NCBI RefSeq assembly: GCF_037477895.1
Contig: NZ_CP132745.1
Location: forward strand, 248,001 to 312,000
DNA: 64,000 bases
Reading direction: 5' to 3'
From: Mycetohabitans endofungorum
GTDB taxonomy: Bacteria; Pseudomonadota; Gammaproteobacteria; Burkholderiales; Burkholderiaceae
A program made the translations under genes and the position numbers. Positions 1-64,000 of the stretch are shown here, one piece after another. The notes beneath the pieces were generated by a model. The model was given only the letters and a program-made list of their open reading frames with translations. It did not search any database and was not told the DNA's origin. The stretch's first letter is position 1, and every line of letters begins with the position of its first letter.

Positions 1-1
1 A

Positions 2-1434
2 CTTTTCGTTAACCTGCTGCACAGCTTCGCTACGCGTGGTGTCTTTTTACCGATTACTGAGCTTGCTAATGGGCTTCGATTTGAATGCCGCTTTAAACCC
101 TCACCCGCAGAGCAGGCGGGTCAAAAGCCTGCCGCCTCAGCGCCGCCACGACTGTCTTCCAACGACGCGTTGACTCGTCCCTTGCCCACCCGACCGACGA
201 CGTATGATGACCTGCCGTCCGAACTGATTGCCCGGATCGGTGACTATGTACCCATTCAAGACGTGATGCCGTTCGCCACAGTCGATCGCCGCACGTATCA
301 TGCGATGCAAACTAGGCGTTTGGTTCACCGCTATTGGCAGCGGGCAAACCAGGCCGTCAGCTTGGCGTCAGTCAACCAGCTGCTGGACGAAATAGGCGGT
401 GCGTTGAGCAATCCAGCGCAGTATGTCGAACCCATTGATGCGCTGAGTCAGCGTCTGCAAGCGTTGCCAGAAGCCGAGCGAGTCGAGGCATTCAAGCGCG
501 TGTTTGCGGCTGCGGAACGTATCCCGCGGGACGGCGTGCAAATACAAAAAGCGCTATTACGTGCTTTTTTATTTTTCCTCCGAGCCGGCGTGCTGAACTA
601 TTCGACTTTGCTTATGCGATGGCGGAACGGCGCGCGCCCGGGCAAGACAATATCTGGGCGGAACTGGCTGACAGTTTGCAGTTCTTTTCGTTCCGCTCAC
701 CTTTTGCCGAGCAGCGTTATCAGGCGTTCTTGGCTCGGCTTGCGTCGCTGAAGGTATCCGAACAAGCGAAGCTTATCCCGGTATTGTCGAACTTGCTCCT
801 TTACTCCAATAAGACAGACCCGCGCGTCCCTGAACGCTATGCGCTCTTACGCGGACACGCGTTACAACTGCCGCCCTCTCATCAAGGTGCATCGGTCGGC
901 ATGTTAGCGAGTTGCGTACGGATTTTGCCAAAAGCAGAGCAGTTTGCCCAATACACGCAGATGCGTGATTGGGCGCTGTCGCTGCCTGACGAGCAGTGGG
1001 GGATTGCTTTGCAGTATTTGCCTGAAGGGCTTAAAGAGCTGTCGTATGAACAACGTGCGCAGGAGCTGACGTTGCTTGAGGGTCATTTAGCGCGCGTGCC
1101 TATGTCACAGCGTGTTTCGGCAGCGTTTGGACTACTCAAATGCCACTTGTTTTTAGACGATGTACAAATAAAGTGGGCCTGGCGGCAAGGTTTGAACCTA
1201 CTGAATGATGCGGGCGAAGCCGCTTTATGGGATTTGCTTCGCCAACTTCGGGCCGCTTGGGTGTTATCTGAGTTCAGCAATTTCAGATGGGAAATGGCAG
1301 TGGAGGAGATTACGCGCTTTATGGAGGCCAGCCAGTTCTCCGAGCCGGCGCGGGCGCGATTCCGGGCCAATGTAGATTGGCTCAGAAGTGAGCCAATAAT
1401 ATTTATTGAAACTGAACCCAGTATGCTTCGTTGA
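2..1434 (+). CDS. F-box-like protein, 5' cut by window edge, one frameshift
   Basis: The reading frame is open from base 2, so the true start may lie outside the window; the first convenient start inside is a TTG at 170. Just after it the sequence reads YDDLPSELIARIGDYVPIQD and continues to a conserved VDRRTY, an F-box-like pattern (LPxELxxxI...V.R..Y). F-box proteins recruit SKP1-cullin ubiquitin ligases in eukaryotes, so a bacterial copy suggests a translocated host-directed effector; no secretion signal could be judged. The frame breaks at a T-rich stretch near 566-576. The downstream frame (in use from about 574, ending at 1434) continues as a helical, leucine-rich region, so one T appears to be missing. 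It could be a pseudogene, a sequencing error, or a gene rescued by slippage. The F-box assignment is by motif only. Confidence 0.6.
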
Positions 1435-1770
1435 TCCAACGCCGGAACAAATACCGTCGTGCCATCGGCGCGCTGGCAAGGGTTCGTCGTTGTTGTCATG
1501 CAACCTGAGCGCCGCGAGATGCTCACCTGCAAGATCCAGCAAGGTCTGACGTCTGGCAGACGAACCCATTGGCAAGTGGGCCGGGCATCCTTAACTTTGC
1601 GATCTCTCGGCCCATCACTTTATTTTAGTCGAAACGATGCCTGTGAATCGTACAAATCAAGGACATGGCAGCAGTTGTCGAAGGCGTCACTCGTCGGCTT
1701 GCATTTCGTCGTCTTTGCCATGCTCATGCTCGTTCATGCCGTGCCTATCTTGCAAAGTGCATAACACGCT
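1435..1770. other. Intergenic region with an IS481-type terminal scar
   Basis: No convincing gene is seen. Bases about 1603-1648 (gatctctcgg...attttagt.gaaacgatg) match, with a few changes, the terminus of the IS481-like elements at about 43475-43525 and, in reverse orientation, at 54835-54890. This is therefore a solitary end left after loss of an element. Confidence 0.5.
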
Positions 1771-2868
1771 CTAGCCGAGCCAGCGCTCGACACCGAGCGT
1801 TAGCGCGTAACCTCCAGCGATCAGCCAGAGCTGTAACAGCGCGCCGGCGATCAGCGCACGTGGCCCAGCCTCGCGAATCTGCGCGACCCGAGTTTCGATC
1901 CCGAGCGCGGTCATCGCCATCGTCAGTGCGAAGGTGTCCAGGCTATTGAGGACGTGTGACACGTGCGACGGGATCACGTGCAGCGAGTTCACCAGCACCA
2001 GCATGAGGAAGCCGAGCGCGAACCACGGCACGGGCAACTTGCCGCGCCGCGTGCTACTGCCGGCCGGCTGTGCATCGCGCGCGGCACGGGCGATAAAGCC
2101 GGCGACTACAAAAATCGCCGGCACCAGCAGCATCACACGGGTCATCTTGACGATCGTCGCCACGTGTACCGTTTGCGCGTTGATCGCGCTGGCGGCGCCG
2201 ACCACTTGCGCCACCTCGTGAATGGTGCCGCCAAAGTATAGGCCGAGTCCGGTCGCGTCCAGGTAAAGCCATCCGGCATTGGCCATCAGCGGATAGACAA
2301 ACATCGACAGCGTGCCGAACAGCACCACCGTGCCGACCGCCATCGCGCTCTTGTGCGGCTTGGATTGCAACGTGGACTCGAACGCGACGACTGCCGCCGC
2401 ACCGCAGATCGCGCTGCCCGCGGCTGTGAGCAGTGCGGTATCCCGGTCCAACTTCAGCCATCGGGTTCCAACCCACCAGCCGATAGCCAGCGTCGCAGCG
2501 ACGACCACGACGGACATCGCCAGCCCGGCCAGCCCGACTTGCGCGATTTCCTGCAAACTGACACGTAGCCCAAAGAAGGCGACCGCGATGCGCAGCAGCT
2601 TGCGCGCGGAGAAGTTCACACCGGCAGCCCAACTGTCTGGCATGGCGATGCGCAATGCGTTGCCGTACACCGCGCCGCACGCGATGCCCACGATCAGCGG
2701 GCTCATGCCGAGCCCGGCGATGGGCGGCCACGCGGCCAATTGGGTGACCGCGAAGGCGAACAGCGCAACGAATAGCACGCCGTTGAGCAGCCCGCGACGT
2801 GACGCTGCGACAGCGCCCGCTGGCGTGCCCCGCGACGGCGAGGAGGACTCGGAAATTAAGAGGGACAT
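1771..2868 (-). CDS. YeiH/UPF0324-family putative sulfate exporter
   Basis: This is a polytopic inner-membrane protein of about 365 residues with roughly ten hydrophobic segments. It carries the family-typical N-terminal stretch LIVGIACGAVYGN, an internal GSAICGAAAVVAFE segment and GGTIHEVAQVVGAA. The family is predicted to transport sulfate or other small anions; the substrate is not proven. The start at 2868 is preferred because AGGTGA lies about 7 bases upstream; an alternative ATG at 2877 sits almost on that ribosome-binding site. It is divergent from the LysR gene at 2979, the classic yeiE-yeiH arrangement, so regulation by that LysR protein is likely. Confidence 0.9.
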   Translation of the reverse strand: MSLLISESSSPSRGTPAGAVAASRRGLLNGVLFVALFAFAVTQLAAWPPIAGLGMSPLIVGIACGAVYGNALRIAMPDSWAAGVNFSARKLLRIAVAFFGLRVSLQEIAQVGLAGLAMSVVVVAATLAIGWWVGTRWLKLDRDTALLTAAGSAICGAAAVVAFESTLQSKPHKSAMAVGTVVLFGTLSMFVYPLMANAGWLYLDATGLGLYFGGTIHEVAQVVGAASAINAQTVHVATIVKMTRVMLLVPAIFVVAGFIARAARDAQPAGSSTRRGKLPVPWFALGFLMLVLVNSLHVIPSHVSHVLNSLDTFALTMAMTALGIETRVAQIREAGPRALIAGALLQLWLIAGGYALTLGVERWLG

Positions 2869-2950
2869 GGCATTCACCTGAGAGATGACCTCGACAGCCT
2901 CATCGTAAAATGGATATAACGATATGAAAAATCGTCATTTGGGATGTAAA

Positions 2951-2969
2951 CTATCGGCTAATCTGATAG
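2951..2969. promoter_or_regulatory. Likely LysR-type operator between yeiH and lysR
   Basis: The inverted repeat CTATC-N9-GATAG sits 10 bases before the lysR ATG, in the divergent promoter region. Its size and position fit a LysR-type (T-N11-A style) autoregulatory site. This is inferred from position and symmetry only. Confidence 0.35.
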
Positions 2970-2978
2970 ATTAAGCGC

Positions 2979-3854
2979 ATGACCCCCGATCAACTTTTGA
3001 CTTTTGCAGCCGTCGCAGAACATCAGAACATCAGCCGGGCGGCCGAAGCGGTACATTTATCGCAACCAGCGGTGTCTGGACAGCTGCGGTTGCTGCAAGA
3101 GGAATTCGGTGAGCCGTTGTACGTGCGTGACGGCCGCGGCGTGCGGCTTACGGACGCTGGCCGGCAACTGGCTGTCCATGCCGCGCGGTTGCGCGACACA
3201 TGGCGGCAGGCGCATGCGCTGCGCGACGCGTTGCGGGGTCTGGAGTATGGCACATTGCGCATCGGTGCCAGCACGACGCCAGCCAGCTATCTGCTGCCCT
3301 ATCTGGTCGCGGACTTTCACCGCGCCCATCCCAATATCGAGATCCGCACCACCTATGGCAATACGAGCGATGTCTGCCATGTGCTGCAGGGGTTGGACAT
3401 CGCGCTGATTGAAGGCGGTGTGCCCGCCGAGCTGCCGGCTGACACGCGCGTGCATCCATGGCACGACGACGAGATTGTCGCGATCGTGCCAGCCGGTCAC
3501 CCGTTGGCCACCGATAGAGCCGTACCGTTGTCGCGGATTAGCCAGTTTCCGCTGATCTGGCGTGAGTCCGGCTCTGGCGTGCGGCACGAGGTCGAGCGCG
3601 CGTTTGCGCGGGCCGGCGCGCGCGCGCGGGTCGCGTTGGAGCTGGCCGGCGTCGAGGGCGTGAAGGAGGCGGTGCGCGCCGGCATGGGCGTGGGCTTTGT
3701 GTCGGCGATGGCGATGCGGCATGAGGATGCGCGCCTGACCAGCGTGTCGCTGGCGCCGCAACCGCTGACGCGGCGTTTCTCGATCCTGGTCATGCACGGT
3801 TCGGCGGCGTCGCGCGCGGCGCTCAAGTTCCTGGCCATTTGCAGCATCGATTAG
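2979..3854 (+). CDS. LysR-family transcriptional regulator (YeiE-like)
   Basis: The protein has 291 residues. An N-terminal winged helix-turn-helix (about residues 1-60: MTPDQLLTFAAVAEHQNISR, then AAEAVHLSQPAVSGQLRLLQ) is followed by a substrate-binding domain from about residue 88. It lies back to back with the YeiH transporter and probably controls it and itself through the intergenic palindrome. The effector is unknown; relatives next to yeiH respond to sulfur or redox signals, which is only suggestive here. There is no clear Shine-Dalgarno sequence before the ATG. Confidence 0.88.
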   Translation: MTPDQLLTFAAVAEHQNISRAAEAVHLSQPAVSGQLRLLQEEFGEPLYVRDGRGVRLTDAGRQLAVHAARLRDTWRQAHALRDALRGLEYGTLRIGASTTPASYLLPYLVADFHRAHPNIEIRTTYGNTSDVCHVLQGLDIALIEGGVPAELPADTRVHPWHDDEIVAIVPAGHPLATDRAVPLSRISQFPLIWRESGSGVRHEVERAFARAGARARVALELAGVEGVKEAVRAGMGVGFVSAMAMRHEDARLTSVSLAPQPLTRRFSILVMHGSAASRAALKFLAICSID

Positions 3855-4099
3855 AGTTAGTCTGCGTGGCGCGATGTGCAAACCCGTACGGACCATTCCA
3901 GCATCCATCAGGCGCGGACCTCGCGCCTTTTCGATGAGAAATCGGAACCGGTATGTGAATCGGAACCCATTTCAGAATTGGCTTTAAAAATGGACTCCAT
4001 CGCCTCTTACTGCGCGAGATGTTGGCATGCCTGTGCCACGCGGGGCGCCGACGGTGAGCTGAGGGTGCGCGCGTCAACACAGCGGCGCTGACGGCCGTA

Positions 4100-4747
4100 C
4101 TACGCGACCGCCCAGCCGCGCCGAATCAGCGCCGCGCACAGGAACCGATAGGGCGGCTCACCGCAGCGCAACAGTGGCGGCACGACCCATGGCGCGAGAC
4201 GGTAAGCGAGCACGGCGCACGTCATGCCGAGCAGCATGCCACAGCCGACATCCAGCGGGAAGTGGATGCCGGCATAGATGCGAGCCCAGCCGACCATCAG
4301 CCCGGCCAACGCCAGGGCCACTCCGGTCACCCGGGTGCCGGCGTGCAGCAGTAAGCTGCAGGCGACTGAGAAAGCGAGCGTGGTATGGTCGCTGGGCAGC
4401 GATGCGTCGTCGGCGTGGGCAATCCATGCGTGTCCCAAACCGATCGCGAACGGCCGTGGGTGGGGCCACATTGCACCGATGATTTGGGCGATCCCCAGGC
4501 CGAGCATGGCGGCCAATGCGGCTTCGACGAAATGGCCACGGCATGCTTGCGGGCGGGCGGCCGCACCGGTGAAGGCCACCGCATGCGTCGGGCGCGCGCG
4601 GCTCGGCACGCGTAACCAGCCGGCGATGAGCGTCGCCGGCATGGCCCAGATCAGCGCATTCGCGCAAAATGACATTAATGCGTGCAGCGTCGGCGACGGC
4701 GCACTCGCGTTGAGCAACAGGAACAGCGTTTGATTTAAGGATTCCAT
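4100..4747 (-). CDS. PAP2-family phosphatase (BcrC/undecaprenyl-diphosphatase type)
   Basis: This is a membrane phosphatase of 215 residues. The three PAP2 signature blocks are visible: a WPHPRPF block (KX6RP-like), PSDHTTLAFSVA (the PSGH motif with D for G), and ARIYAGIHFPLDV (SRX5HX3D-like). Proteins of this kind dephosphorylate undecaprenyl diphosphate or other lipid phosphates at the outer face of the inner membrane. The start MESLNQTLF at 4747 matches the usual N-terminus; the longer reading to 4798 adds a tail atypical of the family. Which lipid it uses cannot be told from sequence. Confidence 0.85.
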   Translation of the reverse strand: MESLNQTLFLLLNASAPSPTLHALMSFCANALIWAMPATLIAGWLRVPSRARPTHAVAFTGAAARPQACRGHFVEAALAAMLGLGIAQIIGAMWPHPRPFAIGLGHAWIAHADDASLPSDHTTLAFSVACSLLLHAGTRVTGVALALAGLMVGWARIYAGIHFPLDVGCGMLLGMTCAVLAYRLAPWVVPPLLRCGEPPYRFLCAALIRRGWAVA

Positions 4748-4932
4748 CGATTGGTGCAGCACGATTTTAGAAATGATGAGCGCCCGAGGATATCGCAACC
4801 ACCTTAACGTGTGCTAGGGCTGCGGCCACGGCACGCTTGGCGCGGCGGCGGGCTTCACAGGGCTGAAGCCATCCCGACTGGCATGCGCGGCTGACTGTGA
4901 TAGCCTCGGCACTCTTTCCGAGCCCTACATCC

Positions 4933-5298
4933 ATGCCCCGTCCGCCTTTTCTCTTTAACGATCCGCTGCGCGAGCACCTTGCCCGTGTCATCAGCGACCT
5001 GTTGCCGGAAACCGCCCACTTTACCGATACGCAGACCGAGGCCGGCCATCCGGCGCTGCGCATCGACTGGACAGTCTCGCCCTTTTCGCGGCGGCACTCG
5101 AAGGTCACGCTTGATGTGGTGTTCGTCGATTCGAGCCTGGCGCGCTATGCGGTCGCGCCGCCCAACGAGCGCGCGCGGGCCGAAGCCGTGCTGCGCGCCT
5201 ACTTAGAGGCGGTGATCGGTTCGATGGAAGAGCAGTATGCGCTGGGCAAGGAGATCGAGCCGGTGTCCGAGGTCGAACTCGGGCGCGAGTTCGCATGA
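4933..5298 (+). CDS. DUF3022 family protein
   Basis: A 121-residue soluble protein of the DUF3022 type, a small family that I know mainly from Burkholderiaceae. The start at 4933 (MPRPPFLFNDPLREHLARV) is chosen because the upstream extension to 4897 is low-complexity. No catalytic motif is visible and the function is unknown. The neighbours, a PAP2 phosphatase and a kinase on the other strand, do not indicate a role. Confidence 0.7.
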   Translation: MPRPPFLFNDPLREHLARVISDLLPETAHFTDTQTEAGHPALRIDWTVSPFSRRHSKVTLDVVFVDSSLARYAVAPPNERARAEAVLRAYLEAVIGSMEEQYALGKEIEPVSEVELGREFA

Positions 5299-5489
5299 CG
5301 CGTGCGTTGCGGCCAGGCGCACGCCACGCCGGATCGGCGCGATCGAATTGACGAGCGCCGGTGCGCTCGTGGATTTGTTTCGTGAAAGCAGGTTGCCGCA
5401 AAGCAACTTTATTCGGGAAGCAGGCCGCGCTTGATGCCTTTCTAGACAATCGCTTTGGCCGCTATCTATGAGACAGCCGGAGCGGAAAC

Positions 5490-6128
5490 TCATTCGGGCG
5501 TGAACGGCGGCCTGCCGGCAGCGAGGGGGAAGGGCTCAACGGAATGCGCTGGCGCGAGGAGCCGATCCTGCAGCGCGCGTCGGTCCGCGTCACATGGCGC
5601 ATCGTTGTCGAAAATCAGCAGTTGGGGGTAGTCGGCCGGATTGGGTTCGAAACGTCGCTGGCGATAGATTTCCCAATGTGCGAGCTTGTATGCGTCATTG
5701 GCGTTCGACCGCCGCACGATGCGCTCGCGCGCGATATGTTCCGACACGCTAACCCAGACCCAACGCACATCGACGTGCGCCGGCACGCGTAGCCAATCGC
5801 GATCGAAGATTCGCCGGTCGCGTACCTCCCGCGACAAGGGGCCGACGACAACCGCACTGATGCCCAGCGATACGTTTTCGCGCGCAGTGTCGAGCAGCCC
5901 CTGGTATTCGGGGTCACGCAACGTCTGTAGATAGACCGGGCTGTCGCGGTCGTTCGGGTCGTGCGTGAGCGCTTGCATCGCGACTGCGCTGTAGCGGCCG
6001 TACAGCGTGTCTTTGTCGAGCAGGCACAGCGGCTCGCGCGTGGCGTCGAGCAACGCCGGGACCAGTTGCTTAGCCAGCGTGGTCTTGCCCGCGCCGGCGT
6101 GCCCGCAAAAGAAAAGCAATCGAGTCAT
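5490..6128 (-). CDS. P-loop kinase-like ATPase
   Basis: The protein has 212 residues. The Walker A motif FFCGHAGAGKTTLAK lies at residues 5-19. A central LDKDTLYGRYSAVAMQALT segment and a late DNDAPCDADRR are reminiscent of zeta-toxin-like and gluconate-kinase-like AAA_33 small-molecule kinases. It probably phosphorylates a sugar, nucleotide or amino-acid derivative; the substrate is unknown. The start MTRLLFF at 6128 puts the P-loop at the N-terminus as usual, whereas the longer reading to 6218 has no homology-like content. It lies just downstream of cydX on the same strand. Confidence 0.75.
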   Translation of the reverse strand: MTRLLFFCGHAGAGKTTLAKQLVPALLDATREPLCLLDKDTLYGRYSAVAMQALTHDPNDRDSPVYLQTLRDPEYQGLLDTARENVSLGISAVVVGPLSREVRDRRIFDRDWLRVPAHVDVRWVWVSVSEHIARERIVRRSNANDAYKLAHWEIYRQRRFEPNPADYPQLLIFDNDAPCDADRRALQDRLLAPAHSVEPFPLAAGRPPFTPE

Positions 6129-6195
6129 CGTAGCGGCCGCCCGCAGCCCGCCTGGTGCAGCGTAACCGAGGCATGCGTGGGGCGGCTCATGCGGA

Positions 6196-6339
6196 TCAGT
6201 CGTGCCAACGACAGGCACGACCGTCCCGCGAGTCGGACCGCATCCGCGCCAGGTTCCTTTCGTTTTCCAGCCACATCGCGTTGATCACACCGAAGCCCAG
6301 CGCCACGCCGATACCCAGTATCCAGCAGAAGTACCACAT
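6196..6339 (-). CDS. cydX: CydX-like small subunit of cytochrome bd oxidase (orphan)
   Basis: A 47-residue single-span membrane protein beginning MWYFCWILGIGVALGFGVIN and continuing AMWLENE, which matches the CydX/YbgT pattern (MWYFxWILGxxLAxxFGxI...E). CydX stabilises the haem b595/d site of the CydAB quinol oxidase in the inner membrane. GGAGAA lies 5-10 bases upstream. It is normally encoded directly after cydAB, but no cydA or cydB is visible on either side, so the gene is separated from its operon or is a leftover copy. Confidence 0.75.
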   Translation of the reverse strand: MWYFCWILGIGVALGFGVINAMWLENERNLARMRSDSRDGRACRWHD

Positions 6340-6480
6340 TGCAGTTTTCTCCATTGGGTTGGATGCTGCCGCGCCGGCCGGCCGCAGCGGGACATAACCA
6401 TGCCCGATGGAGTAATGATGACCGCGCACGCGTGCGCACGCAAGCATCACGATGCACGATGCGTGGGACAGTAGGCGGCG

Positions 6481-6966
6481 TTAACCGTTCGCGGTGGTCG
6501 ACGGTGCCGCTTGCGGCACGTGGCTTGCCGACGGAATCAGCAACACCGGTAGCTGCGCGAGCCGCAGCGTTTGTTCCGCCACGCTGCCCAGCACCAGTCG
6601 GCGCACGCCGCGCCGTCCATGGGTACCGAGCACGAGCAGGTCCGCGTTGAACGCCTGTGCCGCCTGCACGATACACTCGGCAATCCCTTCGAGGGACGAT
6701 GTCGTCAATATCTGCGGCGTGCCGGCGATGCCTCGAGTACGCATCGCGTCAGCCGCCTCGTCGATCACGCGTTGGCCTTCCTCCGTCTGCGCGCGCATGA
6801 CGATTGACGGATCGTAGCCGGGCACCGAATAGTAGAGTGGGACGTCGTCGACGACGAAGATTGGCTGGAGCTGCGCGCTCTCGGACGCTGCAAGATCGAG
6901 CGCGGCGTTGAATGCATGACGCGAGGTGCGGCTGCCGTCGACGGCCACGAGGATGCGATGGTACAT
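6481..6966 (-). CDS. Universal stress protein, UspA family
   Basis: The protein has 161 residues. The N-terminus MYHRILVAVDGSRTSRHAF and the late GTHGRRGVRRLVLGSVAEQT carry the ATP-binding pattern GxxGx9G(S/T). It is an ATP-binding cytoplasmic stress protein. The start at 6966 is supported by AGGAG about 9 bases upstream; the longer reading to 7119 is artefactual. Some neighbours of usp genes in betaproteobacteria are low-oxygen genes, which would fit the nearby cydX, but this is inference. Confidence 0.9.
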   Translation of the reverse strand: MYHRILVAVDGSRTSRHAFNAALDLAASESAQLQPIFVVDDVPLYYSVPGYDPSIVMRAQTEEGQRVIDEAADAMRTRGIAGTPQILTTSSLEGIAECIVQAAQAFNADLLVLGTHGRRGVRRLVLGSVAEQTLRLAQLPVLLIPSASHVPQAAPSTTANG

Positions 6967-7430
6967 GCTGGCGTTCTCCTGGTGTGATGGTCCCTTCGTG
7001 CGCCCGAGCGTGCGCACGCACCTATGCATTATCGCCGCAAAGGGGGGGCGCAGCGTTTGCCGCTCCCCACGAGCCTGCCCGCCTCGTCGTGCGCTGCCTG
7101 TTGTTGCGGTGCGCGGCATGGGTGGCGCGTCACCCGTACAGTAGCGCGGTACCCACCGGCAGGTCGTCGACCATCAATGGCGTGCGATTGCGGGACGCAG
7201 GGGGAGGCTGTCTGCATTGGAATCTGCGCTCCTTGAAGCGTCGGATACGGGCGGCGTGATGCGCAAGTACGCTCCTCAACCGTCGCACGAAGACACACCG
7301 CGTCGCATCGATGTTTTATCGGACATCGTTAATAGAATCTTTGATTCGCTTTGTCCCTTGTTTTGACCTGCAACACCCTATAGTCTCGCCGGTGGCGTGG
7401 GCCGACTCGTGTTCGAACAAGGAGCGAACG
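6967..7430. other. Intergenic region, no gene recognised
   Basis: Holds the divergent promoters of the usp gene (leftward) and the nucleoside permease-like gene (rightward). The short open frames here have no recognisable domain. Confidence 0.4.
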
Positions 7431-8519
7431 ATGTTCAAAAAGCTGATTGGCGGTACCGTACTGGCGGCTGGTCTGGCGTGCGCCGGCCTCGGCAGTGGTC
7501 ATGCGGAACAAGCGGCAGACGTGGTGCAGGCGGAGCCGGCGCTGCATTCGGATTGGGCCGGCGGGTCCGGCCGCGCCGTCAAGGTGATGATCGTTTCGAT
7601 GTTCGGGCCGGAGGGCCAGGTATGGCTGGATCAGCTAGGGCCATGGCAGGCGATCCGTGTTCCGGGCTTGTCGTCCGACTATCCGTCTGTGCACTGCAAT
7701 CGCAGTGACGTTTGTGTGCTGACGACCGGCATGGGCCATGCAAACGCGGCGGCATCGACGATGGCGCTGGTCCTGTCCCGGCAGTTCGACCTGCGACGGA
7801 CCTATTTCATCGTCGCCGGGATCGCGGGCATCGATCCGGCGCAGGGCACGATCGGCTCTGCTGCTTGGGCGCATTACCTCGTCGATTTCGGTCTGCAGTG
7901 GGAACTAGATGCGCGTGAGATCCCCGCCGGATGGCAGTCCGGTTACCTCGGCGTCAACACGAAGAGTCCGGTAGAGAAGCCGCCGCTGGATTATCGCACT
8001 GAGGTATTCGAGCTAAACGACGCGCTGGTGCAGCGCGCGTTCGCATTGTCGCGCAGCGTGCAATTATCGGATAGCGCACCAGCGCAGGTGGCCCGCGCGC
8101 GGTTCGGCTACGCGCCGGCCAACCTGCCGCCGTCTGTGATCCAGTGCGATACGCTGGCGAGCGACACGTGGTGGTCCGGCACGCAGCTTGGTCAACGTGC
8201 GCGTGACTGGACGAAGCTGGTGACGCACGACAAGGGTGTCTATTGCACCACGCAGCAGGAGGACAACGCGACGTACGAGGCGCTCAAGCGGGGGGCCGCG
8301 GCGCACCGGGTGGACCTGTCGCGCGTGGCGGTGCTGCGCACCGGCTCGGATTTCGATCGACCGGCTGCGGGCCAGAGCAGCGCGGATAACCTACTTAACT
8401 ATGCGGCGCAAGGAGGCTTTCAGGTTGCGCTGCAGAACCTGTACCTGGCCGGCAACCCATTGGTGCAGGAGATCGTGACGCACTGGAAGGCTTGGCGCGA
8501 TGGCGTGCCGAAGCACTGA
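7431..8519 (+). CDS. Purine nucleoside permease (NUP)-like periplasmic protein
   Basis: The protein has 362 residues with an N-terminal signal peptide (MFKKLIGGTVLAAGLACAGL, cleavage near GHA-EQA). The mature part starts KVMIVSMFGPEGQVW and contains TTGMGHANAAAS and FIVAGIAGIDPAQGTIGSAA, typical of the purine nucleoside permease/NUP family, which is related to nucleoside phosphorylases. It is probably exported and binds or processes nucleosides in the periplasm. An AAGGAG sequence precedes the ATG by 6 bases. Despite the family name no membrane spans are present. Confidence 0.85.
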   Translation: MFKKLIGGTVLAAGLACAGLGSGHAEQAADVVQAEPALHSDWAGGSGRAVKVMIVSMFGPEGQVWLDQLGPWQAIRVPGLSSDYPSVHCNRSDVCVLTTGMGHANAAASTMALVLSRQFDLRRTYFIVAGIAGIDPAQGTIGSAAWAHYLVDFGLQWELDAREIPAGWQSGYLGVNTKSPVEKPPLDYRTEVFELNDALVQRAFALSRSVQLSDSAPAQVARARFGYAPANLPPSVIQCDTLASDTWWSGTQLGQRARDWTKLVTHDKGVYCTTQQEDNATYEALKRGAAAHRVDLSRVAVLRTGSDFDRPAAGQSSADNLLNYAAQGGFQVALQNLYLAGNPLVQEIVTHWKAWRDGVPKH

Positions 8520-8583
8520 GCTTCTCGCGCGCTCGTGTCGCTCGATGAAACGCGTGTGCCAAGCGGCAATCCTCGCGCATTAC

Positions 8584-8781
8584 TTAGTATCTCACCCAAT
8601 GCGGCGCATCGATCTCCATGCGCTCGTACGGACCCCGCCAGCGTTCGAGTCCGATCGATAGCGACGGATGGACGTAGCGGTCGCGCGTCGGCACTAGGTA
8701 TTGCACCGGAGCATGGGCGCGCCGCTTATGCGGCATACGCAGCCGTGGGACGATATTGGCCGCGACGCGGTAGACTTGCAT
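8584..8781 (-). pseudogene. Remnant of an alpha/beta hydrolase C-terminus
   Basis: The 65-codon frame contains PVQYLVPTRDRYVHPSLS followed by W...Y and IDAPHW. This resembles the last part of alpha/beta hydrolases (the acid-loop Asp in PTRDRYV and the catalytic His in APHW). The N-terminal domain and nucleophile are missing, so it is a fragment. It lies just upstream of ribA on the opposite strand. Confidence 0.45.
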
Positions 8782-8821
8782 CCCCGAAGCCCCTATGGCG
8801 GTGCGAATGATCGAGGTTACG

Positions 8822-9451
8822 ATGCAGCAACAACATTTTGACGAGGCCAGCGAATGCGCGGCGCACATTGCTAGCGCGACGCTGCCGACCCGCTATGGGA
8901 CTTTTGCGTCCCACGTGTTTCGCGTCAGGGGCGACGGCACGGAGCACCTGGCACTGGTCATGGGGGAGGTGCGCGCGCGCGAGGCGGTGCTCACACGGCT
9001 GCATTCGGAGTGCCTGACCGGCGATGTGCTCGGCTCGTTCCGCTGCGATTGCGGCGAGCAGTTGGACGCGGCGCTGCGCCACATCGCGGCCGAGGCGGCA
9101 GGCGTGCTGCTGTATCTGCGCGGACACGAAGGACGCGGCATCGGATTGTCGAACAAGATTCTCGCGTACGCACTGCAGGAGCAGGGCCGCGACACGGTCG
9201 ATGCAAACCGAGACCTTGGGTTGCCCGATGATGCGCGCGAATACGATTCAGCTGCCAGCATCCTGCGCTGGCTCGGGGTGTCGTCGGTACGATTGATGAG
9301 CAACAATCCGGACAAGTTTGACACGCTACGGCGCCATGGCATTCCCGTGCATGACCGCGTCGACCTCGCCATCCCGATGCGCGAGGAAAACGAACGCTAT
9401 ATCTGGGCTAAGCGCAAGCGCTTTGGCCACTATTTCAGCGAGAACGAATAG
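8822..9451 (+). CDS. ribA: GTP cyclohydrolase II
   Basis: It opens the imidazole ring of GTP to give the pyrimidine precursor of riboflavin. The 209-residue protein contains the zinc-binding block [20 protein letters not shown] (the C-x10-C-x-C arrangement), [10 protein letters not shown] for GTP/pyrophosphate chemistry, and the late [18 protein letters not shown] signature. The start at 8822 is chosen for a GAGG ribosome-binding site 6-9 bases upstream; upstream in-frame ATGs at 8795 and 8807 are possible. This is a stand-alone RibA without a fused RibB domain. No FMN riboswitch was recognised upstream. Confidence 0.93.
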
Positions 9452-9663
9452 GATACGTGTCGGATCTGCGAGCACCTATCTGTCAACGTTGGCCGGCACC
9501 TCGGACGAAGTTCTTGCCGGCGTTGGAAACCGCAGGCCGAGCGCGTGATTTGTTTGGAGGCGACGCTGGAGCTGTTGTTGCGCGCAGGCGCAGATAACAA
9601 GAAGCTGCCGCGCTCGTAAGCAAGGAAACAAAGTAGGAGGATCGTTGTCTGGACCGGCACGCC

Positions 9664-10752
9664 ATGACTATGCTTGATGAGGTTTGCGTACTGTCGAATC
9701 CCGGCTCACTGCTGTCGCCGCACGCCCACGTGGCGGCCTCATATGACCTGAAGGTGACCGGCAAGCCGGCACATGGCTACCAGCCGTTGTCGGTGGTGAG
9801 CTGGATCCACAATGCGAATGTGGTGCCCTTCACGATCGACTATCGCCAGCAAACGCATTTGCATGTGGTTAACGGCATGGGTGTCACACTCGGTGACTCG
9901 ATTATTGGATTGAGCGCGCTTGACGCAATCCGACGCCTGCATCCGTCGTTGTCGGTGACGATTTATCGGCCCGCCCATGCGCCAGATTACGTGAAGCAAC
10001 TGTATGCATTGGCGGCACCCCGCTTCGGCGACGTGATCGACTTGCCGGTGCCGCTCGGCTCGATTCCAGCAACCGAACTCGCCATCGACGTTGGTAACCA
10101 TCTTTTCTGGCCCGGCTTTGCGACCCTGCCGATGATTGATTTTTTCCTGTTCGCGCTCGGCATGGCGCCCCACACCGTGCCCGCGCGGTACAAGGCGAAC
10201 GATTGGCTCACCACGCTGACATTACCGGCTCCCGGCAGAGGGTGGTGTGCACGTGGCTATACGTTGTTTTGTCCAGAGGCGAGCACGCCGGTGCGCAGTA
10301 TCCCGGCCGCTGTGCGCGTGTCGATCGTCGATGAGATGTGGCGCACCTTCGGCTTGCCAGTGCTGGGCTTCGGTGCGCTGGAGCACGATCACTATACGGA
10401 TATTGCCGCACTGTCGCCCGATACGGCGAGCTTTCTGAGCTGGGTTGCTCATGCCCGCCACGTGGTGACCTCCGACACGGCCGCGGTACACGTGGCGGCA
10501 GGCTTTAGCGTGCCAAGTACCGCGTATTTCACGACGATCGCACCGGCGCTGCGCGTGCGCGACTATCCACACTGCAAGGCGCTCGCGCTGGACGTGCCGG
10601 AATTGGATGGAATGCAAGTGAGCGAGCGGGCCGCCGACTTGCGTCGGGTCGAGCGCGCGTACCACGAATGGTATGCGGCCCGCGGCAACTGGTTAGCAAC
10701 CTGTGATCGCGCGCCGGGGCAGCTGCTGTTGAGTCAACCGGAGCAGGGCTAA
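9664..10752 (+). CDS. Glycosyltransferase family 9 (heptosyltransferase)-like protein
   Basis: A protein of about 362 residues with two Rossmann-like halves. The segment NGMGVTLGDSIIGLSALDAI then RRLHPSLSVTIYRP, near residue 70, is the acceptor-side pattern of ADP-heptose:LPS heptosyltransferases. HVVTSDTAAVHVAAGFSVPS near residue 270 is the donor-binding D-(S/T)-x3-H-x-A motif. It is unusual in having about 65 residues before the first motif. It probably transfers a sugar to a surface glycan, but no other LPS genes are adjacent, so the acceptor is unknown. An intergenic stretch of about 210 bases precedes it. Confidence 0.7.
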   Translation: MTMLDEVCVLSNPGSLLSPHAHVAASYDLKVTGKPAHGYQPLSVVSWIHNANVVPFTIDYRQQTHLHVVNGMGVTLGDSIIGLSALDAIRRLHPSLSVTIYRPAHAPDYVKQLYALAAPRFGDVIDLPVPLGSIPATELAIDVGNHLFWPGFATLPMIDFFLFALGMAPHTVPARYKANDWLTTLTLPAPGRGWCARGYTLFCPEASTPVRSIPAAVRVSIVDEMWRTFGLPVLGFGALEHDHYTDIAALSPDTASFLSWVAHARHVVTSDTAAVHVAAGFSVPSTAYFTTIAPALRVRDYPHCKALALDVPELDGMQVSERAADLRRVERAYHEWYAARGNWLATCDRAPGQLLLSQPEQG

Positions 10753-10889
10753 CTGGAATCGGGCCAATCGGAACTGGCCCTGCCGGAATTGACGCCAATC
10801 GGGCTGGGCTAACCGGTGCTGAGTCCGCCTACGCTGAGCGTAACCTGCGCCGGTTCGCTCAGCCGACCCGTCGATCGTGCAATAGCGCC

Positions 10890-11504
10890 TCAGAAGCGCA
10901 TTCCGACGCCGATGCCCACCACTAGCGGGTCGATTTTCAACGAGCCAAGCTGCGTGTCACCGATCGATGCGCTGGTGCGCATCCAGATCTTCTTGATGTC
11001 GGCGTTGACGAAAATGCTCTGGGTCACTTGCACGTCCACACCAGCCTGCAGCGCCGGGCCGAAACTGGAATGCTTGATTGACACCGGCGTGCCGCCCGCA
11101 TGCAGCCCATCGTTATAGAAATAAGTGTAGTTCAACCCGGCGCCCACATACGGGCGGATCTTGCCGGCTGGATTGAAGTGATATTGCAACAACAACGTGG
11201 GCGGCAGCACGTTGACACCACCCAATGCGCCGATGTTGGACGTAATCTGGTGCCGCGATGTCCCAAGGATCAACTCGATGCCGATGTTGCGTGTCGCCAT
11301 GTACGTGAAATCGAGTTCCGGAACGATCGCATTGTTGACCCCGGTGCCGAGTTGGCCGAGCGTGCCGCCGGCCGACACGTCGGGCTGAATGCTAATCGCG
11401 CGCAAGCGGGCCAGGATATCACCTTGCTCAGCCTGGACGGGCGCCGCAAACACGACGGGCGCTGCAAGCAGCATGCCGGCTGCGATACGGAAAAGTGCGT
11501 TCAT
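10890..11504 (-). CDS. ompW: OmpW-family outer membrane protein
   Basis: The protein has 204 residues: an N-terminal signal peptide (MNALFRIAAGMLLAAPVVFA...VQA), then an 8-strand beta-barrel pattern with alternating residues, RPYVGAGLNYTYFY, and a C-terminal GVGMRF ending in the aromatic residue needed for barrel assembly. OmpW proteins form narrow hydrophobic channels in the outer membrane and are often induced by oxygen limitation. An FNR-type palindrome lies upstream (11571-11590), and beyond it a hexamer repeat. Confidence 0.9.
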   Translation of the reverse strand: MNALFRIAAGMLLAAPVVFAAPVQAEQGDILARLRAISIQPDVSAGGTLGQLGTGVNNAIVPELDFTYMATRNIGIELILGTSRHQITSNIGALGGVNVLPPTLLLQYHFNPAGKIRPYVGAGLNYTYFYNDGLHAGGTPVSIKHSSFGPALQAGVDVQVTQSIFVNADIKKIWMRTSASIGDTQLGSLKIDPLVVGIGVGMRF

Positions 11505-11570
11505 GGTGTCGTCTTCTTGTGCAATGTTGTGGGTGGGTCATGTATATTGTCGAACGGACGTTCACGCTCT

Positions 11571-11590
11571 GTATTGACGTGAGTCAATAC
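11571..11590. promoter_or_regulatory. FNR/CRP-family-type palindrome upstream of ompW
   Basis: The perfect inverted repeat GTATTGAC-GTGA-GTCAATAC has eight-base arms and a 4-base spacer. The core TTGAC-N4-GTCAA closely resembles FNR/Anr-type sites (TTGAT-N4-ATCAA). It lies about 70 bases before the ompW start codon. In enterobacteria ompW is FNR-controlled, so oxygen or nitrosative control is plausible here. Confidence 0.5.
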
Positions 11591-11644
11591 CCATGCTCGC
11601 GCCGGGTAAGAGTCGAGCGACGCGCTCGTCGTACAATTGCATGC

Positions 11645-11722
11645 CACGCCCACGCCCACGCCCACGCCCACGCCCACGCCCACGCCCACGCCCACGCCCA
11701 CGCCCACGCCCACGCCCACGCC
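11645..11722. repeat. 13-copy CACGCC hexamer tandem repeat, G-quadruplex capable
   Basis: Thirteen perfect head-to-tail hexamers span 78 bases between the stop of the minus-strand LysR gene and the ompW promoter. Read on the minus strand it is a run of GGG tracts separated by CGT, a textbook G-quadruplex pattern. Copy number is likely to vary by slippage, changing promoter spacing or transcription without affecting a reading frame. Confidence 0.95.
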
Positions 11723-11738
11723 GGCGCGATGACCGTGC

Positions 11739-12632
11739 TCAGTTTTTTTCTGTGATTGCCGACACGAATGTTTGGACGAGTGCGGATGCATTGCTCCGAT
11801 ACAGCATCGCAATGGCAGTGGTATTGCCGGCGCCGGCCAGCCGAATGAAGCGCACGCCTGCTGGCGCGATTAAGCGCATGCTTTCTGCGACCAGTGATAC
11901 GCCGAAACCTGCTTCGATCAGGCTCAGTTGCGTCGTCTTGCGTGATGTCACGCGAGCCGAACGCGGAAAGTAGCCGTTTTTCATGCACAATTCCGCGACA
12001 CGAAAACTCAACCCTCCTCGTTCGTGATGCGGCAGTGACACGAACGGCTCCTCGCGTAGCTCGGCAATCGAAACTGCTTCGCGTACCGCAAGCGGATGTG
12101 TGGCGCTAACGGCCAGCATCAGTGGCTCCGAATAAAGCTCGTCAGCACGCACACCGGGAAATTCCAGGTGAACAGGCAGTCGTACAAAGCCGACATCGTT
12201 CACGCCTTGCTCGATACTCGCCATCTGTTCTTCTGACGGCATTTGGGACACCTGCGCTGAAACGTGCTCGTTGGCGTCAAGATAGCGTCGAACGCGTTCC
12301 AGCAAGGGTCCAGCGAATGGCACCGAGCTTGAATGGACCAGGCGGATGATGCCTTGCTCGCCGCGATTCGCATGACGCGTCTGTACAAGCGTTTCATTGA
12401 GGTTGAACAGTAGACGCTTTGCGCCATCATACAGCGCCTTTCCAGCCCGGGTTAGTTCGATCCGGCGCGCACCGCGCACGAGTAGCTGCACTTGTGCCGT
12501 TGCCTCTAGTTCCTTGATCTGCCTGCTCAAGGCGGATTGCGCGATGAAAAGCCGCTCGGCGGCAAGACTGTAGCTGCCCGCCTCGACGATTTCCACAAAG
12601 TAACGCAGTTGCCGTAGCGACATCATCTCCAT
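11739..12632 (-). CDS. LysR-family regulator, probable regulator of the adjacent operon
   Basis: A protein of about 295 residues with an N-terminal winged HTH (SLRQLRYFVEIVEAGSYSLA, then AERLFIAQSALSRQIKELE) and a periplasmic-binding-protein-like effector domain. It resembles the CatR/CysB/NAC group, so the ligand may be an aromatic or nitrogenous metabolite. It is transcribed away from the eight-gene operon beginning at 12826 and is the obvious candidate regulator. The first ATG (12632) follows AAGG; in-frame ATGs at 12626 and 12623 are alternatives. The direct repeats GCCAAAA at 12654 and 12673 in the shared promoter may be its binding site. Confidence 0.88.
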   Translation of the reverse strand: MEMMSLRQLRYFVEIVEAGSYSLAAERLFIAQSALSRQIKELEATAQVQLLVRGARRIELTRAGKALYDGAKRLLFNLNETLVQTRHANRGEQGIIRLVHSSSVPFAGPLLERVRRYLDANEHVSAQVSQMPSEEQMASIEQGVNDVGFVRLPVHLEFPGVRADELYSEPLMLAVSATHPLAVREAVSIAELREEPFVSLPHHERGGLSFRVAELCMKNGYFPRSARVTSRKTTQLSLIEAGFGVSLVAESMRLIAPAGVRFIRLAGAGNTTAIAMLYRSNASALVQTFVSAITEKN

Positions 12633-12653
12633 GCCTTATTGAGATAGCACTTT

Positions 12654-12679
12654 GCCAAAATGGTATTGGTTGGCCAAAA
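12654..12679. promoter_or_regulatory. Possible operator: GCCAAAA direct repeats in divergent promoter
   Basis: Two copies of GCCAAAA start 19 bases apart in the roughly 190-base gap between lysR and the operon; a smaller CCAA...TTGG symmetry overlaps the first. The position fits regulation of both transcripts. No better evidence is available. Confidence 0.3.
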
Positions 12680-12825
12680 ATTAGCGCGATATATTGCCTG
12701 CGGATTTGGCGGTTAGGTTAAATAATTGGGCTGATAAATAAGGGTCGTAACGAATTCTGTCATTGTTTTCCTATTTCGAGTGATCGATGTAGAACACCGA
12801 AATAGCAATAAATCAAGGACCGCAA

Positions 12826-13581
12826 TTGATCTTCGATCTGACTGTAACGCATTTGTTCATCGTATGGTTAGGGATCGCATTAGCGTATGTCGTGTTCGGC
12901 ATGACTGGGTTTGGCACTGCACTGGTGGCTAGTCCGCTGTTGGCCCAGTTCATACCGGTATCGCACATTGTCCCACTGCTCGCATTGCTGGATTTTTGTG
13001 CGGCCACCACGAATGTAGTGCGAGACGGCAGAAAAGCCGAGCGCGGCGAATTGAAGCGACTGGTTCCTTTGATGGTGGCCGGCAGCGGAATCGGTGCGGT
13101 GATCTTGTTGGTGACGAAACCGGATCTGTTGCTGCTGCTGCTTGGGATTTTTGTGATTGGTTACGCAGCATACTCGTTAAGTGGCTATCGGCCAATGACA
13201 CAATTAAGTTCATGGTCGTCGGTGCCTTTCGGCCTCGTTGGTGGCATCTTCAGCGCGTTATTTGGCAGTGGCGGTTTTATTTATGCGATTTATCTGCAGG
13301 GACGGCTTGAAAACAAGGAGCATATCCGCATCACGCAAACCACGCTGATTGGATTGTCGACGCTTACCAGGCTGGTGATGTTCTTGGCGGCCGGCGTCTA
13401 CGCCAACCGCAGTCTGCTGCTGCTCGCGGTGCTGCTCGCGCCAGGCATGCTGGCCGGCGTGTGGATAGGACGCCGCATTACGCTGAGGCTCTCGCGTGAG
13501 CAATTCGTCAAGCTGGTGAATAGCGTCATCCTCGTATCCGGTGTGTTTTTGTTGGTGCGGTATTTTTCGTCAATTTCATAG
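12826..13581 (+). CDS. TauE/SafE-family membrane permease
   Basis: A 251-residue polytopic membrane protein with two repeated halves (ALAYVVFGMTGFGTALVASP and PFGLVGGIFSALFGSGGFIY), the internal duplication of the TauE/SafE/YfcA family. Members export sulfite, sulfoacetate or other small organic anions. The TTG start at 12826 is preceded by AAGGA. It is the first gene of the operon, so it probably exports or imports the pathway's product or substrate. A gap of 77 bases separates it from the next gene. Confidence 0.85.
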   Translation: MIFDLTVTHLFIVWLGIALAYVVFGMTGFGTALVASPLLAQFIPVSHIVPLLALLDFCAATTNVVRDGRKAERGELKRLVPLMVAGSGIGAVILLVTKPDLLLLLLGIFVIGYAAYSLSGYRPMTQLSSWSSVPFGLVGGIFSALFGSGGFIYAIYLQGRLENKEHIRITQTTLIGLSTLTRLVMFLAAGVYANRSLLLLAVLLAPGMLAGVWIGRRITLRLSREQFVKLVNSVILVSGVFLLVRYFSSIS

Positions 13582-13658
13582 GTTATACCCGGTAGGACCG
13601 GGCGGTTCCATGGCGCTGTAGGCAGTCGCGGTTAGATTTAACGTTACCAGGAGTATCC

Positions 13659-15221
13659 ATGATTCAAAGCACATCCGCGGCATTGAAGCTGGAAGCCGCT
13701 GAGAAGGACGAAATGTTGACGGCTGACGAGTATCTCGCCAGTCTCGACGACGGCCGTGAAGTGTTCATCTATGGTGAAAAAATTCGATCCGTCACGCAGC
13801 ACGTGGCATTTCGCAACAGTGCGAGATCCATCGCTCGGTTGTACGATGCGCTGCATGCACCGGCGTCCCGAGACACCATGACGACACTGGATCCGTCCGG
13901 TTATCGCACGCATTGCTATTTCACCCCAGCGCGTTCGGCCGACGACTTGCTGCGGGCCCGCGCCGCAATCGCACACTGGTCGCGGCTGTCGTACGGCTTC
14001 ATGGGGCGTACGCCCGACTACAAGGCGGGGTTTACCGCAACGTTGCTGTCCGATCCTGACTTCTATGATCCGTTCCGCGACAATGCGATCCGCTGGTATC
14101 ACGAGACGGCGCGCAAGGTGCTGTTCATGAATCATGTCCTGGTGAATCCACCAGTGGGCCGGGCCAAGTCGATTGACAGCATGCGTGACGTCTATCTGCA
14201 TGTGGAGAAAGAGCGTGACGACGGTATCGTCGTGCGTGGCGCTAAGATGGTGGCGACCAGCGCGGCGATATCGAATGCCACGTTCGTGGCACAAAACAGT
14301 GCAACGCAGTACCAGCAGGGTCGGGAAGAGGATTTTGCGCTGTGCTTCATCTTGCCGATGAGCACGCCAAACTTAAAAATTGTTTGTCGGCGCTCATACG
14401 AAGCGTCGTCGTTGAGTCCGTTTGACAATCCATTGTCCAGCCGTTTTGACGAGAATGATTCGGTGCTGATTTTCGATGGCGTGTTTGTGCCATGGGAAAA
14501 CGTGTTGATCTACCGGGATATACCGAAGGCGCGCAGTTTCTATTCGGCCTCGGGATTCCTGAATCGTTATCCGTTGCAATCCGGCACGCGGCTCGCAGTC
14601 AAATTGGATTTCCTTTGTGGCGCGTTGATTAAACTGCTCGAATCAAACGGCAGCTACGAATTCAGAGGCGTGCGCACGAAGGTGGCCGATGTGGTCGGCT
14701 GGCGCAACGCGATGTGGGCGATGACTGAAGCGATGTGCATTGCGCCGCAAAAGCGCAGCGACGGCTCTGTCGTACCGCGGCTCGAAGTGGCGGCGACAGT
14801 GCGGCACTTCGGCGCGCAGGTGATGACCCACATCAAGCCGATTTTCGACACGATCCTCGGTGGCTCGCTGATCATGCAGGTGGCCAGTTTCGCGGACATG
14901 CACAATCCAGAACTGCGTGGGCTCATCGATACGTACTATCAAGGCACCGATTCGAGCGCACAGGAGCGGCTCAAGCTTGTGAAATTGCTGTGGGACGCGA
15001 TCGGCAGCGAGTTTGGCGGCCGGCACGAGCTGTACGAGTACAACTATGCGGGTAACCATGAGCAGGTACGGCTGGACATGCTGAACCATTCCACCGCATG
15101 TGGTGCGATCGACCAATGCAGGTCGCTCGTCGAGCAGTGTCTTGCCGATTACGACGTTGATGGCTGGCGCAATCCGTCATGGCAGTTTGACGGCCAGCGT
15201 GAAGCCTACCCGTTTGCGTGA
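13659..15221 (+). CDS. HpaB-family FADH2-dependent monooxygenase
   Basis: The protein has 520 residues, the usual length of the 4-hydroxyphenylacetate 3-hydroxylase large-component family. It has the N-terminal MLTADEYLASLDDGREVFIY, a middle acyl-CoA-dehydrogenase-like fold with VVRGAKMVATSAAISNATFV, and the FDGVFVPWENVLIYRD segment that is well conserved in the family. Such enzymes use reduced flavin from a separate reductase to hydroxylate phenols, or in natural-product pathways less usual substrates. No HpaC-type reductase is adjacent; the FMN-binding PaiB-like gene five positions downstream might supply flavin. The substrate is unknown. Confidence 0.85.
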   Translation: MIQSTSAALKLEAAEKDEMLTADEYLASLDDGREVFIYGEKIRSVTQHVAFRNSARSIARLYDALHAPASRDTMTTLDPSGYRTHCYFTPARSADDLLRARAAIAHWSRLSYGFMGRTPDYKAGFTATLLSDPDFYDPFRDNAIRWYHETARKVLFMNHVLVNPPVGRAKSIDSMRDVYLHVEKERDDGIVVRGAKMVATSAAISNATFVAQNSATQYQQGREEDFALCFILPMSTPNLKIVCRRSYEASSLSPFDNPLSSRFDENDSVLIFDGVFVPWENVLIYRDIPKARSFYSASGFLNRYPLQSGTRLAVKLDFLCGALIKLLESNGSYEFRGVRTKVADVVGWRNAMWAMTEAMCIAPQKRSDGSVVPRLEVAATVRHFGAQVMTHIKPIFDTILGGSLIMQVASFADMHNPELRGLIDTYYQGTDSSAQERLKLVKLLWDAIGSEFGGRHELYEYNYAGNHEQVRLDMLNHSTACGAIDQCRSLVEQCLADYDVDGWRNPSWQFDGQREAYPFA

Positions 15222-15232
15222 TGAGGTGAACA

Positions 15233-16309
15233 ATGATCTATTCTGGAAAGTGGGACCAGGATGCGCTCGACTATCGGGCGCTGCGCGATCAGTGGCATGT
15301 GGTCGCCCGCTCGGACGATGTGGCACGTGATATGCCGCTCGCCGTGCGCTTGCTGGGCGAGGACTTGGTGCTGTGGCGGAACCATGCCGGCATCAACGCG
15401 TGGCTCGATTATTGCGGTCATCGTGGCGCGCGGCTTTCGCTGGGCTGTGTGCGCGACGGGGAAATTGAGTGCCCTTATCATGGATGGCGTTATGCGTCGT
15501 CGGGACAATGCACGAAAGTGCCTGCGCATCCGGACCAAACGCCGCCCGCACAGCGGCTTGTTCGCGTGTACCGTGTAACCGAACGCTACGGGCTAGTTTG
15601 GGTCTGTGTCGGACAACCGGCAGCTGACGTGCCGCCGTTCCCCGAATGGGATGACGCGAGTTTCCGCAAGGTGTATGCGGGACCTTACCGCTATCGGGCA
15701 AACGCATTGCGCTCAGTGGAGAATTTCCTCGATGCTTCGCATTTTCCATTCGTGCACGCAAATCTAAACGGCGATCCAAATTGTCCCGATAAAATTGAGG
15801 ATTACGAAGTAAAAATGACAGAAAACGGTCTCAAAACTTCGGAAATCGAGGTATTTCAGCCGTATGGCGATCATCGTGGGATCCCGGTTACCGCTCGCTA
15901 TACCTATCACGCTTTTCGGCCCACGACCGCCTATTTCTCGAAGAAGACCGGTGTTATCGAACGCTTTTGCACGTTTCTGAACGCGACGCCCGTTGACGAG
16001 GACGAGTGCGTGATACAGCTCATTGTGGCGATCAACTTCGGTGAAGACTTGAGCGACGCACAAATCCTCCAGCGCCAGGACCGGGTGTTTGAGCAGGATC
16101 GCCACATCGTCGAATCGCAGCGTCCCTATCGGCTGCCACTGGACTTGCGCGAAGAGATGCATGTGCGCAGCGACCGCCTCGCGGTGGAGTATCGACGCTG
16201 GTTGCGTGCGCTGGGTGAGGCTGCAACAGCGGGCTGCAGCGCCCACCAAACCGCTGGCGTGCAACAGCATGCTCGCAGTGAGCATTCAAAGGAGTCGTAT
16301 CATGCATAA
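15233..16309 (+). CDS. Rieske non-haem iron oxygenase, alpha subunit
   Basis: The 358-residue protein has a complete Rieske motif, C61-G-H63 and C80-P-Y-H83, holding the 2Fe-2S cluster. In the C-terminal catalytic domain, NFLDASHFPFVH supplies the two His ligands of the mononuclear iron. Single-component-length proteins of this type hydroxylate, demethylate or N-oxygenate small molecules and need a ferredoxin/reductase from elsewhere. It starts 11 bases after the HpaB-like gene and overlaps the aminotransferase start by 8 bases, so the genes are translationally coupled. Confidence 0.9.
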   Translation: MIYSGKWDQDALDYRALRDQWHVVARSDDVARDMPLAVRLLGEDLVLWRNHAGINAWLDYCGHRGARLSLGCVRDGEIECPYHGWRYASSGQCTKVPAHPDQTPPAQRLVRVYRVTERYGLVWVCVGQPAADVPPFPEWDDASFRKVYAGPYRYRANALRSVENFLDASHFPFVHANLNGDPNCPDKIEDYEVKMTENGLKTSEIEVFQPYGDHRGIPVTARYTYHAFRPTTAYFSKKTGVIERFCTFLNATPVDEDECVIQLIVAINFGEDLSDAQILQRQDRVFEQDRHIVESQRPYRLPLDLREEMHVRSDRLAVEYRRWLRALGEAATAGCSAHQTAGVQQHARSEHSKESYHA

Positions 16310-17708
16310 GCAAACGCTGGATGCATTGTCCATGCTCGAGCATCGTGAGTCCAATGCCCGTACGTATGCACGCTCGATCACTCGCGTCCTCACGCGGGCA
16401 GAGCTTGCGACCGTCTACGATAGTGAAGGCCGTCAATATTTGGACTGCCTCGCGTGCGCTGGCGCGCTGCCGTTGGGACACAATCATCCGTACGTCATGG
16501 AGCGGGTCAGCCAGTTTCTCGCATCGGGCCACATTCTGCAGGCACTGGACATTGCGACGCCGGCGAAGATCGAATTTGTCGAAGCGTTATATCGCGTATT
16601 GCCGCCGCAGTTTGCCAACGATGCCAAGCTTCAGTTTTGTGGGCCGACCGGCTCCGATGCGGTCGAGGCGGCGATCAAGCTATTCAAGACAGTCACGGGC
16701 CGGCGGTCGGTACTGGCATTTCACGGCGCGTATCACGGCATGACGATGGGCGCGTTGAGTCTGATGGGCAACCGGGGGCCGAAGGAAAGCGTGGCCGGGG
16801 CGATGGCAGAAGTGCATTTTTTGCCTTATCCGAATGCCTATCGATGCCCGTTCGGTGTTGGCGGTGCACAAAGCGATACGTTGTCGTTGGCGTATATCCG
16901 CCATCTTCTTGAGGATCCGGAGAGCGGCATCACGAAGCCCGCGCTGATCCTGTTGGAAGCAGTGCAGGGCGAGGGCGGCTGCATTCCGGCCAGTGCCGAC
17001 TGGTTGACCGGATTGTCCGAGCTGGCGCTGCGTCATCAGATTCCGCTTGTTATCGACGAGGTGCAGACCGGCTTCGGTCGTACCGGCACGATGTTCGCGC
17101 ATGAGGTGGCTGGCATCATACCCGACGCGATCATCCTGTCTAAGGCAGTGGGCGGCGGTTTTCCACTGTCCGTGCTCGCCTATCGGCGCTGCTACGACGG
17201 TTGGCGACCCGGTGCCCATGCGGGGACGTTTCGAGGCAACCAGATCGCACTGGTGGCGGGTGCCGCCACGCTCGAATTTCTACGCTCGCACGGCATTGTG
17301 CAACAGGCAGCTGAGCGCGGCGCCAGGCTGCGCGCCGGTCTTGAATCGTTGCAACGGCGCTACGCGTGTATCGGCGACGTGCGTGGTCGTGGCCTGATGC
17401 TCGGCGTCGAGATCGTTGCTCCACACGGTCCGCTGGATGCGCGCGGATTGCCGCCAGCGGAGGGCGAACTAGCGCGACGCATCAAGCATGCTTGCTTGGA
17501 CGAAGGCTTGATCATTGAGACGGGAGGACGTCACGGTGCGGTGCTGCGGCTGTTGCCGCCGCTGATCATTACAGAGGCTGAAACGGACGAAATCCTAGCT
17601 CGTCTCGAACGAGCGTTGTCGACGGTGACCAGCGCGGTGGATGCGCCCTTGCTTACCCCTGACGGTATCGGCCGCAACGCTCACATTTCTGTATCGGAGA
17701 CCTTATGA
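16302..17708 (+). CDS. Class III PLP aminotransferase (diaminobutyrate/ornithine type)
   Basis: The 468-residue protein has FCGPTGSDAVEAAIKLFKT for phosphate/cofactor binding, the IPLVIDEVQTGFGRTG block with the Asp that contacts the PLP nitrogen, and SKAVGGGFPL with the Schiff-base lysine. It resembles diaminobutyrate-2-oxoglutarate transaminases (EctB/PvdH-like), which interconvert an omega-amino group and an aldehyde. In this operon it may form a diamine or amino-acid substrate for the following N-hydroxylase. Its end overlaps the next start as ATGA. Confidence 0.87.
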   Translation: MHKQTLDALSMLEHRESNARTYARSITRVLTRAELATVYDSEGRQYLDCLACAGALPLGHNHPYVMERVSQFLASGHILQALDIATPAKIEFVEALYRVLPPQFANDAKLQFCGPTGSDAVEAAIKLFKTVTGRRSVLAFHGAYHGMTMGALSLMGNRGPKESVAGAMAEVHFLPYPNAYRCPFGVGGAQSDTLSLAYIRHLLEDPESGITKPALILLEAVQGEGGCIPASADWLTGLSELALRHQIPLVIDEVQTGFGRTGTMFAHEVAGIIPDAIILSKAVGGGFPLSVLAYRRCYDGWRPGAHAGTFRGNQIALVAGAATLEFLRSHGIVQQAAERGARLRAGLESLQRRYACIGDVRGRGLMLGVEIVAPHGPLDARGLPPAEGELARRIKHACLDEGLIIETGGRHGAVLRLLPPLIITEAETDEILARLERALSTVTSAVDAPLLTPDGIGRNAHISVSETL

Positions 17709-19144
17709 AAGCAGGACACGACGCCGCCACGGCGCTTGAACCTTGCGTTCACGATGTGATTGGAATCGGCTTTGGTCCCGCCAACATTGCGCTTGCCGTA
17801 GCGCTTGAGGAGCTGACCGACGGCCTCGACGTTTTGTTTCTCGAAAGGCGCGATGCGGCGTGCTGGCAGCAGGGCATGCTGCTGGAGGAGTCGGACATCC
17901 AGAACCATCCACTGCGCGATCTGGTCACGCCACGCAACCCACGCAGTCGCTATTCATTTACCAATTTCCTGTTCGAGAACGGGCGATTATTCGAGCATTT
18001 GAACCTCGGGCTATCGTTTCCATTGCGGATCGAGTATGCGCAGTACGTGCAGTGGGTGGCCGGTTTCTTCGCGCATCAAGTCAATTATGGCGTGGACGTG
18101 ACGAGCATTGAGCCGGTCATCGACGCGCGTTCTGGACTGTTGGATGGCTATGTGGTGCGCGATTGCACTGGTCGCACATGGCGGGCCCGCTCGGTTGTTG
18201 TCGCGCCGGGGCGTACGCCGAACGTGCCGATGCAGTTCGCCGGCTTTGACGATCCGCGCATTGTCCACTTAAATGACTATCTCTTTGCGCTGCGACGGGC
18301 GTGTGACGGCGGCCGCAAGCCGCGCATCGCGGTCATTGGTGGTAGCCAGAGCGCAGTTGAGATTGTGCTGCACGCGTATGGTACCGGCTCGTGCGCGTCG
18401 GTTGTCGGCATCACGCGTAACTTTGCGTTCCGGCAGAAGGACACGAGCCCGTTTTCCGACGAGGTTTATTTTCCTGAATTTGTTCAAACATTCTTTTTTG
18501 CGGACCAGGCAACGCGCAATCGGTTGCGCGCGGAACTGATGCCGACCAATTATGCTTCGGCGGACAAGGACGTACTGGATGCGCTGTACGTCAAGCGCTA
18601 CGTGAACCGAATATTGGGACGTGATGGTTTGGCGATACGGACCAATACGTACGTCGATGCTGTGACGGTCACAGAAGAGGGGATTCGCCTGGCGCTCGTC
18701 AACTCGGTGAGCGGTGAGCATGTGCTCGACTGCTTCGACCTGGTTGTCCTGGCAACGGGCTTTCTTGATATCGGCGACGGTCCGAGGTACGAGCCCTATC
18801 CACCGCTGCTGCGGGAGCTGGCGCCGCTGCTCGACTTGAGCCGCGGGCACCTGGATGTGTCGTTCGACTACCGCGTGCATTTCTCGTGTGCAGTGGCGCC
18901 GGACGCACCGCTGTATTTAAACGGGTTATGCGAGTCATCCCACGGCATGGGGGACTCCGGCTCGTTCAGTCTGCTGGCGTTGCGCTCCGAGGCCATTGCT
19001 CGGTCGCTCTACGCGCAGCTGTCGCGCCCCGCGGCACGCGTCAGTTCGAATGCAGTCGTGCCTTCTGCCACGGCCACTGCGGCCATCCATGATACGGACA
19101 AAAATGGAACCTCTAGCGAACCAACCCGTTTCGTTTCATTATGA
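17705..19144 (+). CDS. L-ornithine/L-lysine N-monooxygenase-like flavoenzyme (PvdA/IucD/SidA family)
   Basis: The 479-residue protein has the FAD motif GIGFGPANIALAVAL near residues 18-32, the NADPH-binding AVIGGSQSAVEIV in the middle, and the late LVVLATGF segment typical of class B N-hydroxylating monooxygenases. Known members hydroxylate the side-chain nitrogen of ornithine, lysine or diamines, the first step to hydroxamate siderophores and N-N or N-O bonded products. No NRPS or IucA/IucC synthetase is nearby, so a classic siderophore role is not supported locally. The C-terminal 50 residues are low-complexity and overlap the next gene. Confidence 0.87.
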   Translation: MKAGHDAATALEPCVHDVIGIGFGPANIALAVALEELTDGLDVLFLERRDAACWQQGMLLEESDIQNHPLRDLVTPRNPRSRYSFTNFLFENGRLFEHLNLGLSFPLRIEYAQYVQWVAGFFAHQVNYGVDVTSIEPVIDARSGLLDGYVVRDCTGRTWRARSVVVAPGRTPNVPMQFAGFDDPRIVHLNDYLFALRRACDGGRKPRIAVIGGSQSAVEIVLHAYGTGSCASVVGITRNFAFRQKDTSPFSDEVYFPEFVQTFFFADQATRNRLRAELMPTNYASADKDVLDALYVKRYVNRILGRDGLAIRTNTYVDAVTVTEEGIRLALVNSVSGEHVLDCFDLVVLATGFLDIGDGPRYEPYPPLLRELAPLLDLSRGHLDVSFDYRVHFSCAVAPDAPLYLNGLCESSHGMGDSGSFSLLALRSEAIARSLYAQLSRPAARVSSNAVVPSATATAAIHDTDKNGTSSEPTRFVSL

Positions 19145-19751
19145 TGCGTTCCGCTTTACTGATCCGGAGCGGATCGACGCGATCATCGACAACTTTCCGC
19201 TCGCGTTGATCGTCAGCACGGACGCGGGGCTATCTCATGCGAGCCATATCCCGCTTTTCCGCGAACGCCAGTCGCGCAATCTATTCGGTCATGTCGATGC
19301 GGCAAACCCTCAGTTCTGTAATGTTAAAACGGCGCGTGCGCGTATTGTGTTCACTGGACCCGACAGCTATATTCCGCCCGAAGCGTACGTGACGCGGCAA
19401 CTTCCGACGTGGAACTACGTGGCTGTCCATCTGGTGGGCTCTGTGCATGTCGTGACCGACCTGGCGCAGAAGATCGACGTGCTGCGTGAGACAGCGGCCC
19501 GCTTGCAGCCCGACGATGCACGATGGCAGTTCGACGCGAATGATGAGCGGGTGGCGCGATTCGCGCCGGGCGTGCTCGCGTTGCGCGTACACGTCGAGCA
19601 TGAGGAGGCGCGCATCAAGCTTTCGCAGGATAAGGGCTTAGAGGACCAGTATGCGGCGCTCGACTGTCTGTTGTCCACGCGCGCGCGTAGTCTGCGGCCG
19701 CTGCTGGAGACATTCCTGCCGCCACGGGAGGGAGCCGCGCATGCTCGATGA
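19104..19751 (+). CDS. PaiB-like FMN-binding protein
   Basis: A protein of about 215 residues of the split-barrel PaiB family (labelled FMN-binding negative transcriptional regulators). Visible are FPLALIVSTDAGLSHASHIP, GHVDAANPQF and VFTGPDSYIPPEAYV with PTWNYVAVHLVG. It probably binds FMN; in this operon it could be a flavin reductase or oxidoreductase partner for the HpaB-like enzyme, or a regulator. The start is at 19104, or 19089 a few codons earlier; either overlaps the monooxygenase gene. Its end overlaps the ATPase start. Confidence 0.8.
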   Translation: MEPLANQPVSFHYDAFRFTDPERIDAIIDNFPLALIVSTDAGLSHASHIPLFRERQSRNLFGHVDAANPQFCNVKTARARIVFTGPDSYIPPEAYVTRQLPTWNYVAVHLVGSVHVVTDLAQKIDVLRETAARLQPDDARWQFDANDERVARFAPGVLALRVHVEHEEARIKLSQDKGLEDQYAALDCLLSTRARSLRPLLETFLPPREGAAHAR

Positions 19752-20811
19752 CGCGCAAGTCGTAGCCTCGCTTCGCAGCAGCGGAATCGAGCCGGACGCA
19801 AGCCAGCGCCGGGCAATCGCAGCGTTATGTATGCTGCTCATGGCACCGGGTCGGCGCTGGCTGGGCGCGCTGCACCGGTTGCATGGCGTGTATTGCCATG
19901 GTCTACCCGGGCGAGGCAAGAGCATGGTCGTCGATGCGGTCTTTCAGCTCGCGCCAGGATCGAAGCGGCGGATTCATTTTCATGAGTTTCTGCGGGATAT
20001 CAATTGCAGGCTTGTGAAGGCACCGCGCAGTAGCGATCGGCTCGCGGACGTCGCGAAGACTTGGCTGCACGGCGTCAATCTGCTGTGTTTTGATGAATTT
20101 CACGTGCATGACATCGCTGATGCGTTTCTTATTGGGCGATTTCTGACAACGGCCATCGCCGAGGGCGTGCGTATTGTGCTCACGTCGAACTATGCGCCGG
20201 ACGATCTGCTGCCGAACCAGGAATACCATGCGCGTTTCGCACCGACGATCGACATGATTAAGCGTCATTTCACGATCGTGCACTTCGATGGACCGCGCGA
20301 TTACCGGTTCAGTGATGCGGATACCGCGCAGCCTCGGTTCTTTTCGCCGCTTGCGCTTGCTCGTGAGCCGTTACGTGCCATTTTCGTCACTCGGGAAGGC
20401 GAAGCTGCGCTGCAACCTGGCGTTATGGAGTTGGCGGGTCGGCCATTGCCGGTGAGCGCTGCGGGCGAGACAACGGTATGGGTGGATTTCGACGTGCTTT
20501 GCATGGCGCAGCGTTCGCATGTCGATTATTTGGCGATGGTTGATCGCTGGCAATGGGTCATCATTGACAACGTCCACGCAATGGCACTGGAAAATCCCGA
20601 TACATTGCAGCGTCTGGTGTGGTTGATCGACATTTTGTATGACCGCAAGTGCGGTGTCTGTATCGCATCGGACATTGCGATCAGCGATGCACTTGAGGGC
20701 CTCGAAGGTGCGCATGATCTATCGAGGACAGTTAGCCGCCTTGCCGAGATGCAGTCTCGTGCCTACGCCGGTTTTACCAAAAATTCACTTACCATGATTC
20801 AGGAGACTTGA
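19741..20811 (+). CDS. AFG1/ZapE-like P-loop ATPase
   Basis: The 356-residue protein has Walker A GLPGRGKS and Walker B LLCFDEFHV followed by DIADAFLIGRF, then VLTSNYAPDDLLPNQEYHAR (sensor region), all hallmarks of the AFG1/ZapE family. Housekeeping ZapE acts at the division ring and the mitochondrial homologue in protein quality control. Here the gene is embedded in a metabolic operon with an 11-base overlap, so this is more likely a pathway-dedicated paralogue, perhaps for cofactor insertion, folding or protection of the oxygenases. The C-terminal third has a family-atypical sequence. Confidence 0.82.
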   Translation: MLDDAQVVASLRSSGIEPDASQRRAIAALCMLLMAPGRRWLGALHRLHGVYCHGLPGRGKSMVVDAVFQLAPGSKRRIHFHEFLRDINCRLVKAPRSSDRLADVAKTWLHGVNLLCFDEFHVHDIADAFLIGRFLTTAIAEGVRIVLTSNYAPDDLLPNQEYHARFAPTIDMIKRHFTIVHFDGPRDYRFSDADTAQPRFFSPLALAREPLRAIFVTREGEAALQPGVMELAGRPLPVSAAGETTVWVDFDVLCMAQRSHVDYLAMVDRWQWVIIDNVHAMALENPDTLQRLVWLIDILYDRKCGVCIASDIAISDALEGLEGAHDLSRTVSRLAEMQSRAYAGFTKNSLTMIQET

Positions 20812-20813
20812 AT

Positions 20814-21203
20814 ATGCCAATCGTCAAAATCGAAGAGCCGCAGCCGCGTACCGCAGACGAGAAGGCGCGACTCGTCGACTTGCTATTCAGCGTACTGCGA
20901 CAAACACTGGGGGTTACTCCGAACGAGTTGCAAGCGAGATACCAGACGTTCGAACCGGAGGATTTTTATCCGCCGGCGGGCACCGGCGAGTATCTGGTGA
21001 TCGAGATCACGCTGTTCGCCGGACGCTCGCTCGATGTCAAGCGCCGACTTTACGAACGCGTTGTCGCGGAGGTGGCGCAGGCGCGTCAGGTTGATCCATC
21101 CCGCATCCTAGTTCTGTTGCGTGAAGAGCCGCTCGACAACTGGGGGTTACACGGCGGCCATGCTGCAACGGACCTAAAGTTCGATTACGCGATTGCGATA
21201 TGA
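20814..21203 (+). CDS. Tautomerase-superfamily protein
   Basis: A 129-residue protein beginning Met-Pro-Ile-Val, so processing leaves the N-terminal catalytic proline of the 4-oxalocrotonate tautomerase superfamily. LVIEITLFAGRSLDVKRRLY and ILVLLREEPLDNWG fit the longer, fused-domain members. The ATG at 20814 lies 2 bases after the ATPase stop, with AGGAG just upstream. It is the last gene of the operon, and such an enzyme would isomerise an enol, oxime or unsaturated acid intermediate. Confidence 0.82.
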   Translation: MPIVKIEEPQPRTADEKARLVDLLFSVLRQTLGVTPNELQARYQTFEPEDFYPPAGTGEYLVIEITLFAGRSLDVKRRLYERVVAEVAQARQVDPSRILVLLREEPLDNWGLHGGHAATDLKFDYAIAI

Positions 21204-22203
21204 AATGCGATGAACCCGGCTCGGTGGGTTCCGATGTAGGATCGACGCACGTGCCGGCAGGCGCTTTTCCACCGGCCGGTATTGCGTTCTGGTGCCAAGG
21301 CACCGGCCTTGTCATATCCGCCGTCGATCGACGACAGCTTGCCTCCCCCACGTTATGGCGCATGCTGGAGGCAGCGCGGCGATCGTATCAACGTGCTGCT
21401 TGCGCGGTGGCAGCCCCCGGCCCTGAAGGCGGTGACGAGCATGTGTCTGATGAGTAATCGGTGACGTCGCGCGATCCATGACCATGTTCGGGCGGCCGTG
21501 ATGGTCAGCCCACATCCAGTCGGTCGCGAAACGCTGCACGTGGTCCAAGTCTTTCCAGTGGTACAACGACAGCCATTCGTACCGCACGCTCCGGTTGAAC
21601 CGCTCGACATGCGCATTGTGCTGAGGTTCACCCGGCTGGATGGAGTCAAGCCTGATGCCATACTGCCGGGCCCATTCGGTGATCGCCGTGCTCAGGTATT
21701 CGGGCCGTTGTCACACCGAATCGCTTTCGGCCTGCCACGCCAACTGATGATCTGCCGCAGCGCACGGATCACCCGCTGCGACGGCAACGAGAAATCGATC
21801 TCGATGCCGAGCGCCTCGCGGTTGAAATCGTTGATCCGATGCAGTCTCGATTCATCGGCATCATCGTGAGCATCTGGATTGTGCCGCGAAGCAGTCACGA
21901 CCCATGAAATCGTGTCCGACGCTTTGCGCGGTCAGCGCCGATGTCGAGCATGCAACGATATCAAGTATCCCGTCGAGTTCCAGGTGCCTTCGGTGCCGGC
22001 CGCGCCGAACTCCCCTGAATTTGCGGTGGCGCAGAGTTTGTGATTGAAATGTCCCGCGTCGCCATCAGTGCGCCGAGCACGCCCACCGTGACGGTGATCC
22101 AGTCGATCGTCGCGCGGTCCCGATATTCTCGGAGCACCAGAATACCGGGACCCGCTCCGTGATTTGCGTGTATAGTGACTGATGTCCCCGTCGAGGAGCA
22201 ATT
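21204..22203 (-). mobile_element. Decayed IS3-family orfB fragment (about 21460-21900) in intergenic region
   Basis: On the minus strand, from about 21850, INDFNREALGIEIDFSLPSQ, VIRALRQI and RCDNGP are visible. A one-base loss near 21698 then changes frame, and the sequence continues as EYLSTAITEWARQYGIRLDS, QPGEPQHNAHVERFNRSVRYEW and LSLYHWKDLDHVQRFATDW. This is the DDE catalytic half of an IS3-group transposase. Its first half and both ends are gone. The flanks (21204-21450 and 21930-22180) hold nothing recognisable. Confidence 0.7.
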
Positions 22204-22491
22204 ATGTCGACACCGCTGCGACTTTTCTATAAGGGGTTCGAGCTTCGTCCGCTCGTTTTCGCGCGCCAATTCAGCCGTTTCGACGGTCACTCGCGCTATG
22301 CTGAAGGTTATGACGTTGCCGTGCGCATCTGCCGTCTGGGAACAGACGGCGCCGCGGGCGCGGGCCGCGTATTCAAGGTCGACCAGGAACATGTGTTTGC
22401 CGATTTCGGCGTGGCCCGACGTGTTGCCTGTCAGCAAGGACAGGACATCATCGACGGCAAGGTGGACGGCGCGTCGGTGATCGACATGTGA
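22204..22491 (+). CDS. Conserved hypothetical protein
   Basis: A 95-residue basic protein of unknown function, with central FDGHSRYAEGYDVAVRICRL and a C-terminal DIIDGKVDGASVIDM. A GAGGAGC ribosome-binding site lies 7-13 bases upstream of the ATG, supporting a real gene. It precedes rpsU by about 110 bases on the same strand. No motif, signal peptide or membrane span is seen. Confidence 0.6.
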   Translation: MSTPLRLFYKGFELRPLVFARQFSRFDGHSRYAEGYDVAVRICRLGTDGAAGAGRVFKVDQEHVFADFGVARRVACQQGQDIIDGKVDGASVIDM

Positions 22492-22601
22492 GCGGGCCAG
22501 CCATTACTTGCTTTAGCTGATGTTTCGTATGAGCATGCGACGCCTTGGGTTTCGCACAGGCGTGCGGTACCTTTTTCTCCCATTGAACTCAAAGGAATGA
22601 T

Positions 22602-22814
22602 TTGACCACTGTTATCCCGAAGCCTAATGAGCCCGTCGAGGTTGCACTCCGGCGTTTCCGCCGTTCGATCGAAAGCACTGGCTTGATCAAAGAGTTGCGT
22701 GCCCGCACGGCATATGAAAAGCCCACCACAGAGCGCAAGCGGAAGAAGGCAGCCGCCGTGGCGAGATTGCGCAAGCAGATTCGCCGTTCCTTGCCGCCCC
22801 GGAAGTTGTATTGA
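22602..22814 (+). CDS. rpsU: 30S ribosomal protein S21, TTG start
   Basis: The 70-residue protein reads [20 protein letters not shown], then [20 protein letters not shown] and a basic C-terminus, the full S21 family pattern. S21 helps base-pairing of mRNA with the 16S anti-Shine-Dalgarno region. The start is a TTG with AAAGGA about 8 bases upstream; no ATG is available. The sequence ([17 protein letters not shown]) is somewhat divergent, so this may be one of several S21 paralogues, as is common in Burkholderia. Confidence 0.9.
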
Positions 22815-22833
22815 CCCTATCGCGTGCGGCGAG

Positions 22834-23777
22834 TCAGCCGCCCGGTGCGCGCATCCAATACAGCAGCAGCGACAGCGACACCAGGGAGCCCATCGTGGAC
22901 AGCAGGATTGTCTGCGCCGTCACGGCGGCTTCGCGGCGGTAAAACTCGGCTAGCATGTACGGCCCCGTGCCGGTGGGCAACGCGGCGAGCAGCACGGCGA
23001 CGTCGGCCAGTGGCGTGGCGAGAGCGAATACGTGGACTGCCAGCCACCATGCAAGCATTGGCTGCACGAGCAGCTTGACGCCGGTAAACACGAGCGCCGC
23101 GCGGGTAGTGCCGGTTGCCGGCCGGGGCTCGGCCAGGAACAACCCGAGGCTCACGAGCGCGCATGGACTGGCCGCGCCGCCTAGCAGTTTCGTGAACGCA
23201 GCCAGGCCGGGCGGCAGCGCGATCGCGGCACCGGAGACGAGCGCGCCGACGACAGGTGCCATGGTTAGCGGATTTTTCACGAGTGACCACGCCACCTTCG
23301 CCGCGAGCTTGCGCGGCGCGCGTTCATTTTGCACGCCGATTTCTATTAGCACGATCGCAAAGGTAAACAGTACGCAGGTGACGATGACCGTAGCGATCGT
23401 GGTCGGCGCAAGGCCAGCATGGCCGAACGCGAGCAGGACAAGGGGGAAGCCGAGATAGCCGGTGTTCGGATAAGACGCGGCGATCGCGTCAACGCTGGCG
23501 TCTGCCAACTGTCGCCCCGCCATCAACCGCGCAGCCAACACGATGGCGAACACCGCGGTGCAGCTGACAGAGAACGTGGCGACCAGCGCCGGGTTAGTCA
23601 GCTGCGCCCAGTCCGAATGGGCGGTGATGTCGAAAAGCAGCGCTGGAAGCGCGAGCCGTACAACAAAGCGGTTCAATTCGGACGCGGCCGTGGGCCAAGC
23701 AGTGCGCGCTGGCGACACACGAAGCCGGCAAAAATCAGTGCGAAGACGGGAAGCAGGATGCCGAGCGTCGATAACAT
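22834..23777 (-). pseudogene. AEC-family (auxin efflux carrier) transporter with N-terminal frameshift
   Basis: The main frame (22834 to about 23700) gives a polytopic membrane protein with ASYPNTGYLGFPLVLLAFG and LPTGTGPYMLAEFYRREAAV, typical of AEC permeases. The N-terminal helix, MLSTLGILLPVFALIFAGFV from 23777, lies in another frame. The two join across GGCCCACGG near 23700 if one base is added. The gene is therefore broken by a single-base deletion, or mis-sequenced. AEC proteins move small carboxylates or amino acids. Confidence 0.7.
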
Positions 23778-24019
23778 CGCGAAGCCGTAAGTTAAGTTGG
23801 GCTGGAAAGCCGGTCGCGACAGGTTAAGCGGTTACAACGATACAATTCAATTTAGAATGCGGTGGTTGGCCATGCTTTTGCACCGTGATCGACGTCAAGC
23901 CGCTTTGCTATTGGGTTGCGTTCGCGCAGCCCCCATTTCGCGCGGGCAGCCGCGCGACTGAACTTGATCCCCCGGAGCCGGCAGTTGGGCGCGTTGGAGG
24001 CGCCGCGCAATGCGCAATT

Positions 24020-26476
24020 CTACCGGTTCGGGGACGTGCCCACGTCCGGGCCACTTGGCTGCGTGGCCGTCGCGCGCGCATCGATCACGAAGTTGCGCTG
24101 TGGATTGGCCAACTCGATGCCCCGTTCCGTGAAACGATCCAAGATGCGCCGGTTGAATTCACGCTGAACCGGCCAGCGACGGGTATCGCGGCACGCGATC
24201 TGACCGACCAGCGTAATGCTCGCGCCATCGATCTGGTCGACACCCCAGAAGCTGAAGTCGGACAAGATGCCATCCTTGAACTTGTCATCGCTGCGCAACT
24301 CGGCGCCGATATCGACCAGCGTCTGGATCGCGTACTGGACGTCTGCCCCTGCTGCGATCACGACCTTCACTGCGGCGTTGCCGATGCCGCGATTGGTGTT
24401 GTTGACCGTTGTGACAGAGCTGAATGGCACCGTGTACAGCGAGCCGTCGCCGCCGCGCAAACGTACGGTGCGGATCGACAAATACTCGACAGAGCCCGAT
24501 ACGCCCGCAACCGTCACCCAGTCGCCGACCTGCATCGCGTTTTCCATCAATAGGAAAATACCGGTGATGAAGTCTTGCACCAGCTTTTGCGAGCCGAATC
24601 CGAGCGCGACGCCAAAGATGCTTGCGCCGGCCAGCAGGGGGCCCGTGTTGACACCGATTTGGCTCAGCGCGGTGAGCCCGACGATCATCAAGATCGCGAT
24701 GAATAGCGTGGTACGCAGCATCGGTAATAGCGTGCGCAGCCGCGCCGCCCGGATCACGTCGCCAGCCGCCGTCCACCGCTCGAGCCGCCGCTCGGCGCCT
24801 ACGTTCGCGATCTCCCAGATCAACACTGCGACCAGCGCTGCAATCGCGATCGTCACCAGCGCCGAGCCAAGCCGGTTGCCGATTGGATTGTAGACAAGGA
24901 ACGTGCCGACGTGCAGTCCCCATATCGACAGCAGCACCAACAAAGTTGCGACGCCGATCACCACGGACAAGGCTTGACGCAGCAGCGGATAATAGCGGTA
25001 CGCGCGCCGACGTCCGACGCTGGAAGTGCTGTCGTCCACGCCTTGTCCAAACACGCGTCCGAGCGCGCCGAACGCGACAATGGCGACGACGCGCGCGGCG
25101 AGCAGCACAGCGAGCGACAGCCCGCCCAGGTGTAACACCATCTCGTAGCCGTTGCGCACGTCGAGCGCCCAGACTAGCCACAGCGCGAGGATCACGAATA
25201 CCGTCGAGCCTGCCCAGATGTCCGCCAGCCAGTGGCCCAGGTATGCGAGCGTTGGCCGTTTCGTGAAATAGCCACGGATCGTGCGCGCCACCGGTACCCG
25301 GCATTGCAGGATTGCGATCGCCGCCATGATGTGTACCGTTAGCGCCACCAGCTTGACCAGTGCCAACTGCGCTTCCTGCGTCATGCCGAGCCGGCCGGCA
25401 GCGCCTGCCCATGCTCCGCCGGCCCCTGCGACGACCACCATTCGAGTCATCCAGCTTTGTGCAAACGACGCCCAGTGATCCCGCAAAGGAAGTAGACGCA
25501 GGTGTGGCGCGTTAGGCGCAAAAAAGAATGTACAGGCGAGCAACACCGCCCGGCCAATTACGTACGCGTCAACGACTACGCCTATTGCGCTCGACGCTTG
25601 CGCGTTGGAAGTGCCCCACACGGACAACAGCATGGATGCACATAGCGCAAACGCGGCCAACGGCACCGCACCAAGCGACAAGTGGACCAGCGCGCGGGGT
25701 AGCACTTGCAGGCGGCTCCAATGATGTGCCGCGCGCGACGCAGACGCTCGCGGCACGCCTGCGTCGCCGGGCTGGGTGCCACTTTGGGGCGATGGGGCAG
25801 GCGACTCGTGGGGTGTGGCGTGATGGGACGCCAGCGCGCTGCGTGAGCGCCGTACTGCCCGTCGCACCAGCAATTCGAGCATTAGTGACGGCGCCAGCAC
25901 GGCAAGTAGCAGTTCCAGCAGTCCTAGCAACGCATGCTTGCCTTGTGGGCTGGATAAATGCCATGCCCACCATTGACGGACCGACGGAAAGTCGAGCAAT
26001 GCCGAACTCGACAGGTGCACGCGCTGTCCGAAAGTGGAAGCGGATTGTGCGATGTGCCGCGATAACTGTGTCACCAGTCCATCCGCGTCGAGCGCCTTGG
26101 CCAACGACCCAGCTGGACCGCTGGCGGTTGACGGCACACTCGCGGCGACGGCAGAGGGCGACGCGGCTGGGCTAGCCAGCGTACCCGCCGCGGCGATCGC
26201 CCGCAGCGTGTCCTCGAACTGCGCGCGGCGTCGAGGATCGTTCAATACTTGCAAAGCGGTACGTGCCTGCTCCGGCGTGAGCGTGACCGCGGCGTTGCTC
26301 GTTGGCGCGGCCGGCGTGCCAGATGACGGTGGCGCAGCAGTGCTAGGGGTGGGGGTGGGCGCCGCGCTTACTCGCACTGCGATAGACAACGCGACCACCA
26401 TCACTGCGAATACGGTTGCAATCCAGGTAAGCTGACGGGCGGGTTGGCAAAGCGGCGGACGGAAAGAAACGGGCAT
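24020..26476 (-). CDS. Large MscS-family mechanosensitive channel
   Basis: The protein has about 818 residues. It has an N-terminal signal/anchor segment, an Ala-Pro-rich and low-complexity periplasmic region containing a TPEQARTALQVLNDPRRRAQ segment, then about ten membrane spans. The MscS pore and beta domain near residues 610-720 read ASIFGVALGFGSQKLVQDF, FLLMENAMQVGDWVTV and GDGSLYTVPFSS. Such channels release solutes on hypo-osmotic shock. The ATG at 26476 is preferred to the GTG at 26497; neither has a strong ribosome-binding site. Confidence 0.85.
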   Translation of the reverse strand: MPVSFRPPLCQPARQLTWIATVFAVMVVALSIAVRVSAAPTPTPSTAAPPSSGTPAAPTSNAAVTLTPEQARTALQVLNDPRRRAQFEDTLRAIAAAGTLASPAASPSAVAASVPSTASGPAGSLAKALDADGLVTQLSRHIAQSASTFGQRVHLSSSALLDFPSVRQWWAWHLSSPQGKHALLGLLELLLAVLAPSLMLELLVRRAVRRSRSALASHHATPHESPAPSPQSGTQPGDAGVPRASASRAAHHWSRLQVLPRALVHLSLGAVPLAAFALCASMLLSVWGTSNAQASSAIGVVVDAYVIGRAVLLACTFFFAPNAPHLRLLPLRDHWASFAQSWMTRMVVVAGAGGAWAGAAGRLGMTQEAQLALVKLVALTVHIMAAIAILQCRVPVARTIRGYFTKRPTLAYLGHWLADIWAGSTVFVILALWLVWALDVRNGYEMVLHLGGLSLAVLLAARVVAIVAFGALGRVFGQGVDDSTSSVGRRRAYRYYPLLRQALSVVIGVATLLVLLSIWGLHVGTFLVYNPIGNRLGSALVTIAIAALVAVLIWEIANVGAERRLERWTAAGDVIRAARLRTLLPMLRTTLFIAILMIVGLTALSQIGVNTGPLLAGASIFGVALGFGSQKLVQDFITGIFLLMENAMQVGDWVTVAGVSGSVEYLSIRTVRLRGGDGSLYTVPFSSVTTVNNTNRGIGNAAVKVVIAAGADVQYAIQTLVDIGAELRSDDKFKDGILSDFSFWGVDQIDGASITLVGQIACRDTRRWPVQREFNRRILDRFTERGIELANPQRNFVIDARATATQPSGPDVGTSPNR

Positions 26477-27233
26477 GGCAGTAATTCGAAAAGGCACAAA
26501 TCGACTACGACAGCGTTCGTGCAGAGGAATTCATCTCGGCGCTACTTCGGGGCGATGCAGCAACATGTCGATGTCCTATTGCTGCGGTACACTGCGTTGC
26601 AATAGATAAGTCGGACATCCCAAGAAAACCGACGCCGATCATATAAGCGTTTCTGCCCTTCGGATCTTCATGTGATGTTGTCCGGTTTTCAAGCGGGGCC
26701 TGCGTTGGCGGACGAATACAGGGTAAAATGACGTTGGATCGTTTGATTTTACCCGAAAGGAGCGTGCTCGTCTCGCCCTGAGGCTGGTAAATCCAGAACC
26801 GAATGACGGCCCGCGATGGCGCGCGACGCGATTGTCATTGCGATGCCTAGCCAATCACGCGGTCCTGGACATGGATGCATTCAAAGAAGCAGTCGTTATT
26901 GCCGCGCATCATGCAGAAAGTGATGTCATTACATACCGTAATTGCCCGACAGCTGTTTGACTCAATGCATACTGCCTCAGCATGCGTTCGAGTTTCCTTG
27001 GTAATGAATTTAACGTTGTTGCGGCGTTTCTTACCATCGTAGCCGGCGTATCAGTTGCAAGAGTCAGCTGTTAAGCCATATCATGCTTGACGCGACTGAA
27101 CATGCATTACACAATCGCGGTTCACACATCGTTATTGAATATAGCTTAATTGGCCTCTACATAAATTATATAATATTTTAATAATGTTACTGATTTATGT
27201 CGACGACGTAGACAGGACATGTGCATTTTTGCA
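26477..27233. other. Long intergenic region with one inverted repeat
   Basis: No gene is recognised, and the right part looks AT-rich. The perfect inverted repeat GGGTAAAAT (26721-26729) / ATTTTACCC (26746-26754) with a 16-base spacer may be an operator or a transposon scar. Confidence 0.35.
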
Positions 27234-28481
27234 TCAAATACATTGGTCCAACAATAACAGCGCTACCACCACTGTAAGCGCCCCACCGATCCGAGTGGCA
27301 AGTTGCGCAAACGGCATCAATGGCAAACGGTTGGCCGCGGTGAGAATGGCCAAGTCTCCGACACTACCCATGCCACTATGACATGCGTTGACCAACGCGC
27401 TTTCAATCGCCGGCAGCCCCGTCCAACGTCCGACGAGAAAGCCGGTGGTCATTAGTACAAGCACCGTGACAAGTGCTGTGACAAGGTGCACTGGACTCAG
27501 AGCGGCAATGACTGCATCCCATGGCATCAATGTGATGCCAACACCACATAGCAGTGGATAAGACACCGTGCATGCGAAGAAACGATAATTCCAGTGCGCG
27601 CCATGTTCGAGGTGAGAGGGCACGGCACCAATTAGCTTAATCAAAACGGCGAACGCTAACATGCCGATCGGTGCGGGCAAGCTTGTAAAATGTTGAATAA
27701 CCAGGCCAGCAAAATACAAGCTAATGGCAATCGTTGCGGCTGCCGCAATGTGCTCAATGGGAACAGACTTGCGGCATAACAGTGTAGTGTTATCCGCCGT
27801 CGTCAGCCAAGCCTGGTTGTCTTGGGGCCAACTTCGGCTGACTCGATGCAGTATTGCGGCACTAGCGATGGCGCCTAAATTGCCTAGGACAATCGCCGGC
27901 ACTACTTGCGCAAACAATTGGCCTTGTGGTTGCTGTAATAGCGCGGCATAGCCGATGGTAAGAGGAATCGCACCTTCGCCGATTCCGCCGGCCATAATAG
28001 GTACAACAATGAAAAAGAATGTATCCTGCGCGCTCAAACCGAATGCAACACCCGTTGCGGTGCCAGCTAATGCCGCAGTCACTGAACCGGCCACAACAGG
28101 GACGCAGAATCGCACAATGCCTTTAATCAATACTTGTCGATCCATACCCAGTAAGCAGCCCGCGATCACGAGGATGCAGAATAGATAGAGGATATTTGTT
28201 GCCACCCACAGCTCGCGGATTGAAACAATCAAATTTTTTGGCAACCATTGATGATGGGTCAAACAAGAGGGTAATAATAGTGTCATGATCACCGGACCAC
28301 CCATGTGACGTAGCACGGGCATCCGGGCGCCAATTTCAAAACAAGTGAACCCGACAACTGCAAGCACGGCGATGAGTACTGGCAATTCGCTCGGTAGCTC
28401 CTCAAGCGCAATAAGTGCGCTTAAGCATGCGAGGATGAGCCCATACGCTGGCAATGGGATAATGCCAATATGTCGTTTCAT
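27234..28481 (-). CDS. 2-hydroxycarboxylate transporter family (CitS/CitP-like) symporter
   Basis: The protein has 415 residues and about 11-12 membrane spans. The hallmark re-entrant motif IVVPIMAGGIGEGAIPLTIGY and the late ALVNACHSGMGSVGDLAILTAA (GGxG-type loops) define the 2HCT family, which carries citrate, malate or lactate with Na+ or H+. The start MKRHIGIIPLPAYG at 28481 matches family N-termini; the open frame further upstream is IS-derived sequence. The gene is immediately downstream of an IS3/NRPS relic, so its promoter may have been replaced. Confidence 0.88.
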   Translation of the reverse strand: MKRHIGIIPLPAYGLILACLSALIALEELPSELPVLIAVLAVVGFTCFEIGARMPVLRHMGGPVIMTLLLPSCLTHHQWLPKNLIVSIRELWVATNILYLFCILVIAGCLLGMDRQVLIKGIVRFCVPVVAGSVTAALAGTATGVAFGLSAQDTFFFIVVPIMAGGIGEGAIPLTIGYAALLQQPQGQLFAQVVPAIVLGNLGAIASAAILHRVSRSWPQDNQAWLTTADNTTLLCRKSVPIEHIAAAATIAISLYFAGLVIQHFTSLPAPIGMLAFAVLIKLIGAVPSHLEHGAHWNYRFFACTVSYPLLCGVGITLMPWDAVIAALSPVHLVTALVTVLVLMTTGFLVGRWTGLPAIESALVNACHSGMGSVGDLAILTAANRLPLMPFAQLATRIGGALTVVVALLLLDQCI

Positions 28482-28689
28482 CAGCCGTTGCCAATACGCA
28501 GAGGCACAGAACCCGCGAAAAGGGAAAAGAAATGCTTGACGAAGAAACTGCCGAGTCGAGCGACCAGCAATAGGCGGCATAGCCATGGCTTGGTTCCTTG
28601 AGCAGGATTTTTTACTGCCCCTTGTTTTGCAGGGACGCGAATCGATCGTGGTTGACAAACTGAATGCAAGAAACTCGCCTGGCCGAGAT

Positions 28690-28958
28690 ACTGCCAGCCC
28701 GGGTCCGAGTGCAGCCTTGGCCGTGTGCTTCGGGTTGATCAATCGCTTGTTTAGCATCCTCCCTACCAGGTTGAACAACGGGTGCTGTGAAGTTTCATAG
28801 ACGAAGACCTTGCCGCTATATAGGTCCAAGATCGATGCAAAATACAGCTTTTAACCCCTCTTTTGCGTTCGTCACGTCGGTTACGCGAGTTGGGTCGAGA
28901 CGTCGCACATTGAACTGTTGTTCAAGAAAGTTGGGCGTATTGTGGCTGAACGCATCGC
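28690..28958 (-). mobile_element. IS3-family orfB fragment
   Basis: In minus-strand frames, PNFLEQQFNVRR...RVTDVTNAKEG is followed, after a frameshift, by LYFASILDLYSGKVFVYETS and QHPLFNLVGRMLNKRLIN. This is the start of an IS3-group catalytic core (DITYIxTxEGWLYLAxVLDLxSRK...). It is truncated on both sides and fused to the NRPS relic upstream. Confidence 0.6.
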
Positions 28959-29262
28959 TCCAGATACACCGCAACTTTTCCGGTAGCGTATCGTTGGTAG
29001 GGTCCTGCGAGACTTCGAGGGCTGGTTGGCGACAGGCCTTGTCCATCGACGAGCTGAATTTCGGCGCGGGTAACTTGATCACAGTGAGCTTTCCATTGGC
29101 CGTTAATGGTAGAGATTCAAGTGCTGTAAAAGTCGACAGCGCCATATGCTGCGGGAGTAAACGCATGGCATGGCAAAGGACGCTAGCCACCCTGTCCTTG
29201 CCGAGTACAACATACGCATCGGGCCGAGCAGACGCTGCGTCGTCAACGCTTGCACAATTCAC
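28959..29262 (-). pseudogene. Relic of an NRPS adenylation domain C-terminus
   Basis: The frame reads VLCHAMRLLPQHMALSTFTA, LESLPLTANGKL and KLPAP, then PEKLRCIWSDAF. This matches the end of NRPS adenylation domains (LPxYMVPxxFVxLxxLPLTxNGKVDR.ALP, core motif A10 with its lysine) and the first helix of a carrier domain. Everything upstream is missing and an IS3 fragment cuts the downstream side. It records a lost nonribosomal peptide synthetase gene. Confidence 0.55.
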
Positions 29263-29433
29263 AACACAGTGTGTTCATGCTTCGGCACGCGGAGTCGGTT
29301 AAGGCGGAGGGAATGCGTGATTGGGGACATTGGCCGTCAAGTTGACCCAGATCTGGAGATTCACTGACGCGAGTCGCCCGAGTCGGGCACGCGGATCGCT
29401 TAAGCGCCCAGGATATTTTTGCCGGAGCACGAA

Positions 29434-29985
29434 ATGGCCCAACTCATCCAAGAATTTAAGCAGTTTGCGATCAAAGGCAACGTGATGGACCTGGCCGTTG
29501 GTGTGATCATCGGCGGCGCATTCTCGACGATTGTCAATTCGGTGGTCAAGGACTTAATCATGCCAGTCATCGGTGCCGTCACGGGCGGGCTAGACTTTTC
29601 AAACAAGTTCATCCGTATCGGACGTATTCCGGCCACGTTCAAAGGCAATCCCGACTCGTACAAAGACCTGCAGGCGGCAGGCGTCGCGGTGTTTGGCTAC
29701 GGGGCCTTCATTACAGTGGTCTTGAATTTTTTGATCCTGGCGGTGATCGTCTTCTTGCTCGTCAAGGCGGTGAACGAATTGCGCAGACTGGACGCGCATA
29801 AGGCTAAAGAGACGCCTGCCGCTCCTGCGCCGCCGCCCGAGGATATCCTACTGCTGCGCGAGATCCGCGATGCTCTGAAGCGTAGCGACGGCAGTATCGA
29901 GCGCACGCAAGGCGCTCGATACTGTTGCCCTGGCCTAGCAATGGGCAGCTCGTCACCCCCGCTAACGACGCAGCAATCGATATAA
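29434..29985 (+). CDS. mscL: Large-conductance mechanosensitive channel MscL with extended tail
   Basis: The protein has 183 residues. [20 protein letters not shown] and [20 protein letters not shown] are the canonical amphipathic helix and first span, [20 protein letters not shown] the second span, and [14 protein letters not shown] the cytoplasmic helix bundle. The first 150 or so residues make a complete MscL. The remaining tail is encoded by sequence that includes a terminator-like hairpin (29892-29924), so the original stop was probably lost. The ATG at 29434 follows GGAG. Confidence 0.93.
29892..29924 (+). terminator. Perfect 13-bp hairpin inside the mscL 3' end
   Basis: The arms 29892-29904 and 29912-29924 are perfectly complementary with a 7-base loop; a short TT follows rather than a U-run. 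It resembles an intrinsic terminator positioned just after where a normal-length MscL would stop. Confidence 0.5.
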
Positions 29986-30727
29986 GCACAAAAAATGCTC
30001 CCCCACCGCTGTGGGTACGCGGCAGCATCCGCAGCCGTCGTGTAATTCGAGGTGGGAGAAGTCAGTGAGGCAATCGATGCTTGATTAAATCGACTACGAG
30101 ACCCGGCGCGAACTGGTGCAGGTTGCTTTGGTGGTGTACGGCTTGACCGCGTCCCGACGCACGCCCCCGAAGACCGGTGAGACGTTCTCCTCGACGCTAA
30201 AGCCGATCGGCAAGCGCGTTACCCTCTGTACGACATTGGTACTGACAAGAAGTGGATCCGCGACACGGTGAGCGAGTGTGGCGACCCAGACCGGAATGGA
30301 TTCGACCGTTGCCGTGATGGGCTGGAAGACTGGCAAATGTGAATTGACGCACTGCTCGGCCAGGCATGTCCACGGGGCGAAGATGATCGTGTTCACGTAC
30401 TTGAGCACCTCCGTAATCTATTGGTGCACGCTGCATGCCACAAATCGCAGGGTGGCAGCCGCAGTCGCAAGACGGGACGGGGCCCGCACTGGGGCGCTCG
30501 CAAGGTGTCCGTCGTGGGACGCGCGCTGCGAGCGGCAAGCCGGTACGGATATTGCATCTGCCTTCGTGCTTGACGCGTCGCGTCGAACCGTGGCGTCCGG
30601 ATTGGCGCCTTGAAATAGCATGGTGGCGGGCAAAGTATCGATTGTGGGGGACCACGCCACCCCCCGTGCCATTTCACTTCCCGGGCGATGTAGTTTTTCC
30701 GCAGGCCGGGACCACGAAGGTAGGGAG
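29986..30727. other. Intergenic region, degenerate open frames
   Basis: Several open frames occur on both strands (for example minus 30094-30408, plus 30278-30613), but none carries a motif I recognise and none has a convincing ribosome-binding site. It may be decayed coding DNA. Confidence 0.3.
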
Positions 30728-31078
30728 ATGAACAACGGCTTGAATTCACGAGATACCGGCGTCGAGCATGCCCGCACGCCAGTTACTGCCACGCTGCGCG
30801 ACGCGGCCTGGCAGGGTAGCCACGCGCGTGCGCCGCAGCCCGTCACGGTACGGCTCACAGTACGCGCGTCGACAGGCGAGCTGCGGATTATTGCCGTGTG
30901 GGCAGCGTTAGGCACCTATGCCAGCCACGTTACGCAGAGCCGGATCCGCTGCAACCGAAAACTCGCCATGGACGTACTGGAACTGGACTTTCGCGATATA
31001 CCAGATGCTGCGCTCACGGACATCGCAGCCTATCTGTCCGCGGCGCCGTGGGTACGGGACGCGCGCGTGCAATGGTGA
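30728..31078 (+). CDS. Hypothetical protein (possible ACT-like small protein)
   Basis: A 116-residue protein from the ATG at 30728 (MNNGLNSRDTGVEHARTPVT), preceded by GTAGGGAG. The second half alternates strands and helices (TVRASTGELRIIAVWAALGT, MDVLELDFRDIPDAALTDIA), which could form a small ACT or ferredoxin-like fold. No function can be assigned. Confidence 0.5.
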   Translation: MNNGLNSRDTGVEHARTPVTATLRDAAWQGSHARAPQPVTVRLTVRASTGELRIIAVWAALGTYASHVTQSRIRCNRKLAMDVLELDFRDIPDAALTDIAAYLSAAPWVRDARVQW

Positions 31079-31185
31079 TGTCGGCATACATCGGCTGCAC
31101 AACCGCGGCGGCGCTTGCCGACCCGATGATGGCGGGCCGGACGCGGTGGCCCGAAGTGCGCGCTGCTGACCGCAGCAACCGTGGG

Positions 31186-31335
31186 TTAATAGCTGGCCCC
31201 GGACGCCGGCCTGTCCGCGCTGCCCGTGCCGCCGGGCGCGACCCCGGAATTGTCGGCGCGCTTACATCCTTCAATGCCAGTGGTCAGCGCGGCCATGAGC
31301 ATGGCAAATAGCAGATAGACAACGTGTCGTTTCAT
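31186..31335 (-). CDS. Small secreted/lipoprotein-like peptide, 49 residues
   Basis: The ATG at 31335 follows a strong AAAGGAGAA site. The sequence begins MKRHVVYLLFAMLMAALTTG, a compact signal peptide, and continues IEGCKRADNSG, where the Cys might be lipid-modified although the lipobox is poor. The remainder is Gly/Ser/Ala-rich and ends GASY. It is too short for usual gene callers. The function is unknown. Confidence 0.5.
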   Translation of the reverse strand: MKRHVVYLLFAMLMAALTTGIEGCKRADNSGVAPGGTGSADRPASGASY

Positions 31336-31517
31336 CGCGGGTTCTCCTTTGACGAGTGTCGCAACGAAAGCTGCAATATACGTACCCGGGTGCTTGTTTC
31401 ACGAGCCCCAGGGCGCTGTGTTTCTTGAACACCGTTGCTGCGGCGCGCGGCGATGGCGCCGGGTTCACCGCGGGTGTATGCTGCCCGCTGGTTTGGTGTA
31501 ATGTGTGTTGAAGCGGT

Positions 31518-32138
31518 ATGAAGCTTATGCGGCCCCATTCCCGATATGCGTCTCTGGACATGTTGCTGCGCGACGTGCGCGCATGCCGTGTCTGTGATGC
31601 ACAGTTGCCGGCCGGCGCACGGCCGGTGATCAGGGCCAGCCGCGATGCGCGTCTGTTGATCGTCGGCCAGGCGCCGGGGGCAAAAGTCCATACGTCTGGG
31701 GTGCCATGGAGCGACGCCAGCGGCAAGCGGTTGCGGGACTGGCTCGACATGACCGAGGCCGAATTCTACGATGTATCTCGCGTCGCGATCATTCCGATGG
31801 GCTTTTGCTACCCGGGTCGGGGTACGAGCGGGGACAATCCCCCGCGACCGGAATGCGCGCAATTGTGGCTTGAACAGCTGTTGTCCCATTTGCCACGGAT
31901 TGAGTTGACCCTGTTAGTTGGACAATATGCGCAGCATCATTTCCTCGGCGCACGGCGCAAGTCGTCGTTGACCGAAACGGTCCGCGCGTGGGCCGAGTAC
32001 GCCCCATCGTATGTGCCGCTGCCGCATCCGTCGCCGCGCAATCAATTATGGTTTAAGCGCCACCCGTGGTTCGCCGATCAGGTGCTGCCGATGCTCAAGC
32101 AGCGCATCGCGGCGTTGTTCGGCGCGTCACCACGCTAG
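31518..32138 (+). CDS. Uracil-DNA glycosylase-superfamily protein
   Basis: The protein has 206 residues. ARLLIVGQAPGAKVHTSGVP carries the GQAPG motif of the UDG superfamily, with SDASGKRLRDWL nearby and LPHPSPRNQLWFKRHPWF forming the HPSPRN-type loop. It is probably a family 4/5-like or COG1573 glycosylase that removes deaminated bases. The Cys residues in MLLRDVRACRVCDAQLP could begin an Fe-S site, but the full four-Cys set of family 4 is not evident. Confidence 0.8.
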   Translation: MKLMRPHSRYASLDMLLRDVRACRVCDAQLPAGARPVIRASRDARLLIVGQAPGAKVHTSGVPWSDASGKRLRDWLDMTEAEFYDVSRVAIIPMGFCYPGRGTSGDNPPRPECAQLWLEQLLSHLPRIELTLLVGQYAQHHFLGARRKSSLTETVRAWAEYAPSYVPLPHPSPRNQLWFKRHPWFADQVLPMLKQRIAALFGASPR

Positions 32139-32359
32139 CGGGCCGCGACGGGCGCCGTGTCGCTCGGTCATCGGCGTCTGGCGCCAACTTCCTGCCATCG
32201 TGGCACGCCTCGATGGCAATGCGGCGTATAGCATCTGTCTGAGATGAGCCGCGGTCGCCGCGCCATCGCGCCGGTATTAACAAGGTCGTGCCTCACGGCG
32301 CCGGCGCGAATGCGGATCGTCGGCGACCGCTAGCCGCTCGAGCCCATGCACGGCGAGGC

Positions 32360-32850
32360 GGGAGCAGTACAGTGGCCAAGGGCGTACCGAACACCGCGGT
32401 CATGCCCGCCGGCTGCACCGGAAACCAGCAGCGTCTTGCGTTCTGCCGCCGATAAGCGGAAATACTGCATGATTAGCGAGCCCAGTGCACTGCCAGTCAT
32501 GGGGCGCCTCCGCGCCGAATGGTCCGCCACTGCCGATCACGATGTCAGATGACAACGGCTTAAGCAGCGCGACCTTGGGCGACATGCGGCTTTTGTCGAA
32601 CAGGATCGCCTCGATGGCTTCGGGGATGCCGTGCCCGCGGATCTTCTCTGAGCCATACCGTGCAGTCAGACCGACAATGAGCCCGCCGAGCACTGGCACG
32701 ATGAAGATTGCGATGCCCAGCGTGTGCATGGCCCGTTCCCGTCTTGGCCGCTGTTCGAAGCGGTGACGTCTTACCGTGGTAGCCGGCAGCGAGCGGCCAG
32801 TCAGTACATCATTGAAGCGCAGCAGCAAAGCGGCACGAGTTAAGCGCAAC
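32360..32850 (-). pseudogene. Broken ClC-type chloride channel/antiporter gene
   Basis: One minus frame reads RGHGIPEAIEAILFDKSRMS and ALLKPLSSDIVIGSGGPFGA, then a frame change gives GSALGSLIMQYFRLSAAERK and TLLVSGAAGG. These are the central selectivity-filter helices of ClC proteins. Both termini and the CBS domains are absent and at least two frameshifts occur, so it is non-functional. Confidence 0.7.
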
Positions 32851-33400
32851 TGGCCGATCTCAGTACTGGCTCACTCACGGTCACTCACGAGCGTTGAATT
32901 GCCGTTCTGACCTCGATAAAAAGGGCGCCTCAATGAAGCGACCATCCAAACTACAACGTTCGGCCTTGTTCACTGCACCGGCGTGCGGGCTAAAACTCAA
33001 GCCGTTCGCCATGCCGTTTTGTTGACATGGCTCGACCGAGCAGCGCCGATGCGAGCCGCCGGCCGTGGCGACGAACCGAGGATGTTTCAGGATGCTGCGC
33101 TGTGGCGTGCCGCGGTGATAATCCGCAAGCGATGGAATGCAGAAAAGCGCATCATAGACGTTGCATGGTAGGCGGCGTTGTGTTCGCTGCGGCGCGATGG
33201 GCATCGTGCGAGGCTGGTGCAGATCGGCCCAGCAGACGATTGCGCCAGTGAACGCAAGATTTTGCACTCCAATGTGCAAGGTCGCTCATGCAGGCCGCGC
33301 CGGCTAGGGCGCCGCGACCTGGTACGAACCGTGCATCTGCGCTGGCAATGCGCGATCAATAGAAAAACCGGATCGGACGAAGACTCGAAGGAGCACCGTT
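32851..33400. other. Intergenic region, nothing recognised
   Basis: A minus-strand open frame (32881-33279) has no recognisable domain. The last 20 bases hold a GAAGGAG ribosome-binding site for the cupin gene. Confidence 0.3.
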
Positions 33401-34024
33401 ATGCCACGTTTTTTCTACTTACGCCGCGCGCCGCGCGGCTTCGGCGCCGAGGGCGACAGCCATGTCCGCCGCAGCCGCGCAACTTCGGCGCGTCCGCCCG
33501 GCGTATCGTACGCTCCCGTGCCCACGCCCGAAGCGTTCATGTTGCCACCGAACGACTGGATACCGAACAACGACCGCCTGCCGGTGTTGCTATACCGCGC
33601 AGGACTCAGTCCATACGAGTACGACCTGGCGACGCGTTTTGAGGCCACCTTTTCCCGCTATGGCTGGCCACCGCAATGGCGTGACGGCATCTACGATTTC
33701 CCACACTTTCACTCGACCGCACACGAGGCGCTGGGCATCGCGCAGGGCGTGGCCAGCGTCGAGTTGGGCGGCCCCGGCGCACGCGAGGTGCAGCTGGAGC
33801 GCGGCGACGTGCTCGTGCTGCCAGCGGGCACAGCCCACTGCTGCCTGTCGGCCAGCGAGGACCTGGTGGTGGTCGGTGCTTATCCGGCCGGGCAGCAGTG
33901 GGACATCTGCCGAGGGCCATTGTCCGATGCTGCGGTGCAGAGCATGCGCTCGCTGGCGGTGCCGAATAGTGATCCGTTGGGAGGGACCAACGGCCCATTG
34001 ACGCGTTTATGGGGCGCGAGATGA
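33401..34024 (+). CDS. Cupin-domain protein (YjlB-like)
   Basis: The protein has 207 residues. FHSTAHEALGIAQGVASVEL then GDVLVLPAGTAHCCLSASED form the two cupin motifs (metal-binding His/Glu and His). The C-terminal VVGAYPAGQQWDICRG fits the YjlB-type cupins. The reaction is unknown. The first 45 residues are basic and Ser/Pro-rich and not part of the fold; the start at 33401 is kept because of the strong GAAGGAG site, though the ATG at 33539 would give just the cupin. The DUF488 gene follows after 25 bases. Confidence 0.78.
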   Translation: MPRFFYLRRAPRGFGAEGDSHVRRSRATSARPPGVSYAPVPTPEAFMLPPNDWIPNNDRLPVLLYRAGLSPYEYDLATRFEATFSRYGWPPQWRDGIYDFPHFHSTAHEALGIAQGVASVELGGPGAREVQLERGDVLVLPAGTAHCCLSASEDLVVVGAYPAGQQWDICRGPLSDAAVQSMRSLAVPNSDPLGGTNGPLTRLWGAR

Positions 34025-34049
34025 CGCACTGACGCAACAGGAGTGAGCG

Positions 34050-34439
34050 ATGAGCATACGGATCGTGCAGTTGGGATCGCCACGCGCCGATGACGAGGGC
34101 CTGCGCATCGGCACGGTGCGCAGGCCGCCACGCGGCGTGCCCAAGGCCGAATTTGCCCGATGTAACTACTACGATGTGTGGTTGCCGATCCTGTCGCCGG
34201 ACGCAGACGGCGTGGCGCAGGCGAAATCGGCGCGCAGTCAAACCGAATGGAACGCGTTTGCCCGTAGCTTTCGTGCCGCCATGAACAGTGGTGATGCTAG
34301 CAAGGTGCTGGACGTGCTCGCCGCGCTTTCCAAGTCGACAAATTTCTCGATCGGCTGCTATTGCGAGGACGAAAGCCGTTGCCACCGCAACATCCTGCGC
34401 GAGCTGCTGCAGGCACGCGGCGCGCAGATCCTAACGTAA
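34050..34439 (+). CDS. DUF488 family protein
   Basis: A 129-residue protein: VQLGSPRADDEGLRIGTVRR, YYDVWLPILSP and the C-terminal SIGCYCEDESRCHRNILREL, the Cys/His cluster of the DUF488 family. It is probably a cytoplasmic enzyme or DNA/RNA-related factor; the function is not established. It is co-transcribed with the cupin gene, with AGGAGTGAGCG before the ATG. Confidence 0.8.
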   Translation: MSIRIVQLGSPRADDEGLRIGTVRRPPRGVPKAEFARCNYYDVWLPILSPDADGVAQAKSARSQTEWNAFARSFRAAMNSGDASKVLDVLAALSKSTNFSIGCYCEDESRCHRNILRELLQARGAQILT

Positions 34440-34610
34440 AGCGATGGCCGACAGCGAATCCGCTCGCGGCCAAGCCCTTGGCACGTCGGATAAGGGCCAC
34501 TTCGCAAGCGGGACACCTCACGCGCAGGATACATCGCAACGTCTATGGCCCAGCCTTCGCCAACAGCCGCGCCTCGCTCCGCGGCAAGGGCCTCGTGTAG
34601 GCTGGCGCGC

Positions 34611-35035
34611 ATGATCCAGCCATGGCCTATCGGCGCGCATGGCTGCTGCCCGACGAGCTGAATCAGTCGCTGAAGTCCCCGGCGACCGCCTCAGAGCACG
34701 GCGGACAACGGAATGGAGGCTGCGTGCTCACGGCGGTTGGCGAGCAGATTCGAACGGGACCGCCAACGCATCGGCGTGCTGCGCATCAGCAGCGAAGGGG
34801 ACGCACTGCATATCCGCGACCTGCAACTGGCGCCCGAAGCCCGCGGCGCGTGCGGCGCACGTTTCTGCTAGAAACCGTGCACGCGTGGGCTTGCCGGCGT
34901 CGCCTGCGGATACTGCGCTTGCGCGTGTTCACCGAAAACCCCGCCACAAGACTGTATGTGCGGCTCCGCTATCAGAACGTCGGGAGACCGCTTGCCGACT
35001 TCGGAATGGTCAAGCAGATGGAACGCATTGCCTGA
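34611..35035 (+). pseudogene. Frameshifted GNAT acetyltransferase
   Basis: Pieces in different frames read FERDRQRIGVLRISSEGDAL and HIRDLQLAPEARG (stop near 34870), then FLLETVHAWACRRRLRILRL and RVFTENPATRLYVRLRYQNV. Together these are the core of a GNAT N-acetyltransferase including the acetyl-CoA region. At least two frameshifts separate them from the start at 34611. Confidence 0.65.
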
Positions 35036-35110
35036 CTGCGCTAGTCCGGCGTCACCGCCGGATTGATTCTGCACACCGTCGATAGGTTAGGCATCCTTTC
35101 AAATTGTCGG

Positions 35111-35989
35111 CTACGGTGCCGGCGGCCAGGTCGAGCTGATCGGCCCGGCCACCTCGTCAGGCTCGAAGACCTGCGCTTCGCGCGCACCGGGCACACCGTT
35201 CTGTCGCGTGAAGAACGCACGGGGGCTCTCGCCGAATGCGCGACGAAACATCGCCGAGAAGGCACTCTGGCTCTGGTAGCCGAACTCATGGGCCACGCGC
35301 GCGAGTGGATACCCTTGACTGAGCAACGGGATTGCGCGCGCTAGCACCGCCTGCTGCCGCCATTGCGAAAAACTCATACCCAGTTCCTGCCGGAACAGCC
35401 GCGCAATGGTACGCACGCTGGCGCCCGCCCGTGCGGCCGACATCTCGAGCGTTTGAGCGTGCGCGGGATCGGCCAGCACGGCCTCGCACAGCCCCCGCAG
35501 GCGCTTCTCGGTCGGCAGCGGCACGCCAAGCGGCAATGGCCGGGAGCGCATCATCTCGTCCTGCAACAACTCGCACAGCAGCGCTTCACGCCGCCCGGGC
35601 AACTCGCGTGCATCGAGTGCCGCAATCACCTCGCGCATCAAAGGCGAAACTTCGACGACCTGGCATCCGCTGAGCCCTGCCGGACACGCAGACTCGTCAA
35701 TATAGATCGTGCGCAGGAACGCGTCTTCGATGACGGCGACCTGATGCGGTACGTTCGGCGGCACATATACGGCGCGCGACGGTGGCACGATCCAGGTGGT
35801 GCTCATACTAGTCATACGCAACACGCCGCGCGACGAGTAAGCCAATTGCGCCCACGGATGCGTATGGCCCGCAAAACCATGGCCAGCCGGCATGGGCCGA
35901 GACCTGATCCGGATCGGATGATCGCGGGTCGGCGCGTGATGTGGCGGGATATCGGCCATCATCAGGGCCGGGGTGTCGGCAGAGAGCAT
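35111..35989 (-). CDS. AraC-family transcriptional regulator with cupin sensor
   Basis: A protein of about 292 residues. The N-terminal cupin domain (GHTHPWAQLAYSSRGVLRMT, PPSRAVYVPPNVPHQV) is followed by two HTH motifs (LEMSAARAGASVRTIARLFR and ARVAHEFGYQSQSAFSAMFR), ending with the AraC signature FGESPRAFF. It matches the NimR/YdfH-like group that often controls an adjacent efflux or metabolic gene, but none is obvious here. The start at 35989 (MLSADTPALMM) is preferred to the longer frame. Confidence 0.87.
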   Translation of the reverse strand: MLSADTPALMMADIPPHHAPTRDHPIRIRSRPMPAGHGFAGHTHPWAQLAYSSRGVLRMTSMSTTWIVPPSRAVYVPPNVPHQVAVIEDAFLRTIYIDESACPAGLSGCQVVEVSPLMREVIAALDARELPGRREALLCELLQDEMMRSRPLPLGVPLPTEKRLRGLCEAVLADPAHAQTLEMSAARAGASVRTIARLFRQELGMSFSQWRQQAVLARAIPLLSQGYPLARVAHEFGYQSQSAFSAMFRRAFGESPRAFFTRQNGVPGAREAQVFEPDEVAGPISSTWPPAP

Positions 35990-36289
35990 GGCACTGATAA
36001 CGGCACAAACAAAGTGAAATAATGGCGCAGTTTCGCAGCAATTTGGCTCGTTGATAAGCGGTGTCATGATAGTGGCTGGGTGCCGCGTATAGCATACGCG
36101 GACACGCACCGGTACTGGTCGGCCGATTCATGCGTTGAGCAGCCGTTTTTTAGCTTCATCCGCCTGGATGCCTTCACTGTCACGGCACGCGCACTATGCT
36201 AGGGGGCGAGCGGCCCGGCCGTGCACCCGTGCTGGTGAAAGCCCATGGCGTGCAAGCGGCATCGGGCCGCTCTTGTTCCAGGAGATACG

Positions 36290-36781
36290 ATGACAACGTT
36301 CGCCACCCCGGATCTGTGCGACGCCCATGAGGACAGCTTGGCTACCGGCATGCTGCATGTGCTGGCGTCGGTCTTCCGCGCCTTCGGGCGGGCGAGCACG
36401 TTCGCCGGGCCGGCATCAACGCTGAAGGTGTTCGAAGACAACACGCTGGTACGCGCGGCGCTGGAGGAAAAGGCGAGGGGCGGGGGCTGGTGGTCGGCGG
36501 CGGCAGCGTGCGTTGCGCGCTCGTCGGCGGCAACCTCGGCATGCTCGCCGAGAAACATGGCTGGGCTGGCATCCTTGTCTACGGCACGGTGCGGGACACA
36601 CGCGAGTTGGACGCATGCGAAGTCGGCATTCGCGCGTTCGCGGTGCACTCACAGCGCAGCCAAAAATCGGGGCATCAGCGAATGGGACGTTGCCGTCGCG
36701 TTCCCTAGTGTCACGATCCGGCGGGGAGAGATCTGCAGGGAGGCGGATGGCGTCCTCATCTCCACCACGAAGCTAACTTGA
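36290..36781 (+). pseudogene. rraA: rraA-like gene with two frameshifts
   Basis: Frame one gives [20 protein letters not shown] and the [20 protein letters not shown] block; frame two gives [20 protein letters not shown] and [20 protein letters not shown]; frame one returns with [20 protein letters not shown] and EADGVLIS. This is a complete RraA (RNase E inhibitor, structurally methyltransferase-like; some relatives are HMG/oxaloacetate aldolases) broken near 36485 and in the A-rich run near 36663. Confidence 0.75.
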
Positions 36782-36796
36782 GCGAGAGAGACCATT

Positions 36797-37264
36797 ATGC
36801 TGAACGTCTTTGTCTACGGAACACTGCGTGAAAACGAGGCCAACGATATTGGCCGTGCCGCCCAACGAAGCGGCACCGCGCAGCCGCGCTGGCTTGGCCG
36901 AGGCAGCGTGAAGGGCACGCTGTACGACCTTGGCGCGTATCCGGGCTTGGTACCCGATACAGCAGCGGCCGGTGAGGTCTACGGCGACGTGTTCGAGATC
37001 GACGAGACGCTATTACCGGTGTTGGATAAGATCGAGGAGGTATTTCCGCACCATCCGCGCGAGTTTCAGCGCAGCCTGATTCAGGTTCAGCTCAACGGTA
37101 GGCTGTTGCCGTGCCAGTTCTATCCTGTCGATGCCGCTTCGACGGTAGGGCGCACGCCCATCGAATGCGGCGACTGGGTTGTCCACCGCCGGATGCGCGA
37201 TCACGGTGCTCAACCGGGCGAGGCTGACATTGCGCTGTCCAAGGTGGCCGAAAACGCGGCGTAA
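36797..37264 (+). CDS. Gamma-glutamylcyclotransferase-like (AIG2/YtfP) protein
   Basis: The protein has 155 residues. LNVFVYGTLRENEAN carries the YGSLR-type loop, DLGAYPGLVPD the glycine-rich segment, and GDVFEIDETLLPVLDKIEEV the catalytic-Glu region of the AIG2-like fold. It probably cleaves gamma-glutamyl amines or dipeptides to 5-oxoproline. It follows the broken rraA by 15 bases and has GAGAGAG upstream. Confidence 0.82.
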   Translation: MLNVFVYGTLRENEANDIGRAAQRSGTAQPRWLGRGSVKGTLYDLGAYPGLVPDTAAAGEVYGDVFEIDETLLPVLDKIEEVFPHHPREFQRSLIQVQLNGRLLPCQFYPVDAASTVGRTPIECGDWVVHRRMRDHGAQPGEADIALSKVAENAA

Positions 37265-37823
37265 CCGCAAGTCGTGCATGCCGGGCGGTACCGGCCGCCC
37301 TGCCACCATCCATCCGTTTCGGGCGACAGCAGATGCGTCGGGTGGCGCACGAACGGACTGCACACTGGAGCACCAGGCTTCAAAATCAATCGCGTGGCTT
37401 ACGACGAATTGGTGCGCGAGAGCGCCATGCACCGTAACCGGCGAACGCGGCGGCGTTCCGCATCAAGGGATGCGGCCTCGCTGATGTGAGGATTGACGTA
37501 TCCGAGGTATTGTAGATTGGAGGACGAAGATATCCACGTCCTTACTCATACGGTGACCCTATCGCAGCATGAGGAGCATGCCCTGCTGAACGTCCAGAAC
37601 GGATTTGCCGTGTCATGCTTTCGAATGTCTCTTATCTTATGCGGCTGCAATATGGGGGTGACTTTATAAGCGTGCGCTAAGCCGTCGCCCCCTTGGTGCG
37701 CGCGGCGCCACGGGGGAGTTAGCGGCTTTTTCGCCCGTTGACGATCTGCTGTGTAACGTCCCCTTCGGTTTCGGCCCGCTCGGCTCGCCGCAGTGCTTAC
37801 TGCAGTGCGAGGCTGCACTTCTC
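37265..37823. other. Intergenic region, nothing recognised
   Basis: Short open frames only; no repeat or attachment site could be identified even though an integrase-like gene follows. Confidence 0.3.
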
Positions 37824-38846
37824 TTAATCGAAAACCTGCAAAAATGGGGTAACCATAGATTTAGTTTCAAACTGATTTTTTCGTGCCCACTTCTGCCATG
37901 CCTTTTTAAGACGCTCGGCGGTGATTAGCTCCACGCCGAGCACTTCGCTGACCGCCAGCGTAGTCTGTCCAGCCTCAAATAGCGCCGCGATGTAACTATT
38001 GCGCAGCGTCTGGGGACTGGTGCGCGCCTGCCGCGTGGCCGACAGGCGGCAGGCGCGCACGATCGCCTCGGTGGCGCGCAGTGCGGTGACCGCGTGCATC
38101 GGGCGTCCATCCCGTGCGCCGGGAAAGACCCATGGACTGTTCACACCACTGGCGTGCCGTTCGACTAACCAGTGCGCCAGCGCCGACTGCGCAAACGGCT
38201 CGGGCCGAGGTTGATGCGAAAAGCGTGAGCCTGGCGTGGTGATATGCATGAGCCGATCTGGCCCAATATTAATGCAGTTAACAGTCAGTTTAATTGCTTG
38301 TGAAACCTTCAACCCAGCGCCCAGAAACGTCGCGACTAACGCGCGGTCCCGTAAACTATGCCAGCGCGCGTAATACGTGTCTGCCACCGGAGATAAGAGC
38401 GTGTCGATGATGTGCTGCCTTTCCTGCGGTGAGAGAAAATCGGTGTCCTGGTTACCTTTAACACGCTTCCATGTAGCTTGGCTGTCGCGCAATGCGCCGA
38501 CAGCAGGATTGATACTGGCCTGTTGCCGTGTGCACGCGTTGATATCGACGAACACGCGTTCAATCAGTTTGCGGTAGCGCAAGCGTTGGTCGCGGTTTTC
38601 GTGATGCAAGCTGGCTAGAAAAGTGTTGATTGTGTCGGATGTTGCTGCGCTTAAAGGGAGGTGGCGCGCGTTAAGGTAGCGTACAAACGCGCGCCATTGA
38701 GCCAGATAGACCTTGGCCGTAGAAGGCTGCAAAGTGGAGCCGGTACGCCGTCCGGGTTGCCTGGCTAGCCATGCTTCAAACGATTGGATCGGCGCGCGGT
38801 CCCAGTCGGTGCGCTGTTGGGCGGCAAACAAATCAGCTTTGGTCAT
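37824..38846 (-). CDS. Tyrosine-recombinase-fold protein lacking catalytic residues
   Basis: The protein has about 340 residues. The N-terminal SAM-like core-binding domain (STAKVYLAQWRAFVRYLNAR) and the C-terminal catalytic-fold domain (SLRDRALVATFLGAGLKVSQ, TSPQTLRNSYIAALFEAGQT) are clear. At the catalytic positions, Arg I is Lys (GLKVSQ rather than GLRxSE), the HxxR box is QTLR, and no nucleophilic Tyr follows LGVELITAERLKKAW. It is therefore probably a DNA-binding protein rather than an active integrase. The start MTKADLF at 38846 is chosen; the frame runs to 38906. Confidence 0.75.
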   Translation of the reverse strand: MTKADLFAAQQRTDWDRAPIQSFEAWLARQPGRRTGSTLQPSTAKVYLAQWRAFVRYLNARHLPLSAATSDTINTFLASLHHENRDQRLRYRKLIERVFVDINACTRQQASINPAVGALRDSQATWKRVKGNQDTDFLSPQERQHIIDTLLSPVADTYYARWHSLRDRALVATFLGAGLKVSQAIKLTVNCINIGPDRLMHITTPGSRFSHQPRPEPFAQSALAHWLVERHASGVNSPWVFPGARDGRPMHAVTALRATEAIVRACRLSATRQARTSPQTLRNSYIAALFEAGQTTLAVSEVLGVELITAERLKKAWQKWARKNQFETKSMVTPFLQVFD

Positions 38847-39505
38847 GGTAGGTAGGGGGGCATAAAGATGACTGTTAACTGCGCAATTAGAATGCCGCAA
38901 CCACACCCACCTTGCAACAGATCAGCACGTCGCACACGAGGTAAAGCTCAATGCCGCACAGTTTGTGGAGCAGGCCAAGACGCAAACCACATTTAAAACG
39001 GCCAATCTGTCTTGTTCTGTAAGAAAAAAGTTCGGAATGAGTGCCCACTCGGACGAAAACCACTAAGCCATGCTGCCTGTCTGGCGACAATTACTTTTGC
39101 CGGTGTTGGGCGGCTGAACTGTTGAGGTTGCGGCCGTCGCTATTATGCGGCTCCTTGCGGAGCCAGCATGAAAAAAGACGGAGAGATCAAATTGTTGGGG
39201 GAAGAACGGCGCAAAGGAGCGAGCCAGAAGCTGGCGGCAGCGCTCGGAGAACTTGGATCTTTACCACGGCACGGCACATGTTCTTACTCTGCCGCGCTTA
39301 AGCGGGCGCAATCAGCGGCAACAACGTCAACGTGCGGTAGCCGCGTAGCGTGTGGTGCCAGCGCACCGAGAATTGTCCGGCGCATGTGAAAAAGCTTACC
39401 GGTAAGACAGCTGCGCCGCGAGTACTGTGGCGATCTTTTGCAGCGGTTTTGGTTTCATCATCGTGACGCGCTCACAGTCGATCAAATGCACGTTGGTGTT
39501 TCCAG
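38847..39505 (+). other. Intergenic region with possible IS21-type istA 5' scrap (about 39168-39250)
   Basis: MKKDGEIKLLGEERRKGASQ then KLAAA at 39168 resembles the N-terminus of IS21-type transposases, and a GGCTCC-N4-GGAGCC hairpin stands just before the ATG. The homology ends after about 25 codons. On the minus strand, 39403-39508 encodes an open tail ending QKIATVLAAQLSYR of unknown origin. Confidence 0.3.
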
Positions 39506-40069
39506 TCACATGAGTTCGCCATGTCTCGAATTGTGTTCCGAAGTCGATTCCAGTTCATATACTGTCCGCGCACGAAAAAATTCTTCTCTTGTCAGTGACC
39601 TGTTTATCGACGCCCCCCTATATACAACTTCCTTCAATCGATCCCATGCTGAACTTTCAAAGTCCACATTCATTAAAATAGACTCACCGCCGTCTGTGGT
39701 ATTTTTTACACAGTAGAATGCCGCTAGCTGCATACCCGTGAATCTGGCGCCTTCCGAGTGTGGCTGTATAAATTGGTAATCGTGTCGTTTGTTGATAGTT
39801 ATAAAATATTGGTTAGCCCGTTCGCGATGCCTGAGAAAATCTGCGAAGCCAGCCTGTATTTTCAACTAGTCAAAGATGTTTAACCGCTTGGCTACGTGAA
39901 AGATAATCAAGTCCGCATCTTCCGGACGCACTTCCCTCAGCAGCACCACGGAGTCATTTTGCAGCTCATTGCAGACGAAGTCGATAGAACGCGAAATGGG
40001 TTCATGCGGCATCATGCTTACTCTTGAAGGATCTTCGCTGACAGAACGCTTAGTTGAAACCTTATCCAT
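39506..40069 (-). pseudogene. TauD/TfdA-like Fe(II)/2-oxoglutarate dioxygenase, amber-interrupted and truncated
   Basis: From MDKVSTKRSVSEDPSR (ATG 40069, GGGAGG upstream) the frame runs to an in-frame TAG at 39866-39868, then continues uninterrupted in the same frame with YDYQFIQPHSEGARF-like sequence, QLAAFYCVKNTTDGGESILM and NVDFESSAWDRL, and ends at a TGA (39506). The HSE and GGES...NVD blocks match clavaminate-synthase-like dioxygenases found in natural-product clusters. The distal iron His and 2-oxoglutarate Arg are missing. The region looks less GC-rich than its neighbours, suggesting transfer. Confidence 0.6.
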
Positions 40070-41068
40070 TGATGCCTCCCAATTCAGTAGTTCTCTAATC
40101 ATGAAAATTAATCCGTCGGGGATAGCCTCGAGTCGCAAACGACAGACTACCGTATCCCGCCCAACCAGTGCATGACCCACGTTCCGGGGTACAGACGCGC
40201 CACCAAGCTGAGGGGCGCAACATTTTCGTCTCTCCCGCTTTATCGCCAGCTTTTACTGAAGGACGTCGCGTATCGACGACTGTTCGTCGGCAGCGTAGCA
40301 ATTCGGTGAGTACTCAGACGAGCGCATCACGCCGGAGAATACTGACGTTGCTTTCCAAGCCGCTTTCAGCCAACGGTCGAGCGAAATACGCTTGATACAG
40401 ACAGCAAACTTCTCTTTCCATGGTTTTAGCCTCATCCATGCAAAATGGCAAGCGGGTATCATGTACCGCACCGACGCTTGCGGTCCGTGTAAAGATATTG
40501 ACCGTTACGCAACACCACCACTACTGCGAGCCTTGAAACGCGTTGCTGATTGGCATCTGACTTCGGCTGCTCAATGCCGGCCGGCATAGAAAAATTGTTC
40601 TGCTTTCGCGAGCTGCTATCGTTTTGTTGCAGTTAGAGAAAAAAGAATAATTCTTCTACCAAAGCTTGGACTATAATTTTGCAAAAATCAAGTGAACTAT
40701 ACGTAGTAAAAATCCGTCATTGAAACGCGTTTGTCACCATTCCCTTGCCTCGGCGCAATTCTTTTTGCTTTTCCGAATTTAATCTACCAGATTGTGCCAC
40801 CGCAAAACCACAGCGTTAGGCGTAAGTACAAATGTCATTTACATCCCGCTGCTGGCGCGCTACGCTGTAAGCATCCTGCGAAGGCATTCCAGGGCGTAAA
40901 TCGCCATCAATCAAGCTCCGGTGGACACCCAGCGATGCGGTAGAAGCGCGGCGATGTCGTCGGCTCGATGGGCGGGCAGTCGATTGAGCACCTCTTTGAG
41001 ATAGACGTACGGGCCATGACCAATGTTGGGAAACCGAGGCTCATTATATTGACTGTAATCACGGAGAT
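40070..41068. other. Long degenerate intergenic region
   Basis: No gene is recognised. Minus-strand frames (for example 40253-40471) encode basic sequence without a known domain. The right half appears AT-rich relative to the rest of the window. Confidence 0.3.
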
Positions 41069-41236
41069 ATGGAATCGGCCGGCACAGGCTACGTCAATTG
41101 GGTGTCTTTTGCGGCAGAGGTTGAATTTATTACAGAGATATGGCTATCCCTTAAAAATGGGGGGCGGCTCGCGGTTGATTTGATGTCGTTTGTCCATACT
41201 AATGATGCCTTGACCTGGATTGGAACGAGTCTGTAA
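41069..41236 (+). CDS. Short ORF, 55 residues, possible gene remnant
   Basis: The frame MESAGTGYVNWVSFAAEVEF continues ITEIWLSLKNGGRLAVDLMS, which faintly recalls the LKPGGRLVxxD strand of class I methyltransferases. It lies 47 bases upstream of the intact methyltransferase gene. A GGAG stands only 2 bases before the ATG, so translation is uncertain. Confidence 0.25.
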   Translation: MESAGTGYVNWVSFAAEVEFITEIWLSLKNGGRLAVDLMSFVHTNDALTWIGTSL

Positions 41237-41283
41237 GCTATTTTTATGGTTAAAAGTATAGACGTCGTAAAAAGGATTGCATA

Positions 41284-42336
41284 ATGAGCCAGCCTAATTT
41301 TTATGAAGCCATGTCAAGCACAAAACTTTCGCCTGAGCAACAAATTCTTTTACTTAAAATGGGCTTTTGGAAAAGCCGAGCACTTGCGGTAGCAACTGAG
41401 ATGGGTTTGCCGGATATCCTGGCGGAAAAACCTTTATCTGTAGACGATCTTGCCAGTCGGACCGCGATGAACGCTTCCGCGCTGTTTCGTCTCTTGCGCG
41501 CATTGGAAAGCATCGGGGTTTTCAGCCAACCTGAGCCGCGGGTCTTCGCCAATACGCCGATAAGTCAGTGCTTGCGCGAAGGTGTTCCCAAATCACAGCG
41601 GCCTGTGGTTCTATCTAGTCTTTCCAAAGGTAATGGTCTTTTCGATGGATGGGACGAGCTCGGTTACGCTATGAAAACCGGAACTCCGTCTCTCAATAAA
41701 CTTTACGGCCACGATTTTTGGGAGCTGTGCAAGCGTGAACCAAAAGTCAATGCGCTCTTTAACGAGATGATGCGCTCGCTTACCCATGACATGACGCCTG
41801 CTATCACTTCCGCCTACGAGTGGGATCGGTTCTCCCTGATCGCCGACATAGGCGGTGGTATCGGTACGCAACTTATCTCGATTCTTGACGCTTTTCCATG
41901 CTGTAGAGGTATTCTCTTCGATCAACCACACGTGCTGGCAGAAGCCAGCCCGCATGATCGCATTGAAAATGTAGAGGGCAATTTCTTCGAACATGTACCG
42001 AAGGGCGCGGATGCTTACTTGCTACGATGGATTCTCCACGATTGGGCTGAACCGGAGGTAGCAACCATTCTCAAAGTTTTACATCAAGCATTGAAACCAA
42101 CAGCGAGCCTCATCCTCGCTGAGTGTGTTATTTCTGACGGACCCGAGTTCAGTTTCGGTAAGTGGCTCGACTTGCAAATGTTAGTTTCTTTCGGAGGGCG
42201 CGAGAGAACAGAGTCAGAATACCAGACTTTGCTTTTAGCATCAGGATTCGAACTACAAGAAGTGGTTCCTACCACTTCCCCGCTGAGCCTGATTATTGCA
42301 ACGCCTAAAAAAACTCTAACAAAACGAGTTGTGTAA
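41284..42336 (+). CDS. Class I SAM-dependent O-methyltransferase (plant-type family 2)
   Basis: The protein has 350 residues. The N-terminal dimerisation winged helix (GFWKSRALAVATEMGLPDIL, LFRLLRALESIGVF) is followed by SAM motif I LIADIGGGIGTQ, motif LRWILHDWAEPEVATILKVL with the catalytic-region His-Asp, and LILAECVISDGPEFSFGKWL. Related enzymes methylate phenols, hydroxyls or acids in secondary metabolism. The gene looks less GC-rich than its surroundings and sits among IS scraps, suggesting horizontal origin and loss of a former cluster. Confidence 0.87.
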   Translation: MSQPNFYEAMSSTKLSPEQQILLLKMGFWKSRALAVATEMGLPDILAEKPLSVDDLASRTAMNASALFRLLRALESIGVFSQPEPRVFANTPISQCLREGVPKSQRPVVLSSLSKGNGLFDGWDELGYAMKTGTPSLNKLYGHDFWELCKREPKVNALFNEMMRSLTHDMTPAITSAYEWDRFSLIADIGGGIGTQLISILDAFPCCRGILFDQPHVLAEASPHDRIENVEGNFFEHVPKGADAYLLRWILHDWAEPEVATILKVLHQALKPTASLILAECVISDGPEFSFGKWLDLQMLVSFGGRERTESEYQTLLLASGFELQEVVPTTSPLSLIIATPKKTLTKRVV

Positions 42337-42895
42337 GCAAAGACTTTGTCAATGTCATGGTCTAATTTCTTTGGATATGTCGATAGGAGGACAATCTTGG
42401 CTCTTCCACACTTTGTGTGAAACTGCAGGTGGCAATAGTGGTCAAGCGCGATATCGCATCACTCGGATAATCGGTGTGGATTTCTCTTCCTTCAACGCCT
42501 GTTGCCCGCTCTCGTTATACGTATTGTCGGACTTGCAATTACCCACAACCCGAGAGAGTAAGGTTCATAGCCAAGCTGGATGTCGGCCAGACGTCGGATG
42601 CTACGCCGCATGACGATATTGCTAGGAGGTGGACCGCCGGTACGAGCCAGATAACCACCAAGTCTGGCTAACTTCGTCGCATTACCCAATAATGGTGGGG
42701 CTTGAGCCGTGCTTGGTGTATCCGCAAACGCCGCCTTTATGCCAAAATCGGATGCGGCGACGGCCATGCTCAATATCGCCATTGCGTTTGAGCATTACAA
42801 CGAGAAGCATCCCCATAGCGCGCTGAAATATCGCTCACCACGCGAGTTTCGACGCACAGTGGATTCGTCAAACTGTGCGATTCACGGACATCGTT
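42337..42895. mobile_element. IS scraps: IS4-type C-terminus (minus, 42563-42690) and IS3-type C-terminus (plus, 42700-42860)
   Basis: The minus strand reads TKLARLGGYLARTGGPPPSN and IVMRRSIRRLADIQLGYE, the end of an IS4/Tn5-like transposase. The plus strand reads [20 protein letters not shown] and [20 protein letters not shown], the end of an IS3-group orfB. Both are short, truncated and adjacent. Confidence 0.6.
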
Positions 42896-43510
42896 TCACT
42901 TTTTAGAGGGCTGTTTTCGTGGCGTGTTGGAACTTGCCTCTCCTATCGGCGCCACGAGTTCTAACACGCGCCGGTGATGTGTAGCAAGGGTCTTGTCAAG
43001 CCGCCATTCGCGGTGTTGGACGCGCTCTTTCAGTTCGTTGTAGGCACCAGCTACCTCTTGCGCGAGAGGTGTCAGTTCGCCCAGTTCTGCGATGCGATCG
43101 ACGGGCGTTTTGCCACCGAGTGATCCGTGCGGGCGGCGCCAGTTATAGTCGAGGTGCCACTGTTCAATTTGCTCCTCGATCGCGCCTTCGGTCAGTTCTC
43201 TTTGCTCATGCAATCACAGCTCATTCTGGGTCCGCCGCGCGCCTTTGTGCTCGGCACGCAGTCGGAGGATCGTTGCTCGATCGCTCTCAGAAACCTTCTG
43301 GTTTGGACTTCGGTGTGGACGGCGGCTTTGGGATTGGAGACCTGCTTCGCCGGCTTGCTGATAGCGGCGTAGCCATTTGCGAAGTGTCGGTCGAGAGATG
43401 CCACACCGCGCACACACGGGGCCGGCAACGCCGGCCTCGTGATACATGTGCACCCAACGTAATCGCGCGGCGATCTCTCGGTCCATCGCCTCATTTTAGT
43501 TGAAACGATG
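42896..43510 (-). mobile_element. Internally deleted IS481-like element
   Basis: From 43486 leftward, MDREIAARLRWVHMYHEAGV, CARCGISRPTLRKWLRRYQQ and ATILRLRAEHKGARRTQNEL give the HTH end. It is joined directly at about 43213 to QIEQWHLDYNWRRPHGSLGG and KTPVDRIAELGEL, the C-terminal end of the transposase. The DDE core is missing, so the element cannot move by itself. The right terminus near 43475-43525 matches other copies in this window. Confidence 0.75.
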
Positions 43511-43609
43511 TTCGTGAATCGCACACAACGCACGCTTCGCGAAGCCACCGAAGAGCGATTTCGATACGCACCGGCTGCTCCGTTCTGGCGAGAGTCTTGA
43601 TTGGTTGCC

Positions 43610-43810
43610 CACGTGGCGCGAGCGGCGGACAATGGCATGGCAAAAAGCTTCGTGAAGACGATGAAGCACGACTAAGCTGCGTTCATGCCGAAGCCTGACA
43701 CGGTGAACGCTATTCGCAATCTGGTCGTTTGTTTGAGCATTACAACGAAAAGCACCCACACAGCGCGCTGAAATACCGTTCGTCGCACGCGTTTCGACGT
43801 AGACGCCTCC
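43610..43810 (+). mobile_element. IS3-family orfB C-terminal scrap
   Basis: Frames with stops give DNGMAKSFVKTMKHD, AAFMPKPDTVNAIRNLV, then [20 protein letters not shown]. It parallels the copy at 42700-42860 and lies on the other side of the IS481-like element. Confidence 0.6.
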
Positions 43811-43953
43811 ATGCCGCCGATGACGCCGGCAAAGCGAACGCCGCCGGCATCGGGAAGCTTGAAAAGAACGGTGGCGTCGCGCTAGACCCGGCACTATCGG
43901 CTGCTCAAGGATTGGCAGGATTGTGCTGTCGATTCAGGTTCACGGTGGTCTTC

Positions 43954-44919
43954 TCAACCATAGTTGGCTGCCGTCACGAATCCCGCAAGTTCTTGTCCGT
44001 AGCGCACCGGCTCCTCGTAAAAGGGGCTATGTCCGCTCTCGTAGAAAAGCGACAGGCGGCTGTTCGCGTGAATCGACTTGATCCGTTCCGACATCGCCAT
44101 GCGGACGAGCCGGTCATGGACGCCGTGCGTCAGCAAAATCGGGCCAGAATAGGCTTTAAAGACGGACTCGAAATTAGGCGTCTCCGTCTTGATAAAGCCC
44201 TCGTTCACGGCCCGTGCCGTCATGCCGTTGACGACCAGCATGCGCTGCATGTCCACCTTTGTCGGCAGCCGGTGGAAGCAGGCAGCGAGGAAGTCGGCCG
44301 TGGCCGCGGTTCGTGTGGCGAGATCGTGAGAGGTGGTGGTGTTGGTGAATGCTGCTGCCTCTTCGGTGAGAAGCTCCGGTGACAGGTTGGTGACGGCGTC
44401 AACCAGGTTGATGCCGGCAATTGCACCGCCGCCATATTTGCGCAGGTACGCACCGACCACGAAGCCGCCGAGCGACCAGCCCACCAGCACCGGTCGGCGA
44501 AGCTTGGCGCCGGCAATAACGGCGGCGACGTCATCCGCCCATCGATCGGCTTCGGAATAGGCTTGGAGCGAAATCGGCTTGTCGGAATCACCATGGCCGC
44601 GCAGATCGAAGCCGACCATGCGGAAGTGCGTTAGCGCAGGATCGGCGAACTGCTTCTCCCAACTCAGGCGACTCTGACGCAGGCCGTGAATGAACAGGAT
44701 TTCAGGCGCTTGGCTGTCGCCCTGCGCCTCGCCCCTCAGCATCACGCCATCGGCGGAGCGGACGACGAACGGCTCGCGCGCAGGTACAGCCCTATCCGGA
44801 AAGGCACCCGGTTTGTTGGCGAATGCGCTGGTCCCTTGAGGTGTCGCATAGGCGACTTTGGCGGCCAGGGCGGTGAGGCCGGCCATGCCGGCGAGGAAGG
44901 TACGTCTTGAATGGTTCAT
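43954..44919 (-). CDS. Exported alpha/beta hydrolase
   Basis: The protein has 321 residues. The N-terminus MNHSRRTFLAGMAGLTALAA is a twin-arginine signal. The hydrolase core has the oxyanion block EILFIHGLRQSRLSWEKQF, the GWSLGGF nucleophile elbow with Ser, the acid-loop region LTHGVHDRLVRM, and a C-terminal catalytic His in YESGHSPFYEEP. It is probably a periplasmic esterase or haloperoxidase-type hydrolase. It is divergent from a TetR gene with a palindrome between them, so it is likely repressed by that protein. Confidence 0.87.
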   Translation of the reverse strand: MNHSRRTFLAGMAGLTALAAKVAYATPQGTSAFANKPGAFPDRAVPAREPFVVRSADGVMLRGEAQGDSQAPEILFIHGLRQSRLSWEKQFADPALTHFRMVGFDLRGHGDSDKPISLQAYSEADRWADDVAAVIAGAKLRRPVLVGWSLGGFVVGAYLRKYGGGAIAGINLVDAVTNLSPELLTEEAAAFTNTTTSHDLATRTAATADFLAACFHRLPTKVDMQRMLVVNGMTARAVNEGFIKTETPNFESVFKAYSGPILLTHGVHDRLVRMAMSERIKSIHANSRLSLFYESGHSPFYEEPVRYGQELAGFVTAANYG

Positions 44920-44960
44920 GAGAATCACTCCATGTTGTTTAGTGATCGATAATTTACTCG

Positions 44961-44979
44961 CTTGACTTTTTTTGTCAAG
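44961..44979. promoter_or_regulatory. Probable TetR operator
   Basis: The inverted repeat CTTGAC-T7-GTCAAG lies in the 77-base divergent gap; TTGTTTAGTG also appears twice on either side. The position fits repression of both genes. Confidence 0.45.
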
Positions 44980-44996
44980 GGTTGTTTAGTGTCGCT

Positions 44997-45614
44997 ATGG
45001 AACGAGACTCAAAATCGCGCGGCGGGCGGCCTTGGAGCTTCGACCGGGGAAAGGCGATCGACACCGCGATGCGGCTGTTCTGGCGGCACGGCTATGAGGG
45101 GGTATCGATCGGCGATCTTACGAAGGAGATTGGGATTGCGCCTCCCAGCCTGTATGCTGCCTTCGGCAGCAAGGCTGAGCTTTATCGGGAAGCTGTTAGC
45201 CACTACGAGGCGACGTTCGGGGGCCTCGATGTGGCGTCCATCAACTCGGCAACGTCGCTGGCGGAGGCGGTGCGAGTATTGCTTGAGGGAGCCGTGAGAG
45301 CCGTCACCAATCCTCACCTTGAACGAGGCTGCTTGATCTCAAGCGGCATGATCGCGTGTCACCCGGCGCATGTCTCGCTCGCCCGCGACGCGGCCGCGCG
45401 GCGTGATGCCATGCGCGAACGGATTGCGCAAGCGCTCCAGCCCTTTGCGGGGGCGCACGAGGTTCAGCGTTTGGCGCGCTATCTGTCGGCCGTCATGCAG
45501 GGCATTTCGATCCAAGCACGCGACGGTAGCAACCCGACGCAGCTGCAAGAGATCATTGAAGAAGTGGTAGCGGGTGTCGCAGCACGGCTTTCTGAAGATG
45601 GGCAACTATATTGA
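44997..45614 (+). CDS. TetR-family transcriptional regulator
   Basis: The 205-residue protein has the N-terminal HTH AIDTAMRLFWRHGYEGVSIG and DLTKEIGIAPPSLYAAFGSK, then AELYREAVSHY, the AcrR/TetR signature with the AefR-like C-terminal domain (RGCLISSGMIACHPAH). It probably represses the divergent hydrolase gene. The ATG at 44997 (MERDSKSRGGRPWSF) is used. Unlike the surrounding DNA this pair is intact, so it may be a recently acquired regulatory cassette. Confidence 0.88.
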   Translation: MERDSKSRGGRPWSFDRGKAIDTAMRLFWRHGYEGVSIGDLTKEIGIAPPSLYAAFGSKAELYREAVSHYEATFGGLDVASINSATSLAEAVRVLLEGAVRAVTNPHLERGCLISSGMIACHPAHVSLARDAAARRDAMRERIAQALQPFAGAHEVQRLARYLSAVMQGISIQARDGSNPTQLQEIIEEVVAGVAARLSEDGQLY

Positions 45615-45837
45615 TGGTGCTCGAGGTGCAGCCAAGCCCGGAATCGGCAGAACCAAGCTGGATTTTGACGCGCCGCAACGAAAGCACATACTCAGCGCTT
45701 TTCTGGCCAATGTATGGCCGTGCCGGCTTCCAACTGCTTCGTACACGCGTGTTGAATCAGTGCTGACTTGTGACGTGAAACTTCACACAAAGTGGGGAAG
45801 GGCAGGTTCAACTGATGGATGCAACACCAATGCTGGC

Positions 45838-46692
45838 GTTTAGTTTATCTGCTGGCGTCGCGAATCCCAACATTTTTCTCGGACGTTGATTCAACTGCAT
45901 GGCGATTTTGTTCAATTCTGCCTGCGAGTAGCCCGCAAGGTTAGTGCCTCGCGGGAAGTACTAGCGCAGAAGGCCGTTGGTGTTCTCATTCGTGCCGCGC
46001 TGCCATGGACTTTGAGGATCGCAGAAGTAGACCTGAACATTAGTTGTCACCGTGAATTTCTTGTGTTGAGCGAGCTCCATGCCCCGATCCCAGGTGATTG
46101 ATCGGCGCAGTCCGATAGGTAGCTTGCGAACTTGCTTGCTTAACGCTAAAACGACGCTTTCCGTGTCTTTTCCGTTCACTTTTATGAGCATAGTGAAGCG
46201 TGAATGACGCTCTACTAAAGTTGCGATATGTGTATTGTTCGAGCCGCTGAACAAGTCGCCTTCCCAATGGCCGGGAACGGCTCTGTCCTGTGCTTGCGCA
46301 GGCCGTTCACGGATCGATACCGCATCGATGACTTGTCCACGCGGCTGTCTCTTCGCGCAAGCTTTTTTGAACGACGCATCATGCGGCGCGTACGCAGATG
46401 CTTCATCAGTTCCGCTTTCAGTACGCCACGGGCTTGGATGAAGAGACTACGATAGATCGTTTCGTGCGAAATCTGCATAGATGCACAGAGTAACTCAGCT
46501 TTAACCAGCCAGCGATCTGCTCTGGTGCCCATCTTTGTTGCAGCTTCCGGGCAACCCATTGTCCAAGCTTGGCGTTGACGGCCAAGCGGCATAGTTTAGG
46601 CCGCCTCGCCAGCTCCCAGGCCCTCGCATCCGCTAACGCCGCCCTGTACTGACTCAAGCCGCCATGGCGAGCAACTTCCTTGCTGATCTGGC
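45838..46692 (-). mobile_element. Decayed IS30-family transposase
   Basis: Minus frames read EVARHGGLSQYRAALADARA and RKLQQRWAPEQIAGWLK; then, after a frameshift, ISHETIYRSLFIQARGVLKA, and then HSRFTMLIKVNGKDTESVVL, ENTNGLLR, a stop, and FPRGTNLAGYSQAELNKIAM. This covers most of an IS30 transposase. The 5' end is replaced by an IS3 orfA piece at about 46692, and frameshifts plus a stop codon inactivate it. Confidence 0.75.
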
Positions 46693-46880
46693 GTGATCGC
46701 CTTGCCTTGCGGCGTGATGCCCTGACGTTCCTGCTGAAGCTGGTGCACCCAGCGACGCAGTACCGTCTCGCCAACGCCCACCGAACGGCTCGCCTCCATA
46801 TGGCTATAGCCCTGCTCGAGCACCAGACAGGCGGCTTGCTGTTTGAATTCCGGGGAAAACGTACGTCGCTGCTTCTTCAT
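46692..46880 (-). mobile_element. IS3-family orfA fragment
   Basis: MKKQRRTFSPEFKQQAACLV, LEQGYSHMEASRSVGVGETV and LRRWVHQLQQERQG are the complete HTH/leucine-zipper start of IS3 orfA, ending at GKAITPDQQ where IS30 sequence begins. It is a fusion scar between two unrelated elements. Confidence 0.75.
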
Positions 46881-47003
46881 CAGACACCTCTTCATGGCGA
46901 GCATTCTCGCCTAGATCAGTGTCCGGTTTCATTAGACCACTACAGTGTCGTGTCGCTAGCACAGGAGCGCCTGCGACACACTTGAACGTGTCCACCTATT
47001 TTT

Positions 47004-47043
47004 TGAACCGGCCCCCTAAAACCTGTTTTTGGTGCCGGCTGCC
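47004..47043. repeat. Roughly 39-bp repeat, copy 1
   Basis: TGAACCGGCCCCCTAAAACC followed by a T-rich stretch and GGTGCCGGCTGCC. A diverged copy, in the same orientation, is at 49552-49590. It is probably the terminus of an IS. Confidence 0.6.
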
Positions 47044-47420
47044 ATTCGTAAGGTGCTTACCAGACAGCCGACGTGGACGGCCGAGATCCGCCAGCACACC
47101 AACTATATCGTGCGCGAGGGTTCGAAAGACCTCAACTGTCACATGCTTGAGGGATCGCGCGGCGCGGCGTTGGTGATGCTGTACACAAATTTGCGTTTGC
47201 TCGGATGTCGGGGGGACGCACGATGGGTCGATCTGAGTATCGACAATGCGCAATATTTCGCGTCGCTGATCGAACGCCAGCGGGATTTTGAGCTTGTCAT
47301 CGCACCGCAGCTATGCGTCCTGCCCTATCGTTACGAGCCGGGCATCATCAACCTGATGGTAAAGCCGGCCAACATCGAACCGCTACCCCGAATGTGCGGT
47401 ATTACCAGTTCCCTCATGCC
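47044..47420 (+). pseudogene. C-terminal relic of a PLP-dependent amino-acid decarboxylase
   Basis: The frame reads IRQHTNYIVREGSKDLNCHM, LEGSRGAALVMLYTNLRLLG, SIDNAQYFASLIERQRDFEL and PQLCVLPYRYEPGIINLMVK. This is the C-terminal third of group II decarboxylases (valine/aspartate/diaminobutyrate type). The cofactor-binding lysine domain is missing, so the fragment is inactive. A homologous intact gene would belong to a polyamine or natural-product pathway. Confidence 0.6.
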
Positions 47421-47824
47421 CTCCACGGGTCAATAATGGGGATACCGCAATCAACAAAATCCTTAGTATTGTGCGTCGCCAGCGTCGCCCCTTGTGACCG
47501 TGTGATGGCCGCGATCATCGCATCAAACTGGCTGATGGGTATGCCTGCGCTTTTGCGTGACGCGGCAATTTGTGCGTACATGTCTGCTGCACGACTGTCG
47601 AAGCTTAAAAGCCTGCCCGCAAAATCTTCGTCAAAGATTGCGTTAATGGCTGATGCCTTGCGAGCATCGTGTGCCAGCAGCCGCACACCGTAAAAAATTT
47701 CCGCTTTCGTGACCGTCGTGGTGAAAAGCGAGACGCGACGCTGCTCAGCTAGCCAGGTCATCACTTTTGCGTTGGGCACCGGTCGCAGCGTTTCGGATAA
47801 AACGTTGGTGTCTAGGATAATCAT
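47414..47824 (-). CDS. PIN-domain toxin, FitB/VapC type
   Basis: A 136-residue ribonuclease-type toxin: MIILDTNVLSE holds the first catalytic Asp, TVTKAEIFYGVRLL the Glu, and ISQFDAMIAAITRSQGATLA then THNTKDF the remaining acidic residues. It probably cleaves RNA when freed from its antitoxin. Its start overlaps the end of the upstream antitoxin gene by 4 bases. Confidence 0.87.
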   Translation of the reverse strand: MIILDTNVLSETLRPVPNAKVMTWLAEQRRVSLFTTTVTKAEIFYGVRLLAHDARKASAINAIFDEDFAGRLLSFDSRAADMYAQIAASRKSAGIPISQFDAMIAAITRSQGATLATHNTKDFVDCGIPIIDPWRA

Positions 47825-48072
47825 GCGTTCCAATCCACCGGTTTCCGAATCGCTTCACGCGCCGGTAACTCCAGTTCAACGCCGCCAATGGATTGTAGAC
47901 GGCTCCGGATAGCTTGCGCCAAGTTTTGCTGGGAGCTGGCCGATTCAGTGAAAAGCGCCGCCCGTAGAATATCCCTGGCTTCTTCCTCCATGGAGCGACC
48001 GTGCTGCGCCGCCTGTACCCGCAAACGCATCTTAAGCCCTTCATCGAGGTTGCGAATGGTCATGCTTGCCAT
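47821..48072 (-). CDS. FitA-like antitoxin, ribbon-helix-helix
   Basis: The 83-residue protein starts MASMTIRNLDEGLKMRLRVQ AAQHGRS, a ribbon-helix-helix DNA-binding segment typical of FitA/VapB antitoxins, followed by EEEARDILRAAL and a C-terminal toxin-binding tail ending REAIRKPVDWNA. It neutralises the adjacent PIN toxin and autoregulates the operon. The ATG at 48072 is preferred to upstream ATGs at 48126 because the RHH begins here. Confidence 0.85.
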   Translation of the reverse strand: MASMTIRNLDEGLKMRLRVQAAQHGRSMEEEARDILRAALFTESASSQQNLAQAIRSRLQSIGGVELELPAREAIRKPVDWNA

Positions 48073-48512
48073 GTTAGCCTCCGTCATCATTGATGGCATT
48101 TTAATCATTGATTGCATATTTGGCAATCAGCGTTATGCGTACTCATGCGCTACGTTAGCCGTTGATTCGGTGCTTGGCTTGGTCTTTCGATGACGCCAGC
48201 TGTCGTTGCTGTGCAGGTGGCAATCCGCGGCGGTTAGCGACGCGTGGTCCAGATGATCGCGCCCGCGGCGCAGGTCGAATTGTTCGTCCACCATGTGCGA
48301 GCTTGAACGCTGACGCGGCGCGGATTATGCTGGTGCGCGGGAAACTCAACATCATGGCTGTAACGTCAGAAAGCTGGACTGATACGCCGTGTGCAAGTGA
48401 TGTGCGACCGAGGTGTTCGCTTGACCGAGCGAAGCACTTAGGCAGACCAGTCTGCGATGGGTCACCTGGGCGGTTTGCGCTCAGTTAGAGAGACAAACGC
48501 TGGCTGGGCCCA
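48073..48512. other. Intergenic region upstream of fitA, nothing recognised
   Basis: Contains the toxin-antitoxin promoter with short AT-rich repeats (cattttaatcattgattgca at 48094-48113). No other gene is seen. Confidence 0.3.
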
Positions 48513-48745
48513 TTAGCGCTGTGGCTCTCGAGCAGGGGGCTCGACCGGATCTTTGTCGCTCCAGTTCATCCGATGGCCGCGCACCGTCTGGCGGTGCCGC
48601 GTGTCCTCTTCCTCATGTAAGTACACGCTCGTAGTGGTCAGCGACACATGCCCGAGGTTATCGCGCACCGTGCGCAGATCGAGGCCGGCGTCGGCCTGAT
48701 GCGAGCCGGCCGTATGCCGCAGCCAATGCGCCGACGCGCGGGCCT
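48513..48745 (-). repeat. Tyrosine recombinase 3' fragment, direct repeat copy 1
   Basis: The minus frame reads SAHWLRHTAGSHQADAGLDL and RTVRDNLGHVSLTTTSVYLH, the C-terminal HxxR / LGH / Tyr part of an XerC/D-like recombinase. A diverged copy in the same orientation lies at 49638-49860, and the PIN toxin-antitoxin module lies between them. Confidence 0.75.
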
Positions 48746-48784
48746 TGGAACGACCAGCGGCATGTCCTCGGCCGTCAAGATATG

Positions 48785-48800
48785 ATATCTTATAAGATAT
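48785..48800. promoter_or_regulatory. 16-bp perfect palindrome overlapping the toxin start codon
   Basis: ATATCTTATAAGATAT is self-complementary, and its last two bases are the first two of the ATG at 48799. No Shine-Dalgarno sequence is visible, so it may be both an autoregulatory operator and part of a leaderless or weakly translated start. Confidence 0.6.
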
Positions 48801-49227
48801 GCAGCCAAGAATCGTTTTGGATACGTCAGTGATCGCTACCGCATTGCGCAGCGCTTGCGGGGCAGGCAATGCCCTATTGCGACTCGTCGCGCAGCAAAAG
48901 GTGTTGCCTCTCGTCACCCCCGCTCTGTTTCTCGAATATGAGGATGTGTTGAAACGGCCCGAGCAACGCCTGGTGACAGGATTGGACATGGAAGCCATAG
49001 ACCGCTTCCTGGCTGCGTTGGCCAGTGCTTGTGAGCCTGTCGAGATTCAGTTCCAGTGGCGCCCGCAGCTTCGGGACGCAAGCGATGAAATGGTTTTAGA
49101 GACTGCGATCAATGGTCGAGCCCATACGCTTGTGACCTATAACGTCCGGGATTTTTTACCTGCGGCTGGCCGGTTTGGTCTGCGTGTTGCACGCCCTGGC
49201 GAATTACTGAAGGAGATACGTTCATGA
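48799..49227 (+). CDS. PIN-domain toxin (COG1569/TIGR00305 type)
   Basis: The protein has 142 residues. RIVLDTSVIATALRS carries the first Asp, PALFLEYEDVLKRPEQR the Glu, ASDEMVLETAINGRAHTLVT then YNVRDF the remaining catalytic acids. It is a predicted toxic endoribonuclease. The last codons overlap the next gene (ATGA), as in toxin-first type II modules. There is no clear ribosome-binding site; a palindrome covers the start. Confidence 0.85.
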   Translation: MQPRIVLDTSVIATALRSACGAGNALLRLVAQQKVLPLVTPALFLEYEDVLKRPEQRLVTGLDMEAIDRFLAALASACEPVEIQFQWRPQLRDASDEMVLETAINGRAHTLVTYNVRDFLPAAGRFGLRVARPGELLKEIRS

Positions 49228-49475
49228 GTAAAACCTCTTATCCACTTAAGCTTCCCGCTTCAGTGAAATCGGCTGCGCAGCAACTCGCGCGTGAAGATGG
49301 GGTGTCATTGAATCAGTGGATTGCCGTCGCGGTTGCGGAAAAGATTGGCGCAGTTGAAACAGCCGCTGCTTTCCTCAGGCGCCGGGCCGGCCATGCGCAA
49401 CCAGCAGACTTATTGCCTTTTCTGGACAAGGCGGGTACCGAGACGCCACCCGCTGGCGACGAAATGTCCGTTTAA
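49224..49475 (+). CDS. RHH antitoxin partner of the PIN toxin
   Basis: The 83-residue protein YPLKLPASVKSAAQQLARED then GVSLNQWIAVAVAEKIGA is a ribbon-helix-helix/HicB-type Arc-like domain. The C-terminal tail (FLRRRAGHAQPADLLPFLDK) would bind the toxin. GAAGGAGATACGTTC precedes the ATG. The gene order, toxin first, fits the COG1569 class. Confidence 0.8.
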   Translation: MSKTSYPLKLPASVKSAAQQLAREDGVSLNQWIAVAVAEKIGAVETAAAFLRRRAGHAQPADLLPFLDKAGTETPPAGDEMSV

Positions 49476-49551
49476 GCATGCTCTGGACAGTATGACAGAA
49501 GAAGCGCTCGTACAGGTTTGCGAAGCTCCTCAAGGTGATGACGGAATAGAT

Positions 49552-49590
49552 TGAACCAGCCCCCTGAACCCTTTTTTAGTGCCGGCTGCC
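49552..49590. repeat. Roughly 39-bp repeat, copy 2
   Basis: TGAACCAGCCCCCTGAACCC with a T-run and AGTGCCGGCTGCC, a diverged direct copy of 47004-47043. Confidence 0.6.
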
Positions 49591-49637
49591 GCTCCTGGTG
49601 AGCCGCGATTTTGCTAAGGACAAGGGGGTGCTGGCAA

Positions 49638-49860
49638 TCAGCGCTGTGGCTGCCGAGCAGGGGGCTTGACCGGCTCCGTGTCGCCCCAGTTTTCCGATGG
49701 CCGCGCACCGTCTCCCGGTGCCGCGTGTCTTCTTCGTGCAAGTACAGGCTCGTCGTGGTCAGCGACACGCGCTCAAGGTTATCGCACACCGTGCGCACAT
49801 CAAGGCCGGCGTCGGTCTGATGCGAGCTGGCCGTATGCCGCGCCAATGTGCTAAGGCGCG
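49638..49860 (-). repeat. Tyrosine recombinase 3' fragment, direct repeat copy 2
   Basis: The minus frame reads ARHTASSHQTDAGLDVRTVC and DNLERVSLTTTSLYLHEEDT, clearly homologous to copy 1 at 48513-48745 and in the same orientation, but more decayed (LGH is now LER). Confidence 0.75.
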
Positions 49861-50111
49861 CCCCCGCTCGTCGGTCCGATCGGCGAATGCTGGCCCGCGT
49901 GCGCAGCCATGATCATGACCCCCGGCACACTAAAAATCTGACAGGCTCGGCACGGCGCGTGGTACGGCCTGAAATGGCGCGGCTCGCAATGACTTTCGAG
50001 CTCTGCTTGGCTTTCCAAGTTCCGCGTTCGCTCTGTCGTGTGCTTCCAAAGCCGTGCCGGAGGCGCCTAATCAGACCGACGTGAGGTGGCCCCGAACGCA
50101 GCGTCGAGAAA

Positions 50112-50290
50112 CTACTCGAGCGCACGGTACTGTCTTGCCGTGTCCCCCTTCGTATAGATTGTTGTAAACGTTGAACTGACGTGTCTTAGCTCCGCGTGCA
50201 CGCTCCCAAATCGCCGCCCGCGTTCAGCAGCACGGTTCGCATGCGTATGGCGTAGCAGTAGACGCCCTGTGGGCTGGCCGCTGCTCCCGG
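50112..50290 (-). pseudogene. Third tyrosine-recombinase C-terminal fragment
   Basis: LLLRHTHANRAAERGRRFGS, VHAELRHVSSTFTTIYTKGD and TARQYRALE form the C-terminal RHTHANRAL...LGHVSxxTTxIYTKGD pattern, but from a recombinase different from the two repeat copies. There is no upstream domain. Confidence 0.65.
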
Positions 50291-50519
50291 ATAGGCGTGC
50301 TCGAATCGCCGAGGGCCTGCGCAAAGAGCTTCTTGTGCAGTAGGACCAGCGCATCTGAAGCGAGGAAGGGGTCTATTCTCAAGTGGCCGACGAGCGGGGT
50401 ATCGTTCGGCGCCGTTTCATGCGTGTAGGGCGCCGGCTGCGGCTGCTGCGAGTCGTCCGGTGCTGCCATTAACCGAGGCGGCATGTGTACGGGCCGTGCA
50501 TAACATGCCGCCGGCAAAC

Positions 50520-50882
50520 ATTTGTCCAGTGCCTTACGCAGTTCGCTTGGCGCTCAGTGGCGCCGCGGGTGTGCGCCTAGCGCAGTGGCTGGGCATTTCG
50601 ATCAGCGGCGAAACGGTTGCGCGTTGACTCAAACGCAACGGCCAGAAGCACGTCGCGATGGCATCGCCGTTTACCATTATTGGCGTTGATAACTGGGCGT
50701 TTGGATGCGGTCATCGCTATGGCACCCTACTGGTCAATCTGGAGATATGCCGGCCATCGGATTTGCTGCCAGAACGCAATGCAACGACGGTGGCGAGTTG
50801 GCTAAACGGCCACCGAGCAGTCCAGTTGGTGTCACGTGACCGCGCTGCCGTCTATGTAATGATCCGGCACAACACGGCTTAG
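50520..50882 (+). mobile_element. ISL3-family transposase fragment
   Basis: PYAVRLALSGAAGVRLAQWL and GISISGETVAR, a stop, then FTIIGVDNWAFGCGHRYGTL, LVNLEICRPSDLLPERNATT and HRAVQLVSRDRAAVY. This is the beginning of the ISL3 catalytic domain (GVDDWAxRRGxxYGT), truncated and interrupted. Confidence 0.7.
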
Positions 50883-51208
50883 CACTTGACATCGAAGTTG
50901 AGTGTTATAGATTGAAGTTAAGGCTTCGTTTTCTGAAGGGTGCATCCGATACAGCCAAGCTTCATGCCGGTGCCACGCGATTACATATTGTTGGTCTATC
51001 AGCATGTGCTTAGTATTATTTTAGTAGTTAATGTTGTACATCGCAGCGTTGATTGGATTGTGTGTTGCGTAGCCCCATAAATCGGAGCAACTAGTCAATT
51101 TCGTAAGTACTGCAAACAAGTTTAAGGACCGACGGGCGTACTTTTCCTATCGTGCTATGTGAATCGTTTCATGTGTCAGATGAATGAACATTTCCTTAGT
51201 GGCCCAGC
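50883..51208. other. Intergenic region before the lysis cassette
   Basis: AT-rich by eye, with no gene. It probably carries the promoter of the endolysin operon; no specific motif is assigned. Confidence 0.4.
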
Positions 51209-51691
51209 ATGAGCACTTTTGATGACGCTTTTGAGCAGCTCATTGGCAATGAAGGGGGTTACTCCAATCACCCTCAAGATCCTGGCGGTGAAACCATGTG
51301 GGGTATCACTCGGCAGGTGGCGCTCGCGTGGGGCTATACCAGTCCAATGCAGCATTTGCCGCGTGAGACAGCCAAGCACATTGCCAAGGCGCTTTATTGG
51401 GATCCACTACACTGCGACAGCTATGATGCGCGTATCGCGTTTCAAGCCTTGGATGCCAATTACAACGGTGGCCCTGTTATTGTTTGGATGCAGCAGGCCA
51501 GCGGTGCGCTCGCCGATGGCAAACTCGGACCCAAGACGATCGCCGCAGTGCAAGCGGTCGACCCAGAGCTCTTTATTATGCGTTTTTTGGCCGCTCGCCT
51601 TGCTTATTTAACCGCGTTGCAAACGTGGCCTAGCTTTGGGCGCGGCTGGGCAAGGCGAATCGCCACTAATTTGAGGATAGCCGGAGCTTAA
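51209..51691 (+). CDS. GH108-family endolysin (phage-type lysozyme)
   Basis: The 160-residue protein MSTFDDAFEQLIGNEGGYSN has the E-G-G-Y motif with catalytic Glu15, followed by DPGGETMWGITRQVA and a C-terminal peptidoglycan-binding-like helix region (GPKTIAAVQAVDPELFIMRF LAARL). This is the glycoside hydrolase 108 muramidase family (ZliS/R21-like) that degrades peptidoglycan. There is no signal peptide, so it needs a holin to reach the wall. It is followed after 2 bases by the holin-like gene. Confidence 0.87.
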   Translation: MSTFDDAFEQLIGNEGGYSNHPQDPGGETMWGITRQVALAWGYTSPMQHLPRETAKHIAKALYWDPLHCDSYDARIAFQALDANYNGGPVIVWMQQASGALADGKLGPKTIAAVQAVDPELFIMRFLAARLAYLTALQTWPSFGRGWARRIATNLRIAGA

Positions 51692-51693
51692 TC

Positions 51694-52368
51694 ATGTTAC
51701 CGATTGTTCTTGCTCTTGCGCAGTTTGCGCCGCAAATCGCCCAATGGATTGGGGGTAGCCGAGCTGAACAGGTTGCGCAGAAAGTGGCCATCATAGCCCA
51801 AACGGTCACGGACACCAGCACACCAGAACAGGCGCTGGAAGCAATCCAAGCCAACCCCGAACTTGCTTACCGGTTTCAGGAATCGATCATAGACAGCCAA
51901 GTCGAATTGCAGCGCATCGCCGCTGAATTGGAGAAGGCACACATCACCGCCAACATCGAAACGGCGAAAGTGAATGCAGCCGACCGTGCCAATGCTCGAC
52001 AGGTGGCACTAACTGAACAAGACCGCACCTCGTGTAACCTCGCCTATCTATATACGGGCGCCCTGTTTTTGGTAATTGGCGCGCACTTCTGGCTGTTGTC
52101 TTCCCGCGTACCGATTGAACCGCTTGCCTTTGGCGTGCTCGGCAATATCGAGGGTGTACTCATTTCAATGGTCTTGGGTGCAAAGGAATTCTTCCTCGGC
52201 TCGTCTTCAACGGCAAAAAAGCAGGCCGCAGTGATTACTGGCTTCGCGACCGATCCGGACGTTTATGCCACAACTCAAGCGCCAAATCCTATGGTGGCAC
52301 CTGCTGAGACAGCATTGCCACCATTAGATGAAGGTAAACCCGGAAAAGTTTTTAATATTTATGGTTAA
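51694..52368 (+). CDS. Holin-like membrane protein of a lysis cassette
   Basis: The protein has 224 residues. The N-terminal region LPIVLALAQFAPQIAQWIGG and a mid coiled/amphipathic helix (EAIQANPELAYRFQESIIDS, EKAHITANIETAKVNAADRA) are followed by two adjacent hydrophobic spans (YLYTGALFLVIGAHFWLL and GVLISMVLGAKEFFLG). This matches the 3TM/DUF-type phage holin family found next to GH108 enzymes. It would pass or activate the endolysin. Its stop overlaps a tiny ORF at 52361. Confidence 0.7.
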   Translation: MLPIVLALAQFAPQIAQWIGGSRAEQVAQKVAIIAQTVTDTSTPEQALEAIQANPELAYRFQESIIDSQVELQRIAAELEKAHITANIETAKVNAADRANARQVALTEQDRTSCNLAYLYTGALFLVIGAHFWLLSSRVPIEPLAFGVLGNIEGVLISMVLGAKEFFLGSSSTAKKQAAVITGFATDPDVYATTQAPNPMVAPAETALPPLDEGKPGKVFNIYG

Positions 52369-52471
52369 CAAGCACATTTTCATAAAACGTATAATAACAG
52401 CCGCGTCGTTGGCAGTTTCCGTTGTCTCGGCAACGCTTGTTTCGACAAGTTTACGGGTGGCAAACCTTTAA
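52361..52471 (+). CDS. 36-residue membrane ORF overlapping the holin stop
   Basis: MVNKHIFIKRIITAASLAVS then VVSATLVSTSLRVANL has a basic N-terminus and one hydrophobic segment. The ATG overlaps the holin stop by 8 bases, which suggests translational coupling. It could be a small holin, antiholin or truncated spanin; no homologue can be named. Confidence 0.4.
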   Translation: MVNKHIFIKRIITAASLAVSVVSATLVSTSLRVANL

Positions 52472-52536
52472 ACTTGATGTTGTAGTATATCTTTTACTTT
52501 GTTCCCTATCGTGGCTTGATAAACTAGGAGAGAACG

Positions 52537-52932
52537 ATGATTGCAAAATTGTGGGCATCCGTGATCTTTTTAACCATTTTTCCTGTTTCTGCCTTCGCTG
52601 AGGCACAAGAAATAGTAGCTCAGTGTAAAACAGAAGGAACTGAAGCCAGCGGTGCTAGACATGCCTGCGACTCACAGGTGAATCGAATTACTTCTCCTAA
52701 TGGATATGTTTTTGCGGAGAAATCCTTAAAAGGTGAGTTAATAGAAAAGAATGGTTCTGAATACAATTGCCGTGTTGGATGGGCGGATTACGTTGATGTC
52801 GTTCCAGGTATCACTCAGCCTAGAACCATTACTTTACAGGCACACGCAAGAAGCCCTAAAGGTCATAGTTCCGGTCGTGGATGGGCAACATGTAAATACA
52901 CCGTCGATATGGTCAAATTGCCTGAACAATAA
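52537..52932 (+). CDS. Secreted hypothetical protein
   Basis: The 131-residue protein has a signal peptide (MIAKLWASVIFLTIFPVSAFA, cleavage near AFA-EAQ). The mature part contains three or four cysteines (VAQCKTEG, HACDSQVN, YNCRVGWADY, ATCKYTVD) that could form disulfides. AGGAGA lies upstream. It looks less GC-rich than the window. It sits between the lysis genes and the protease and may be an inhibitor, cargo or cell-surface protein; the function is unknown. Confidence 0.7.
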   Translation: MIAKLWASVIFLTIFPVSAFAEAQEIVAQCKTEGTEASGARHACDSQVNRITSPNGYVFAEKSLKGELIEKNGSEYNCRVGWADYVDVVPGITQPRTITLQAHARSPKGHSSGRGWATCKYTVDMVKLPEQ

Positions 52933-53163
52933 TAAATGAGTTAAGTATTTAGACCGGCGTGGCAGTACTTGCTGCGCGTGTTGAAAAGGTCCATAGCCAC
53001 GACTTTTGTTGCTGGCTGTAAGATATTTTTTGCTACCAAACAGTAATTTTGAGTGTGTGTGGCTGTAAGGAAGTTTTGACTTAAGTGCTGTATGCATGAT
53101 AGTGAAAATTTTTCTTTGCTCTGTTGTTTTTAGTTAACTATGGCTTCTTCCGAGGAGGTCGAA

Positions 53164-54555
53164 ATGAACACTGTTGAAATAGTTGTAATGTTTAATTCGC
53201 CGCAAGCGGCGCACGGCTTGCTTCCCAGCTTCGCATCCAATGATGAAGACCTTACGTCCTTCGCCAATCAGCTTAGGCCTTTATTTCCCCATGTGCAGTC
53301 CAATTTGCTACCGTCGTCGGCGCCGTCGCCGGAGGTCGCGTCGATATTGAACGAAATGCGTCGCTACTACGTTGCGCAAGTTCCTAATACGATGGCGGAT
53401 AGCATCGTGCGGCAAATGTCTTCAAATCCCAGTGTAGAGTCCGTTTATTACAAGCCGGCGGCGGAAAACCCCCTAGCTCCGGGCGGGGAGCGGCCATCAA
53501 GCGCCAACATGGAAGCCGCCTCCATCCCCGACTTTTCATCCAAACAGGGCTACCTTGAAAACGCCCCTGGTGGTATTGACGCCAAATATGCATGGAGCCT
53601 TCCAGGTGGAGAGGGGAACGGGGTGACGATTGTGGATGTGGAAGGAGGCTGGAGACTGTCGCATCTTGATCTGGCTATGTTGAACGGCGGCCTGATTGGC
53701 GGAATACCCTATCCGGAGGTAGATTGGCGTAACCATGGTACCGCTGTGCTCGGAGAAATGGGAAGCGACAAGAATGGTTTTGGAGTCACGGGTATATCTT
53801 TCGGTGCTGTGGTCAGCGCAGTGTCCCATGGCGATATCGGTTCAGCAAAAGCAATCCAGCTGGCTGCCCAAAGGTTGAATGCCGGCGACATCATCCTGTT
53901 GGAGATGCACCGGCCCGGCCCTCGAAATGGATTTCAATCCGATCCTTATCAAAGAGGATATATCGGAGTGGAGTGGTGGCCGGATGACCTACTCGCGATT
54001 CAGTTTGCAACAATGAAAGGCATCATTGTGGTTGAAGCAGCTGGCAATGGAGCAGAAGATCTTGACGATCCATTATACGATGATCCCGGCCCTGGATTTC
54101 CGGCGGGTTGGAAAAATCCATTTCGCGACCCTACAATCTCGGGTGCGATCATGGTTGGTGCCGGAGCGCCGCCGTCAGGGACGTATGGACCGGACCGCAG
54201 CCGGCTCAATTTTTCAAATTTTGGGCAGCGGGTCGATTGTCAAGGCTGGGGTAGAGGTGTCGTGACCACTGGATACGGCGATCTGTTCCATCTTTTAGGC
54301 ATGCCTAATGACGAAGACAATTGGTATACTAGTACGTTTAGTGGCACATCGAGTGCATCCCCGATTGTCGCTGGCGCAATTGCATGTTTGCAAGGCATCG
54401 CCAAACGCAATGGTGAACCATTATCCTCATCAAGTTTGCGTACTGCTCTGCGTGCGACGGGGTCACCCCAAGTTCCTGACGAAACCGAACGGATAGGCAA
54501 TCGGCCGGATCTGCGTCAACTCATTGACTATTTGATGCCTCATGCAACGACCTGA
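53164..54555 (+). CDS. Subtilisin-like serine protease (S8), no signal peptide
   Basis: The 463-residue protein has the catalytic triad Asp158 (TIVDVEGG), His191 (RNHGTAVLGEM) and Ser396 (FSGTSSASPIVAGAI), and oxyanion Asn295 (EAAGNGAED). Residues 1-120 form an inhibitor_I9-like or regulatory pro-region ending in a Pro/Ser-rich linker. No Sec or Tat signal is present at the start MNTVEIVVMFNSPQ, which is chosen because GAGGAGG lies upstream. With the neighbouring endolysin and holin, lysis-mediated release is likely. The substrate is unknown. Confidence 0.85.
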   Translation: MNTVEIVVMFNSPQAAHGLLPSFASNDEDLTSFANQLRPLFPHVQSNLLPSSAPSPEVASILNEMRRYYVAQVPNTMADSIVRQMSSNPSVESVYYKPAAENPLAPGGERPSSANMEAASIPDFSSKQGYLENAPGGIDAKYAWSLPGGEGNGVTIVDVEGGWRLSHLDLAMLNGGLIGGIPYPEVDWRNHGTAVLGEMGSDKNGFGVTGISFGAVVSAVSHGDIGSAKAIQLAAQRLNAGDIILLEMHRPGPRNGFQSDPYQRGYIGVEWWPDDLLAIQFATMKGIIVVEAAGNGAEDLDDPLYDDPGPGFPAGWKNPFRDPTISGAIMVGAGAPPSGTYGPDRSRLNFSNFGQRVDCQGWGRGVVTTGYGDLFHLLGMPNDEDNWYTSTFSGTSSASPIVAGAIACLQGIAKRNGEPLSSSSLRTALRATGSPQVPDETERIGNRPDLRQLIDYLMPHATT

Positions 54556-54830
54556 CCGTACCCTAAGCCGGCTAAGCCCTTGGTGTGCGGGGCTATGTGG
54601 ACGGGTGATTTTTTCCGTTCGTTGACGAGACCTTACGCGAAGTGCCTTCGGCTCCGGCGTGCTCGGCCCACCGAGATGCGAGCTCGGGCTTGGGTGAGGC
54701 TACTGCTAAATCAGGGCCGTTCGGAAGTGGAAATTTCCTGCTTTTCGGGGCGGGACGAATCGGCCCGGGACTTGCACTGGTGGGCGAATTCGGCGAGCGT
54801 CGTCCACTTCAGTGCACAGTGGAGACGCGC
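54556..54830. other. Intergenic region, nothing recognised
   Basis: Follows the protease stop. It contains a weak GCCGGCTAAGC...GGGGC symmetry near 54570-54595 that might help terminate transcription; otherwise no gene is seen. Confidence 0.3.
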
Positions 54831-55449
54831 TATGCGATTCACGGACATCGTTTCAACTAAAATGATGTGATGGACCGAGAGATCGCCGCGCGATTACGTT
54901 GGGTGCACATGTATCACGAGGCCGGCAACGCCGGCCTCATGTGTGCGCGGTGTGGCATCTCCCGACCGACACTTCGCAAGTGGCTACGCCGCTATCAGGA
55001 AACCGGCGAAGCAGGTCTGCCATCCCAAAGCCGCCGTCCACACTGAAGTCCAGGCCAGAAGGTTTCTGATCCAGGATGAGTTGCGATTGCACGAGCAAAG
55101 ATAACTATCGCTCGCAACCATTCACAAGATCTTGTGCCAGGCGCGTGTGAAGCCATTGGTTCGACCCAGGCGACCAGCGCAGCCGAAACGTTATAGCCGT
55201 CCGGTTCTGGGCGATTGCGTCCAGATGGACACGATGAAGATTACGCGGGGCCTCTATCAGTGCACCGCCGTCGACGCGCGATCAAGGAACAAATTGAACA
55301 GTGGCACCTCGACTATAACTGGCGCCGCCCGCACGGATCACTCGGTGGCAAGACGCCCTTCGACCGCATAGCAGAACTGGATGAACTAATACCTCTCTCG
55401 AAAGAGCTAGCCGGTGCCTACGATGAACCGAAAGAGCGCGTTCAACACC
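54831..55449 (+). mobile_element. Decayed IS481-like element (second copy)
   Basis: From the terminus near 54835, DREIAARLRWVHMYHEAGNA, CARCGISRPTLRKWLRRYQE, then after frameshifts KPLVRPRRPAQPKRYSRPVL and DCVQMDTMKITRGLYQCTAV, ending QIEQWHLDYNWRRPHGSLGG and KTPFDRIAELDELIPLSKEL. It belongs to the same family as 42896-43510 but in the opposite orientation. It truncates the end of istB at about 55450. Confidence 0.75.
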
Positions 55450-55661
55450 GCTCATCGATGATGAGCAGGCTGTTGCGCGTGAGAAAGCGCACACGCTGCG
55501 TCAGGTTACCCTCGCACTCGGCCTTGGCCATCGAAGCGACGATGTCGGCCAGTGAGCCGAAGTACACCGACTTCCCAGCGCGGACAGCTTCAATGCCAAG
55601 GGCCACTGCCAAATGATCTCGTACCGACTGTCAACGCTTATTCACGGCCAGAAATAGTGCT

Positions 55662-57023
55662 CTACGCTGATTGTGGCATGGGCTGGTTCCGACGTGATTG
55701 GCGGACTTCGAGCGGCACGGTGAATTGTGCGAGAACGATGCGCTTGCCTTCCTGAACGGTAATCGCGTTACCTTGCTGGTCCCGCAGCACATACGGCTGG
55801 CCAGTCTTCAGCACACGATAGATACGATTGATTAGACGCGTGGCGACAGCACATATGGCCTGCTTGTGGTGGTGGCCTTTGTTCACCATGAGCCTCCAGT
55901 AGACGGCGGCAAGCTCCGGGTCAATCTTGCGAGCGACGTCTGCGGCGATATACAGTGCCCGCTTGATGCGATCGCTACCGCTCTTTGTTAGCCGTTGACC
56001 TGGTTTGTCTATGCCGCCAGATGAATTTTTGGTCGGGAACATGCCGCAGAATCCACGAATATGGTCTTCGTTACGGAAACGCTTCGCGTGGCCGAGTATC
56101 CCGATAAGCAACGGGGCCAAAGTTGATCCGACGCCGGGAGTTGACCGAAGCGCATCGGATGGATGCGCCCGCTGATAGATCCGTTCTACCTCGCGCTCTA
56201 TCGCGCCGATGTGACGATCCCATAGTCGCAAATGTTCGACCTCCTGCGCCACCTCGAACTGCAGTGCGACGAAATCCACGCTATCTCCATGTAGCTCGAT
56301 GGTCTCGGTAGCAGCTGATTTTAGCTTTTCGACCATCGAGTCAATAAAAGGACCACTCTTGGGATGATTGCCAGAGGCGTTGCGGGAAAGAAATCGGGCG
56401 AGCACATCGCGCCTCATGGCAGCAACCTCGCGTGGATTGAATAGCTCGCCGAGAATTGCCAGCGTGAGCTGCGTCACGGTATTGGGTAACACTGGCTCAA
56501 GGGCTGGGCAGGCCCAGCGGATGAGATCAAGAACACGACGCCGCGCAGAACATACCAGTTCCTGATAGCGGTGACGTTGCTTGGTCAGTCGTTGCAGTGC
56601 ATGTTGTTCGGGCACGGGTACATGGACGGGATCGAGGCCCCGACCGCCAAAGCCGGGTATCGCACCCAGTACATGCGCATCGGCCGTATCGGTCTTGGCG
56701 TGCTCGCTGAGGTACTTGCGCAATGCCTTGACACGCTGCCCCTTGATTCGAATAACCCTGATGCCCGCACGCTGGAGCCAGTTCGCAACCGGGAACCATG
56801 CCATGCCTGTTGGCTCCATCACCGCCGTAATTGGCGTTTCAGCAGTGATCCCGTTCTTGATGGTGAATATAAAGCGCTTGAGGTCAGTTGACGTTAAACG
56901 AAAGCGGATGGGCTTGCCAACCGCACGGCCATCATCAAAGACCTGCGCGAGCTGAACTGCTCTGATCGCAAGGTCAATGCCGATGGTTCGGTGGCGTACC
57001 GACGCATTACTGGTTGAGGCCAT
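55662..57023 (-). CDS. IS110-family transposase/recombinase (DEDD type)
   Basis: The protein has 453 residues. The N-terminal RuvC-like DEDD domain has IGIDLAIRAVQLAQVF, ITAVMEPTGMAWFPVANWLQ and the TDTADAHVL acidic pair. A central coiled region follows, then the transposase_20 domain with LRSTPGVGSTLAPLLIGILG and the Ser-containing TKNSSGGIDKPGQRLTKSGS. The gene is uninterrupted and has AAGGAGAAC before the ATG, so it may still be active. IS110 enzymes use a bridge RNA from the non-coding end of their own element. Confidence 0.93.
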   Translation of the reverse strand: MASTSNASVRHRTIGIDLAIRAVQLAQVFDDGRAVGKPIRFRLTSTDLKRFIFTIKNGITAETPITAVMEPTGMAWFPVANWLQRAGIRVIRIKGQRVKALRKYLSEHAKTDTADAHVLGAIPGFGGRGLDPVHVPVPEQHALQRLTKQRHRYQELVCSARRRVLDLIRWACPALEPVLPNTVTQLTLAILGELFNPREVAAMRRDVLARFLSRNASGNHPKSGPFIDSMVEKLKSAATETIELHGDSVDFVALQFEVAQEVEHLRLWDRHIGAIEREVERIYQRAHPSDALRSTPGVGSTLAPLLIGILGHAKRFRNEDHIRGFCGMFPTKNSSGGIDKPGQRLTKSGSDRIKRALYIAADVARKIDPELAAVYWRLMVNKGHHHKQAICAVATRLINRIYRVLKTGQPYVLRDQQGNAITVQEGKRIVLAQFTVPLEVRQSRRNQPMPQSA

Positions 57024-57464
57024 GGGTTGTTGTTCTCCTTATCGATGGATTCGAGGGCTCGATGCTGGGCAGCACTGCCAGGTGTTTCATTCGTGGCCGC
57101 TTGAAACTTGCACATTCATGCGCCACCATCTCGTTACGCTTGCCTGCGCCAGCCCGAACCCTGCAACCATGGGCTTCACATCGTCGGGACGAACATTGCA
57201 GGCTCTCCCACGTTCTTGAGGTCGCTGGGCTCGGTGCCCGCAGGCAAGGGTACCAGCGGCAGTGAAGGCGGGAGTTGAACGGCGAGTCGGAGCCGCAGAC
57301 GCTCCTCATACTCTTACCCATCGGGTTCGCTCTGCGCCCGGATTCAGCCAAAAAGACTCTGAATTTGATGGTGCGGAGTCGACCCGCGATCACTTCGTCG
57401 AGGCACTTTGCAGCTTCGTCATCGATTTGCCCCTCGGCGTCAACCCCGCACCTCTATAGATACC
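57024..57464 (-). ncRNA. Candidate bridge-RNA region of the IS110 element
   Basis: This 440-base non-coding segment upstream of the transposase is where IS110-group elements encode their bridge RNA. A hairpin with arms 57342-57347 (ATTCAG) and 57359-57364 (CTGAAT) has an 11-base loop. On the transposase-coding strand the loop and its flank read AGTCTTTTTGGC, close to the interrupted istB target AGTCATTTGGC. The RNA boundaries and structure cannot be defined without folding. Confidence 0.4.
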
Positions 57465-57820
57465 TGACTTTTGCCAGTCCCAGGCGGTCCAAGAAAGTGA
57501 ACGGCCTGTTTGCACTCGATGAACTCCAGTTGTGCCAACGCCATGATCCGGTCTCGATCGAGGCCTGGCTGGAAGCTAAAGTCGTAGCCCGCCAGCGTCT
57601 TGATGGTGGACAGCCGCGCGGTCTGCAGCGCCGTTTTGATGCGTCGCGTTTCGCGGGTCGTGAACTCCTCGGCCAATAGCGTTTCGAGGACCTCAAGCAT
57701 GGAGCTGTCACCCTGTTCGAAGCGCTTTAACGTTGCATCCAGCACCTCCAAAAGCACGGGGCATTCGCAGGCCTACCAGATAGCGGCGAATCTGCTCGGT
57801 GGTCGACACAGGGTTAGCCT

Positions 57821-59089
57821 TCATGCGCTCCTCCCCGCGCCGGCCAAGCGCTTGGCCACCTGATCGTAAAAAGATAATGGCCGGCGCAGAACCGGTGCAG
57901 TTGCTGCCGACTGGGCATGACGCGATGCTGGCTTGTTCCGCTGTACCTGCCGCTGTCCGGCCAGCAACGACGTCTGCTTGCGCCCGTCGAGTACTGGATG
58001 GACCGCCAGCAGTTCTCCATCCTCGTAGATCCGGATCTCATGAGCGAGGCTGTGTACCTCGAGAACCCGTCGCCGGGCTCGGTCCGGCACGCTGTAGTAG
58101 TTGCCACCGACTGATACCAATCCTTCATGGTTGACTCGACGCTCCAGTCGGATGACGCCGTTGAAGACGCCTGCCGGCAGCGCCTGCAAGGTTGGACGCT
58201 CTTGTGCAAAGTGCTGCGCCACGACACGCTGCATCGTGCCGTGCATGCGCACGTTAGCCACGGTATCGAGCCAGTCGCGTAATTGCCGATTCAGATCGGC
58301 CAGGTCCAGGAACTGCCGGGCCAGGAAGAAGTCTTGGCGGATATATCTGAACGGGCGTTTGACCTTACCCTTGGTCTTGGCTCGATAAGCTTTGCACGCG
58401 CGTGGCACAAAACCGTAATGCTTCGCGCAGGCGACCATCTTGGTGTTGTAAATGATGTGTTTGTCCTGTTCACCCAGTACGGCTGTCTTCATTCGATCGT
58501 AGAGGATCTCGCGAGGCACACAACCCAGATACTTGAATGCCTGCATATGGCAGCGCAGAAGTGTTTGTAGATCCTGATGCTCAACGAAACGGAGATAGCG
58601 GCTGTGCCCTAGCACGATTGAGAACAGCCATATGGAGCGACGCTGACCAGGCGCATCACCGAACTCGACATTGAAGTGAGCAAAGTCGACCTGTGCTTGT
58701 TGGCCGGCGGGCGTCTCAAACCTGACCTCGAATCCGTTCTGCCTGGGCGGGCGTACCTCCCGGACTATCTCACCAAGCACCGAGCGGCCGCCCTTGTAGC
58801 CGAGAGCCCGGATCTCACGCAGCAAGCGCTCGATGCTCAGTTCCGGAAACGCGCGCACCCGCTCTGTTACGTAGTCGATGAACGGGTCCATGACCCGCGG
58901 CCGTGGCGCTCGGGGGCCATACCGCGGCACCTGGACTCCATTATTGATGTACTTGCGGACGGTCTTGCGATCCATGCCCAGTCTGCTGGCAATCGCCGAG
59001 ATGCTCAGCCCCTGCCGGTGCAACTCCAAAATCGTCAGTACCTCTCCCAGTTCGACCGCTAGCTCCAAGAACGAAATCCAGGACAGCAT
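57821..59089 (-). CDS. istA: IS21-family transposase IstA
   Basis: The 422-residue protein has the N-terminal HTH LHRQGLSISAIASRLGMDRK, a DDE catalytic core (QQAQVDFAHFNVEFGDAPGQ with the first Asp, REILYDRMKTAV with the second, and a later Glu region), and the C-terminal Mu-transposase-like SVGGNYYSVPDRARRRVLEV. The gene is intact, but the element is disabled because istB is interrupted and the left end is gone. Its end overlaps istB by 4 bases, as usual in IS21. Confidence 0.9.
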   Translation of the reverse strand: MLSWISFLELAVELGEVLTILELHRQGLSISAIASRLGMDRKTVRKYINNGVQVPRYGPRAPRPRVMDPFIDYVTERVRAFPELSIERLLREIRALGYKGGRSVLGEIVREVRPPRQNGFEVRFETPAGQQAQVDFAHFNVEFGDAPGQRRSIWLFSIVLGHSRYLRFVEHQDLQTLLRCHMQAFKYLGCVPREILYDRMKTAVLGEQDKHIIYNTKMVACAKHYGFVPRACKAYRAKTKGKVKRPFRYIRQDFFLARQFLDLADLNRQLRDWLDTVANVRMHGTMQRVVAQHFAQERPTLQALPAGVFNGVIRLERRVNHEGLVSVGGNYYSVPDRARRRVLEVHSLAHEIRIYEDGELLAVHPVLDGRKQTSLLAGQRQVQRNKPASRHAQSAATAPVLRRPLSFYDQVAKRLAGAGRSA

Positions 59090-59183
59090 GGTCGTCGATC
59101 ATGTGCAGGCGGCAACCCATGCCGCCAACGAAAAACGGGGAAAATTACTTCGACAGAAATGGAGAGTATCTATCCGACAGTGA

Positions 59184-59830
59184 CAGGTATGGTCGATGTC
59201 TTCTACAGCCAAATACAGCTCATACTCGTGATGCTCGGGATTGCCACAGTATTCGGTGCCGCGATCCGTGAGCACACGCAGCAGCGGGATGCCGAAACTG
59301 TCGAAGAATGGGACAACGCGGTCATTGAGTAAGTCAGCCGCCGGCAGGGGCGTCTTGCGATCGTAGAGCTGGGCCAATGCCACCTTCGAGTAGGTGTCGA
59401 CAAAGCTCTGTTGATAGACACGGCCTACACCTTTGAGGTTGCCGACATAGAACATATCCTGCGCGCCGCAGTAGCCCGGACATTCGGACTCGAACTCGCC
59501 GTGGGCGTTTGGTTCGCTCCAGCGCGACCAACTGGGCCTCGGTTAGCACCAGCCCTTGCTGAGCGGATTTGGCTTCCAGCGCCTTCGGACGTTTGTTCAT
59601 AATCTGCAGATCGTGACGCAGCCAGATGCTGCGAACGCCCTGAGGCGAGACCTTTAGCGCATGGCGCTTGAGCGCTTCATTTTAAGTTGCTGTTGACAAG
59701 GGCGCCGAAGGCTGCTTTATGCGCGGCAGTGCCGTGTATGACGAGGCAGCGCGCACCTTTAGCTTAATCGCCTCCGGCCCGACTGGTGTACCCAGGGGCG
59801 ACTTCAAATAACAGTGGACATAGCCTGCCC
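59184..59830 (-). mobile_element. IS481-family transposase fragment interrupted by the IS21 element
   Basis: Minus frames read ALKRHALKVSPQGVRSIWLR, KRPKALEAKSAQQGLVLTEA and QLVALERT, then after a frameshift FYVGNLKGVGRVYQQSFVDT, YSKVALAQLYDRKTPLPAAD and VLTDRGTEYCGNPEHHEYEL up to AVEDIDHT. At 59183 the frame ends abruptly at an IS21-type terminus (TGTCAC on the minus strand). The downstream half is not seen. Confidence 0.75.
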
Positions 59831-59931
59831 AAACAGATCGCAGAGTGCTAGACGTCCATTTTTGCGCGCTTACGAGCAAGCGCAACGCGTTGCCGTTGAT
59901 ATAAACGAACTCAAAAAGGCCGATTGACAAG

Positions 59932-61044
59932 CTACAAGCCTGATGTATTTAAACTGCGAGCCTGGTGCGCACGAGCCGGCCAAAATGGGTTCGGCTCGCA
60001 ATGGCCCCGGTAGGCATAGCGGAGGTCAAGCTGAGCGCGTGAATGGCGGTAGGTCGCTTGTACCGCATGGTCGTATGCGGCGAGCGCATGGGGGTTGCCG
60101 GCCATGCATTCCCGGGTGGCGTGCGCCGCCGCGAGAGCTGAGCCGAAAGCCTGGGCCAGCCCTTGGCCGCACAACGGGTCGAAGGCCGTTGCCGCATCGC
60201 CGACTGCCAGCCAGCTATCCGCCGCGCAGCAGTTCAGCCGCGCGCTGGACGCGTCCATGACAAACATCTTCGACGTAGCCGTGGCAGCCAATCCAGGGTA
60301 CAATTCTTCAAGAAGCCGCCGCAAGACACGCTTCAACGCATCCGGCCGGCCTACACTATCAAGCGGGTCGGCCACCATCGCCACACGCGTGTCATCGGCT
60401 GGGCCGTCAGTACGGTACCACCACCCATGAGGGGTCGCAGTCAGGTGCAGATATGGGTCGCGCTGAGGCGCATGACGTTTCAGCCGTGCTGCAGCCGCAA
60501 TGAGCTTGTCGTCGACGATGCGGCGGGCACCCAGCCGGCGGGCCAGTCTGCTAGCGCGGCCCGTTGCGTCAATGACAAACTTCGCTGTGACGACCTGCGT
60601 CTGGCCGCCGGATGCCAACGATAACACGTAGCCTGAGGTGTTGCGTGTCACACTTGCCAGAACGGCTTCCTCTAGCCAACGGCAGCCATTGATCAACGCA
60701 AGGCGTTTGAGTGCTGCCACCAATCGCGGCGGATCAATCGCCCAGCCGCAGACACCGCGCAAGCCGTGGTCTGCGAGATCGGGACCCATCGAGGGCCAGT
60801 GCGCGACCACGCCGTCGCACTGCGCTGCAATCCCTGCTGATGTTGCCAATAGAGAGGTTAGCTCAAGCGCATCCAGTACCAGGTTCGCTTCGGGCCCCAT
60901 TACCTCGCCGGCCTTCCGGCTACTATGGCCGGCGATCACCGTGACGGCGAAGCCCCAGCCGGCTAGAATCCGCGCGACTGTGGCACCCGCCGGCCCGCCG
61001 CCGGCGATAGCCACGTCACACGTTTGCGTGAGGTTGCCGCTCAT
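59932..61044 (-). CDS. lodB: LodB-like FAD-dependent maturation oxidoreductase
   Basis: The protein has 370 residues. The N-terminal FAD fold AIAGGGPAGATVARILAGWG, the GWAIDPPRLVAALKRLA substrate-side segment and the late WLAVGDAATAFDPLCGQGLA place it in the tryptophan-halogenase/geranylgeranyl-reductase-like group that includes LodB. LodB-type proteins hydroxylate the tryptophan of LodA-like oxidases on the way to the cysteine-tryptophylquinone cofactor. The start overlaps the LodA-like stop by 4 bases, which supports this role. Confidence 0.8.
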   Translation of the reverse strand: MSGNLTQTCDVAIAGGGPAGATVARILAGWGFAVTVIAGHSSRKAGEVMGPEANLVLDALELTSLLATSAGIAAQCDGVVAHWPSMGPDLADHGLRGVCGWAIDPPRLVAALKRLALINGCRWLEEAVLASVTRNTSGYVLSLASGGQTQVVTAKFVIDATGRASRLARRLGARRIVDDKLIAAAARLKRHAPQRDPYLHLTATPHGWWYRTDGPADDTRVAMVADPLDSVGRPDALKRVLRRLLEELYPGLAATATSKMFVMDASSARLNCCAADSWLAVGDAATAFDPLCGQGLAQAFGSALAAAHATRECMAGNPHALAAYDHAVQATYRHSRAQLDLRYAYRGHCEPNPFWPARAHQARSLNTSGL

Positions 61045-62993
61045 ATCTCACCACGGTGGTAAGTTCGGCGGGGCGGCCGACTTTGCCCCGGCTGAGTCAG
61101 ACCCATTGCCTTAACGGCTGACGGAGTCGGCGAGGCGAGCCGCTCGATCGCGGCCATGAGCATGACCTTGTCGTTCGAGCCCGCATGATCTGGATGCCGA
61201 CCGTTTTCGACATGGGCAATTTCCGGCAGGCCAAGCGCCTGCAGGTGCGTTGGCGTGCCGGTTGGCAACACCATTCCCAACTCGCACCAATTCTTCACCA
61301 TATTGTCAATACGCTCATAGTAGTTGCGCCCGTTAATGTCACGGGTCCAATCCTCGCGGTAAGTGGCATGCTTGAGCTTCTGCATCTCGAAGCTTGCCTC
61401 ATCGACGGCACGCGACCAGGCTTCAGCGCTTAACACTTGGTTGGGAACTCGCGCGCCCCAGTAGCTGGGCATTGATAGGTAGGTGGACGGCGAGTATTCG
61501 AAATCGGAGAGGCAGGAGGCCTCGTCGGTGTGCCACGGGACGCCTAGCCAACGCGTTAGCGCACCTGGCGCCACTCCGCGCAGCGGTCCGTCGGCGCCCA
61601 GGCAGATCTCCGGCGTTAGCTCAGGCCCGAAGTCCTGCCGCGCCGGTCCTTCTTCGTCCAGTACGTTCAGCCGGTAGGGTCCGGCCCACAGGGACGCCCG
61701 CCGCATGATCCAAGTCAATTCGATCCCAGGATGAAACGGGCCGCCGAGGCATTCGTGCAGCGGAGCGCGCGAAAGATGCTCGATTTGCGCGGACGGTGTC
61801 AGCTCGTCAAAGTGCGGCGGTAGCGGCTCGCCCTGCCAGTCGTTAATAAAGTCGCCTTTCGCCCAGGCCGCGAGGTGGCGGTACATGGTCGAGGTGACCG
61901 CTAACAGCACGCGGGCATGGTCGACACTGCCGCCATCGTACGCATCGCCGTATAGATAAGGTAGCTTCGAGCGATCAGTGGCGCCGCCCACCGCGGGATC
62001 GCGAAACAGGCCAAAGACAGCTTCACGCCAAGCGCGCCCCTCATGCGAGGTGTCGGTGAGCCTTTTAAGCACTTTTGGATTCCGTGCATCTAAAGGTGAG
62101 CCGAATCCATGCGCCATGAAAAGGCCGTGATTGACCCATTGCATCGCAGTCAATCTGGAGAAGATTGGCCAGACATCACGGGTAAAACTTGTTTGGGGCG
62201 GCAGTTCAAGCCAACCTTCCGCGGCGAACATATCACGCACCACGTCGTCCATCGTCACAACCCCAAACAGCCCGGGCGCATAGTTAGGGGGCGCCACCGA
62301 AACATAGCCCGGTGTAGCCTCAAACGATTTGCCGCCGACCGTAACGTGCGCGCGCACAGTTCCGTCGGCCACGTCGTCAAACCACAAACTATTGTTAGCG
62401 AACGTCGTTGGCTTGGTTCCCGCCCAGCGAGGAGCGGCCCGACCATGCCCGCCCAAAAATAATAGCCGGCCTTGAGGATCAGTGCGTAACTCGCCCAAGT
62501 AGACGGTTTTGTCAAAGAACTGCCCTTCGAATATATAGCCTGCGCCCGACACACCGCGACCTTCAATGGACTGCGGCGGCGGCGTGATATCGAGGCGAAA
62601 GCGGCCGGACGATGTCTCAGCGTTCCGCTTCACTGCGGGCTTTGCGAGGCCGTCGGGTAAGTCAAGTGCGTTCGTGAACTCATACCAGCCGGCCTTCAGG
62701 TTGGCGATGGCCACCCGCCATTGAATTTGGATTCCATCGTTTAGTGTTAGCTCACGCACTTGCCCCGAGGCAAGCGTGGCATAGATGCGAAAACGCACGG
62801 CTTGGCGCTTGATCGCGCCATTCACATCGCGCAACGCCCCTGGATCCGCCGGCGCACCGCCAATGACTTCAGCGGCAGTGAAATAGTCCGAGTCGCCTCG
62901 GGCGTTGCCGACGCGGGCGATACCCAGCGGTGGATAGATCGCTACCTCTACGATCGACGCCGGATCAAGCGCGTTGCTGCTGTTGCTATTCAT
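61041..62993 (-). CDS. lodA: LodA/GoxA-like CTQ-dependent oxidase
   Basis: The 650-residue protein starts EVAIYPPLGIARVGNARGDS, typical of the LodA family. The PWHTDEASC motif at residues 486-494 contains Cys494, the expected cofactor cysteine. Trp512 and Trp549 are candidates for the modified tryptophan; in LodA the pair is about 65 residues apart, which favours Trp549. Such enzymes oxidise an amino acid (lysine epsilon-amine, glycine or others), releasing ammonia and hydrogen peroxide, and the peroxide can be antibacterial. The substrate here is unknown. GAGGTGG precedes the ATG. Confidence 0.87.
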   Translation of the reverse strand: MNSNSSNALDPASIVEVAIYPPLGIARVGNARGDSDYFTAAEVIGGAPADPGALRDVNGAIKRQAVRFRIYATLASGQVRELTLNDGIQIQWRVAIANLKAGWYEFTNALDLPDGLAKPAVKRNAETSSGRFRLDITPPPQSIEGRGVSGAGYIFEGQFFDKTVYLGELRTDPQGRLLFLGGHGRAAPRWAGTKPTTFANNSLWFDDVADGTVRAHVTVGGKSFEATPGYVSVAPPNYAPGLFGVVTMDDVVRDMFAAEGWLELPPQTSFTRDVWPIFSRLTAMQWVNHGLFMAHGFGSPLDARNPKVLKRLTDTSHEGRAWREAVFGLFRDPAVGGATDRSKLPYLYGDAYDGGSVDHARVLLAVTSTMYRHLAAWAKGDFINDWQGEPLPPHFDELTPSAQIEHLSRAPLHECLGGPFHPGIELTWIMRRASLWAGPYRLNVLDEEGPARQDFGPELTPEICLGADGPLRGVAPGALTRWLGVPWHTDEASCLSDFEYSPSTYLSMPSYWGARVPNQVLSAEAWSRAVDEASFEMQKLKHATYREDWTRDINGRNYYERIDNMVKNWCELGMVLPTGTPTHLQALGLPEIAHVENGRHPDHAGSNDKVMLMAAIERLASPTPSAVKAMGLTQPGQSRPPRRTYHRGEI

Positions 62994-63001
62994 ATGCCAC
63001 C

Positions 63002-63658
63002 TCAGTAGTTCAAGTCAACCTCTTGCTCGGAGAAGAGCTCGTCCTCAAAACCCGTGCTGCGTAGCACGCGTACCTTCGCGGCCTTGACGCCTGGAAACTG
63101 GTTACGGTCAATCTCAGCGTGCGGCGTCTCGCGTCCCACGGCAAGGGTCTGCCAAGTCGACTTCCCCGCAGGACACACCTGTACGGTATAAGTGACGCCA
63201 CCCTGTGGCGCTGCCGCTTGCGCACGCAGAGCGCTGCGGTTGGGTTTGTCTGGCAGTGGCGCGTCGATCGATAGCGGCGACAAGCCGCCGGCGATCTCTG
63301 AGGCAGCGCGCGGCTCAGCTGCCTCGAAACAACTTACCTCAGTGCCGTTATACAACAGCGCAATTCGTTTCATGCCGGGTATCACCGGGATGTCCTCATT
63401 AACGAGAGCTGTTTTAGGCAACATGTCGTCTGCACAGCTTGACACCTGGATGGCCGGGCGAAACCGGCGCAGCTCTTGACCCCCGGAATCCTGGATCGAG
63501 ATGTCAAACGCATCGAATGGCGAAGGTGCGGCGCTCGCCGCGCCTTCAGGCCGCGTCGCGACGGTGCTAGGGTTCACATACAGGATCTTGCCTTCGCCTT
63601 TCTCGCTGTCGATAGAAGCAATCAGCTTCACAAAACGACCTGTTTCGGTTTTCAACAT
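63002..63658 (-). CDS. Hypothetical accessory protein of the Lod operon
   Basis: The protein has 218 residues. The N-terminal half (TETGRFVKLIASIDSEKGEG, FDISIQDSGGQELRRFRP) and C-terminal half (TYTVQVCPAGKSTWQTLAVG, AAKVRVLRSTGFEDELFSEQ) both look like beta-sandwich domains. Three cysteines (SSCADD, VSCFEA, QVCPAG) are present. There is no signal peptide. It is encoded 8 bases before the LodA-like gene with GGAGAAA upstream; a chaperone, carrier or partner subunit role is plausible but unproven. Confidence 0.65.
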   Translation of the reverse strand: MLKTETGRFVKLIASIDSEKGEGKILYVNPSTVATRPEGAASAAPSPFDAFDISIQDSGGQELRRFRPAIQVSSCADDMLPKTALVNEDIPVIPGMKRIALLYNGTEVSCFEAAEPRAASEIAGGLSPLSIDAPLPDKPNRSALRAQAAAPQGGVTYTVQVCPAGKSTWQTLAVGRETPHAEIDRNQFPGVKAAKVRVLRSTGFEDELFSEQEVDLNY

Positions 63659-63676
63659 GGTATTTCTCCATTGCGT

Positions 63677-64000
63677 TCAGACACCCTCGTGCGCGAGCCG
63701 AATTTCCTCGTCCATGAGCCGCTCGTGGATCGCTTCATAGGTGTATGCCGACAGCCATTGATTGTCGGCGTACGTCATGACGTCGTAGTGAGTTTCGCCG
63801 GGTAAAGCGCGCATTGGTATCGCCAGGGCGGGGTCGCCGACGTCAAAGCCGACGAATCGATTGTCGGGCACGGTGGTGATCAAGCCGTCGGGATAGGGAA
63901 ACCCTGGTTCATCAGGATCGCGCTCCTGCTTTTCGCGAGGAAAACCAGGATGGCGCCGCTGAAAGGTATGCCCCAATTCATGCGCACCATACCAGTCGGC
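63677..64000 (-). CDS. Metzincin-like zinc metalloprotease, C-terminal part
   Basis: The gene enters from the right edge. The zinc motif HELGHTFQRRH (63950-63982) follows the metzincin HExxHxxxxxH spacing, with Gln in place of the usual Gly. YDVMTYADNQWLSAYTYEAI about 55 residues later supplies the Met-turn. About 108 residues are visible, ending HERLMDEEIRLAHEGV. It is the first visible gene of the Lod operon, so it may process the oxidase or be co-released with it. The N-terminus and any signal peptide lie outside. Confidence 0.8.
   Translation of the reverse strand, partial: ADWYGAHELGHTFQRRHPGFPREKQERDPDEPGFPYPDGLITTVPDNRFVGFDVGDPALAIPMRALPGETHYDVMTYADNQWLSAYTYEAIHERLMDEEIRLAHEGV

What the first reader, a model, noticed from the sequence alone, without database searches (positions are those of the whole stretch)
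12654..21203. Uncharacterised eight-gene operon joining N-hydroxylation, Rieske and HpaB chemistry
Seen: TauE-type permease, HpaB-like monooxygenase, Rieske oxygenase, class III aminotransferase, PvdA/IucD-like N-monooxygenase, PaiB-like FMN protein, AFG1-like ATPase and tautomerase lie on one strand, mostly overlapping or within about 11 bases, with a divergent LysR gene. Known: N-hydroxylases make hydroxylamines for siderophores and for N-N or nitro products; Rieske and HpaB enzymes oxidise small molecules. No NRPS, NIS synthetase or aromatic ring-cleavage gene is present. Inference: the operon makes or degrades a small N-oxygenated or nitro/oxime metabolite. I recall no described pathway with this exact set.
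Basis: partly seen in the sequence, partly recalled or inferred. Interest (0 to 1): 0.8.

Follow-up and report, generated by a model that had tools for sequence, protein, structure and literature searches.

The report
Operon possibly building nitrogen-nitrogen ring acids
A set of eight neighbouring genes in a bacterium that lives inside a fungus, shared in related form by several soil and plant bacteria, looks like an unstudied pathway that turns a simple amino acid into a small ring-shaped compound, possibly one with two nitrogen atoms joined together.

Summary
In detail: eight same-strand genes (12826-21203) with a divergent LysR gene (11739-12632). Within Mycetohabitans dN/dS is 0-0.33 for all nine genes. 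Two names are sharpened. The aminotransferase is of the diaminobutyrate (DABA) family; the N-monooxygenase carries a motif seen beside DABA transaminases. The "PaiB-like FMN protein" belongs to the heme family of PaiB, piperazate synthases and NohD (N-hydroxylamine dehydratase), in its own clade. Best reading (0.45): aspartate semialdehyde to DABA to N4-hydroxy-DABA to 5-azaproline by an intramolecular N-N bond, then oxidation to a small pyrazoline/pyrazole-type acid. Against it: three residues that separate piperazate synthases from NohD are not in the synthase state, so dehydration to an imine, or an accessory PaiB-like role, remain serious rivals. My searches of one open-access library found no described pathway with this set.

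The parts
11739..12632 (-). LysR-type regulator gene, divergent
   Evidence: Pfam LysR_substrate and HTH_1; 68-70% in the four Paraburkholderia/Caballeronia blocks, 43% in G722
12640..12700 (.). Conserved intergenic stretch between LysR and TauE, candidate promoter/operator
   Evidence: Invariant runs (AGATA, TTGC, GATATATTG) across 4 Mycetohabitans and 4 Paraburkholderia/Caballeronia sequences; function inferred. The generic promoter scan gave 1 hit against a shuffle mean of 0.8
12826..13581 (+). TauE/SafE (TSUP) permease, probable exporter of a small anion
   Evidence: Pfam TauE 108 bits; export direction inferred
13659..15221 (+). HpaB-type flavin-dependent monooxygenase, oxygenase component
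   Evidence: Pfam HpaB_N and HpaB; NCBIfam HpaB-2 575 bits, below its 885 cut-off; phenol-binding Arg/Tyr/His triad kept in 10 of 10 rows, four of them Mycetohabitans
15233..16309 (+). Rieske non-heme iron oxygenase, nearest solved relatives SxtDIOX and SxtT
   Evidence: Pfam Rieske and VanA_C; 6wnc E 1.8e-76; cluster and iron-ligand motifs kept in 11 of 11 rows, four of them Mycetohabitans
16302..17708 (+). Diaminobutyrate:2-oxoglutarate transaminase-family enzyme
   Evidence: TIGR00709 516.5 bits, above its 401.6 cut-off
17705..19144 (+). Flavin N-monooxygenase, predicted L-DABA N4-hydroxylase
   Evidence: Pfam Lys_Orn_oxgnase; Arg motif and GD(S/A)GSFSL insertion shared with DABA-transaminase-linked NMOs
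19104..19751 (+). PaiB/piperazate-synthase/NohD-family heme protein, predicted to act on N4-hydroxy-DABA (N-N cyclisation favoured, dehydration the main rival)
   Evidence: Pfam FMN_bind_2; NohD, PaiB and piperazate synthases are the best PDB matches by sequence and by fold; own clade
19741..20811 (+). ZapE/AFG1-like P-loop ATPase, paralogue of a chromosomal ZapE-like gene
   Evidence: NCBIfam ZapE 309 bits, over its cut-off; second match in the genome on C1 at 36%; Walker motifs kept in 9 of 9 rows; role unknown
20814..21203 (+). 4-oxalocrotonate-tautomerase-superfamily enzyme with N-terminal Pro
   Evidence: Pfam Tautomerase_2; Met-Pro start in 10 of 10 rows

Best explanation
The operon makes and exports a small N-heterocyclic acid from aspartate semialdehyde. 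Steps: (1) the transaminase makes L-2,4-diaminobutyrate; (2) the flavin N-monooxygenase hydroxylates its N4; (3) the PaiB-family heme protein binds the hydroxylamine on heme iron, held by the conserved His, with the conserved Thr-Lys dyad, and the alpha-amine attacks N4 with loss of water, giving 5-aza-L-proline (pyrazolidine-3-carboxylate), the five-membered counterpart of piperazic acid; (4) the Rieske oxygenase, the HpaB enzyme, the tautomerase and, in six of the eight other lineages or loci where I looked for it, an L-pipecolate-oxidase-like flavoenzyme oxidise, hydroxylate and tautomerise it towards a pyrazoline, pyrazole or hydroxypyrazole acid; (5) TauE exports it under LysR control. 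Family assignments and conservation are shown; every substrate and product is inferred. Steps 1-2 I hold at about 0.75, step 3 as N-N formation at 0.45, step 4 as a guess about order and product. (Both figures were lowered by 0.05 on re-checking, because the NMO counts are less independent and the kept heme-site residues less telling than I first wrote.)
For: Transaminase over the TIGR00709 cut-off; Bradyrhizobium pairs the block with an aminotransferase over the EctB cut-off. NMO Arg motif and one-residue insertion: 11 of 12 loci with them have a DABA transaminase (E 1e-40 or better) in the fetched flanks, 0 of 9 Lys-motif loci do; eight of the 12 are the block itself, so the independent part is 3 of 4 against 0 of 9. 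Two of those, Xenorhabdus pXT29 and Vibrio halioticoli, lie in one syntenic cluster type (13 of 13 Xenorhabdus genes tested have a match in Vibrio) with MetRS-like, cupin, DAO and EctB genes, like the actinopyridazinone type, whose Apy11 hydroxylates L-DABA and not lysine or ornithine (PMC11705231 passages). PaiB-like: best PDB sequence match is NohD; heme His, Asn and Thr-Lys dyad invariant in 22 sequences. KtzT (slightly) and PAI2 turn N4-hydroxy-DABA into 5-azaproline in vitro. The FAD oxidoreductase gene in 6 of 6 loci that have one gets L-pipecolate oxidase as best NCBIfam model, all far below its cut-off (126-190 against 600 bits); in 5 of the 6 it lies between NMO and PaiB-like genes. 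A plain dehydratase acting on N4-hydroxy-DABA would return it to aspartate semialdehyde, a futile loop. dN/dS 0-0.33 in Mycetohabitans.
Confidence: 0.45

Rival explanations
1. The PaiB-like protein is an N-hydroxylamine dehydratase like NohD: it turns the N-hydroxylated amine into an imine/enamine. With the NMO it acts as a two-step amine oxidase, and the reactive imine or enamine, not a hydrazine, is passed to the Rieske, HpaB and tautomerase enzymes.
For: NohD is the best PDB match by sequence (9oqs 1.3e-24); Arg149 matches NohD Arg144, and Asp65/Leu100 are not the synthase Asn/Ala. The tautomerase could serve imine-enamine exchange. Dehydration is a side reaction of piperazate synthases too (PMC11705231 section 13; PMC12150314 section 9).
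Against: On N4-hydroxy-DABA this would regenerate the transaminase's own substrate after hydrolysis. It gives no role to a pipecolate-oxidase-like enzyme. The clade is not nested with NohD. Lys177 is as in SbPZS, not NohD Leu.
Confidence: 0.22
2. The pathway keeps an open-chain N-oxygenated product (hydroxylamine, oxime, nitrone or nitro acid), and the PaiB-like protein is a heme-binding accessory or regulator.
Against: The gene overlaps the NMO by 41 bases in Mycetohabitans and stays with it in the block loci, although these loci were found by searching with this very gene, so its presence there proves nothing by itself. Thr102 and Lys172 are invariant.
Confidence: 0.17
3. The operon is catabolic: it degrades an N-containing compound by Rieske and HpaB oxygenation followed by tautomerase (and, in relatives, fumarase-like or lyase) steps.
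For: Rieske, HpaB, 4-OT-fold tautomerase and LysR genes are common in catabolic operons (general knowledge); Fumerase-like gene downstream in 3 of 3 Paraburkholderia blocks; methylisocitrate-lyase-like gene in G722.
Against: A DABA-forming transaminase and an N-hydroxylase are in the same operon; no ring-cleavage dioxygenase among the eight genes; the closest NMO contexts outside the block look biosynthetic.
Confidence: 0.1
4. It is a hydroxamate siderophore or hydroxamate peptide cluster.
For: PvdA-family NMO.
Against: No acyltransferase, NRPS, NIS synthetase, TonB receptor or FhuF gene among the eight. NMOs fetched from siderophore contexts (pyoverdine genes; or GNAT with NRPS and FhuF, FhuB or TonB receptor genes) have the Lys motif.
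Confidence: 0.03

Closest known systems
Piperazic acid biosynthesis (KtzI/KtzT, PipS, SbPZS, LnzB)
   Same: Flavin N-hydroxylase next to a PaiB-fold protein with the heme His, Asn and Thr-Lys residues; KtzT is slightly active on N4-hydroxy-DABA (PMC11705231 section 13)
   Different: DABA instead of ornithine predicted; no NRPS gene in the operon; PaiB-like protein in its own clade without the synthase Tyr, Ala and Asn; Rieske and HpaB added
NohD, N-hydroxylamine dehydratase (PDB 9oqs and variants)
   Same: Best PDB sequence match, Arg at position 149, same fold
   Different: Separate clade, Lys instead of Leu after KLSQD, Asp instead of Ala at H+2; operon logic makes a plain dehydration futile. 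Its paper was not found; what I know of NohD comes from PDB titles and names
Actinopyridazinone (apy) type hydrazine pathways
   Same: DABA N4-hydroxylase (Apy11) in print; the Xenorhabdus and Vibrio clusters, which look of this type, pair a DABA transaminase with an NMO 46-49% identical to ours
   Different: Those clusters have MetRS-like and cupin genes and only a distant DAO relative; no such MetRS or cupin gene is in our operon
Pyrazomycin/pyrazofurin and formycin pathways
   Same: Pyrazole ring reached through an N-hydroxylated amino acid (PMC11705231 passages)
   Different: Hydroxylysine-derived, intermolecular N-N bond by a hydrazine synthetase
4-Hydroxyphenylacetate 3-monooxygenase HpaB (E. 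coli)
   Same: Same family over about 490 residues, phenol-anchoring triad kept
   Different: 575 bits against an equivalog cut-off of 885, different sequence after AKxVAT in the loop region, no flavin reductase gene among the eight
Saxitoxin Rieske oxygenases SxtT/SxtDIOX
   Same: Nearest solved Rieske relatives; they hydroxylate a saturated N-rich heterocycle (recalled)
   Different: Substrate unknown here; nearest plasmid Rieske outside Mycetohabitans is 44% identical, and four of those loci inspected share no other block gene by annotation

Membership tests
Piperazate synthase | FMN_bind_2/PaiB-like fold | tested here: met
Piperazate synthase | Heme-ligand His, Asn, catalytic Thr-Lys dyad | tested here: met
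   His63, Asn68, Thr102, Lys172 invariant in alignment A2 of 22; roles from PMC13274692 and PMC11705231. PaiB keeps them too, so they do not discriminate
Piperazate synthase | Synthase states Asn (H+2), Ala before PTW, Tyr150 | tested here: not met
   Asp65, Leu100, Arg149 in the window protein
Piperazate synthase | Groups with KtzT, PipS, LnzB, SbPZS in a tree | tested here: not met
   Own clade of 13 rows, 100/95; synthases with NohD in a clade of 7, 100/98. L051 and L052 are long branches
Piperazate synthase | Forms an N-N bond from an N-hydroxylated diamino acid | not testable with these tools
   Needs purified enzyme
N-hydroxylamine dehydratase (NohD) | Arg at the Tyr150 position | tested here: met
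   Arg149, nearly invariant
N-hydroxylamine dehydratase (NohD) | Groups with NohD in a tree | tested here: not met
   NohD groups with Nonomuraea L086 and the synthases, not with the block proteins
N-hydroxylamine dehydratase (NohD) | Gives imine from N-hydroxylamine | not testable with these tools
   Needs purified enzyme
DABA N4-hydroxylase (Apy11-like) | Lys/Orn N-monooxygenase family | tested here: met
   Pfam PF13434 271 bits
DABA N4-hydroxylase (Apy11-like) | Linked to a DABA transaminase | tested here: met
   Adjacent gene over the TIGR00709 cut-off; Arg-motif loci 11 of 12, of which 3 of 4 outside the block; Lys-motif loci 0 of 9
DABA N4-hydroxylase (Apy11-like) | Direct sequence comparison with Apy11; activity | not tested
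   Apy11 sequence was not at hand
DABA:2-oxoglutarate transaminase | Above the TIGR00709 subfamily cut-off | tested here: met
   516.5 against 401.6 bits; it is below the cut-offs of the narrower models PRK06938 (638.9 of 671) and EctB (377 of 552)
4-Hydroxyphenylacetate 3-monooxygenase (HpaB) equivalog | Above the TIGR02310 cut-off | tested here: not met
   575 against 885 bits
Hydroxamate siderophore cluster | Acyltransferase, NRPS/NIS assembly and siderophore transport in the block | tested here: not met
   None among the eight genes

The most novel reading that the evidence does not exclude
A PaiB-family heme lineage, separate from the actinobacterial piperazate synthases, was recruited in Proteobacteria to close a five-membered N-N ring on N4-hydroxy-DABA, and the block turns 5-azaproline into a free pyrazoline or (hydroxy)pyrazole acid without any NRPS: a dedicated natural route to a five-membered cyclic hydrazino acid.
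Probability: 0.4. Interest if true: 0.85.

Novelty: new variant of a known kind. Interest (0 to 1): 0.62.

Why it matters
Enzymatic N-N bond formation is rare. In the parts of one review that I read, 5-azaproline appears as an in vitro product of KtzT and PAI2 (PMC11705231 section 13 part 1), and the review speaks of the absence of confirmed enzymes that directly form aromatic N-N heterocycles such as pyrazoles. If this block works as proposed, it would be a natural, free-standing route to five-membered N-N rings, would give an independent branch of the heme family in which to ask what decides N-N bond against dehydration, and would hand a conserved metabolite of unknown role to a fungal endosymbiont and to plant and soil bacteria. 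Even if a rival is right, the block is an uncharacterised conserved pathway with testable first three steps.

Tried and rejected
Siderophore reading: rejected by gene content and by the Lys motif of NMOs from siderophore contexts. FMN reading of the PaiB-like protein: set aside because solved relatives bind heme and the heme His is invariant in 22 sequences. KinJ-type hydrazine formation (PMC12154649: outline with abstract and found passages): a different family with a ferredoxin partner; the term PaiB does not occur in the text. Dob3-type diazo formation (PMC13061610: found passages): Rieske, diaminobutyrate and piperazate terms have no hits there; I did not compare its enzymes with this operon by sequence. 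Rieske relatives in Rhodococcus, Pantoea, Nostoc and Leptolyngbya plasmids: no shared neighbours by annotation. Streptomyces NBC_00846 HpaB hit: sits beside a tyrosine aminomutase and other genes. ZapE-like gene as the only ZapE: a second match on C1 argues against. Fold comparison to tell synthase from dehydratase: uninformative. Promoter and terminator scans: nothing clearly above shuffles.

Two Mycetohabitans genomics papers do not mention the operon's key terms in the main text: PMC12696581 (found passages and section 13; zero hits for diaminobutyr, hydroxyphenylacetate, monooxygenase, siderophore) and PMC13367373 (term search only, zero hits); supplements were not open to me. Statements that no matching pathway is in print rest on searches in one open-access library. 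I opened eight papers, none whole: PMC12150314 (passages, sections 7 and 9), PMC13274692 (passages, introduction), PMC11705231 (passages, section 13 part 1), PMC12696581, PMC6506529 (passages), PMC12154649, PMC13061610 and PMC13367373; the rest were seen in listings only.

Limits: HKI456 (L045) and strain B5 (L096) give nearly the same figures and may be one strain; G330 and L050 share an identical oxidase segment and may be one genome. The scan needs exact short peptide matches and can miss distant blocks, and it used the PaiB-like protein, so that gene's presence in the blocks is by construction. Bradyrhizobium's FAD oxidoreductase matches in two pieces in different ORFs. In one search the rows L044 and L053 were translated in a wrong frame and are not used; one search replaced them. 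My first printing stopped at L060; one search lists all 40. After the filing check I ran, which confirmed junctions, residue numbers and the Xenorhabdus-Vibrio synteny.


Full report
What is there. The window lies on contig C2 of a two-contig 3.55 Mb genome; the block matches eight Mycetohabitans plasmid or megaplasmid records at 93-98.6% over all 8550 bases, or 98% of them in one. ORFs, Pfam and NCBIfam confirm all eight genes and the divergent LysR gene. Six of seven junctions overlap or are within 11 bases; TauE-HpaB is 77. The PaiB-like gene starts at 19104 and overlaps the NMO by 41 bases, as annotated in HKI 454.

It is conserved. One scan of 84,980 species genomes with the PaiB-like protein gave 93 pattern matches and 40 loci. 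Of the 40, eight carry PaiB-like, NMO, aminotransferase, Rieske and HpaB together: two Mycetohabitans, three Paraburkholderia (lacunae, sejongensis, acidicola), a Caballeronia symbiont, Azohydromonas lata and Bradyrhizobium BR 10289; one Streptomyces locus has NMO plus PaiB-like only; of the other 31, 29 have the PaiB-like gene at E 1e-8, two of these with a weak LysR or aminotransferase match, and two show nothing. The four Paraburkholderia/Caballeronia loci hold all nine genes at 58-86% identity; Azohydromonas holds eight (no LysR match). In 398 family genomes 9 match at E 1e-22 or better, six of them at 70% or more (four Mycetohabitans counting this one, and two others, which may be genomes already counted); the other three, at 33-34%, show no other block gene in the 3.4-3.6 kb stretches fetched. 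In 398 phylum genomes 4 match: this genome, G722 at 47%, and two at 30-33% without block genes in the stretch. G722 has LysR, TauE, Rieske, aminotransferase, NMO, a FAD oxidoreductase, PaiB-like and tautomerase genes, no HpaB or ZapE match, and a methylisocitrate-lyase-like gene where HpaB would be. So in the nine block loci the shared core is transaminase, NMO, PaiB-like and Rieske; the PaiB-like gene is there by construction, since it was the query.

It is kept. dN/dS of the window genes against eight Mycetohabitans loci is between 0 and 0.33 for all nine genes, without internal stops in the aligned parts, and 0.07-0.20 against P. acidicola. The two highest values, 0.33 (NMO) and 0.26 (tautomerase), come with few changes. 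Against this, strain B47 has shortened transaminase and ZapE-like genes, and four small-genome members of the same genus lack a PaiB-like match.

Substrate. The transaminase is over the cut-off of the DABA transaminase subfamily. Bradyrhizobium, whose other core genes match at 41-64%, has instead an aminotransferase over the EctB cut-off, 39% identical to ours, so DABA supply seems to have been drawn from another branch. The NMO has Arg in IQN(H/N)PxRDLVTPRNP, where PvdA has Lys, and a one-residue insertion in GD(S/A)GSFSL. In 21 NMO loci compared, 11 of the 12 with the Arg form have a DABA transaminase in the flanks fetched and none of the 9 with the Lys form has one; but eight of the 12 are the block itself, leaving 3 of 4 (Xenorhabdus, Vibrio, Agrobacterium; not Leisingera) as independent support. 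That the PvdA/SidA Lys contacts the ornithine carboxylate is recalled, not from a call. The Xenorhabdus and Vibrio NMOs sit in one syntenic cluster type with MetRS-like, cupin, DAO and EctB genes, the kind for which Apy11 is reported to hydroxylate L-DABA and not lysine or ornithine (PMC11705231 passages). I hold N4-hydroxy-DABA as the intermediate at about 0.75.

Later steps. The Rieske enzyme is nearest to SxtDIOX/SxtT among solved structures, with ligand motifs intact in 11 of 11 rows. HpaB keeps the Arg/Tyr/His that anchor a phenol hydroxyl in HpaB structures (PMC6506529 passages), while a nearby loop region differs from E. coli HpaB, so its substrate may have a phenol-like or enolic OH and need not be 4-hydroxyphenylacetate. 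A hydroxypyrazole would fit; this is conjecture. Flavin reductase genes lie near the block in Azohydromonas and Bradyrhizobium; this genome has one Flavin_Reduct match, on C1, and no clear VanB-type reductase match (best E 5e-9). The tautomerase keeps Pro1 in 10 of 10 rows. The ZapE-like ATPase is unexplained; the genome has a second ZapE-like match, and G722 and Bradyrhizobium show none in the block, so it is probably accessory.

Verdict. Observation confirmed; not an artefact: a conserved and, as far as I could search, undescribed operon that most likely runs through DABA N-hydroxylation and a heme PaiB-family enzyme. New variant of a known kind. The N-N ring is the best single reading at 0.45, not shown.

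Noticed in passing
L032:13708-15606 (Streptomyces sp. NBC_01237) and L053 (Streptomyces sp. TSRI0281): An N-monooxygenase of the Lys-motif type and a PaiB-like domain in one ORF (L032) or adjacent (L053); in L032 very long ORFs follow, and its PaiB part scores higher to Bacillus PaiB than to NohD or piperazate synthases.
   Followed up: partly
L052:10004-12016: In Bradyrhizobium BR 10289 the PaiB-like domain and an MFS transporter domain are in one open frame, a hint that its product or a near descendant is exported.
   Followed up: no
L039 and L040: Xenorhabdus plasmid pXT29 and a Vibrio halioticoli plasmid carry syntenic clusters (13 of 13 Xenorhabdus genes tested match) with MetRS-like, GNAT, adenylation, cupin, DAO, rhodanese, Arg-motif NMO and EctB genes: candidate actinopyridazinone-like hydrazine pathways in Gram-negatives.
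   Followed up: partly
L042:8657-20640: Agrobacterium vitis plasmid cluster with EctB, Arg-motif NMO, PLP enzyme, KAS III, iron-containing redox enzyme and carbamoyltransferase genes.
   Followed up: no
L112:8983-15468: Deinococcus ficus plasmid with a Lys-motif NMO beside separate cupin and class I tRNA-ligase genes, FAD oxidoreductase and ATP-grasp genes: looks like another hydrazine-synthetase type cluster.
   Followed up: no
L099 (M. rhizoxinica B47): Shortened DABA transaminase and ZapE-like genes, not seen in the other seven plasmid records opened, suggesting local decay.
   Followed up: partly
L093 and L094 near 10400-11550: In strains B3 and B14 an NRPS gene of about 13.5 kb starts about 0.8 kb from the tautomerase on the opposite strand, with an integrase-core remnant between in B3.
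   Followed up: partly
L054-L081: Flavobacteriaceae hold a coherent group of PaiB-like proteins; those aligned share the QLPTWNY motif with the block proteins, but none of the block's other genes was matched near them apart from one weak LysR hit.
   Followed up: no
L047, L048, L049 about 12300-13250: A gene with a partial Fumerase domain follows the tautomerase in all three Paraburkholderia blocks.
   Followed up: no
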